Shown piece after piece: positions 1 to 36,860 of a stretch of DNA of 36,860 nucleotides. This DNA is from Treponema sp. GTDB lineage: Bacteria; Spirochaetota; Spirochaetia; Treponematales; Breznakiellaceae. The stretch is taken from assembly GCA_031260245.1 (NCBI GenBank), contig JAIRKH010000014.1, positions 1 to 36,860 of the forward strand. The letters run 5' to 3'. A program made the position numbers and the translations under genes. Below the pieces are notes generated by a model that saw only the letters and a program-made list of their open reading frames with translations, was not told where the DNA came from and made no database searches. Every line of letters starts with the position of its first letter. Within the stretch, counting starts at the first letter, position 1.

Positions 1-968
1 AGGCGGGGCAAGTCAAGGCGTTTCATCTTCTCGATGCAGGCGATTCCCGCCGCGAACGGCACAGCGGACAGCCAGTAACTGCCCGTGTAGGAGAGTCCAG
101 AGACCGTATTCTTCAGGAAATCTTTGCCGCAGAGCGCGCTCACGTTGTAACCGTTGGCAAGCGCTTTGCAAAAGCAGATAAGGTCGGCCTCAAAGCCGAA
201 GAAATGGTCGCTGCCAGCTAAGTCAAGGCGGAAACCCGTCCGCACATCGTCTATTATCAGTGCCGCGCCCGAATCCGCGCAGAGCTTTCTTACCTTTTGC
301 CAAAAGCCGTCCGCGGGCAGAACGTTGTCCGCGAAGTTGCCGTGCCAGTAGGGTTGTGATATGACCGCCGCAATCTCGCCCTTGTTCTCTGCAAAGGTTT
401 CGGCGAGTTTCTCATAGTCGTTCCAGGGAACGTAAAGGGAATTCGCAACGTCTTCCGGGAGTATTCCCGGATAGTCTATCTTCTGCGTCCAGGGCGCGAC
501 TCCGTGGTAGTAGCCTTTGAAAAACACGATTTTCTTGCGACGCGTGTAAGCGCGCGCGGTCATAACCGCGAGGGTGGTTGCGTCTCCACCGTTCTTGGCG
601 AAGAAAGCCCAGTTCGCGCTCGCTACGGTATCTACAAGGAGTTCCGCGAAGTCTACCATGACGCGGGACGGGGTTGTGACGCAATCGCCTTTCTCCTGCT
701 GTTTCGCGGCAGCCTCGTCGACGTCTTCGTCGTTGTAGCCTAGTACGTTGGGACCGTAGGCGCACATATAGTCTATGAATCGGTTGCCGTCGACGTCCCA
801 AAAATACGCGCCTTTTGCCCGTTCCGAAAAGAACGGAAACGCGGTTACGGGCGCGAAACAGCCCTCGGCCGGTCCCTGATGTCCGTAAATACCTGACGGT
901 ATCGCCTTCAACGCGCGTTCAAAGATTTCCGCGCTTTTCTTATAGTTGTAAACTGATTTATCTGCCAT
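1..968 (-). CDS. Class-III PLP aminotransferase, GSA-aminomutase-like (partial, 3' end off window)
   Basis: The frame is open from the window edge to an ATG at 966-968, so only the N-terminal about 322 residues are seen. The translation shows a class-III (HemL-like) PLP fold. An N-terminal segment ends in DVDGNRFIDYM, followed by FFAKNGGDATTLAVMTAR (the cofactor phosphate region), YYHG, and IIDDVRTGFR, whose Asp would contact the pyridine nitrogen. A Lys in CFCKALANGY is the likely Schiff-base residue. A strong Shine-Dalgarno (TAGGAGGG) overlaps the stop of the upstream gene, so the two are co-transcribed. The family includes glutamate-1-semialdehyde aminomutase and many sugar or amino-acid aminotransferases. 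The partner gene is not a haem gene, so the substrate stays open. Confidence 0.85.
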   Translation of the reverse strand, partial: MADKSVYNYKKSAEIFERALKAIPSGIYGHQGPAEGCFAPVTAFPFFSERAKGAYFWDVDGNRFIDYMCAYGPNVLGYNDEDVDEAAAKQQEKGDCVTTPSRVMVDFAELLVDTVASANWAFFAKNGGDATTLAVMTARAYTRRKKIVFFKGYYHGVAPWTQKIDYPGILPEDVANSLYVPWNDYEKLAETFAENKGEIAAVISQPYWHGNFADNVLPADGFWQKVRKLCADSGAALIIDDVRTGFRLDLAGSDHFFGFEADLICFCKALANGYNVSALCGKDFLKNTVSGLSYTGSYWLSAVPFAAGIACIEKMKRLDLPR

Positions 969-977
969 AATACCCTC

Positions 978-1748
978 CTACGCTAAATACGCCGCAACCC
1001 TGTCCAGAATGCGGTTGACGTTATCCAACATTCCGAGGTTGCCTTTCATTACGATAAGACCGCGTCCCACGCACGCGAGCGCGCTCACTTTGCCGTCAAA
1101 GAGGTCGCGGGCGAGTCTCATATTCGTGAATTCCATGAGCGCGTTGAAATCTTTGGGGATTTGACGCGAACAGGAAACTACATGGTCCTTGAAGCTCAAC
1201 GCGGCTTTCGGACCGTCCGCAATGGAGAGAACCACGGTTCCGTCGACGACGTTCGACGCGGAGAATCGCCCGATAGCGTCGTGATTGCCGATTTGCGTTA
1301 CGGCTTGGGCTATCAGGTAAAACATAATGGTCGTGGAGGCGTTGAAGAACTCCGCGTCCGTAAGGTCGCTTGCGCGGAGAAAACTCTCAAGCAGTTTGGT
1401 CAATTCCGTGAAATTTTTGAGCAAGAAACCGATTTTCGCGAAGCCTTTGCTGGGAATGGGCGTCGCTGTACCGTCTATCACCGCGTTGAATTTCGCCGCC
1501 GACGAAAAGGGCAGTTTTATATCGCACCTTCCCGCTCCGGGCGCAACCGCGCACCCTTCCTGACTAAACGTCAGTCGTACCGCGGGTCCTTTGTTTATCG
1601 CGAAGCAGACCGTCAAAGGCTGTCGCGGCAGCAGGGCTTTCGCGTCCCGCGATAACTCGCACAAATCCTCCATAGCGCCGAGTATACCGAACATATTGAC
1701 GTAGGCGTTTGTTACCGCGTCTTTTGCGGTACTTATCGTATTTTCCAT
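978..1748 (-). CDS. Conserved hypothetical protein with SCP2-like sterol/lipid-carrier signature
   Basis: 256 aa with no signal peptide or membrane span, so cytoplasmic. I do not recognise it firmly. Two stretches resemble the SCP2 fold, in which a beta sheet ends in a gly/lys-rich strand followed by an amphipathic helix: residues about 75-125 (CDIKLPFSSAAKF...IPSKGFAKIGFLLKNF) and the C-terminus (VGRGLIVMKGNLGMLDNV...). It may therefore carry two half-domains or bind a hydrophobic ligand. A consensus AAGGAGG Shine-Dalgarno precedes the ATG and a promoter lies just upstream. Its stop codon forms part of the ribosome site of the aminotransferase gene, which implies linked expression. Function is inference only. 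Confidence 0.7.
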   Translation of the reverse strand: MENTISTAKDAVTNAYVNMFGILGAMEDLCELSRDAKALLPRQPLTVCFAINKGPAVRLTFSQEGCAVAPGAGRCDIKLPFSSAAKFNAVIDGTATPIPSKGFAKIGFLLKNFTELTKLLESFLRASDLTDAEFFNASTTIMFYLIAQAVTQIGNHDAIGRFSASNVVDGTVVLSIADGPKAALSFKDHVVSCSRQIPKDFNALMEFTNMRLARDLFDGKVSALACVGRGLIVMKGNLGMLDNVNRILDRVAAYLA

Positions 1749-1782
1749 GCTTTCCTCCTTATATTCTTTTGATTACGTCTTA

Positions 1783-1811
1783 ATTATACCGCAAAAAAGA
1801 AAACCGCGCAA
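1783..1811 (-). promoter_or_regulatory. Sigma70-type promoter for the SCP2-like/aminotransferase operon
   Basis: On the minus strand a perfect TATAAT (1783-1788) lies 17 bp after TTGCGC (1806-1811), and the ATG is 35 bp downstream. The -35 match is weak (3/6), the -10 perfect. Confidence 0.6.
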
Positions 1812-1911
1812 CAGTCTACGGCTGTTTGTCTCGAAAATGGATACTGGTATAAACGCCCGCGTCGCGCCTGTTTGGTGTCAGACACCGCCTGCCTGCCCGA
1901 CTCGCCGACTT

Positions 1912-3576
1912 TTACCGTTTCGTCAGCTTCAGAACGCCCAGCCCGGACGTATCCTGATACGAGCCGCCCGACAAATCGTTCCAGATAGCGACGCTCTGAC
2001 GGGCGCCTTGGGCTGAAGCGCCGTTGATTTGCGCGTCAAAGCCGATAAGGACGCCTTCTTCCGCCGATATAGTCCGAAACGGTATCTTGAGACTGACGGT
2101 GTAACTTCTGCCGGAAACGCTTGTCCATGACTCGAAACCTTCCGCGGCGGACGATGGATTAAAAGTCGCTTCGTTGTCAAAATTCACGCGGTATTGAGCG
2201 TCGTCTTTCTCATAGTAGGGCGTCTTCTCGTTGTTTTCGTCAATGAATATCTCTACGGAATCTTGCTCGTAAGCGTTTCGGTTCGCCTTGTTCATTTCAG
2301 CGTTATTGACAGTCGCTAGCACGTAAAGGTTGTTTTCGTCCCAGAGAACTTTCGCGGTACCAGACGCGCCTTGCCACGCGGTAAGATAGCTGTCTATGAA
2401 AATCGCGGGCGCTTGGGACCACGCGGCCGCATTCGTCAGGTCCGGCGTACCATAAACAGCCTCGGACTGTTTCGTTTCTTTTTTCTCTCTCTTTTCTATA
2501 AACATCCTGTTTTCAGCGGTGAATTTATCCGGGTCCAACACCGCGAAAAACGCAGGTTTGGGACGGAGGCTGTCATTGAACATTGTTGGGCAAGCTTGCC
2601 TTCGCCAGCTCGATCCGTCGTCGATTCCCCACATGGTAACGCGCCCAATATGCTCCGCGTATTTCTTGAACACGTTGAAGAGCGCGGCATAAGCGAGTCC
2701 TTGCGTTATCTTCTGATCGTCCGTCTGTTTGCCCCCTTCGCCGCACTGCACGTCGAGTTCCGTAACGCTTACTTCCACATTGAGCGAGATGAATCTTTGT
2801 AGAGAATTTTCCACATTCGCGGGATTGGTATGGGTACTGTAATGCCCCTGCATACCGACGCCGTCGATGAGCGGCCTACCGTTTACGTCCGGGTTTCTTT
2901 CGTTTATATCCTTTACCATATTATAGACCGCGGCCGCCTTGCTCGGATTGTCCAGATTATAATCATTATAATAGAGTTTAGCCGTGGGGTCGGCTTCGCG
3001 CGCGGCTTTGAACACGATTTCCACATAGTCCGCGCCGATAGCTTTGAACCAGGGGCTTTGGCGGAGACTCGCTCTCCAGTCTTCCGGATTGGGAGGATTG
3101 TCGGCAATCGCTTCATTGAGAACGTCCCACGAGACGACTCTGCCTTTGAAGTGGTCCGCGACCGTTTTCGCATGGGTTGCGAGGTTGGCGACGGCGTCGC
3201 CGCGCGATACGCCCTCGCTATTCATCCACGCGGGCGACTGTTGATGCCACGCCAGCGTATGCCCATGAACTTTAAGTCCGCGGGAAACCGCTTTGTTGAC
3301 GACGGCGTCCGCATCGACAAATGTAAATACGCCTTTGGTTCCTTGTAAATATTGAGGTTTCATGGCGTTTTCCGCAGTGGCGATATTATGGTGAGTCGTC
3401 AGGATATTGTAACGCAAATCGTCCATATCTACTCCGGACACGATGTTTCCGATGAGAAAATAATCCGCGTAAGCGTCCTTTAAAGACTGTGTTTTCCGCA
3501 TATCCGCTTCCTTTCTACTTGCGCATCCGCCTATGGACAGCGATGCGATCAGACACAAAATAATTCTTTTTAGCAT
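1912..3576 (-). CDS. GH10 endo-beta-1,4-xylanase lipoprotein with C-terminal CBM9-like domain
   Basis: 554 aa. The start chosen is ATG 3574-3576, preceded by GAGGAG and beginning a lipoprotein signal (MLKRIILCLIASLSIGGC, lipobox Cys at about 19). An upstream ATG in frame would cross the proposed promoter. Residues about 30-365 are a GH10 TIM barrel. HGHTLAWH is the conserved substrate-cleft motif, WDVLNEA gives the acid/base Glu155, and VTELDV gives the nucleophile Glu273. Residues about 375-554 form a beta-sandwich resembling CBM9 (DSVEIFIDENNEK, YTVSLKIPF, GFDAQING), often attached to xylanases and binding sugar reducing ends. The product should sit on a membrane surface and cleave xylan backbones. 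It is monocistronic, with its own promoter and the chemoreceptor terminator upstream. Confidence 0.93.
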   Translation of the reverse strand: MLKRIILCLIASLSIGGCASRKEADMRKTQSLKDAYADYFLIGNIVSGVDMDDLRYNILTTHHNIATAENAMKPQYLQGTKGVFTFVDADAVVNKAVSRGLKVHGHTLAWHQQSPAWMNSEGVSRGDAVANLATHAKTVADHFKGRVVSWDVLNEAIADNPPNPEDWRASLRQSPWFKAIGADYVEIVFKAAREADPTAKLYYNDYNLDNPSKAAAVYNMVKDINERNPDVNGRPLIDGVGMQGHYSTHTNPANVENSLQRFISLNVEVSVTELDVQCGEGGKQTDDQKITQGLAYAALFNVFKKYAEHIGRVTMWGIDDGSSWRRQACPTMFNDSLRPKPAFFAVLDPDKFTAENRMFIEKREKKETKQSEAVYGTPDLTNAAAWSQAPAIFIDSYLTAWQGASGTAKVLWDENNLYVLATVNNAEMNKANRNAYEQDSVEIFIDENNEKTPYYEKDDAQYRVNFDNEATFNPSSAAEGFESWTSVSGRSYTVSLKIPFRTISAEEGVLIGFDAQINGASAQGARQSVAIWNDLSGGSYQDTSGLGVLKLTKR

Positions 3577-3639
3577 AGAATACTCCTCGTTTAGCCCGTT
3601 AGCAAGACGTATCTTTTTGCCGACGAAGCCCGTTACGGT

Positions 3640-3668
3640 ATCATAGCAAAAATAACGCATTGAGTCCA
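3640..3668 (-). promoter_or_regulatory. Probable promoter of the GH10 gene, with upstream near-palindrome
   Basis: Minus strand: TGGACT (3663-3668), 17 bp, TATGAT (3640-3645), then a leader of about 57 nt. About 43 bp upstream, TGTAAAGCGCTACA (3711-3724) resembles CRE/LacI-type operators (TGTAAGCGCTTACA) but its symmetry is shifted by one base. Regulation from this site is inference. Confidence 0.45.
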
Positions 3669-3802
3669 CTATGATTTTTTCTCCACGCGCGCCTGTATCG
3701 GTTTCATTTTTGTAAAGCGCTACAAGTGGTTCAATGTTAGATTTTCATTTAATTTTCTTATGTTTTTTACGGCGTTTAGGCGCGCTTGTGAGACTATGTG
3801 AT

Positions 3803-3833
3803 AAAAAAACGCCCAACTATACGCCGGACGTTT
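3803..3833 (-). terminator. Rho-independent terminator of the chemoreceptor gene
   Basis: On the minus strand AAACGTCC pairs with GGGCGTTT around a 13-nt loop with one internal mismatch, followed by a run of seven T. It lies 37 bp after the chemoreceptor stop. Confidence 0.65.
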
Positions 3834-3869
3834 CTTTATTTTCAATCAGACAACAAACGCTGTGGAACG

Positions 3870-5945
3870 TTATTCAACCTTGAAGAGCGACACCTCGCCC
3901 ACGAGCGCCTCTATCTGCCGCTTGTTTTCCCCGCTTATGTTGTTCACATGGTTGACCGCTTCGTTTATCTGATCCGCCCCGGTCGCCATCTCCCGCATAC
4001 CTTGACTTATCTCTCCTGTTATCTGTTCCAGTTCCTGACTCTTCTTTATCGCTTCGAGGCTCTTTTCCCTCATCGCTCCGGTTCTGTTCCTTATCACGCC
4101 CGTCATCTCTTGCAAATCGCTCACCGCTTCCAGAATTTGTTTGCTCCCCGTCCCCTGCTCTTCCATAGCGGACCTCACGTTTCCTTCCTGATCCGTTACC
4201 CGCGCAACGCTGTCGCTTATCGCCTCGAACTTCAGGAGCGTTCCCTCCGTTGACTTGGCTATCCTGTCAATCGAATCTTTTATCCGCTTCAACACCCCGC
4301 TTATCGTCTTTGATTGTTCGCCGGAAGACTCCGCGAGTTTCCGTATCTCGTCCGCCACCACCGCGAAACCTTTGCCCGCTTCCCCGGCGTGCGCGGCTTC
4401 TATGGCAGCGTTCATGGAAAGCAGGTTCGTCTGGCTCGCTATGTTCTGCATCACCGCGTTAATCTCCAACAGCCCGGCCGACTCCTTGTCTATCTCTTGT
4501 ATCGCGGCCGCGACTTCCTGCACGCTGTCCCGCCCTGCGTTGGACGCCTGCGCGAGATTCGCGAGGTTTTCGTTGTTGTCGACTAGGCTTTGGGTTACGC
4601 TCTGGATATTCGCCAGCATTTCTTCTATCGCGGACGAAGACTGGTTCACGCAGTCCGCCTGCTTCTGAATCTGATCGTTGAGCGTATTAACGTTGTCGAC
4701 GACGTCCGCCATGAGCGCGCTCGTCTCTTTGGCGCTCGCCTGCTGGGTTCCGGTTCGGGACGTGACGCTCTTGACGTTCGCGGCGATTTGCTCCACGGCG
4801 ACCGCGGTCTGAGTCATGTCCGCCGCGAGAGCCGCGCCCGTTTGGGAAAGCGCGTCCGCCTCTTTCCTAATGGACAAGACGAGACTCTTTATCTTGCCCA
4901 TCGTGAGGTTGAAGTACCGGGCAAGGTCCGCAAGCTCGTTTTTAGCCTTTATGTCAACGACTTTGGCGAGATCTCCTTCGCCTTCGGAAATGTCTTTAAG
5001 CGTAACGGAAAGATTGTTTATGGGACGGCTAATGGAACGCCCCAGCAGGTACGCGACGACCAGCCCTGTCGCGATAAAGGCCGCGCCGAAGGATACGACG
5101 AGAAATACCATGCGGTCCATCCCAGACAGCAATTCCTTACGGTCTATCGTTACGAAAAGCGTCCATTCAAAACCGGGTATGGGGGCGAACCCCGCGACCA
5201 TCTCTCTCCCCTCTAATGTATACTGGGCGGAATCCATGTTCTCGCGCTGCGAAAGGCGTATGAGGTCCGCGAGGGATTGCATCGCCGGGTTTTTCACCGC
5301 CTCTTTAATGGGGTTGTACTGGTTTAACACAAAGTCTATGTTCTGATGAGAGATTATCACGCCGCTTTTGTTCGTCATATAAGAATAGCCGGACGAGCCG
5401 AACTTCACGTCTTTGGTAACCTCGTTGAGGGACGTCCCGTCTTGCCGCCCGATAAGCGCGCCCGCCGCGCCGCCGCCGTCGTTGGTAATAGGAACCGCGA
5501 ACATGACGACCGGCTTGTTTATCACCTTGCTGATAAGCACTTCAGACACCGCTTGACTCCCGTGAAGAGCCTTTATGATATAATCGCGGTCCGCAAGGTC
5601 GGAGATGGTATCTTCCTTTATATACCGCGCCTGTCCTTGCAGGTCAACGATAGCCAAATCCAGATAGCCTAAACGGGCCACGCTCGGCGAGAGGCTCGCC
5701 TTTTGCCGCTCCCAGTCCATACTTCGGACGCTCTCGCTGTTCGCCAGTTCCTGCAAGACGTTAAGACGGCTATGTAAGTCTAAGACAACCATGTCCCTCC
5801 CTAACATAGCCTGATTCAACAGGGAAAGATGGGCTGTCTTTTCTAGCAGATTTAATGAAATGAAAATAGACGCCGCGCCAATGCTGGCGGACGCTATTAA
5901 AACGGCGGCTCCAATCAACAACGGAATCTTCAACGATAGTTTCAT
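3870..5945 (-). CDS. Methyl-accepting chemotaxis protein, dCache-HAMP-MA type
   Basis: 691 aa from ATG 5943-5945 (GGAGG 11 bp upstream). A longer frame reaching 6014 is rejected because it would start inside the promoter. TM1 is about residues 5-30 and is followed by a periplasmic sensor of about 240 residues of the dCache type ([37 protein letters not shown]). TM2 is about 275-298, then a HAMP domain ([16 protein letters not shown]) and a long coiled-coil signalling domain. Its hairpin tip ([20 protein letters not shown]) docks CheA/CheW. There is no C-terminal NWETF-like CheR tether. Beside xylanase and other hydrolase genes it may sense glycan products; the ligand is unknown. Confidence 0.95.
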
Positions 5946-5984
5946 GATATAATTAACCTCCATATTACTACTTTTGATAGAGAA

Positions 5985-6014
5985 AGTATATACGTTATTA
6001 TATCGGCTTGTCAA
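5985..6014 (-). promoter_or_regulatory. Sigma70-type promoter of the chemoreceptor gene
   Basis: Minus strand: perfect TTGACA (6009-6014), 18-bp spacer, TATACT (5985-5990). The leader is about 35 nt and carries GGAGG. Confidence 0.7.
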
Positions 6015-6299
6015 TAAGCCGTTTCATTGGTTAAATGGGCTAAACTTGACCCACGGAATAATAACCACGAACCTCACGAACACATCCGATAAATAAAGTA
6101 TGGATGGGAATGACCAACATAAAGGAATTTTTTATAAAGATAAAAGCTTTCGCGTTCAATCCCAAAGCGAAAATCATAAGAATTGTCCAATAAACCTGTT
6201 CGTGTTGGTTCGTATCTGTTTGTGGTTAAATTTTCTTTGCAAGGGCTATAACTGCTCTGGGCAGACGCCTGCGTTAGCGCGATGTAGGTTTGCCTAACC
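6015..6299. other. Intergenic spacer without recognised gene
   Basis: About 285 bp between the chemoreceptor promoter and the chemoreceptor remnant. Short open frames here lack ribosome sites and known motifs. The only structure seen is an imperfect hairpin near 6284-6303 (GTAGGTT / AACCCTAC), just past the remnant's stop. Confidence 0.5.
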
Positions 6300-6437
6300 C
6301 TACGCAACCTTGAACCGGGAAACCTCGCCCATGAGCGCCTCAATCTTCTTCTTGTTCTCAACGCTTATGCCGTTCACTTGATTAATAGCGCTGTCTATCC
6401 GCTGTGATCCACTAGCCATCTCCTGCATACCGTTCCC
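6300..6437 (-). pseudogene. C-terminal remnant of a second methyl-accepting chemotaxis protein
   Basis: Minus-strand codons from GGG (6435-6437) to TAG (6300-6302) encode 45 residues including GMQEMASGSQRIDSAINQV and IEALMGEVSRFKV. Aligned by eye with the C-terminus of the intact neighbour, 27 of 45 residues match. The similarity stops abruptly at about 6437, where an AT-rich segment with a tandem AAGAATAAAATTT repeat and the promoter of the next operon begin. It has no start codon or ribosome site. It is the tail of a diverged paralogue, not a recent copy. Confidence 0.85.
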
Positions 6438-6472
6438 TAAGAATAAAATTTTCTCAAAGAATAAAATTTCGC

Positions 6473-6502
6473 TTGACATATCTTAAAAAACGCCCTTATA
6501 AT
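6473..6502 (+). promoter_or_regulatory. Consensus promoter of the GH71/99-like operon
   Basis: Perfect TTGACA (6473-6478), 18-bp spacer, perfect TATAAT (6497-6502). Expected transcription start is about 6509, inside the adjacent palindrome, leaving a leader of about 48 nt. So strong a promoter suggests tight repression when off. Confidence 0.85.
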
Positions 6503-6518
6503 AGTTTAACGTTAAACT
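6503..6518. promoter_or_regulatory. 16-bp perfect palindromic operator, LacI-family-like
   Basis: AGTTTAACGTTAAACT reads identically on both strands, has a central CG as is typical of LacI/GalR operators, abuts the -10 box and covers the start site. A bound repressor would block initiation. No LacI gene is in the window, so the regulator is unlinked; LacI type is inference. Confidence 0.65.
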
Positions 6519-6556
6519 CTATGAAACGTTCAGATTGAATACCAAGGGGGGTTAGT

Positions 6557-8368
6557 TTGAAAAAAATGAGAAAATTGAAGGGAATAGCAACGGTTGCGAC
6601 CGTTATTGTGATGGTCGGATGTACGACGACCATTCTGTCCAAAGGCGCGACGGATTACGCGGGACAATTCGAGTCAGCGCGTAAGCAATTACAGATAGCG
6701 GAACCCGCTACGCGGACGGACAAACAGCCGCTTATACTTGCCCATTATATGCCGTGGTATGAAGCGCCGCCTGTGAGCGAGCAGTACGGGTTTCACTGGC
6801 ACCAAGGCGGCAGTAGATTCGACCCGTATACCACTCTGGCGGACGGCAGAGCGAGCATCGCCTCGCGCTATTATCCGCTTACAGGTCCCTACGACTCGAA
6901 AGACCCGGCCGTTTTGGAATATCAAGCCGCGCTTATGAAGATGAGCGGCGTAGACGGCGTGATTTTTGATTGGTACGGCGTCCGGGACGCGCTCGACTAT
7001 AAGAGCGTACACGAGGCGACCCTAGTTATGGTCGGTATTCTCAAGAAACACGGGCTGAAGTTTGCGGTGTGTTACGAAGACCAGACCGTCAAACATATGA
7101 TTGAAGGGAATTTCATAGCCAAAGCAGACGCTATAAACGTCGCAAGGGAGGCGTTCACGTGGATGCAGGAGCATTGGTTCACGGATGAAAACTATGTGAA
7201 ACTGGACGGCAGGCCGCTCGCGCTTGACTTTGGTCCCCAGTTCTTCACGCAGAAGACCGAATGGGAAGAGATTTGGGCCGACGTTGACCCGAAACCGTTT
7301 TTCGCGGACATCGACAACCGCGTAAATTTTGCGGACGCTACCTTCAACTGGCCTCCCATGCACCTGTCGAGCGGCGGCAAGCTCGCGGTTCCCCGGCTTG
7401 TTACCTATTTGAACGCCTTCTACGAAAAGCAGAACGCCAAGCCCTTCCTCATTGGGACCGCGTTCCCGGAATTCCACGATATTTACGCGCTGGCCGGTGG
7501 AACAAGTTACGGGTTCCTCGATTATTCGGACGGCGAAACTTTTAAGCTGACCTACGACGCCGCGGAAAAAGCCCGTCCGGACGTGATTCAAATAACCACA
7601 TGGAACGACTACGGCGAAGGGACCAGCGTCGAGCCGACCATTGAGCGAGGCTACGCTTCACTTGAGTATTTGCAGGATATGCGAAAGAAGCGGGACCCGG
7701 ACTTCGCCTTCAACTATGTTGATTTACGCATACCCATTGAATTGTACCGCATAGCGGCGGGCGAAGACGACGCAAAGAAGCGGCAAGTCGAAGAGATTTA
7801 CGCGGCGATTTTCGACGGAGACGCGGAAGCCGCGCGAAACCTGACTCGTTCCATGGGTATTGACTACGACTTCTCCGCCCGCCCCGTCCTGCGGGACGCG
7901 GGCGAATCCGCGCCAACGGAAATAGCCGCGGTGTTTGACCCGGCCGGCAGGAGAAACCTCGCGCTTGGGAGACCCGTCGTAACTTCGAGCAGGATTTACG
8001 ACTTCACCGGGGCCAAAGCCGTGGACGGGGACCTCTCTTCCTATTGGGAGGGCGCGTCCGACAAGTGGCCGGCCGACTTCACGGTGGACCTGGTGAGCGC
8101 GGTAAAACTCTCCGCCGCGGTCGTCAAACTGAACCCGCAGCGCATCTGGGGAAAACGCTCGCAAACCATAGAAGTACTGATTAGTTCCGACAACGAAACC
8201 TTCACGAGTCTAGTACCGCCGACCGCCTACGTGTTTGACCCAAGCGCGAACGGCAACGCGATCGCCGTTCCGCTCGACGCGCAGGCGCGTTACGTACGCT
8301 TCGTCTTCACCGCGAACACAGGCGCGAAATCAGGTCAAATCGCCGAATTCGAGGTTTACGGTGAATAA
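6557..8368 (+). CDS. Secreted GH71/99-like glycosidase with C-terminal F5/8C (CBM32-like) domain
   Basis: 603 aa. The start is TTG 6557, five bases after AGGGGGG; ATG 6566 is a poorer alternative. Residues 1-22 are a lipoprotein signal with a loose spirochaetal lipobox (MVGC, Cys22). Residues about 55-440 form a GH71/99-like barrel: HYMPWY (63-68), YYPLTGPYDS, GVIFDWYG, CYED, then WNDYGEGT (349-356), which occupies the place of the WNEWxEG catalytic loop of GH99/WbsX-type proteins, with Asp351 and Glu354 as candidate catalytic acids. Residues about 465-603 are a galactose-binding-like F5/8 type C domain (NLALGRPVVTSS, KAVDGDLSSYW, ARYVRFVF). The substrate is unassigned; alpha-mannan or an alpha-glucan is possible. 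It overlaps the next gene by 8 bp and is first in the operon. Confidence 0.85.
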   Translation: MKKMRKLKGIATVATVIVMVGCTTTILSKGATDYAGQFESARKQLQIAEPATRTDKQPLILAHYMPWYEAPPVSEQYGFHWHQGGSRFDPYTTLADGRASIASRYYPLTGPYDSKDPAVLEYQAALMKMSGVDGVIFDWYGVRDALDYKSVHEATLVMVGILKKHGLKFAVCYEDQTVKHMIEGNFIAKADAINVAREAFTWMQEHWFTDENYVKLDGRPLALDFGPQFFTQKTEWEEIWADVDPKPFFADIDNRVNFADATFNWPPMHLSSGGKLAVPRLVTYLNAFYEKQNAKPFLIGTAFPEFHDIYALAGGTSYGFLDYSDGETFKLTYDAAEKARPDVIQITTWNDYGEGTSVEPTIERGYASLEYLQDMRKKRDPDFAFNYVDLRIPIELYRIAAGEDDAKKRQVEEIYAAIFDGDAEAARNLTRSMGIDYDFSARPVLRDAGESAPTEIAAVFDPAGRRNLALGRPVVTSSRIYDFTGAKAVDGDLSSYWEGASDKWPADFTVDLVSAVKLSAAVVKLNPQRIWGKRSQTIEVLISSDNETFTSLVPPTAYVFDPSANGNAIAVPLDAQARYVRFVFTANTGAKSGQIAEFEVYGE

Positions 8369-9794
8369 AGCGAATTTCGAGTCGGGAATGAGACGCTCCT
8401 TGTCCCCGCGCTTCGGCGCGACGCCGCGTTCAACGCGCGGGAGCGATAAGGGACGTTTGCCCCCCCCCCCCGCACCATTCAATAAAAAACTATATATCCT
8501 CTTCGCGTTTTGTCTTATTCTTTTAACAAACTGCTTTTCCGCGCTGGCGGTTGACGAACCGGGCGCCCCAGAATATCCCTCGAAAACCACCGTCGCGGAC
8601 GGCGGCGGACCCCTCGTTCTCGTTCACTATATGCCTTGGTACGACGGTCCCTCGACGAAGTCCCAAGAGAACGACCTCTCTGTGTACGGGGGGCATTGGA
8701 CTGGCTGGGGCGCAATCAGGTGCGACGAGACGACCGCGGACCGCAAGGCGAAAATATACGCGCGCCAGTACCCGCTCACGGGACCCTACGACGGGGACGC
8801 GGAAATCCTCTTGCAATACCAGACCGCGCTTATGAAGATTGCGGGCGTGGACGGCGCGATTTTCGATTGGTACGGGAGCGACGCGGTGAACGACTTCGGC
8901 GCCATCCACGAAAACGTCAAGGCGGCAGTAAGGGTTCTGAAAAGCGCGGAACTTAAATTTCTTCTCTGTTATGAGGACAACACGCTCAATATGAGGGGCT
9001 ATCAGAAAAACGACCCGGCCGCGGTCGCGGCGGGAAAACGCTCGTTTGATTGGGCGCAACGGAATTGGTTCACGGACGCGGCTTACGTTCATTACGAAGG
9101 CAGGCCTGTGGCGCTTTGTTTCGGACCTCAGTATTTTAACGCGAAGGCGCAATGGGACCAGGTATTCGGCGGCGTTGACCCGAAGCCGTATTTCGGGGAT
9201 TTAGACAATCGGTATTCGTGGGCTGACTTTTCTTATAACTGGATACCCATGAGCCGCGCCGTCGACGGCGTTCTGTCTCAAGACGCGCTGACCAATTACC
9301 TGGACTCGTTTTACCGCGGCGCTCAAAGCCGAAAGCCCTACCGCATGGCGACCGTGTTCAGCGCGTTCGACGACGCCTACGAGCTTATCGGCGGGACGAG
9401 TTACGGGTACTTGGACTATGCGGACGTTTTCGCCTTGACCTTTGAGAAGGCGCTCGCGCAGTCACCCCAAGTCATACAAGTTGCGACATGGAACGACTAT
9501 GGCGAAGGAACCATCATCGAGCCGACTATAGAGCGGGGCTATGCGGAGCTTGAGTACTTGCAGGACAGGCAGAGGGAATGGGACGCGGACTTCCCTTTTA
9601 CCAAAGAAGACCTCCGGTATCCTTTGGAATTTTACAAATTACTCTACGCGGACGCGGCCGACTCTTGGCAGAGAGCCGCGATAGCCGCGGCCTACGCGGC
9701 TGTTTTCGCGGGTTCCGCGGAGACGTTCCGCGCCGAAGCCGCGAAGACGGGCGTAACGGTAGACGTAAACGACTTGAAACCGCTTTTGCGGTAA
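8361..9794 (+). CDS. Secreted GH71/99-like glycosidase paralogue, start region crossed by a 12-C tract
   Basis: A single-domain paralogue of the preceding enzyme without the F5/8C tail: VHYMPWY, YPLTGPYDG, GAIFDWYG, CYEDNT, WNDYGEGTIIEPTIERGY. The signal segment KKLYILFAFCLILLTNC gives either a lipobox (LTNC) or a SPase-I site (ALA). The start is uncertain. GTG 8361 overlaps the upstream stop and has GAGG six bases before it, ATG 8388 lacks a good site, and TTG 8457 directly precedes the C tract. No start lies between tract and signal peptide, so every candidate reads through twelve C. With 11 or 13 C the secreted enzyme would be out of frame. The mature part (about 420 aa) is secure; the first about 40 residues may not be genuine. 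Confidence 0.82.
   Translation: MNKANFESGMRRSLSPRFGATPRSTRGSDKGRLPPPPAPFNKKLYILFAFCLILLTNCFSALAVDEPGAPEYPSKTTVADGGGPLVLVHYMPWYDGPSTKSQENDLSVYGGHWTGWGAIRCDETTADRKAKIYARQYPLTGPYDGDAEILLQYQTALMKIAGVDGAIFDWYGSDAVNDFGAIHENVKAAVRVLKSAELKFLLCYEDNTLNMRGYQKNDPAAVAAGKRSFDWAQRNWFTDAAYVHYEGRPVALCFGPQYFNAKAQWDQVFGGVDPKPYFGDLDNRYSWADFSYNWIPMSRAVDGVLSQDALTNYLDSFYRGAQSRKPYRMATVFSAFDDAYELIGGTSYGYLDYADVFALTFEKALAQSPQVIQVATWNDYGEGTIIEPTIERGYAELEYLQDRQREWDADFPFTKEDLRYPLEFYKLLYADAADSWQRAAIAAAYAAVFAGSAETFRAEAAKTGVTVDVNDLKPLLR
8460..8471. repeat. 12-C homopolymer upstream of the second GH71/99-like signal peptide
   Basis: Twelve consecutive C, the longest homopolymer seen in the window. Such tracts slip during replication. 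Its place between the only plausible start codons and the signal peptide makes it a candidate translational on/off switch. Assembly error in the tract length cannot be excluded. Confidence 0.9.
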
Positions 9795-9899
9795 CTCCCC
9801 TTTTCGCGGCAAGGGTAACGGTACGGGTTTCTCGCAGAGGAGACTCTGTTTGAAATAGGGCGGGCGTACGCCTGCCTAGAAAATTTTTAGGAGGTAGTT

Positions 9900-10988
9900 A
9901 TGAAAAAGACTACGCTCATTACGACGGCGCTTGCGATTGCGGCGCTGTTAATCGGGTGCGGAGACAGCGGCGGAGACGGTAATTCGACCGACGAGCATCA
10001 GAATCCTTCGGCTATCACGGAGGAATTTCAGACGTTTTACGTCAAGGTTCTTGACCAGAATCGGACGGGCGCGCCTGATATTTCCACTGGCGCTCGTTGG
10101 CATTTTCACAACAACGTCAACAACGGAGACGCTATCGGCTTTGCGCTTCAGAAGCTTTTCGTGAACGACAGCCCTTCCGAGACGGGCGCTATCGTCCTGT
10201 ACGACTTCACTGACGCGGAGGATTTTACTTCGGCGAACAAGGGCGCGTTCGACGCGGGGTCCATGGGCGCGGGCGAAGTTACGGACGGCGCCTGGGTCGT
10301 GGAGAGAACCGATGCGGCGTACCAATACCTTGGTAACCTCGCCTCAAGCGCGGAAGCCAACGGAAAGGCTTACTGGGGATTCGTCGTCAAGAACGTATCC
10401 GCGACCGCCAGGGCGGACAACGTCAACCTGGGGCTTTTAGACGCCAATAATACGCAAGTCGCTCTTTCGTCTCTCGCAGGCTGGTTTGGTATAGAGACTT
10501 TCGGCGCGTATACGGAAGAAAGCCCTGCCCCAAACCCAGACCCAACGACGCCTCTGCTCACGGCTGATTTCGCGACGTATTACCTGGACATCAGCGGTAT
10601 TCCGAGCTTCACGGGTTTCAGAATCAAGAACGCGAGCGGTTCCGCGGCCGGTATCGTCATTGACGAAATATTCGCCTCCGAAGATACGTCGGAAACGGGT
10701 AAGGTAGTCGCTTTTGATTTTGAAGAGACGGAAGGCGGTACTAATTGGTGGGGATTTACCACAGGAACGAAAGCGGACGGCGCGTGGTCTTCTGGCGAAC
10801 AACCGACCGATTCGGGCGACATAGCGGCTTTTGGAAGCGGAGTATTTAACGGAAAGCAGTACCTTGGGATTAAGGCGAAAAATCTTTCGGAGAGCGTAGG
10901 AGGGGACGCCTTAACGATTGCGCCTATCGCGAACGACGCTGAAGTAGCCGCGTTCACCAAGACTTTCGCGGAGTTGTTCAGCGAGTAA
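9900..10988 (+). CDS. Lipoprotein with two tandem related beta-rich domains
   Basis: 362 aa. ATG follows AGGAGG, and residues 1-20 are a classical lipoprotein signal (LLIGC, Cys20), then a Gly/Ser/Asp linker suited to surface display. Two related units follow, about 40-205 and 220-360. Each has a FxTxYxxI/V start, a [L/I]F-x(4)-SETG motif (LFVNDSPSETGAIVLYDF against IFASEDTSETGKVVAFDF), then D/E-GAW and a G[K]xYxGxxxKNxS motif. A Pro-rich linker (APNPDPTTP) separates them. I know no named family. Placement between secreted hydrolases and an outer-membrane porin suggests a glycan-binding surface protein analogous in role to SusD/E proteins, which is inference. The 105-bp gap upstream has no clear promoter. 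Confidence 0.8.
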   Translation: MKKTTLITTALAIAALLIGCGDSGGDGNSTDEHQNPSAITEEFQTFYVKVLDQNRTGAPDISTGARWHFHNNVNNGDAIGFALQKLFVNDSPSETGAIVLYDFTDAEDFTSANKGAFDAGSMGAGEVTDGAWVVERTDAAYQYLGNLASSAEANGKAYWGFVVKNVSATARADNVNLGLLDANNTQVALSSLAGWFGIETFGAYTEESPAPNPDPTTPLLTADFATYYLDISGIPSFTGFRIKNASGSAAGIVIDEIFASEDTSETGKVVAFDFEETEGGTNWWGFTTGTKADGAWSSGEQPTDSGDIAAFGSGVFNGKQYLGIKAKNLSESVGGDALTIAPIANDAEVAAFTKTFAELFSE

Positions 10989-11002
10989 CAAATTACAAGC
11001 GC

Positions 11003-11053
11003 GAGTCGATCAGACAAGCATCCGAGTCGTTCAGACAAGTATCTGAACGGCTC
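11003..11053. repeat. Duplicated 21-bp element, second copy folding into a 12-bp hairpin
   Basis: A unit of the form GAGTCGwTCAGACAAGyATC occurs twice in tandem (11003-11022 and 11024-11043). The second copy pairs with TCTGAACGGCTC (11042-11053) to give a 12-bp stem with one G-T pair and a 6-nt loop. The T run lies about 15 bp further on, so intrinsic termination is weak. It may attenuate or stabilise the mRNA between lipoprotein and porin genes. Confidence 0.6.
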
Positions 11054-11093
11054 AAATAAGTACGAATCTTTTTTGTATGAAAAGGAGGCTTTT

Positions 11094-11777
11094 ATGCCTA
11101 ATAAACTGTCTAATAAGAAAGGCTACGTTCCAGGAGCGGACGCTAAATTCAACAGTTATAACCTCGTAACCTACACCGTGGGAAAAATGAGCGGGCAGCC
11201 CTCCGCATGGGACCACATTCCCGCGGCAAGGGTAACGGAATTATCGACCGCCAACGAGAAATGGCGTCTCGCCTTTGAGAAAGTCGCGGGACCCCGCTCC
11301 TCGGTCGACACCAAGGCGAAGAACAACACGCGCAAGGAGGCTTGCGTCCGCGCCTTCGTCGCGCAATACATCAGGTTCCCGCCAGTCGCCGACGAGGACC
11401 GCGACGCCATGGACATCCTCAACAGGGACCTTCACCCCGCCCGCATCGAAAAGCCGAAGACCCGCCCAGTCGTCACGGAAATCAAACCCCTCGGCGCGTT
11501 CCGCGAGGAAATCTACTTCCACGACGAAACTACCGAAGAAAGCTGCTCCATCCCCTACGGCGACAACGGATGTCTGCTTTTATTCGGATGGGGAGCAAAA
11601 CCAATCGACGACTATAAAGCGCTGGTACAAACTAAGCTCATGACGAAATCACCCTGCATCGTCACATTGCCCCAAGAGGCGGAAAAGCAGGTTTTTTCCT
11701 GCGCGGCGGAATGGCAGAACGAGCGCGGGGAGCTTGGTCCCCCAAGCGAAATCAAAACTGCGGACGTCTGGCGGTAG
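11094..11777 (+). CDS. Unknown 227-aa protein with FN3-like C-terminal tail
   Basis: Start is ATG 11094 with AGGAGG seven bases upstream; an upstream in-frame ATG (11073) has none. No signal peptide or membrane span. The N-terminal half is helical and charged (WDHIPAARVTEL, DTKAKNNTRKEACVRAFVAQ, DEDRDAMDI), the middle is Pro-rich with EIYFHDETT, and the end (CAAEWQNERGELGPPSEI) resembles the closing strand of a fibronectin-III domain. I recall similar helix-plus-FN3-like proteins in Bacteroidetes and treponemes but cannot name a family. It ends 9 bp before the porin start and is certainly co-transcribed with it. Confidence 0.75.
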   Translation: MPNKLSNKKGYVPGADAKFNSYNLVTYTVGKMSGQPSAWDHIPAARVTELSTANEKWRLAFEKVAGPRSSVDTKAKNNTRKEACVRAFVAQYIRFPPVADEDRDAMDILNRDLHPARIEKPKTRPVVTEIKPLGAFREEIYFHDETTEESCSIPYGDNGCLLLFGWGAKPIDDYKALVQTKLMTKSPCIVTLPQEAEKQVFSCAAEWQNERGELGPPSEIKTADVWR

Positions 11778-11786
11778 GAGGGGAAA

Positions 11787-13352
11787 ATGAAAGGGAAAAA
11801 CCTATGGATTCTCATAGTATTCGCCGCTCAAGTATACGGTATCGATATTTCAATAACCGACGGAGCCCGCCTGGACGTCGTCTCGCGCACCTCCTTCGGC
11901 GTCGATTTGGACAATCCCTATCGGTTCGGGTTGAGTAACGAAATCACCCAATTCGACCTGGTTTTCGGACTGGCTCCTTATCAAAAAATCACCAATAGGG
12001 TCAACTCGCCTTCCGCGGTCGGCTTCATAGACGTAACGCTTTTCAACCTTGACCTGATAAAGGTCAACAAGAGCGTCGGATATAACGAGCCCGGAACTAT
12101 CGGCACGAATAGGTACCAGACGGGCGAATTTCTCGCGGGCATCCTCAACAAGAACTGGCTCGTGCAACTCAACGCGGCCGGCAACGAACCGTTCGCGTCG
12201 CCGTGGAACAAGGGTTTGCAGTTCATCAACGACGGGTTCAAGTTCTCCTGGGCTTATCTGGACTCCATGGTCGACGTGCGGCGCGTCAACGCCGTTAGCG
12301 GTATTCCTGTTATCACTCGGCGGGGCGAAGAAAATATGGCCGGAGACGGTCAAACCCAAGAACACGGAACCATGAAACAGTTCGGCTTCGATACGGTGGG
12401 CAACATCGCGGATAGGCTCGGAACCTCCTTTTCAGGCAACCTCGTGGCCGTTATGTACAACAACGAACAGTTCGGCGTGAACGTGAAGCTCGGCACCGAA
12501 TACCCTTTCGATTCCGCGAACATAACAGAGGATAACCGCAACGGCATCGCCGCGGGTATAGACGCGGTTCTCACCCCGCAGTCCGCGCCGGGGCTTAAGG
12601 TTTTCGCGTCGGTCGTCGGCTCCGCGGACTATAGTTTCGATAACACGGCCGACCCTATCTCCGGCGGAACGCGAATCGGTTACACGATCCCGCTCAACGA
12701 GGACATATCGGTCGAGCCTTTCGCTGGTTTTGACCTGGGCGTGAGGCTCAAGGACGACGGAGGTTGGGAGAAGCCGGCCTACGAAGCGTCAGGCGGTCTC
12801 ACCATGCGGTGGCCCGGTCAGGGCGGATGGCTGAAGGACTACATCCTCAACTCCGACGGGCGGGTGTTTCCCGGTATGTCCCTCGCCTACAAGGCGTATC
12901 AAGACTTGGAAAAAGAAATGGGCGTCGAACATTCTGTCAAATTCACGCTTTTCGAGCCTCGCGGAGACGACGGCGTGTTCTACGGGCTTGGCGCGGAGGC
13001 GGTGATAGACCTCATCGACATAACTAATGTAACCGAGGGCGCGGCCGCGACCGCAAACGACCCGCCGGGCGGTTTCCGCGCGCTGGCGACCGCCTACTTC
13101 GACTACGCGATTCCGGGGTTTCTCAAGTCGAGCGGTTCGCTGGTACCCTGGACCATCCTTTATTACGACAATCTCCCGGACGCCGCGGACTCTTCAAGCC
13201 GTATCAACGACGCGAAGATAGACCTGGGGCTGAACTTCGAGAATTTCATATCAAATACCGTATTCGGAATCGTCTGGAATTCGGGTAGTCTGATTCAACA
13301 GACCGTCGCGCACTGGGGCTATTTCAGAGCCACGGTGGAAATCAGACTGTGA
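11787..13352 (+). CDS. Msp/Tpr-like outer-membrane beta-barrel porin
   Basis: 521 aa. ATG follows AGGAGGGGAAA. A short signal peptide (residues 1-18, cleavage near VYG) precedes a protein of alternating short beta strands rich in Gly, Asn, Asp and aromatics, with no helical TM and a C-terminal strand ending YFRATVEIRL. Motifs such as FLAGILNKNW, GGLTMRWPGQGGW, DYILNSDGRVFPGMSLAYK and FTLFEPRGDDGVFYGLG recall treponemal major-sheath-protein (Msp/Tpr) relatives, which form pores in the outer membrane. Last gene of the GH operon, followed after 165 bp by a strong terminator. It likely admits the oligosaccharides released by the hydrolases. The family call comes from memory of motifs, not a search. 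Confidence 0.7.
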   Translation: MKGKNLWILIVFAAQVYGIDISITDGARLDVVSRTSFGVDLDNPYRFGLSNEITQFDLVFGLAPYQKITNRVNSPSAVGFIDVTLFNLDLIKVNKSVGYNEPGTIGTNRYQTGEFLAGILNKNWLVQLNAAGNEPFASPWNKGLQFINDGFKFSWAYLDSMVDVRRVNAVSGIPVITRRGEENMAGDGQTQEHGTMKQFGFDTVGNIADRLGTSFSGNLVAVMYNNEQFGVNVKLGTEYPFDSANITEDNRNGIAAGIDAVLTPQSAPGLKVFASVVGSADYSFDNTADPISGGTRIGYTIPLNEDISVEPFAGFDLGVRLKDDGGWEKPAYEASGGLTMRWPGQGGWLKDYILNSDGRVFPGMSLAYKAYQDLEKEMGVEHSVKFTLFEPRGDDGVFYGLGAEAVIDLIDITNVTEGAAATANDPPGGFRALATAYFDYAIPGFLKSSGSLVPWTILYYDNLPDAADSSSRINDAKIDLGLNFENFISNTVFGIVWNSGSLIQQTVAHWGYFRATVEIRL

Positions 13353-13384
13353 GCAGCCGAAGTAAAGGCGGAGGTTGGGGGCTT

Positions 13385-13456
13385 ATGATGTATCCCAAGA
13401 AAGACCCAAATCAGGAGTACATCTTTGTTACCTACTGGACGAACTTTAATACTTGA
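13385..13456 (+). CDS. Possible 23-aa small protein or gene fragment
   Basis: ATG 13385 to TGA 13454-13456, with GGAGG ten bases upstream. Residues include KKDPNQEYIFVTYWTNFNT, a natural-looking aromatic composition. It follows the porin stop by 32 bp and precedes the terminator. It could be the start of a longer lost gene. Weak call. Confidence 0.3.
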   Translation: MMYPKKDPNQEYIFVTYWTNFNT

Positions 13457-13517
13457 GCGCTACCCTTATGCATGGGGGTGAGGCAGACCGTAACGCTTTG
13501 CCTCGCAATAGAGCGTT

Positions 13518-13550
13518 AACGCCTCCGTTGTTCGCTTCGGAGGCGTTTTT
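13518..13550 (+). terminator. Strong intrinsic terminator closing the GH/porin operon
   Basis: AACGCCTCCG (13518-13527) pairs perfectly with CGGAGGCGTT (13538-13547) around a 10-nt loop, followed by TTT then CTT. Just upstream, GAGGCA/TGCCTC and TAACGCT/AGCGTTA can form competing stems. Confidence 0.85.
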
Positions 13551-13584
13551 CTTGCAAGTCCGACCTGTTTTACAAAAAACATAC

Positions 13585-13612
13585 TTGACATTTACCTTTT
13601 TTAGAGTAAAAT
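13585..13612 (+). promoter_or_regulatory. Promoter of the VWA/Lcl protein gene
   Basis: TTGACA (13585-13590), 16-bp spacer, TAAAAT (13607-13612), then a leader with AGGAGG at 13635-13640. Confidence 0.7.
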
Positions 13613-13645
13613 ATAAAAAGTTTAATTTTGTTTTTAGGAGGTTTT

Positions 13646-15226
13646 ATGAAACGTATTCTATTTTTTGTCGGCGTTTCTCTGATAATGGGAAATCTTTTGT
13701 TCGCGCAGGAGTCCCCCGCGCAATCCGGCGTGTATGTCGGCGTCATATCGTTTGCGGCAAACGCGGAGGATATAACCGGCGGCGAGCCTATTTATCTCGA
13801 TGACGAAGGTAAAGACAGGCTTCTTGAAATTCTTGACGGCGACTACCAAAAGGCGTCCGTTCAAGGGACGTCCCTCTACTACGCTGTTCACAAGGCGTTG
13901 GCGAGTCTGAGTCAGAATCAGTCAAAATTTCCTTCCGACGTCGATTCCGTGAATCTGATTGTTTTTACCGACGGTCTTGACAACAACTCGACAAGCGTCG
14001 CCCTCGAGCCGATTGAGACTGAGGACTTCGGCGAAAAACTCGCGTCCGACTACCTTGCATACGACAAGGAGCAGATAGCGAGTAGGGAAGTGGCGGGTAA
14101 GCCAATTACCGCTTACTCGATCGGCGTCAAGGGCGCGGACGTCAGCGACGCTGATAGCTTCACCGCGGCGTTACAGGATCTCGCCAGCGACGAAGCTAAC
14201 TATTTCGAGTTGACGGATTTTGACCAAGCCAACGATAAGTTTGCCGACATAGCCAACGACCTCACGGCGTTGACTAAAAAGGTTACCTTTACGGTCAAGA
14301 CGCCTTCTTACCCGGTAGGAACGAAGGTCCGCGTTACCTTCGACGTTCCAAGCGAAAGCAACGCGACCGAGGACGCGGAGGGTTCCCAGAATTACTTGGA
14401 AGGCGAAGTGGCGGTCAAGAGCCGCAAATACATCCTTGCAAACATCGTCTACGGCGGAGACGTGAGTTGCTCGACGGTTCCCTCGGACGCTTCGGTCAAC
14501 GGCGCTATGGACGGCACCGAAGTCGGTTATACCTTCGTGGACCTCAAGGGCTTTGACCCAGACGTCGACGACAAAACCGCGGTGAAACAGTGGAGTATGA
14601 GCAGCGGAACCAGCAACTGGCAGGTGAACAGCGAGTATGCGGTTGACGGCTCAACGGAAACCATTACCAATTACAAATCGGTCGTGGTTTATCTCGCGCT
14701 TGACAGCAGTACCTCGTTAAGCGACGACGACATTGACGGCGTACGCGAAGCCGCAAAGAAATTCGTCCAGACCGTCTACGATAAAACGCAGGGAACGCCG
14801 ACAGCGGCGGCGCCCGAACCGGAACCTGAACCTGACCCCGAACCTGTATCTTCAGACGTTCCTGAAGAAGATTCGTCTCTGAGAATCGGCTCTACGGGAC
14901 CCGGCGGCGGAATCGTGTTCTCCATTTCGGGTAACACATACATGGAAGCGCGCCAATTGAGCGGTACATACAACTTCAACAACGCCCGCCAAGCGGCGGA
15001 CGACCTCGTGGCAGACGGATTCGACGACTGGCGCGCCCCGTCAAAGGACGAGCTTGACCTTATCTATCAATCAAAAGTCATCACAAGCGGCAATTTCTGG
15101 TCGTCAACCGAGTCCACATTGGTCAACGCATGGGACCAGAACTTTTCCAGTGGCGCTCAAGGCGACAAAGGCGCAAAAACAACGCAGAGAAGCGCTCTGG
15201 CCATCCGCTCCTTCAACCAGGAATAG
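13646..15226 (+). CDS. Secreted protein: degenerate VWA domain, Pro-Glu linker, C-terminal Lcl/DUF1566-like domain
   Basis: 526 aa from ATG 13646 (AGGAGG five bases before). Signal peptide 1-20 (LLFA/QE). Residues about 28-215 look like a von Willebrand A fold with the second and third MIDAS positions present (GTSLYYA, Thr75; FTDGLDN, Asp109). The first strand, which normally carries DxSxS, reads VISFAANA, so metal binding is probably altered. Residues about 220-385 are a beta-rich region, about 388-402 a PEPEPEPDPEP linker, and 415-526 a Lcl/DUF1566-like domain (GPGGGIVF, YMEARQL, DDWRAPSKDELDLIY, FWSSTE, AIRSF). Surface adhesion or matrix binding is plausible. It has its own promoter. Confidence 0.8.
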   Translation: MKRILFFVGVSLIMGNLLFAQESPAQSGVYVGVISFAANAEDITGGEPIYLDDEGKDRLLEILDGDYQKASVQGTSLYYAVHKALASLSQNQSKFPSDVDSVNLIVFTDGLDNNSTSVALEPIETEDFGEKLASDYLAYDKEQIASREVAGKPITAYSIGVKGADVSDADSFTAALQDLASDEANYFELTDFDQANDKFADIANDLTALTKKVTFTVKTPSYPVGTKVRVTFDVPSESNATEDAEGSQNYLEGEVAVKSRKYILANIVYGGDVSCSTVPSDASVNGAMDGTEVGYTFVDLKGFDPDVDDKTAVKQWSMSSGTSNWQVNSEYAVDGSTETITNYKSVVVYLALDSSTSLSDDDIDGVREAAKKFVQTVYDKTQGTPTAAAPEPEPEPDPEPVSSDVPEEDSSLRIGSTGPGGGIVFSISGNTYMEARQLSGTYNFNNARQAADDLVADGFDDWRAPSKDELDLIYQSKVITSGNFWSSTESTLVNAWDQNFSSGAQGDKGAKTTQRSALAIRSFNQE

Positions 15227-15445
15227 GATTGTCGCGAGGATAATGTTTTCGTTTGAAAATCTGTCGATAAACTTCAAGCAACGACGTTATTCCTTGTACC
15301 AGAGGCGGTTTAGAAAGTATGGTAGGACGCAAGTTAAGCGAAGTTCAGAAAGGACCATGCGGTTTCTTTAAGAGCGGACGTTCCTTCCCTGATATAGTTC
15401 TCTCCGACTTGTCGACTATCATACTTTTTCAAAACCCTATCAAAA

Positions 15446-16309
15446 ATGAAAAAACTATTATTTATTTACCTGTTTCTTTTATTTGTTTTGAGCGCGACTG
15501 TCGCTGGAGAAAACCGCGTCGTCGTCATCGGCATAGACGGATGGACCGCGTCGAGTCTTTCCAAAGCCGACTTGCCGACCGTCAAACGGATGATGCGCGA
15601 GGGCGCGTCTACCCTTTCGGTCGTCGACGAGCTACCCACCAACAGTCCAACCAACTGGTCTTCTCTCTTCATGAGCGTGGGCCCTGACGCCCACGGCTTG
15701 ACTTCGGAAGGACCCATGAAAGCGGGTTATGTCCCAAAATACCCAAGCGTTTTCACCCTTTTGCGAGACCAAAAGCCGCAGAGCGAAATAGGCGCTTTTT
15801 ATGAATGGCATAAAATCAAGCGTCTTTTCTCAAAAGGCGCGCTTAACCACAGTCAGCATCTGCCGCGGATGTTCGACGTTTCCCTAGTTTTATCGGTCGC
15901 GCCGTATATAAAGCAAAAGAAGCCGACGCTCTTATTTTTCCATATAGACGCTACTGACCATCGCGGGCATACAAACGGCTTTGATTCCCCGAAATATCTC
16001 AAGACGCTTGAAAAATACGACAAGAAAATCGGTAAGATAGAAAATTTCGTGAAAAAAGCAGACGTGTTCGCGGATACCGTTTTTATGCTCGTTACCGACC
16101 ATGGCGGAAAAGGGTTTCATCACGGCGGCGATTCGCCAGAAGAACGTTATACGCCCCTAGTCGTTTACGGCAAAAACGTCAAGAAAGGCTATGTTATAGA
16201 AAGAGAAGTTAAAATCGAGGACATACCGGCCACCATAGCGTTCATATTGGGCGTTGAACCGCCCGAAGAGTGGATCGGAACGCCGATAGACGAAATATTC
16301 ATGAAATAG
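15446..16309 (+). CDS. Secreted type-I phosphodiesterase/alkaline-phosphatase-superfamily protein
   Basis: 287 aa with an N-terminal signal peptide (residues 1-20, ATVA/GE). The fold is that of the phosphodiesterase/nucleotide-pyrophosphatase branch: first metal ligand Asp31 in VVVIGIDGW, nucleophile region SPTNWSSLFMSVGP with DAHG, the second metal site in FHIDATDHRGHTNG (about 166-178), VTDHGGKG (about 216-223) and a late HHGG. It hydrolyses phosphate or phosphonate esters outside the cytoplasm. At 287 aa it is short for the family (usually 380 or more), so the cap insert is minimal. No clear Shine-Dalgarno precedes the ATG and the 219-bp gap upstream shows no firm promoter. The substrate, perhaps a phospho-decorated glycan, is unknown. 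Confidence 0.8.
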   Translation: MKKLLFIYLFLLFVLSATVAGENRVVVIGIDGWTASSLSKADLPTVKRMMREGASTLSVVDELPTNSPTNWSSLFMSVGPDAHGLTSEGPMKAGYVPKYPSVFTLLRDQKPQSEIGAFYEWHKIKRLFSKGALNHSQHLPRMFDVSLVLSVAPYIKQKKPTLLFFHIDATDHRGHTNGFDSPKYLKTLEKYDKKIGKIENFVKKADVFADTVFMLVTDHGGKGFHHGGDSPEERYTPLVVYGKNVKKGYVIEREVKIEDIPATIAFILGVEPPEEWIGTPIDEIFMK

Positions 16310-16387
16310 CGTCTATTGTTTCGCCTGTAACTTTACTTTATACTGAAAAAAACATATTTTTACCGTATATGTTCAATTCTTTTCTCA

Positions 16388-16393
16388 TATAAT
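16388..16393 (+). promoter_or_regulatory. -10 box eight bases before an ATG: leaderless transcript likely
   Basis: A perfect TATAAT ends eight bases before the ATG at 16402, so transcription would begin at about the start codon. No convincing -35 box and no Shine-Dalgarno are present. The same geometry occurs before the AraC gene. Confidence 0.5.
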
Positions 16394-16401
16394 ACTATCT
16401 C

Positions 16402-18312
16402 ATGGATAGAATAAAATTTTCCGCCGTCCTAGGAGACGGTATGGTCATACAACAAGGGAGCAGGTTTCCTGTTCGGGGATATTCCGCGCCGGAAACGCGA
16501 ATCGCGCTCGTTTTCTTAGATAAAACCTACACGGCGCGGGCCGACGCCGATGGGAAATGGAGTATAATCCTCGACGGCGCGTCCGCGGGCGGTCCGTATA
16601 CGATGGATATTTCTTCAGACCGCGCCGAAGAACGCAGGCGTATTACTGATATTTACATAGGCGATGTATGGCTTTGCTCTGGTCAGTCAAACATGGAACT
16701 GCCCATGGAACGCCTGAAAGACGACTTTCCCGAAGAGTGGAAGCGGCCGGTCAACGATTTGATACGGCAGTTCAAGGTTCCCCAAGAGTGGGACTTTTCG
16801 GGTCCGCGTGAGGAATTTTCAGGCGGCTCGTGGACGGTTGCGTCGCCGCAAACCTTGGGCGGCTTTTCTGGAACCGCATGGTTTTTCGCCAAGAAGCTCT
16901 ATGAAAAACGCAAGACCCCTATTGGACTTATCAACGCCGCTCTTGGCGGTTCTCCGGTAGAGGCGTGGATGAGCGAATCCTCTCTTGCTCCCTACCCGCA
17001 AAAAATCGCCCTATCCGCGCCTTATGCGGATAAGGCTTTCATGGCGGAGAAGGTTCGGGAGAATGAAGAGATACAGCGTGCGTGGTACGATATGGTTTAC
17101 GCGGGCGACCGCGGGCTTGCCGACGAATGGTTTCGGGAGGATACGGGCGATTCGGCGTGGGAGACCTTGGAATTACCCGGTCGGTTTGACGAAGGCGGGG
17201 TTCCCGTCGGTTTTTGCGGCGTTCTCTGGTTGCGCCGTGAATTCGCCGCGCCGCTGGGATGCGCGGGCAAGCCGTCCAAGGCGCGACTCGGTACCATCAC
17301 GGATGCGGACATGGTCTACGTCAACGGCGTAAAAATCGGCGAAACAGCGTATAAGTATCCGCCGCGCAAATATACTATTCCTGCGGGAATCCTGCATGAG
17401 GGTGAAAATCAGATAACTATACGGGTGGTCTGCAACAACGGTCAGGGCGGCGTTACTCGCGGCAAGCCGTTCAAGATTTTTGCGGACGACTGGGAGATAA
17501 GCCTACAGGGGACGTGGAAGTATAAGATTTCTCTGACCGTCCCCTCCATACCTCCAAATTTCTTTATCCAATGGCGTCCGATGGGTCTCTATAACGCCAT
17601 GATTGCGCCTCTGCTGACGCTTCCAGTGAAGGGCGTTATCTGGTACCAGGGCGAGTCCAACGACGGCGCTCCGGACGAATACGCGGCGCTTTTCACCGAC
17701 TTAATAGAGGATTGGCGGCGCAAAAAGGCTCAACCGGATATGCCGTTTTTGTTCGTCCAATTGCCTCTTTTTGGCGCGCCCGGTGAAAACACGGAGAAGA
17801 GCGCGTGGGCCGCGATTCGGTCAGCCCAGTCAAAAGCCCTCGCTTTGCCTAAAACGGGTATGGTATGCGCGCTTGATTTGGGAGAATGGAACGACCTGCA
17901 TCCCATTGACAAAAAAGGCGTGGGCGAGCGGCTTGCGCTTGCCGCTTTTGCGGTAGTCTACGGCGAGAAAAACAGCGCGCCCGGGCCGCTCGCTCAAACA
18001 GCCCGTTTCGAGGGAAACCGTCTCGTCGTTACATTCGACGACCGCGGCGCGGGACTTACCGCCCGGGAAACGCCCCATATCAGCGTTATCGCGGGCGGGA
18101 AAACGTTCCGCTTACCCGCCCGTATTGAAGAAAACAGACTCATAGCGGAAGACGTCCCGCCCGACGCGGAAACGGTTCTCTATGCGTGGGCTGACAACCC
18201 CGCCGACAGGCAGCTCTATAATACGGACGGACTGCCCGCGCTCCCGTTCCGTTTTCAGATACAGCCTGTTGACTGGGGGGGTAGCGGGAGACGCTACGCG
18301 GCTCCCGCGTAG
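16402..18312 (+). CDS. Sialate O-acetylesterase-like SGNH carbohydrate esterase
   Basis: 636 aa without a signal peptide, so apparently cytoplasmic. Residues 1-80 are the N-terminal beta domain; its opening (IKFSAVLGDGMVIQQ) matches the family start and supports ATG 16402 over the internal ATG 16441, which has a chance AGGAG. The SGNH core has GQSNMELP (Ser96 nucleophile), GGSPVEAW, WYQGESND (from 414) and Asp498/His500 in DLHP. A galactose-binding-like insert (about 225-350, ADMVYVNGVKIGE, EGENQITIRVV) splits the core as in known sialate O-acetylesterases. It removes O-acetyl groups from sialic acid or other sugars. The gene ends just after a run of seven G (18275-18281). One extra G would stop translation at once after WGG, and one fewer would give a different 14-residue tail. 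Confidence 0.88.
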   Translation: MDRIKFSAVLGDGMVIQQGSRFPVRGYSAPETRIALVFLDKTYTARADADGKWSIILDGASAGGPYTMDISSDRAEERRRITDIYIGDVWLCSGQSNMELPMERLKDDFPEEWKRPVNDLIRQFKVPQEWDFSGPREEFSGGSWTVASPQTLGGFSGTAWFFAKKLYEKRKTPIGLINAALGGSPVEAWMSESSLAPYPQKIALSAPYADKAFMAEKVRENEEIQRAWYDMVYAGDRGLADEWFREDTGDSAWETLELPGRFDEGGVPVGFCGVLWLRREFAAPLGCAGKPSKARLGTITDADMVYVNGVKIGETAYKYPPRKYTIPAGILHEGENQITIRVVCNNGQGGVTRGKPFKIFADDWEISLQGTWKYKISLTVPSIPPNFFIQWRPMGLYNAMIAPLLTLPVKGVIWYQGESNDGAPDEYAALFTDLIEDWRRKKAQPDMPFLFVQLPLFGAPGENTEKSAWAAIRSAQSKALALPKTGMVCALDLGEWNDLHPIDKKGVGERLALAAFAVVYGEKNSAPGPLAQTARFEGNRLVVTFDDRGAGLTARETPHISVIAGGKTFRLPARIEENRLIAEDVPPDAETVLYAWADNPADRQLYNTDGLPALPFRFQIQPVDWGGSGRRYAAPA

Positions 18313-18408
18313 GGGGCGATAAACATACCGTCTAGCGGACTGCGTTTTGGAAAACGCGCCCCCCTCTTAACACTGGGACAGACTAGCTTGTTAACCCTGC
18401 TTGTTGAA

Positions 18409-18433
18409 AAGTCGTTTAACGGGCTTCGTCCGC
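18409..18433 (+). repeat. 25-bp dispersed repeat, copy 1
   Basis: It matches 29934-29958 in inverted orientation at 24 of 25 positions and overlaps the stop and last codons of the ABC exporter gene. Its core is TAACGGGCTTCGTCCGC. A 14-bp part of it (GACGAAGCCCGTTA) also occurs at 3622-3635 in the GH10 leader. Confidence 0.75.
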
Positions 18434-20260
18434 CTGCTGAAGTCGGTAAAGTTGAGCGTAGACGCCGTTTTGCGCGATAAGCTCGTCGTGTTTACCTTGT
18501 TCCACGATGCGGCCGCCGGACAAAACCAAGATACGGTTCGCGTGCCGTATAGTGGAGAGCCGATGCGCGATGACGATTGAGGTACGTCCTCGCAGAACCG
18601 ACTCCATACCTTTTTGAATCTGTATCTCGGTTTCCGTGTCAACGGAACTCGTGGCTTCGTCCAGAATGACGACGGAGGGATTATGCGCTATGACCCGTGC
18701 GAAACTGACGAGTTGCCGCTGACCTGACGAAATGTTCACAGCTCCTTCGGACAGAACCGTGTTGTACCCGTCTGGCAGGCGAGAGATGAAATCGTGAGCC
18801 GACGCGGCCTTTGCGGAAGCGACTATCTCGTCGTCTGTAATATCCAGTCCCAGACGGATGTTGTCCGCTACCGTGCCGGAAAACAAGAATACATCCTGTA
18901 GAACAGGCAAGACGTTGGCGCGTAAAGTCTGTAGAGGAACGTCTCGAATCGAGATACCGTCTAACTTGACGTCTCCGCTGTCGACGTCCCACAGGCGGGT
19001 GAAAATATTGGCGATTGTTGTCTTTCCCGCGCCCGTCAAACCTACAATTGCGGCCATTTCCCCTGGATTTACCGTAAAAGTCAGCCCTTTCAACACCTCT
19101 TCGCCCTTTTTGTAGGAGAAATAGACGTCTTCAAAAGCGATATGCCCTCGAATTGGGGTTATATCCCGTGCGCCGTTGTCAAGAATTTGCTCGTTTGTAT
19201 CCAAAAGGCTGAAAACCCGCTCCCCGCCCGCCATTGCGGACTGCAATATCGTATATTTTTCGGCAATGTCCATCACCGGGTTGTAAAACATTCCTACAAG
19301 ATTGATGAAGGCAATCAACGTCCCAATGGAAAGCGAGGCGTTGATAACGAAATTTGCGCCGAATACGATAACCGCGGCCGTCGTTAATACAGACAGCCAT
19401 TCGACAATAGGGCGGAAGGTCGCATAGACGTACATTTCGCCCAAATTCGCGGACAAAAGCTCCTTGTTGCGTTCGTGGAATTCAGCGCGGCTTTTACTTT
19501 GGGCTGTGAACAGTTGTACCACTTGCACGCCTGCGAGTCTCTCGGATAGATAGGCGTTGACTTGGGAGGAAGCGATGCGTTGTCTGCGGAACGCGTCACG
19601 GGAGCGGATGCGGCTCCATACGGAAACGGCAAATACAGGCGGCAAGAGCGCGACAACCACGAGCGCCAGTTTCGCAGACAACAAGAACAGGGTAATAATC
19701 ACGCCGACCATGACGGCAAAGTCTTTCAGAAACGAGGAGAGCGCCTCGGTGAAGAACTGGTTGATGGTCTCTACATCGCTTGTCAGACGGGTAACGATGC
19801 GCCCAACCGGGCTCCGCGACAAGAAAGCGGTTGATTGTCCTATGGTTTTCTTGAAAAGAGCGAGACGAATATCCTTCATCACCTCTTGCCCGATGAGCGT
19901 GGTCGTCCATGTCTGAATAAACGTAAACACAAACACGAGTATCAGCGCGACAAGGATGATAAGAGCGGTACGGATGATGAAGTTCACCGCGTCCGCCGCG
20001 GTCGTCGGCTCTCTCAACGTTTCGGACTGGGGCGCGCGTTCCTCTGTTCCCGTCTCATGTTTTACGCCTACCGCTGATACCGCCGCGTCTATGACTTGTT
20101 TCTGTAGAACCGGTATGACAAGCTCGCCGAGCGTGGATAGTACCAACGCAACCACGGCTAGACATACAAGGAGCTTATGCGGTTTCAGGAACGAGAGGAG
20201 GCGAGCCGTTATGCGGCTGTCGTAATCTTTTACAATATCGTCTGTTTCAAAGTAATCCAT
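18416..20260 (-). CDS. ABC exporter half-transporter (fused TM and ATPase domains)
   Basis: 614 aa from ATG 20258-20260, the first residue of the conserved MDYFETDDIVKDYDSR start. An in-frame ATG at 20341 adds 27 unconserved residues and cannot be excluded. Residues about 30-330 form a type-I exporter membrane domain of six helices with an unusually long Glu/Thr-rich external loop between TM1 and TM2. The ATPase domain has Walker A GLTGAGKTT (about 410), signature ISSGQRQL (about 510, in place of LSGGQ), Walker B VVILDEATSS and the H-loop IVIAHRLS. It works as a homo- or heterodimer exporting lipids, peptides or drugs. It lies downstream of the phosphoribosyltransferase in the same direction, and the substrate is unknown. 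Confidence 0.93.
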   Translation of the reverse strand: MDYFETDDIVKDYDSRITARLLSFLKPHKLLVCLAVVALVLSTLGELVIPVLQKQVIDAAVSAVGVKHETGTEERAPQSETLREPTTAADAVNFIIRTALIILVALILVFVFTFIQTWTTTLIGQEVMKDIRLALFKKTIGQSTAFLSRSPVGRIVTRLTSDVETINQFFTEALSSFLKDFAVMVGVIITLFLLSAKLALVVVALLPPVFAVSVWSRIRSRDAFRRQRIASSQVNAYLSERLAGVQVVQLFTAQSKSRAEFHERNKELLSANLGEMYVYATFRPIVEWLSVLTTAAVIVFGANFVINASLSIGTLIAFINLVGMFYNPVMDIAEKYTILQSAMAGGERVFSLLDTNEQILDNGARDITPIRGHIAFEDVYFSYKKGEEVLKGLTFTVNPGEMAAIVGLTGAGKTTIANIFTRLWDVDSGDVKLDGISIRDVPLQTLRANVLPVLQDVFLFSGTVADNIRLGLDITDDEIVASAKAASAHDFISRLPDGYNTVLSEGAVNISSGQRQLVSFARVIAHNPSVVILDEATSSVDTETEIQIQKGMESVLRGRTSIVIAHRLSTIRHANRILVLSGGRIVEQGKHDELIAQNGVYAQLYRLQQADEAR

Positions 20261-20387
20261 GGGTACCTGTTTTGATTTCGGAATGAAAGCAAAGGAGCGA
20301 GAGGCAGGGCTTATCAGCGGACAAAGCTTGGTGGTTGCCATCGATATTACGTCCTAATAAACCCATCCCGTCATAAGCTAATCAGGG

Positions 20388-20993
20388 TCAGATATAGCCC
20401 ATAATATCTAACGCTTCATGTAAGTCTGGGTCATGGGCGTAATAATTTTTTTCCAGCTCTTCTTTACTCAAACCCACCAGCTCGTGGCTCATATAGTGGA
20501 TCCACGTATCCTCGTCTTTGACCGAAAGGTTGTGTTTTCTACAGAAATAGTCTGGTTGAACCGGGAGCTGTTCGGGCTTGTCGTAAAAGCGCTTGTAATC
20601 GTGAACCGCCACCTTTAGGTCTTGGCGCGGGATGCCTTTTTCAAGGATAATTTCCGCCAAGAAGTTGATAGTCTTGCCAGAATCGAAGATGTCGTCAATC
20701 AGCAGTACCTTATCGCCAACTCGGAGGTGGGCCGGGTCGTAGGTCCATCCTTCAACCTTGATTTTTTCCGAAGTGCGGACGTCCACATAAGAGCGGGCGA
20801 CCACAGCCGCATAATAGACGGGTCTGCCCGTCTTCACTATCTTGAAATACTCGCTGATAACGTTTCCCATGTACGCGCCGCCTCGGAGCGATACATAGAT
20901 GACGTCCGGCGTAAAGCCGTCGCTGTAGATTCTGTGAGCTAATTTGAGCGCGTTGTTCCGTACCACGTCGTAAGGCAAAAATTCTTTAAACAT
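20388..20993 (-). CDS. Purine-type phosphoribosyltransferase
   Basis: 201 aa; ATG with AAGGAGAG upstream. It has a type-I PRTase fold: N-terminal hood, VIYVSLRGGAYMGN as the pyrophosphate-binding loop, and the PRPP-binding motif VLLIDDIFDSGKT near residue 100. The C-terminal part (PVQPDYFCRK, DTWIHYMSHEL) resembles xanthine/hypoxanthine-guanine salvage enzymes, which convert a free base plus PRPP to the nucleotide. Purine salvage is usual in host-associated spirochaetes. The exact base cannot be read from the sequence. The ABC gene lies downstream in the same direction. Confidence 0.85.
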   Translation of the reverse strand: MFKEFLPYDVVRNNALKLAHRIYSDGFTPDVIYVSLRGGAYMGNVISEYFKIVKTGRPVYYAAVVARSYVDVRTSEKIKVEGWTYDPAHLRVGDKVLLIDDIFDSGKTINFLAEIILEKGIPRQDLKVAVHDYKRFYDKPEQLPVQPDYFCRKHNLSVKDEDTWIHYMSHELVGLSKEELEKNYYAHDPDLHEALDIMGYI

Positions 20994-21057
20994 ATTTCTC
21001 TCCTTAATTCTAAACTTTTTTCACCATAAACCGATAATATAATATCAATCATTGCTG

Positions 21058-21105
21058 AACGGCGCGGACGCGTAAAGCGCGGCATCCAGCCGCGCCGTTT
21101 TTTTA
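21058..21105 (+). terminator. Strong GC hairpin with T run on the plus side
   Basis: AACGGCGCGG (21058-21067) and CCGCGCCGTT (21090-21099) form a 10-bp stem followed by a T run on the plus strand. Both flanking genes lie on the minus strand, where no T run follows. It may stop antisense transcription or act as a factor-assisted terminator for the aminotransferase gene. Confidence 0.55.
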
Positions 21106-21112
21106 TTCCTTT

Positions 21113-22342
21113 TCATTGTTTATAATGAGCCAGAAAATTCCCTAGACGATGCATAGCGTCAGTGAGCGTCTCCTTGTCCGGCAGAAACACGATACGGAAG
21201 TGGTCCGGTTCTTTCCAGTTGAAGCCCCTACCGTGAACCATCAACAGTCGCTGTTCATGGAGCAGGTCTATCATAAAACGCTCGTCGTCCGTGATATTGA
21301 ATCGCTGTACGTCAATCTTCGGGAAACAGTAGAGCGCGCCCCTGGGGGGAACGACCGAGATTCCCGGAATGTTGGCGAGGAGATTCAGCGCCGCGTCCCG
21401 CTGTTCGCGGAGTCTGCCGCCGGGTAGGGTAAGGTCGTTGATACTCTGGTATCCGCCGAGCGCGGTCTGAACGCCGAATTGCGCGGGCATATTCGCGCAC
21501 AGCCGCATATTGGTAAGCGTTTGGATACCGTCCAGGTAACCGTCGCCTGCTTGGTTGACGACGACCTTCTTGTTCCCGGAGAACGCCATCCATCCCGCGC
21601 GAAAACCCGCCGAACGCCACGCTTTAGACAGTCCGTTGAAACAAATGGTAAGTACTTCTGGGTCAATGGACGCGAAAGGCGTGTGTTTCGCTCCGTCGTA
21701 GACGATACGGTCGTAGATTTCATCCGCGAATACAATCAATTCATGTTCGCGAGCGATTTTAGCGATGCCCTGTAAAATAGTCTTATCATAAACCGCGCCA
21801 GTGGGGTTGTTCGGATTGATGACGACGATGGCTTTGGTTCGGTCTGTAACTTTCGCTTCAATGTCTGCTAGGTCCGGATTCCAATCTGACGCCTCGTCGC
21901 AGACGTAGTGAACAGCCGCGCCGCCGGACAAGGTAATCGCCGCGGTCCACAACGGATAGTCAGGCGCGGGGACAAGTACCTCGTCTCCAGAATCCAGCAG
22001 CCCTTGCATAGAAATCATAATCAGCTCGCTCACCCCGTTACCGATAAATACGTCGTCAATGCCTACATCCATGACGCCCTTGCTCTGGAAATCGTGCATG
22101 ACCGCTTTTCGCGCCGCAAAAAGCCCTTGGGAGTCGCCGTAGCCCTGCGCGTTCTGCATATTGATGATAATGTCATGGACAATTTCGTCAGGGGCGTTAA
22201 ACCCGAACGCGGCCGGATTACCGATGTTTAGTTTTATGATATGGAACCCGTCGGCTTCCATACGTTTAGCTTCTTTCAAGACGGGTCCGCGTATGTCGTA
22301 ACAAACGTTGCTTAATTTTAAAGATTGTTGAAAGACTCGCAT
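21113..22342 (-). CDS. alaA: Class-I aminotransferase, AlaA-like (alanine-forming)
   Basis: 409 aa from ATG 22340-22342. A longer frame begins at a TTG that is part of the -35 box and is rejected. The opening (LSNVCYDIRGPVLKEAKRM) and KLNIGNPAAFGF match E. coli AlaA/YfbQ closely. Other fold-I features are NPNNPTGAVY, FADEIYDRIVYD, the PLP lysine in NGLSKAWRSAGFRAGW, and FRIVFLPD with the substrate arginine. The enzyme transfers the amino group from glutamate to pyruvate. It follows the permease by 71 bp but has its own promoter, with a leader of only about 3 nt. Confidence 0.9.
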   Translation of the reverse strand: MRVFQQSLKLSNVCYDIRGPVLKEAKRMEADGFHIIKLNIGNPAAFGFNAPDEIVHDIIINMQNAQGYGDSQGLFAARKAVMHDFQSKGVMDVGIDDVFIGNGVSELIMISMQGLLDSGDEVLVPAPDYPLWTAAITLSGGAAVHYVCDEASDWNPDLADIEAKVTDRTKAIVVINPNNPTGAVYDKTILQGIAKIAREHELIVFADEIYDRIVYDGAKHTPFASIDPEVLTICFNGLSKAWRSAGFRAGWMAFSGNKKVVVNQAGDGYLDGIQTLTNMRLCANMPAQFGVQTALGGYQSINDLTLPGGRLREQRDAALNLLANIPGISVVPPRGALYCFPKIDVQRFNITDDERFMIDLLHEQRLLMVHGRGFNWKEPDHFRIVFLPDKETLTDAMHRLGNFLAHYKQ

Positions 22343-22352
22343 AATGGTCTTA

Positions 22353-22381
22353 AGTATTGCATGAAACAGCGTTTTTGTCAA
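22353..22381 (-). promoter_or_regulatory. Promoter of alaA, near-leaderless
   Basis: Minus strand: perfect TTGACA (22376-22381), 17 bp, AATACT (22353-22358). Ten bases separate the -10 box from the ATG, so the transcript starts within a few bases of the start codon. No Shine-Dalgarno is visible. Confidence 0.6.
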
Positions 22382-22413
22382 GAATGTCTCGGTACAGGCG
22401 TTTCAGCCCACGA

Positions 22414-24072
22414 TTATTTTCGTTTTTCTCGTGACCACAGCAGGGCGCCCGCGCAACACAGAATCAGAACGGCGCCTGCCGCGCACGCGGAGCCGTAACG
22501 ATACGCGCCCGCGGCGCGGTAAATCAGCAGAGGCAAGGTCTCGAAATTCTCCAGACCGAGCATCATAACAGCGTTGAGTTCGCCAAAGCTCAACACGGCG
22601 GCAAATCCCCACGCTGAACGGATGTGAACCGCGCTCATCGGAATATCTATCGTCAAGAGTCGTTGAAGAGGATGCGCGCCCAGTACTTCAGCCGCGAACA
22701 GGACGTTTTTTGAGACGCCGTTGAAGCCTGCCATGACCGCGTTGAACGTGAAGGGCAAAGCCGTTACCGCGTGAATCGCTATCACAGCCCAAACGCCGCT
22801 CCCATTGGGAAACGTGGAAAAGAGTCCGCCGTAAACGATGAGAAAGCCCAGCCCTAACACGACGCCGGACGACAAGAGGGGACTTATCGCGCAGATTTTT
22901 ATCAGAATCGTCAAAAAACGCCGAAAACCTTTTTTGAAACGCGACGTTTCGCGGTCGTTTTCAGTTAGATTTTTGACAACGTTGATGCTGAACGCCGCGG
23001 AAATCGCTAAAACGCAGGACAACGATGCTGACGAAACCGCTAGGAACGTAGAACGGCGTAATGCAGGCAGGATGCTTTCACCTATGCCGAGCCACCATCG
23101 CAGGCTTATTTCCGCGGTTCCTGCGCGAGAGCTCCGCGCGAGAAACGACTCGGCGAAAACCGACAAGAGAGGTCCTATCGCCAAAAAGAATACAATTCCA
23201 AGATAAAGGACGAATAGAATTCTTCTAAAAACGGATTTTTTAGGCGCGTAAACAGGACGGTCTACGGGATCCGGCGCGGACGTTCGCGTTTTGTGCGAGA
23301 AAAAGAGGTAGAGTCCAAAGACGAGCAGGGCTATGACGGTTTCCGCGGCAGCAAAGACGCCTGCCTCACGAAATGAAAGCGATACGCGGGCGTATCGGTA
23401 GATTTCCACGGCTAAAGTGCCGGCCTTTGGTCCTCCGCCCAGGACGAGTACAATCGCAAAACTGGTGAAGCTGTAGAGGAACGCGAGCAAGCTTGCCGTT
23501 ATCAGCGAAGGAAGGATTGCTGGGAAAAAGACGGTAACGGCTGTAATCAGAGGGTTTGCGCCGAGAACCGCGGCCGGCGCGGATAGCGAGCGCCGCGTTT
23601 TTTCAAGCGAATCGCCCACAAGACGAACGACGAGCGGAAAGTTATAAAAAGCGTGAGCCAATATGATAGACGGCGTTTGGTAGAGGACGCGGATAGGCGG
23701 CTCCCTTGCGCCGGTGAGAAACATGAGACAACGGTTGACGACTCCGTTGTTACCGAAGAAAAGCACGAAGCCCATCGCCACGAGAATCGACGGCATAGCG
23801 AACGGTATGGCCGAAAGCGCTCGTAACGTACGCGCTGATTTCGAGACGCTTGTTCCAACGAACCATGCGCCGGGCAGGCCCAACGCAAGCGTTGCAAGTA
23901 CGCTAAAGAACGCCTGCTTAGTTGTCCACAATGCGATTGGAAACAGAGAGGGCGGTATATTACCCCCTTCTGCAAGACCCTTTCCCAGAGCCGCGCAATA
24001 AGGCGCTATGAATATAGCGCCGCTTCCTACGATGGGAAACAAAGCCAAGACGAAAAGAACGTTCCTGTTCAT
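22414..24072 (-). CDS. Two-domain ABC importer permease, ThiP/FbpB-like
   Basis: 552 aa with about 12 predicted membrane segments, two fused permease units of the Fe3+/thiamine/molybdate type. Each unit has an EAA loop: SAPAAVLGANPLITAVTVFF (about 180-200) and FAAEVLGAHPLQRLLTIDIP (about 460-480), the docking sites for the ATPase. The ATG overlaps the TGA of the AraC gene (ATGA), so translation is coupled. No substrate-binding protein or ATPase gene is adjacent in the window. The full importer must draw them from elsewhere, or the gene is an orphan. Ferric iron, thiamine and putrescine/spermidine are all possible substrates. Confidence 0.88.
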   Translation of the reverse strand: MNRNVLFVLALFPIVGSGAIFIAPYCAALGKGLAEGGNIPPSLFPIALWTTKQAFFSVLATLALGLPGAWFVGTSVSKSARTLRALSAIPFAMPSILVAMGFVLFFGNNGVVNRCLMFLTGAREPPIRVLYQTPSIILAHAFYNFPLVVRLVGDSLEKTRRSLSAPAAVLGANPLITAVTVFFPAILPSLITASLLAFLYSFTSFAIVLVLGGGPKAGTLAVEIYRYARVSLSFREAGVFAAAETVIALLVFGLYLFFSHKTRTSAPDPVDRPVYAPKKSVFRRILFVLYLGIVFFLAIGPLLSVFAESFLARSSRAGTAEISLRWWLGIGESILPALRRSTFLAVSSASLSCVLAISAAFSINVVKNLTENDRETSRFKKGFRRFLTILIKICAISPLLSSGVVLGLGFLIVYGGLFSTFPNGSGVWAVIAIHAVTALPFTFNAVMAGFNGVSKNVLFAAEVLGAHPLQRLLTIDIPMSAVHIRSAWGFAAVLSFGELNAVMMLGLENFETLPLLIYRAAGAYRYGSACAAGAVLILCCAGALLWSREKRK

Positions 24073-24938
24073 CGCTTGCTTTCGTCTCCGCTTTTCACAA
24101 TTTCTTCAATAATATTCCTGTCGCGTTTGGGAATGTAGTGAGACGGCGGGAAGCCCATAAGTTCCTTGAAGCGCTTATAGAAATGGGCCACGTCGGAGAA
24201 ACCGCAGTGCGCGGCAACCTCCTCCACCTTATATTCGCCGCTTATGAGAAGGTTTTCCGCGCTTTTGATTCTGGTCTGTATCACGTAGCGGTTCATAGAA
24301 AGACTCGTTGATTGCTTGAACAACGCGCCGAAATACACAGCGTTCAGCCCGACCATATCCGCCATGTCTTTTACCGAAAGCCGTTCCGAGTAGTGTTTTG
24401 CTATGTAGCGAATCGCTTTTTTGACGCGGTAGTCGCCTTCTTCCGAGTCGGAGTCGAATACGATGAGTTCAAAGAAACGATAGAGAATCAACAGAAAGAT
24501 CCCTTGCGTTTTGATGATATAGCCCATTTGTTTTTCTATCCATGTATTGACCAAGTTATGAAACATACTGATAATATCGTTTTGACAGCCCACGTGAGAG
24601 ACAATAGGGAAGGGAAGGCTTGTCGTTTCGCCGCGGTAGTTGTTCAGGTGGAAATTGACCGAAAAACAGCGCATAAGATGGTCGGGGTAGGTAATGCCTG
24701 ACCTGACGCAACCTCTTGGTAGACAAAGTATATCCCCGGCTTGCAGGTTGTAACTATCCCCATTAATGATGTACTGCGCCTTACCTTCAATTATATATGT
24801 TATATCGCAAAAATCTAGTCTGTGCTGATACATCCGCCATGAGGGAGTGCATCTTCTAAAGATCACATAATCAATGTCGGGGACCAGGCGTTCTTCAACA
24901 CGACTTTCTCTGTTATTGGAGTTAGATTTGCTTGGCAT
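24069..24938 (-). CDS. AraC-family transcriptional regulator
   Basis: 289 aa. Residues about 20-110 form an AraC-type cupin sensor (ITYIIEGKAQYIINGDSYNLQAGDILCLPRG). Residues about 180-280 hold the double helix-turn-helix (LSVKDMADMVGLNAVYFGAL, then VEEVAAHCGFSDVAHFYKRF, the typical second helix and GFSD motif). It would bind a small ligand, often a sugar, and activate nearby genes. It is translationally fused by a 4-bp overlap to the ABC permease, which is the likely target. The -10 box lies 8 bp before the ATG, suggesting a leaderless transcript. Confidence 0.92.
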   Translation of the reverse strand: MPSKSNSNNRESRVEERLVPDIDYVIFRRCTPSWRMYQHRLDFCDITYIIEGKAQYIINGDSYNLQAGDILCLPRGCVRSGITYPDHLMRCFSVNFHLNNYRGETTSLPFPIVSHVGCQNDIISMFHNLVNTWIEKQMGYIIKTQGIFLLILYRFFELIVFDSDSEEGDYRVKKAIRYIAKHYSERLSVKDMADMVGLNAVYFGALFKQSTSLSMNRYVIQTRIKSAENLLISGEYKVEEVAAHCGFSDVAHFYKRFKELMGFPPSHYIPKRDRNIIEEIVKSGDESKR

Positions 24939-24946
24939 ATTCTTAT

Positions 24947-24975
24947 AGTCTATCAGATTTCGGCGATATAGTCAA
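24947..24975 (-). promoter_or_regulatory. Promoter of the AraC-permease pair, leaderless
   Basis: Minus strand: TTGACT (24970-24975), 17 bp, TAGACT (24947-24952), then 8 bases to the ATG. No ribosome site lies between them. Confidence 0.6.
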
Positions 24976-24988
24976 TATTTCTTTAATT

Positions 24989-25804
24989 TTAGAGGCAAAG
25001 ATTACGAGGGGATATGCGCCGCGTTTCTTTTACCGCGTCCAATGCGCTATGAAAAGCCGTCGCGATCTGTCCCAAGAAAGAAGACGGCGTAATAAACGAA
25101 TATTCTTGTTTTTTCTCGCCGCCGAAAGATTCCTTAAATTGGTTGATTAAAAGCTGTTCCGCGTAAGTTCCAGTCGTCTCGCCGTACCAGCCGCCGAAGT
25201 CGTAGTACCGTACACCTGCGTGTTTGAAAAAAAGTATATCGTTCCAGTGGAGCAAACGATTCGCCCTCCCTATCATATTGCGAGTTTCAGCGTCGGCAAC
25301 ATTGCGGAAAAGCGACGAGGACTGGTGAAGCCGCGCCGTCCCATCCGATACAACGTAGGCGTGCATAGTAAGAATCGCGCCGTCTCCGTCTGTGATATAT
25401 CGGACGCAAAACGTCTTGTTTTCATAAAATTGTTTAACGTCTGAATAATCGACGCGCGACCTCTTTTTAGATTCGGCGAATATATTAAAGAAATCAATAT
25501 ATTGCAAGAGTTTCTCCATATTTTCTTCGTCTTTTTCAAGAAGCGTAAAACATTGCGCGCCGTCTTTATTTTTCGCGCGGTTGATTTCATAACGTGTATT
25601 TTTCCGTATATGAGAAAACAATTCATCTTCCGGTTTCGTCAAATCAATTAAGAGCGTCCATAATTCTTCAAAAGACGCGGCGTCTCTTTTGTTTTCCGCG
25701 ACGAATTTGTAACGCAGAACGTCGGTTTTTCTGTCAGGCTTTTCTTCGTAATTATACCAGATTTCCGCTATTTTCATTGCGTTCTTTTTTCGGTAATAAA
25801 TCAT
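24989..25804 (-). CDS. FemAB/GNAT-like acyltransferase of the envelope locus
   Basis: 271 aa from ATG 25802-25804 (AAGGAA five bases before). ELFSHIRKNTRYEINRAKN (about 62-80) matches the helix of FemAB/GNAT-type proteins that load amino-acyl or acyl groups onto cell-wall precursors. The C-terminal half has LHWNDILFFKHAGVRYYDFG and a late LINQFKESFGG, both typical of GNAT proteins in polysaccharide loci. It lies 23 bp after the YidC-sulfatase gene as the last gene of a three-gene operon. Likely role: adding an amino-acid or acyl decoration to the polymer or its lipid carrier. Donor and acceptor are unknown. Confidence 0.75.
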   Translation of the reverse strand: MIYYRKKNAMKIAEIWYNYEEKPDRKTDVLRYKFVAENKRDAASFEELWTLLIDLTKPEDELFSHIRKNTRYEINRAKNKDGAQCFTLLEKDEENMEKLLQYIDFFNIFAESKKRSRVDYSDVKQFYENKTFCVRYITDGDGAILTMHAYVVSDGTARLHQSSSLFRNVADAETRNMIGRANRLLHWNDILFFKHAGVRYYDFGGWYGETTGTYAEQLLINQFKESFGGEKKQEYSFITPSSFLGQIATAFHSALDAVKETRRISPRNLCL

Positions 25805-25827
25805 TACTATTCCTTGTTAAAGTAGAA

Positions 25828-28635
25828 TTAATCTTGTAAAGCCGTCGCAAAATCGCGATAACGCGTCTCGCGCCAATTTTTTTCGTCGTAAATATTATCG
25901 CGCACATAATAAAACCGCGAATCAGACTCAAGACAAACCGCTCCTTGATAATACGAAGTATTTGTCCATCCGCCCGTGAAAATATAAACGCCGTTTTCCT
26001 TTTCAGGCGCGAGCGGTTTCCTCGTGAACGGATTTATCGGATTTCCTACGATGTCTTTTAACGCGAGAAGCGGCGCGTCCGCGTTGGTCATAAAAGCAGA
26101 GTCCGTTTGAAACGGCGTTTCCATAGCGTCAAAATCCTTTACCAGTAAAATAGGGCTGTAAGGCAGGACGTGGTTGTTTTGAAAAGACGAAAAATTAGGA
26201 TGCGTAATTCCGCCGTCTCCATGATCAGAAACGATAACGACGCGAGTATTATTCCACACATTGTTTTCCTGTAGAAATTTAAACCATTTCGCCAAGAGAA
26301 TATAACTCGCCGCGTTCACGTGATAATACTTGAAAGAATCGTTGCCGAAAAAATTGTCGCCGCGTTCGGTAATAGCCTTAGCAGGCTCGTAATCCGGATA
26401 TTGCAAATACGCGGAGTCGTGCGTGAGGTCGTTCACCAGAATCGTAAATGCGCCGTTTTGCGAATCCGTTACCGCGGTAATTTCCGTCAAATAAAAAAGC
26501 GCGGAGTAATTGTCGAGCGTTGAGCGCGGCGCGCCCGCGTTCTCCGTAAAATCCGTCATTCCCCAATATTTTCCGTTTTGATATAAAAAGTCGCGGACGC
26601 TAAAAACCGACGTTTTTACAATCGCAAACATCAGCAGATTGCGGCGCAACAATTTATCTAAATTAACCGGCTCCGCGTATTCTTCAATATCCAATTCTTC
26701 TTTTAAAAATTTATCAGTCCATCTTCCGATAATTTCAATATTCGTAATACCGCGCTTTTCGTAGAAACCTTCTTCTATCGGCTGGTAATAATTCAGATAA
26801 GGAAGATTACTTACCGTTACATCGAAATTACGCTCATGGAAAATCGTAGGCATAAGCAGGAGCGCCTCGTTGTGTTTCTCGCGCATAGAAACGTCGGCGC
26901 GTTTGTTCATATTATAGGTTGAATATTCATAACCGCCGAACATCGGCGGCGTTCCGAAAAGCGTGCGGCGGAAAAACGAAATCGTGTTTGGGTAATAGGT
27001 GAAGCCTTGAAACGCGGACGCAACATCGGCGCGTTCTTTCGCTATAAGCGGAAAATATGAATTAATCGCGCCGTCGAGCATAATGAATAAAACGTTCTTC
27101 TCGTTCTTTGATAAGGTTATTTTTTGAGAAAAAGAATCAAACGAATCTGATTGCGTAATTTGTTCTGACGTCGGATTTAAGAAAAATCTATTTATTGATG
27201 CGATTTTTATAATCAATAGGGCGCAAACGCTTATTATACAGAGCGTTAAAAGAGGCGGTAAAATCTTATTCGATTTTATCTCGCTGAAAAGCTTGGAAAC
27301 GGGTTTAAAACCCTTCGCTCCTTTACCGCTCGCGATAGCGCAAATCAAAACGAAGACAAAAAAACATACGATAATATTAACCAATTGCGCGAAAAAGCTC
27401 TTGCGCATATACACGCCGTCTGGCAGACTGAAACTCAAGGTCTGCGACACGATGCCGTAATTGCCGTCAAATACGAAAAAATTCAACAAAACGCATATCG
27501 CGGCTGTCGCGCCGAAAACCGCAAGAACGGAACGGACGGGGCGCGGCGCGAGAAAAAAGAGGCATAGGGTCCAAAAGAAAAACAATCCAAATCCTTGAAT
27601 CATGGGCGCGGATAAAAGCGAGAGAAAATTCGTTTCAAACGTTTCCGCCGTCTGCGCGAAATACGCTGGGTCTGACGCGGCTGTATTTAACGGAATGAAG
27701 CAAGTGATAAAAAGCCATAAAATCGCGCATGATAAAACAAATAGTACGCTAGCGTTTTTTATTTCAAAAAGAAATTCAAGCCGCTTTTTGAAAATATATT
27801 TCGCCGATTTTATGTAAAGCGGCATTCCCGTGAAAAATAAAAACGCCAGAACTGAAAACGTTTTGTTGCGGAACGCGCGAGACGGAAAATTGTAGCGAAT
27901 AAAACATACATAAATCATAAACGCAAAACACAAGGCGCATCCCGCAAAGTAAACAATCCGTATGGGATTTTTTATCTTAAAGAGAATATTTTTAGCGAGC
28001 GAGTAAAGATTGTTCATCGTCCAATATAAGACGAGCGCGGACGGTGAATTATAGAGCAGAACGAGGAAAATAGCGCTCATGGCGTAAAGCTGAATCTTTT
28101 CTCTCAGGGGAAACCCTTTGCTATAAATAATTCCCGCTAGAATATTTATAAGGGTCATAATTATCGGCAGAATATTTATGGAAAATCCGCCGACGGCTGC
28201 GTCCTGTTGGCTTAAATCGTTTATGAAAAGAAAGCTTTTCCCCTGCAACGCCGTGAGGTGGGACAGAAACGAGTACGCGGCGATAAAGAACGGAATCTGC
28301 AAAAGCAGACTGAGCGAACTTCGGAGCGCGTAAATCGGATGATAATGGTTCTGCCGATAATATGCGGTTATGAGCAACCACCGCTCGTCGCCGGTAAAAC
28401 ATTTACGGATACGCGCTAATTTTTTCGCCATACGTTTTTGCGTTTCGCGCTCAATTTCTTGCAGTTTTTCCGCCTTTGTGTAAAGCGGAAGGCACAAGGT
28501 ATTGACGGCGACGCTCAACAGCGCGAGCGCCAGCCCTGCGTTTTCCTTAAACACGGAAACGTAGAGAATCGCGTAAATACATTCCATTAAAAGTTTTATC
28601 GGATAAATAATTATTGTAAAGAGTACGTCCAGCAT
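25828..28635 (-). CDS. YidC/Oxa1-like domain fused to a sulfatase/LTA-synthase-like domain
   Basis: 935 aa, start ATG 28633-28635 (AAGGCGAG upstream). Residues 1-225 resemble the YidC/Oxa1 core: TM1, then LLSVAVNTLCLPLY, a charged cytoplasmic hairpin (about 55-90), LLLQIPFFIAAYSFLSHL and LYWTMNNLYSLAKNIL. It lacks the large periplasmic P1 domain. The groove arginine, normally five residues before the Pro of TM2, is Asn here. Residues about 228-510 hold about seven further membrane helices. Residues about 510-935 are an extracytoplasmic alkaline-phosphatase-superfamily domain with the metal ligand in VLFIMLDGA (Asp near 520), TLFGTPPMFGG as candidate nucleophile region, and VIVSDHGDGG (about 804) as second metal site. 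This class moves glycerol- or ethanolamine-phosphate between lipids and polymers. It sits between a TagF-like gene and a FemAB-like gene. Confidence 0.85.
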   Translation of the reverse strand: MLDVLFTIIIYPIKLLMECIYAILYVSVFKENAGLALALLSVAVNTLCLPLYTKAEKLQEIERETQKRMAKKLARIRKCFTGDERWLLITAYYRQNHYHPIYALRSSLSLLLQIPFFIAAYSFLSHLTALQGKSFLFINDLSQQDAAVGGFSINILPIIMTLINILAGIIYSKGFPLREKIQLYAMSAIFLVLLYNSPSALVLYWTMNNLYSLAKNILFKIKNPIRIVYFAGCALCFAFMIYVCFIRYNFPSRAFRNKTFSVLAFLFFTGMPLYIKSAKYIFKKRLEFLFEIKNASVLFVLSCAILWLFITCFIPLNTAASDPAYFAQTAETFETNFLSLLSAPMIQGFGLFFFWTLCLFFLAPRPVRSVLAVFGATAAICVLLNFFVFDGNYGIVSQTLSFSLPDGVYMRKSFFAQLVNIIVCFFVFVLICAIASGKGAKGFKPVSKLFSEIKSNKILPPLLTLCIISVCALLIIKIASINRFFLNPTSEQITQSDSFDSFSQKITLSKNEKNVLFIMLDGAINSYFPLIAKERADVASAFQGFTYYPNTISFFRRTLFGTPPMFGGYEYSTYNMNKRADVSMREKHNEALLLMPTIFHERNFDVTVSNLPYLNYYQPIEEGFYEKRGITNIEIIGRWTDKFLKEELDIEEYAEPVNLDKLLRRNLLMFAIVKTSVFSVRDFLYQNGKYWGMTDFTENAGAPRSTLDNYSALFYLTEITAVTDSQNGAFTILVNDLTHDSAYLQYPDYEPAKAITERGDNFFGNDSFKYYHVNAASYILLAKWFKFLQENNVWNNTRVVIVSDHGDGGITHPNFSSFQNNHVLPYSPILLVKDFDAMETPFQTDSAFMTNADAPLLALKDIVGNPINPFTRKPLAPEKENGVYIFTGGWTNTSYYQGAVCLESDSRFYYVRDNIYDEKNWRETRYRDFATALQD

Positions 28636-28654
28636 ATTCTCGCCTTAAAAAAAA

Positions 28655-29914
28655 TTATTTTTGGTTTTCATGGAGATACGACGCGTTACTGACGACTGGC
28701 GTTTCAGACTCGCCGACGCGGGTCAGAAAATCCACAACGCGAGCGCCGCATTCGCCGATATGACGCCACGCCGTCTCCTTCGCGGTCTTGCGGGCGCTAG
28801 ACTTTTTCTCGTCGGCGACCGCCTCTTCTACAATTTTCTTGATACGCGGCAGTTCCGCTTCTTTTAGCTCAACCCCAAAACTTCTCACGGCTTCAAAACG
28901 CCAAAGTTCATGTTCAATATCGCCCGCGTCGTACATCGCGCGGTTGAAAAAAGCGTCCGCGTAAATCACCGGGCGGTCAAATAGGAACGCGAAATCAAAG
29001 ATGACGCTGGAAAAATCAGACAGCATCGCATCCGATTTTGACAATGTTTCAAGGTTTTCCGGCGAATAATCCCACTCCACTGCGTCCTTGTAGCGTTCTT
29101 CGAGGCGTTTCAACATCTTCGGCTCGCTCTTTTTTGATTGCGGATGCGGACGCACGATGACGCGCCACCCGGTCGCTATAAGCGGGTCCAGTAGTCTTTC
29201 GCCGAATACGTTCAATAGCGAGCCTTTGCCCCATGACGGCGATACTAAAACGGTAAACGGCCGCTTTTCCTCTTTTGGCAAAGCGGCTAATTTTTCCTGA
29301 AAAACGTCGAGATACGCGCTCCCCACAACCTCAAGCTCCTTTGCCTTGATTCCACGCTGTCTCTCCAGTTCTCGAATGTCGGCTTTCTGATATTCGCCGG
29401 ATAAAAGCACGGAATCGAACCAGTCAAGCCCGAAAAGGCGGTAACAAACCGCGTCGCCGACGTCGTGCAAGATATGCGCGTAATGTCTGACGCCTTTGGA
29501 GCGTTTGAGCTGATAAACGTCAAGCCCAGGCGTGGTCATAAGGCATACGTCCGCCTCCAGTAAGTTGAGGCGCGCAAACGCCTTATTGTCAACGCCGATG
29601 AATTCGCCGCTTATGCGCGCGTAATTTTGCGCGAAAAAAGGGTCGTTTTCCGCGGACGTGAGGTAGCGGACCGCGATACCGCGCCGCTCGAACTCGTCCA
29701 AAATCGGTTTGAACACGTTCCAATACTGGTTTCCTTCGTTATAAACGACGAATTTATGCCGCGTTTGAGAGGCCGCGGACGTTCTCCCGACGGAAAAAAA
29801 CAACTTCGCCTTGACGAGCGCGGTCCGAAATAAAAAATATCCCACCGCCGCGATTCCCATCAAAAACGAAAAAAGCATACTACCCGTTCCCGGGTCAATG
29901 TAAAGTCTAAACAT
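28655..29914 (-). CDS. TagF/TagB-like CDP-glycerol glycerophosphotransferase
   Basis: 419 aa. The N-terminus YIDPGTGSMLFSFLMGIAAV makes one membrane anchor. The rest is a GT-B-like glycerophosphotransferase: VYNEGNQYWNVFKPILDEF, TTPGLDV, IVRPHPQSKK (the conserved RPHP motif) and MLSDFSSVIFDFAFL (the SD-x-SS-x-FDF motif that binds phosphate). Such enzymes polymerise or prime glycerol- or ribitol-phosphate from CDP donors on a lipid-linked acceptor at the inner membrane. First gene of a minus-strand operon with the YidC-sulfatase gene 19 bp downstream. A strong promoter lies about 290 bp upstream. At 419 aa it is closer to priming enzymes than to long polymerases. Confidence 0.85.
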   Translation of the reverse strand: MFRLYIDPGTGSMLFSFLMGIAAVGYFLFRTALVKAKLFFSVGRTSAASQTRHKFVVYNEGNQYWNVFKPILDEFERRGIAVRYLTSAENDPFFAQNYARISGEFIGVDNKAFARLNLLEADVCLMTTPGLDVYQLKRSKGVRHYAHILHDVGDAVCYRLFGLDWFDSVLLSGEYQKADIRELERQRGIKAKELEVVGSAYLDVFQEKLAALPKEEKRPFTVLVSPSWGKGSLLNVFGERLLDPLIATGWRVIVRPHPQSKKSEPKMLKRLEERYKDAVEWDYSPENLETLSKSDAMLSDFSSVIFDFAFLFDRPVIYADAFFNRAMYDAGDIEHELWRFEAVRSFGVELKEAELPRIKKIVEEAVADEKKSSARKTAKETAWRHIGECGARVVDFLTRVGESETPVVSNASYLHENQK

Positions 29915-30202
29915 TTTTCTACGACTTCCTAACGCGGGCGAAGCCCGTTAAACGACTTCCCAACGGGACGGTATTTGAATATACCGCTGTCCCCAACTTG
30001 ACGGCTGTGCTTGCCTGCAAGCGTAGCCTATTCGGTGTTAGGGGCGCCAAAACCTGCCGCATCCTCCCCTATCCCCCTTTATCTCTATAATTAGAGCGTC
30101 CGCCGCTTCAGGCGGGAAGGTTCGCTACAGACGCGAACGGAAACGAGCGGCGTTATACGCGGGTTTCGCAACGCTTCGGACGCCGCGTATAGAACTCTAT
30201 AT
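29915..30202 (-). promoter_or_regulatory. Long structured 5' leader of the TagF operon
   Basis: About 290 nt between the promoter and the ATG, without a credible gene. Stems seen: TATACGCGG (30154-30162) with CCGCGTATA (30183-30191), which excludes the alternative pair GCGGCGT (30147-30153) with ACGCCGC (30180-30186); CGGTAT/ATACCG near 29968-29985; and the 25-bp dispersed repeat hairpin at 29934-29958 flanked by two copies of ACGACTTCCyAACG. It may be an attenuator or riboregulator. No known riboswitch motif was recognised. Confidence 0.5.
29934..29958 (-). repeat. 25-bp dispersed repeat, copy 2
   Basis: Inverted relative to 18409-18433, one mismatch. Its core GGGC/GCCC forms a tight hairpin with a TTC loop. 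It sits just before the TagF start codon. Confidence 0.75.
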
Positions 30203-30208
30203 ATTACC

Positions 30209-30238
30209 AGTATATCACCGGGTTGTTTTATCTGTCAA
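30209..30238 (-). promoter_or_regulatory. Promoter of the TagF/YidC-sulfatase/FemAB operon
   Basis: Minus strand: perfect TTGACA (30233-30238), 18 bp, TATACT (30209-30214). It is divergent from the LicD promoter about 100 bp away; a run of nine C (30259-30267) lies between them. Confidence 0.75.
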
Positions 30239-30336
30239 GAGACGAATGAGACAAAACACCCCCCCCCGCAAAACGCGGCGGGTTATACAAGACGTTTATT
30301 CCGCTTGAATTCTCCGCCAACATAACTTAGGACATA

Positions 30337-30365
30337 TTGACAGGGAAATAAAATTATAGTATAAA
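30337..30365 (+). promoter_or_regulatory. Promoter of the first licD-like gene
   Basis: Perfect TTGACA (30337-30342), 17 bp, TATAAA (30360-30365). The leader is about 18 nt with AAGGAA six bases before the TTG start. Confidence 0.75.
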
Positions 30366-30390
30366 GTAAGATATAGTAAAGGAAGACGAG

Positions 30391-31215
30391 TTGAGGATAA
30401 CAGGGGATGAATTACGGAAAGTTCAACTGATTCAATTAAGAATTCTGAAAGAACTGCGCAGAATTTGCGTTAAACATAACATTAAATATTTCTTATCTGA
30501 CGGCACATTGATTGGCGCGGTCCGTCACCACGGCTTTATTCCGTGGGACGACGACCTTGACGTAGGTATGCTCCGCGAGGAATACGAGCGGTTTTGCCGC
30601 GTATGCAAAGACGAGCTTTCCGTTGACTATTTTTTGCAAAATATGGATACTGACCCAGGCTATGCGGCGCCCTACGCCAAACTAATGCTTAATGGAACAG
30701 AATGGATCGAACATATCCATGTAAAATGCGAAAAGCGTAATGGAATAAATATAGACATATTTCCATACGACTGTATACCGTTTAATAGAATTAAACAAAT
30801 ATATCACCGCCGCGCGTTTACTGTACTTAATGACGCCTTGCGGATTAAAAAAGGATATGTTTGCAAAATAAGAGTAACGGCGAAGAAATTCTTAATCGTC
30901 TTGATTTTGACCCATTTATTTTCTTATAAATTATTGTCAAAATTATTTAATAAAACGCTTGTTAAATATAATTATTTGAGCAAAACCGATAATTGTATTG
31001 TAACGAAATTTGGCGGATCTTATTACAGGAACCAGAATCCCAGAAAAGCGTTTCTGAATTTGACGTTAGTGGAATTCGAAGATTCCTTGTTTTATATTTC
31101 CAATGATTTTGACGACATTTTGAAAAATTTATACGGCGACTATATGACTATTCCGCCCGAAGCGGAAAGATTGTATCATGATATAGTGTCGTATAAATTA
31201 CCTGATGAAAAATAA
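30391..31215 (+). CDS. LicD-family phosphotransferase
   Basis: 274 aa from TTG 30391 (AAGGAA upstream). The LicD nucleotidyltransferase-like core lies at residues about 30-62: KYFLSDGTLIGAVRHHGF, then PWDDDLDVGM, where the Asp cluster would bind metal. NIDIFPYD (about 122) and a closing LYGDYMTIPP are also family features. LicD proteins transfer phosphocholine or other phospho-alditols from CDP donors to surface sugars. It is the only plus-strand gene in the envelope region, converges on the cyclodeaminase-like gene with adjacent stop codons, and is clearly AT-richer than the hydrolase genes, which fits horizontal origin. Confidence 0.9.
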   Translation: MRITGDELRKVQLIQLRILKELRRICVKHNIKYFLSDGTLIGAVRHHGFIPWDDDLDVGMLREEYERFCRVCKDELSVDYFLQNMDTDPGYAAPYAKLMLNGTEWIEHIHVKCEKRNGINIDIFPYDCIPFNRIKQIYHRRAFTVLNDALRIKKGYVCKIRVTAKKFLIVLILTHLFSYKLLSKLFNKTLVKYNYLSKTDNCIVTKFGGSYYRNQNPRKAFLNLTLVEFEDSLFYISNDFDDILKNLYGDYMTIPPEAERLYHDIVSYKLPDEK

Positions 31216-32196
31216 TCACACCCAGTATCTTTTCATATTCGACGGCTGTAACAGGACGTCTTTTTTAAGCGTATCTCCATATAAATCGTATATTTTTGAA
31301 GCGAAAAATACGTCATGCAGGGAGACGCCTATATTATAGACGATAATACGTTCTTTTTCGGAACCTCTACCTTTGTTCTTCCCTAACATAATATTGGATA
31401 TTTCATCGCAATTTTTAAATTGGTTAAAATATTTGAAATTCTTGATATGTCCAATATCGTCGCAATATATTTTATCAAAAAATAAATCGCAATTTTGAAA
31501 ACCCATTGTATGTACGGGTATTACTAATACCCCTTCAGGATAATCGGCGTCTTCTGTAAAATCAGTTTTTGTAACGGTAACGCAGGATATTATCACATCC
31601 GAATCTCTGATTAACATCGGAACAGAATCATAGACTTGAAACGTCATATTTTTGAACTGGGAAAATCTTTCGATAAAACTGTTATGTTGATCCTTATATT
31701 TCAGGAGTTTTATTTCCAAAGGCTCGTTTTTCATCACTGTATTAAGAAACAGAAGAACAGAACGCGCCATATTACCGAGTCCAATAAAAGAATAAGATTT
31801 TGTCTGCGTTTTTTTTAACAGACCGCATGTTACCGCAGCCGTAGCGCCCGTTCGCATTGCCGTTATCCATGTACCGTCCATTATAGCCAATAATTCGTTG
31901 TTACTCGAATCATAGAGTAAGATATTCCCCACTATGGAAGGAGAGTTTATCTTTGTACAGGAAAATGTCATGCGGGAGGGGGGGGAATAACGGGAAACGA
32001 CTTTTACGCCGAATCTGTTTATGTCAGGAAACAGCGAAGGCATAGTATTAAAAAAACAGCCGTTGTTAAATTTCACGCTATTCTTAGGTGGAAGAACGGC
32101 GTGAAATTTGTTTCTAAAAACTTGCTCCACCCAATCTATACATTGTTCTATAGATATATTCAAGTTCTGGATAGCGTCAAAATCTATAATACGCAT
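31216..32196 (-). CDS. Ornithine cyclodeaminase/mu-crystallin-family dehydrogenase
   Basis: 326 aa from ATG 32194-32196 (AAGGA nine bases upstream; an ATG three codons earlier overlaps that site). Family signatures: VKVVSRY, LLAIMDGTWITAMRTGATAAV (the substrate/NAD region), YSFIGLGNMARS (Rossmann loop) and a closing VYNIGVSLHDVFFASKIYD. Relatives make proline from ornithine or reduce imines, or build small amino acids for natural products. In this locus it might make an unusual amino or imino acid used as a polymer decoration, which is inference. Eight G (31978-31985) in the coding strand's complement encode PP at residues about 70-73. The stop abuts that of the converging licD-like gene. Confidence 0.85.
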   Translation of the reverse strand: MRIIDFDAIQNLNISIEQCIDWVEQVFRNKFHAVLPPKNSVKFNNGCFFNTMPSLFPDINRFGVKVVSRYSPPSRMTFSCTKINSPSIVGNILLYDSSNNELLAIMDGTWITAMRTGATAAVTCGLLKKTQTKSYSFIGLGNMARSVLLFLNTVMKNEPLEIKLLKYKDQHNSFIERFSQFKNMTFQVYDSVPMLIRDSDVIISCVTVTKTDFTEDADYPEGVLVIPVHTMGFQNCDLFFDKIYCDDIGHIKNFKYFNQFKNCDEISNIMLGKNKGRGSEKERIIVYNIGVSLHDVFFASKIYDLYGDTLKKDVLLQPSNMKRYWV

Positions 32197-32226
32197 AATT
32201 ATCATCCTTGTCTTATTTTATCGCTA

Positions 32227-32291
32227 AAATAGGGTCGAGCGGACAATAAGCCCGGCGCGCCGCATAAAAGGCGGCGTTCCCAACCCTATTT
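32227..32291 (-). promoter_or_regulatory. Structured 5' leader of the cyclodeaminase-like gene
   Basis: AAATAGGGT (32227-32235) and ACCCTATTT (32283-32291) are perfect 9-bp arms at the transcript's start and 3' side. Between them CGCCGC (32258-32263) pairs with GCGGCG (32271-32276). The whole could fold into a closed multi-branched RNA just downstream of the promoter. No known riboswitch was recognised. Confidence 0.5.
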
Positions 32292-32293
32292 CT

Positions 32294-32322
32294 ATTATAG
32301 TACGAAAATATATAGCCGTCAA
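32294..32322 (-). promoter_or_regulatory. Promoter of the cyclodeaminase-like gene
   Basis: Minus strand: TTGACG (32317-32322), 17 bp, perfect TATAAT (32294-32299). Confidence 0.75.
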
Positions 32323-32407
32323 GCGTTCTTAAGTCGCTTTTTCACCGCGTCAATCACGCTATGGGCTGAAACCGCTTCCCAATGCAGAAACCTGTTAGCC
32401 CATCCAA

Positions 32408-33304
32408 TTAATTCTTGAAACTTTCCGGATGATTGCAAGGCGTATCCGGTAAAATAGCGTAGCTATGACTCTCTCGCTTATCGAGAGGAGGCGCCTTCAT
32501 ATAATCGCCGTATTGCCGCCGTAAATATATATCAGGATTAAACGGCGCGGGAAAATACTCATTTTCAAACAAAACTTTTGTAAGCGGGAAGATCTCGTTT
32601 TTATTAAAAATCTTATTTGGAAAATTAGCGCACAGGAACGGGAAAAAATAAACGCCGTCGTCCGTCGACGACCATAATTTCTTGTAGAAATAGAGAGTAT
32701 TTTGATATACTGTTTTTGAATATATATATTTATCTTTTAGAAATATCCGTATTATAAAAGAGACAGGGAAAAATAACGCAACGGCTAGTTTGCCTCTTAT
32801 TCTACGTCTTTTCATGGAACCTTTCGGAATATAAATAAATCTTGTAATCCATGAAATCTTATCAAAAAATTTAAGAAGACAAAACGCCTTTTTTACATAT
32901 TTTCGCTTGATAATATCTATTGGAAATATGTCGATAAAAATACCTTGATGAAATGGAATATAAATACCTTCGTCGCCTTTTTCAATCAAAACGCTTTTAC
33001 GGTCCCGCAATTTAACGCAAAAACATCCGGGAAAGCGATCTGTTTCTATTGTTTGTACAAAAATATCGCTATTTAAATAATATTGCCCATTGCGAGCGAA
33101 AGCTTCAAAATCGCTTCGCGGCATCGCAACGTCAATGTCGTCGTCCCAGGGAATAAATCCTTTGTGGCGTATCGCTCCTAACAAAGTGCCGCCGTCCAGC
33201 CAATACGTCCAATTACGCTCGCGGCACACTCTGTCAAAGTCTTTTAGCAAACCTAGTTGTATTTCTTGACATTTTTTTAAATTAATATCGTCTATCATTT
33301 TCAC
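32408..33304 (-). CDS. LicD-family phosphotransferase, second copy
   Basis: 298 aa. Core motifs: YWLDGGTLLGAIRHKGF then PWDDDIDVAM (about 33-62), GIFIDIFPIDI (about 120) and a late LRRQYGDYMKAPP. It has a hydrophobic stretch (LAVALFFPVSFIIRIFL) that may touch the membrane. The ATG lies inside the 3' end of the epimerase-like gene (23-bp overlap), giving a coupled three-gene order cytidylyltransferase, epimerase, LicD. That order fits synthesis of a CDP-alditol or CDP-sugar followed by its transfer as a phosphodiester. Only about 30% similar by eye to the other LicD, so the two probably have different acceptors. Confidence 0.9.
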   Translation of the reverse strand: MKMIDDINLKKCQEIQLGLLKDFDRVCRERNWTYWLDGGTLLGAIRHKGFIPWDDDIDVAMPRSDFEAFARNGQYYLNSDIFVQTIETDRFPGCFCVKLRDRKSVLIEKGDEGIYIPFHQGIFIDIFPIDIIKRKYVKKAFCLLKFFDKISWITRFIYIPKGSMKRRRIRGKLAVALFFPVSFIIRIFLKDKYIYSKTVYQNTLYFYKKLWSSTDDGVYFFPFLCANFPNKIFNKNEIFPLTKVLFENEYFPAPFNPDIYLRRQYGDYMKAPPLDKRESHSYAILPDTPCNHPESFKN

Positions 33305-34358
33305 CCCTTGACTTCATAATTTCTAAAGTCCTGACGAGACCTTCTTTTATAGAAAAAGCCGACTTCCATCCCAATTCGCCGATTTTAGAACAATCAAGAA
33401 CGGCTTTCGTCGCCTTTGAATAACCTTTCGCCTCCGCCAAAGCGGGAATATCGTACACTATTTGTTTATTGACGTAATTCGACAGTATTTCCGCGATTTC
33501 ATATAACGAAGCGCGTTCACCGGAATCCGCGATATTATAAGCCTCTCCGTTTTTTCCGTTTAACAATAAAAATAAAACCGCGACGCAAACGTCCGCGACG
33601 TAACAAAAAGAATAGCGTTGCGTTCCTTCGCTTTTTAGAATAATATTTTCATTTTTTGCGGCGTTTCTCAAAAATTGGGCGACCGCTTTACTGTCGTCAG
33701 TAGACATCGTGGGGCCGTAGACGCGGCTGCACCGCGCGATTACAATATCGCTTTCTTTTTCGCTAATGTACGCTTGACACAACGCTTCCGCGGCGCGCTT
33801 TCCCTCTGGATAACCGGCTCGCAAGGTATTGCAGTTTATATAACCGCAATACGCTTCGTCGAATCGTTCAACGTCTCCACGGTTCTCGCCGTATATCTCA
33901 ACCGTCGAAAGAAATACGGCGCGTTTAACTTTTTGGGAAACCGCTAAATCAAGAATGTTTTTTGTCCCTAACACAGATAATAATATGGTGTTTATTGGGT
34001 CGGTCGAATACGCAAGAGGATGCGTATTGCTTGCGCCGTGTATAATAAAATCAATTTTTTTCTCTTTTTTCTCTTTTTGAATAGATTGGACGTCTCGTTG
34101 TATGAAAATAAATCTGGGATTATTAAAATAATCTCCAAATCTTTCTCTCGCCTTTTCTATATTTCTTGACATTGCGTAAACCGTAATGTTATCTTTATAA
34201 ACCGCGTTGCGGTACATTAAAGCGTCGACAAACGCCGTACCGATAAGCCCTGTAGCGCCGGTAATGAGAATATTCGTATTCATCAATCGTTCCCACTCAA
34301 TAGCGCATGAAGCGATAGCGGCAATATCTTCATTGTATAATTTATTATTAGAAAACAT
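33282..34358 (-). CDS. NAD-dependent epimerase/dehydratase-family (extended SDR) enzyme
   Basis: 358 aa. Residues 27-40 hold the dinucleotide-binding ILITGATGLIGTAF. FIIHGASNTHP, the catalytic AVFLSTVEIYG and the YPEGKR motif (Tyr-x3-Lys) follow, with a substrate-binding C-terminus ending RTLEIMK. The start is taken as ATG 34358, 3 bp after the cytidylyltransferase stop. The extra 25 N-terminal residues (YNEDIAAIASCAIEWERL) are typical of SDRs paired with LicD/IspD-like genes. It probably reduces, epimerises or dehydrates a nucleotide-activated sugar for the following LicD, comparable in role to TarJ, although TarJ itself is a zinc alcohol dehydrogenase. The precise reaction is unknown. Confidence 0.88.
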   Translation of the reverse strand: MFSNNKLYNEDIAAIASCAIEWERLMNTNILITGATGLIGTAFVDALMYRNAVYKDNITVYAMSRNIEKARERFGDYFNNPRFIFIQRDVQSIQKEKKEKKIDFIIHGASNTHPLAYSTDPINTILLSVLGTKNILDLAVSQKVKRAVFLSTVEIYGENRGDVERFDEAYCGYINCNTLRAGYPEGKRAAEALCQAYISEKESDIVIARCSRVYGPTMSTDDSKAVAQFLRNAAKNENIILKSEGTQRYSFCYVADVCVAVLFLLLNGKNGEAYNIADSGERASLYEIAEILSNYVNKQIVYDIPALAEAKGYSKATKAVLDCSKIGELGWKSAFSIKEGLVRTLEIMKSRGENDRRY

Positions 34359-34361
34359 ACT

Positions 34362-35072
34362 TCACTCGTTTCGTTTCTCAATAGACAATAAAGCCTTAAA
34401 TAATTCTATATCGTCAAGCGTGGTTATTTTTATGTTTCTATCTGAACCTGCCGCGAAGTGTAAGGTTTCCCCCAATTCTACCATCATGGTGTTAGCGTAT
34501 GAAGAACCGTATATACCTATTTTTTCGTCAAAAGCTTTTTTATACGATGTATATATATTATGGAATATATAAGCCTGAGGCGTCTGTACGCGGCGCAACG
34601 TCTCGCGCTGTATATATTCATCTGTGGTCAATCCGTCCGTTGTTTTGAATATTTGCTCGTTGTAAGGCAGGCTCGACACGGCGTTTCCATATTTCTTGCA
34701 TACCGCGATACAATCCGAAACAACCGCTTTATCTATAAGCGGCCGTATGCCGTCGTGTATTATTACAATATCGTCAGCCTTGCAATTTTCCGCGAGATTA
34801 TAGACTCCGTTGCGGATAGACTCTTGTACCGTCTCGCCGCCGTTCACGATCCATTTTAATTTAGAGATATTATACTGCCGAGCGTAGGCTTTCACTATTT
34901 CATGCCACCCATCAAGACATACCGCTTCAATGACGTCTATATCAGGGTGCGTTTGAAATCCCTCAAGCGTATAAATGAGTATCGGTTTATCATAGACGTT
35001 GATAAACTGTTTCGGAATTTCTTGCATCGTCCGTTTTCCAGTACCGCTTGATATTACCAAAGCGATGTTCAT
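34362..35072 (-). CDS. TarI/IspD-like cytidylyltransferase
   Basis: 236 aa; ATG with AAGGAGAAACG upstream. Motifs of the IspD/TarI group: LVISSGTGKRTMQEIPKQF (CTP loop, with the conserved PKQF), VIIHDGIRPLI, YIQRETLRRVQTPQAYIF, and TMMVELGE near 205. The enzyme makes a CDP-activated alditol or sugar phosphate. Placed before an SDR and LicD in one operon, CDP-ribitol or a similar CDP-polyol is more likely than the isoprenoid intermediate, and IspD proper would not lie in such a cluster. No consensus promoter was seen; a T-rich triplicate repeat lies just upstream. Confidence 0.87.
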   Translation of the reverse strand: MNIALVISSGTGKRTMQEIPKQFINVYDKPILIYTLEGFQTHPDIDVIEAVCLDGWHEIVKAYARQYNISKLKWIVNGGETVQESIRNGVYNLAENCKADDIVIIHDGIRPLIDKAVVSDCIAVCKKYGNAVSSLPYNEQIFKTTDGLTTDEYIQRETLRRVQTPQAYIFHNIYTSYKKAFDEKIGIYGSSYANTMMVELGETLHFAAGSDRNIKITTLDDIELFKALLSIEKRNE

Positions 35073-35097
35073 AAATCGTTTCTCCTTTACACCATAT

Positions 35098-35125
35098 TTT
35101 TCTTATTTTTCTTTATTTTTCTTAA
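35098..35125. repeat. Three tandem ATTTTTCTT-like units
   Basis: Imperfect 9-10-bp repeats (A)TTTTTCTTA, TTTTTCTTTA, TTTTTCTTAA upstream of the cytidylyltransferase gene, at the 3' end of the GT2 remnant. On the minus strand they are A-rich, like an UP element, or a slippage-prone short repeat. Confidence 0.5.
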
Positions 35126-35274
35126 TGAAATAAAAGAGCCGTTCTTCTTTCCTCGATATATAGAGACTGCATTTCAAACGCGGAACAATCCCTTCGCTTA
35201 TCTACGCTGTCAAGGCAGCGGCGAAGATACCGATCAACCTTATAAACGGGAATAATTATTGATATTTTTGGCAT
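35122..35274 (-). pseudogene. GT2 glycosyltransferase remnant (first about 25 codons intact)
   Basis: ATG 35272-35274 with AGGAAG five bases upstream starts MPKISIIIPVYKVDRYLRRC, then LDSV: the exact first strand-helix of a GT2 family glycosyltransferase. The frame then departs (DKRRDCSAF...) and stops after 50 codons, where a GT2 would run to about 250 or more. The rest of the gene is missing. It overlaps the 3' end of the intact GT2/methyltransferase frame by 35 bp, and its ribosome site lies inside that frame. Confidence 0.85.
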
Positions 35275-36556
35275 AATAACTTCCTATTTCCGTCGCCGGA
35301 ATTCCCGCGCCGATTTCAAGAACGGAGTCCGGTTGAACCGCGAGTATCTCGTCAATTTGATGATAAAAGCTGTTCCATCGCGCCTTATCAATATATCTCT
35401 TAAAATCGTAATGAGCCGCGACGACTTGCTTCTCAAACATACGCGCCCCCTTGAACATGAGGATACGCGCGTTTGAAATATAAACGCCGAATTCTATAGC
35501 TATATAGTACCTGGGGGGGGGGAGTAAAAGATTCTTCAGTCTATGAGACGCTCTGATAATATCACTGCCCGCTCTTTTCAAGGAATTCATAATTATGCGT
35601 GTAAAGTCGTTATAAAGCAGAGAAAAAAGTAGAAACGGCAGGCGCAAATAGAGCCAGTGGGATTTGTTCAAAGGATATTCGTTCAAGCTTTTATTTTCCG
35701 CTAAAAATATTTTGAGTTTTTCCTCAAAGAAGGCGGCGCGACTGGCGTATTGAAAAGGAAAATCGGTATGAATATTTATAAACGCCGAAAGAGTTGAAAT
35801 ATATAACGCCTGACGATCAATAAGAGCGTCGTTCTTTAAATCTTCATAACGAAGCCAACGGTTTTCAAAACAATCAAAGGCGTTTTTAAATGATTTCTTC
35901 CTCACAATGGAATTTTTTCGCTGAAAATAAAAATACTTGAAATATTCTGATAAAACAACAACCCTATTCGCTTTCAGAAACAATTTATACATAATCGCGA
36001 TGTCTTCAAAATTTTTCCCAAGTGGAAAACGCTCTTTTTCAAATAATTTTCTCGTATATATTTTATTCCAGACATAATTTTCAATATATTTGTCTTCAAG
36101 CAACATAGAAAGCGCTTCTTTATTAGAGAATTCTCTATCAAAATCAAATATATATTTCTGTCGCCTCATACATTTTTTTTGATAGGCGATAAAATATCCG
36201 AATTGAACAATATCCGCAGGAGTTTTTTCATACGTTTCAATGATTTTTGTATAAACGTTCTCTCCGAGCCAGTCGTCAGAATCTACAAAAGCGATTAAAT
36301 CACCGGTCGCTATATCTAAACCCGCGTTTCTGGCGGACGACAATCCGCCGTTTTTTTTGTGAATCACGATGATTCGCGGATCTTTTTTCGCGTATTCATC
36401 GCATATTTCCTCGCTCCCGTCGGTCGAGCCGTCGTTAATAAAAATTATTTCCAAATTTTTATACGGCTGTGTTATGACGCTTTCAACGCATCTCCGCAAA
36501 TACGGCTTAACGTCGTAAATGGGTATGATAACGCTAATTTTCTTTGTTTCAAGCAA
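35240..36556 (-). CDS. GT2 glycosyltransferase read through a poly-C tract into a methyltransferase fragment
   Basis: 438 aa from TTG 36556 (AGGAGG six bases upstream). Residues about 8-115 are a GT-A domain: SVIIPIYDVKPYLRRC, IFINDGSTDGSEE, HKKNGGLSSARNAGL and VDSDDW (metal-binding Asp). About 120-345 is a C-terminal region typical of capsule/O-antigen transferases. At residues about 346-348 ten C encode PPP. Beyond that the frame enters a different gene fragment: SNARILMFKGARMFEKQVV then HYDFKRYIDK and SVLEIGAGIPA, the N-terminus of a SAM methyltransferase including motif I, cut off at residue 438. The natural GT2 probably ends near the C tract. With 9 C it would stop after GTI, with 11 C about 36 codons on. 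Confidence 0.82.
   Translation of the reverse strand: MLETKKISVIIPIYDVKPYLRRCVESVITQPYKNLEIIFINDGSTDGSEEICDEYAKKDPRIIVIHKKNGGLSSARNAGLDIATGDLIAFVDSDDWLGENVYTKIIETYEKTPADIVQFGYFIAYQKKCMRRQKYIFDFDREFSNKEALSMLLEDKYIENYVWNKIYTRKLFEKERFPLGKNFEDIAIMYKLFLKANRVVVLSEYFKYFYFQRKNSIVRKKSFKNAFDCFENRWLRYEDLKNDALIDRQALYISTLSAFINIHTDFPFQYASRAAFFEEKLKIFLAENKSLNEYPLNKSHWLYLRLPFLLFSLLYNDFTRIIMNSLKRAGSDIIRASHRLKNLLLPPPRYYIAIEFGVYISNARILMFKGARMFEKQVVAAHYDFKRYIDKARWNSFYHQIDEILAVQPDSVLEIGAGIPATEIGSYYAKNINNYSRL
35314..35483. repeat. Direct repeat copy A: methyltransferase 5' end
   Basis: About 170 bp, strongly similar to 36609-36779 in the same orientation. It holds the start of a SAM methyltransferase (ATG 35438-35440, AAGGGGG upstream), whose frame runs 66 codons to 35240, past motif I (LEIGAG), before a junction with the GT2 remnant. 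Copy A has five C at the ribosome site where copy B has six. Confidence 0.88.
35513..35522. repeat. 10-G tract inside the GT2 frame
   Basis: Ten G on the plus strand (ten C in the coding sense) at the junction between GT2 and the methyltransferase-like segment. Its length decides the GT2 C-terminus. Confidence 0.9.
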
Positions 36557-36597
36557 TTATAACCTCCTGCGTAATTACGGCGTAATCGTTTTTTCCG

Positions 36598-36735
36598 CTA
36601 TTTATTATTTTCAAGAATAGAATCTGGTTGAACCGCGAGTATCTCGTCAATTTGATGATAAAAGTCGTTCCACAACTCCTTGTCAACGTATCTCTTGAAA
36701 TCATAATGAGCGGCGGCGACTTGCTTCTCAAACAA
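36598..36735 (-). pseudogene. Truncated SAM methyltransferase 5' fragment (copy B)
   Basis: TTG 36733-36735 starts LFEKQVAAAHYDFKRYVDK and runs to QPDSILE, then NNK and a stop at 36598-36600: 45 codons, ending exactly where SAM motif I should begin. A GT2 gene start follows 42 bp on. The same order (methyltransferase fragment, then GT2 start) is seen with copy A. Confidence 0.8.
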
Positions 36736-36779
36736 ACGCGCCCCCCTTGAACACGAGGATACGCGCGTTTGAAATATAA
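36609..36779. repeat. Direct repeat copy B
   Basis: About 171 bp matching 35314-35483, including upstream sequence reading SNARIL and the methyltransferase start. Most differences are substitutions, plus the single-base change in the C run (36741-36746). Confidence 0.88.
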
Positions 36780-36860
36780 CGAGATGGGTAATCCGGTTTC
36801 CCGACGATACGCTTCCTCTCGCTTTTCGCGGCAATCAGAGCCTTGATCGCGGCCGCGATA
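36728..36860 (-). CDS. C-terminal end of an unidentified gene (partial, 5' end off window)
   Basis: A minus-strand frame enters from the window edge (IAAAIKALIAAKSERKRI, VGKPDYPSRYISNARIL, VFKGGAFV) and stops at 36728-36730, overlapping the methyltransferase TTG start, an arrangement typical of coupled polysaccharide genes. About 44 residues are visible, too few to name a family. The SNARIL.FKGA part recurs in copy A. Confidence 0.4.
   Translation of the reverse strand, partial: IAAAIKALIAAKSERKRIVGKPDYPSRYISNARILVFKGGAFV

Follow-up and report, generated by a model that had tools for sequence, protein, structure and literature searches.

What does a cell do with a protein that joins a YidC-type insertase core to an enzyme of the LTA-synthase type? 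This question is raised by a gene in the window, i.e. the stretch of 36,860 nucleotides of Treponema sp. contig JAIRKH010000014.1 analysed here. A preliminary description of this DNA, made from the sequence alone, had reported a single 935-aa frame, and this frame is indeed present on the minus strand. We conclude below that the protein and its TagF-like neighbour are likely to form an envelope phosphoryl or phosphonyl transferase system.

Architecture and integrity of the fusion protein

The following features were assigned to the protein and its parts:

25828..28635, minus strand: fusion protein P0001, 935 aa, with a YidC-like domain, a 7-TM region and an alkaline-phosphatase-superfamily domain; ATG start, no internal stop
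27970..28635, minus strand: YidC/Oxa1 domain, residues 1-222 (PF02096 profile; Foldseek match 3wo6)
28501..28503, minus strand: N45 codon, at the site where YidC has its basic groove residue
27136..27969, minus strand: polytopic middle, residues 223-500, with about 7 TM helices
25831..27135, minus strand: extracytoplasmic alkaline-phosphatase-superfamily domain, residues 501-935 (Foldseek)

The start codon is preceded by a Shine-Dalgarno-like AAGGCGAG at positions 28646-28639. PF02096 matched residues 34-219 with 76.4 bits (cut-off 35) and was also found in all 27 sequences of our A1 set, while TIGR03592, which describes the C-terminal core of YidC, gave 83.2 bits and thus fell just short of its cut-off of 84.3. 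The AlphaFold2 model of the fusion, for which 113 sequences were used, had a pLDDT of 89 and a pTM of 0.86. Residues 1-220 of this model matched Bacillus halodurans YidC (3wo6) in Foldseek with a TM-score of 0.73 and an rmsd of 3.4 A at 20% identity over 214 columns. The profile and the predicted fold therefore bear out the earlier view of a YidC-type core without a P1 domain. This core consists of an N-terminal helix (residues 2-28), five TM helices and a cytosolic C1 hairpin (residues 52-100). The charge pattern, read by the positive-inside rule, predicts seven more TM helices behind these five and places the enzyme domain outside, in line with the polytopic region that had been proposed between the two domains. 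Residues 223-500 were also folded apart (pLDDT 87) and gave no significant PDB match, YejM appearing only at a probability of 0.09. Likewise, the 5-TM N-terminal domain of the LtaS/EptA class was looked for in the middle of the fusion and was not found. The idea that the middle region represents the TM domain of the LtaS/EptA/YejM class was therefore rejected.

Homologues were searched in 60 related genomes, in 393 from the phylum and among the contigs collected from GTDB. This yielded 179 distinct fusions that are intact in a single frame. They occur in Treponema and its relatives, in Sphaerochaetaceae and in a spirochaete family with closed genomes (f30), and, outside the Spirochaetota, in Ruminococcaceae, Lachnospiraceae, Saccharofermentans and Elusimicrobiaceae. 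An assembly or frameshift artefact that joined two genes, for which one might invoke a relative where both parts are separate frames (L162:14709-17413), is practically out of the question in view of so many intact fusions in independent genomes and phyla, single-contig genomes included. Many of the genomes in our counts are MAGs in which binning errors are possible, and the counts span related species, but single-contig and isolate genomes (G216, G366 and Ruminococcaceae bacterium YRB3002) show the same picture. In the split relative, which belongs to G223, two consecutive frames of 221 aa (YidC part) and 664 aa (all the rest) meet at the domain boundary, next to two intact fusions; this may be either a broken copy or a natural split. 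Three matches of the phylum scan (G360, G288 and G149) that looked YidC-less were rejected as such, as the YidC part is present and the local alignment was merely short.

An ordinary YidC was found in 21 of the 22 surveyed genomes, each of which also has one to about ten fusions; the exception is a draft (G024) with fusion-type matches only. Of the three PF02096 proteins that the window genome encodes, one is an ordinary YidC of 610 aa and two are fusions, that of the window and another on contig C81. About ten paralogues are present in the isolate YRB3002 (L124/G433), and at least five stand in tandem in L101. Such expansion points to paralogues that differ in their head groups or acceptors, or to a varied surface. 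In a tree that omitted one ordinary YidC (L172 of G040), the YidC domains of the fusions formed one clade against the ordinary YidCs of the same genomes, with a support of 100/100 and a stem of 1.93 changes per site. Judged from this fully supported clade, the architecture therefore probably arose once and then spread. No match was obtained in PHROGs, and no published account of a YidC-sulfatase architecture was found in open-access full text, which agrees with the earlier statement that no function had been described for it.

Conservation of the YidC-like domain

The preliminary description had drawn attention to the groove arginine that YidC uses for insertion, five residues before the proline of TM2, and had suggested from its replacement by Asn that the domain has left protein insertion and become a scaffold or a flippase-like part. 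The replacement itself was confirmed (N45, before P50) and extends to the whole family: among the 176 of the 179 fusions that have a residue at this site, 75 carry N, 50 T, 48 S, and one each G, Q and C, but none K or R. Nor was a K or R found near the site in the same helix. By comparison, K or R occupies the groove site in 17 of the 21 readable rows of ordinary YidCs from the same genomes. Among the ordinary stand-alone YidCs without a basic residue are those of the Lachnospiraceae genomes G428 (L189) and G432 (L185), with N and Y, and those of two Elusimicrobia (G429 and G430), with Q. Since ordinary YidCs can thus lack the basic residue as well, we rejected the exchange as proof of lost insertion. 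Judged from the alignments, it is a solid family trait, yet no proof that the insertase function was lost.

The view of the domain as a mere scaffold fared less well. In the A2 set, which was gathered with two YidC motifs and is therefore slightly biased for this comparison, the mean pairwise identity fell from 58% in the YidC domain to 40% in the enzyme domain and 26% in the middle; the corresponding values in the A1 set, gathered with the whole protein, were 56, 38 and 27%. Moreover, 50 of 222 columns in the YidC domain are at least 95% conserved, versus 28 of 435 in the enzyme domain. As no other part of the protein is as well conserved as the YidC domain, a relic or passive scaffold does not appear to fit it well. 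The conserved residues include polar uncharged ones inside the TM helices (S41, Q113, T161, N164, N208, N209 and S212) and residues of the cytosolic C1 hairpin (R63, F80, D83, E84 and Y98).

The extracytoplasmic enzyme domain

PF00884 matched the window protein only weakly (E=0.047). In relative L168, PF02096 (76.5 bits) and PF00884 (37.4 bits, cut-off 25) both passed their Pfam cut-offs, so that the proposed search for the two domains in one protein gave a positive answer. The Foldseek matches of the C-terminal domain were LtaS (2w5q), LtaP (4uop), YejM (6vat), MCR-1 (5gov) and PMH (2w8s), and also sulfatases, with E-values of 1e-5 to 1e-8 for the alkaline-phosphatase-superfamily fold. The metal motifs MLDG and SDHGDGG noted earlier are present, and their residues D521, D804 and H805 are, together with T558 and H739, invariant in 113 sequences. 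The roles below are presumed by analogy:

27073..27075, minus strand: D521 codon (MLDG), presumed metal ligand
26962..26964, minus strand: T558 codon, presumed catalytic nucleophile (analogy with LtaS/EptA)
26419..26421, minus strand: H739 codon, presumed substrate-phosphate or metal histidine
26221..26226, minus strand: D804-H805 codons (SDHG), presumed metal ligands

The order and spacing of these five residues fit what we take to be the metal and Thr-nucleophile set of LtaS/EptA, a comparison made by motif order. The C/S-x-P-x-R motif of formylglycine sulfatases and PMH is absent from the nucleophile region, where the invariant T558 is found instead. On the strength of the model, the C-terminal domain is placed in the LtaS/EptA/YejM fold of the alkaline-phosphatase superfamily.

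A TagF-like partner gene

Directly upstream of the fusion gene lies a gene for a TagF-like protein:

28655..29914, minus strand: TagF-like partner, 419 aa (PF04464, 35.4 bits)
30209..30238, minus strand: promoter-like site ahead of the TagF-like gene, a match to the consensus only

This protein has an N-terminal YIDPGTG motif followed by a TM helix, and a C-terminal half that resembles Glyphos_transf with RPHP and SDFS. The PF04464 scores of TagF-like proteins (35.4 and 43.9 bits, cut-off 22.1) are modest and cover the profile in part. YIDPGTG is nearly invariant among 93 TagF-like sequences and is kept across phyla.

Of the 393 spirochaete genomes, 102 have both genes, 3 the fusion only, 1 the TagF-like gene only and 287 neither. 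The synteny with TagF-like genes that had been proposed was borne out, and the two occur together in 102 of the 106 genomes with either gene. Completeness is 85-91% for the three genomes with only the fusion, all of them drafts, and 66% for the one with only the TagF-like gene. At 54 of 78 loci the two genes run in the same direction no more than 100 bp apart, many of them sharing a few bases, and either order occurs. The pairwise distances of the two proteins correlate with r=0.72 (best of 1000 permutations, 0.12), a value to which shared ancestry contributes. The fusion and the TagF-like protein are therefore best described as a two-gene system.

The second fusion paralogue of the window genome (L036:8010-10679, on G000:C81) has no TagF-like neighbour, and this genome has a single TagF-like gene. 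The same-genus relatives L024, L027 and L029 do have a TagF-like neighbour.

Association with phosphonate and head-group genes

Further genes in the window provide context for the fusion:

24989..25804, minus strand: FemAB-like gene, 271 aa, next downstream of the fusion (PF02388, below cut-off)
30391..31215, plus strand: second LicD-family phosphotransferase (PF04991, 148.5 bits)
32408..33304, minus strand: LicD-family phosphotransferase (PF04991, 149.6 bits)
33282..34358, minus strand: NAD-dependent epimerase/dehydratase
34362..35072, minus strand: IspD/TarI-like cytidylyltransferase, possible supplier of a CDP-alditol donor

The envelope-polymer context suggested before is supported. The FemAB-like gene was also expected to be syntenic but is not conserved, being immediately downstream in 2 of the 179 fusions, both from the window lineage; it was rejected as a component of the system. 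A GT2 frame at 35240-36556 (minus strand) ends in a SAM-methyltransferase-like start (VLEIGAG) followed by a stop, which is either a truncated second domain or a frameshift. Two consecutive similar plus-strand frames (6557-8368 and 8235-9794), the second overlapping the end of the first, are secreted glycoside-hydrolase-like.

Neighbours that recur beside the fusions at large serve the synthesis of head groups activated with CDP or CMP: a PEP mutase to which a cytidylyltransferase-like domain is fused, phosphonopyruvate decarboxylase, PntC-AEPT, LicC-like proteins and a LicC-like/HisC-like fusion. GDP-heptose genes and LicD recur as well, and 34 of 78 loci contain a CDP/CMP head-group gene. 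In 17 of the 78 loci a protein of about 600-680 aa is found that joins a nucleotidyltransferase-like domain to a HisC/CobD-like PLP enzyme (e.g. L059:12648-14687), perhaps a phosphoserine-type decarboxylase leading to CDP-ethanolamine.

PEP mutase is present in 45 of 105 genomes with a fusion and in 23 of 288 others (Fisher p-value of 3e-14, and of 3.5e-5 within the order; relatedness was not removed, so that these p-values overstate the association). The two genes share a contig in 27 genomes, at a distance of up to 38 kb in 25 and of up to about 5 kb in 18, and of 11 genomes whose contigs are large, 9 have them no more than 50 kb apart, where chance would give 3-9% each. G216 encodes a PntC that agrees with the crystallised Treponema denticola PntC (6pd1) at every one of 616 residues; here Ppm-Ppd-PntC lie about 23 kb upstream of the TagF-fusion pair, at the start of a co-directional run that reaches them. 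A single run of genes in G366 comprises LicD, fusion, TagF, fusion, Ppm, Ppd and PntC. T. denticola cells give phosphonate 31P signals, and the steps from AEP to surface modification have been described as unknown (PMC6697681). New here are the almost constant company of the TagF-like gene and the association with phosphonate genes.

Phosphonate cannot be the sole substrate, because 60 of the 105 genomes with a fusion, including that of the window, have no PEP mutase; a search of the window genome for this enzyme gave no match. As the genes present instead at the window locus are those for an IspD/TarI-like cytidylyltransferase, an epimerase and two LicD proteins, we infer that its donor is more likely CDP-alditol or similar. 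The head group is probably aminoethylphosphonate in some loci and phosphoethanolamine, phosphocholine or alditol phosphate in others, the window included.

Possible functions of the two-gene system

Beyond the likely assignment to envelope phosphoryl or phosphonyl transfer, we consider it probable that the fusion and the TagF-like protein, acting as one system, take a phosphorus-containing head group from its CDP- or CMP-activated form and deliver it to the exterior of the envelope. PntC, LicC-like or IspD/TarI-like cytidylyltransferases would make CDP-X or CMP-X, as others have shown biochemically for PntC. The membrane-anchored TagF-like enzyme, judging from its family, would then put X-phosphate or X-phosphonate on a lipid or lipid-linked acceptor at the inner face. 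In what is the weakest step, the YidC-like domain, whose groove is polar, uncharged and strongly conserved, might pass the lipid-linked product across the membrane and/or dock the partner via its C1 hairpin. Finally, the extracytoplasmic domain with its putative Thr-nucleophile active site of the LtaS/EptA class, as its fold and invariant residues suggest, would hand the group to a surface lipid, a glycan or a growing polymer. The enzyme role of the fusion is likely, and that of its YidC domain is an inference. In vitro, lipids are scrambled by purified E. coli YidC and by further Oxa1 proteins (PMC10491306), and a lipid-handling YidC domain is therefore physically reasonable. We nonetheless regard a lipid-moving YidC domain as tentative and less likely than not. 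The same caution applies to the more specific idea that a YidC/Oxa1 domain was permanently turned from insertion to transbilayer movement of a lipid-linked donor and hard-wired to the TagF-like enzyme that produces this donor at the inner face and to the outer-face enzyme that consumes it, which is possible but doubtful.

The role of the YidC-like domain is proposed from conservation and analogy, and the fusion could still insert proteins. Indeed, the domain might be a true insertase or chaperone in cis that serves its own middle region or a dedicated client, the enzyme half being an ordinary LTA-synthase/EptA-type transferase acting on bulk phospholipid. The YidC fold and C1 hairpin are retained, the basic groove residue is missing from some ordinary YidCs too, and the anchor of the constant TagF-like partner could be the client; against this joint reading, which we rate as rather unlikely, stand the ordinary YidC in all checked genomes but one draft, the lack of K or R at the groove site in every fusion and the distinct clade on its long branch. 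It is about as conceivable as lipid movement that the domain transports nothing itself and is only a membrane platform for docking the TagF-like enzyme, catalysis being split between the two proteins. The conserved hairpin residues and the co-divergence with the TagF-like protein would suit such a platform, while the conservation of S41, Q113, T161, N164, N208 and S212 within the membrane goes beyond the needs of docking.

Far less probable is a hydrolase, either a sulfatase or a phosphonate monoester hydrolase, for the breakdown of polymers of the envelope or of foreign origin. The structural matches do include PMH and sulfatase folds, but the nucleophile region has an invariant Thr and not the Cys/Ser of the formylglycine motif, and both the near-obligatory CDP/CMP-type transferase partner and the biosynthetic neighbours speak for synthesis. 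We thus favour transfer of an activated head group to the cell surface. The pair is a concrete candidate for the steps that follow the activation of AEP, and it sits in a cluster of the organism whose PntC was crystallised. If the conversion of the YidC domain to lipid transport were true, the two genes would encode a complete make-flip-transfer device and provide the final steps still lacking in the assembly of surface phosphonates by bacteria, and the lipid scrambling seen in vitro would have become a dedicated function in the cell. The pair is abundant among spirochaetes of the gut, the rumen and the mouth as well as among Clostridia of the gut, where it marks an envelope chemistry of which no description was found in open-access text.

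Comparison with known systems

Like the YidC/Oxa1 family (E. coli YidC, B. halodurans YidC2), the fusion has PF02096, the 5-TM fold with C1 hairpin and the invariant Trp of TM5, and P1 is absent as in Gram-positive YidC. It differs in the N, T or S at the groove site, in being joined to a 7-TM region and an enzyme, and in forming a separate clade that accompanies the ordinary YidC in 1-10 copies per genome. With LtaS, LtaP, EptA/MCR-1 and PbgA it shares an extracytoplasmic alkaline-phosphatase-superfamily domain behind TM helices, and the invariant Asp/Thr/His/Asp-His set follows the same order as in the class of LTA synthases, phosphoethanolamine transferases and YejM. Unlike this class with its 5 TM helices, it has about 12 by prediction (5 of them YidC-like), a middle without detectable kinship to the TM domain of the class, and a near-obligatory TagF-like partner. 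The C-terminal half of this partner fits the profile of the TagF/TarF CDP-glycerol glycerophosphotransferases (PF04464), with RPHP and SD.S motifs. However, the match is weak (35-44 bits), YIDPGTG and one TM helix are added at the N-terminus, and the NCBIfam TarF score of 12 bits is far under the cut-off. The Pnt phosphonyl-tailoring clusters, exemplified by that of T. denticola PntC, contain the fusion and its partner, or lie near them, in many genomes, whereas the paper on PntC (PMC6697681) makes no mention of YidC, a sulfatase or a glycerophosphotransferase.
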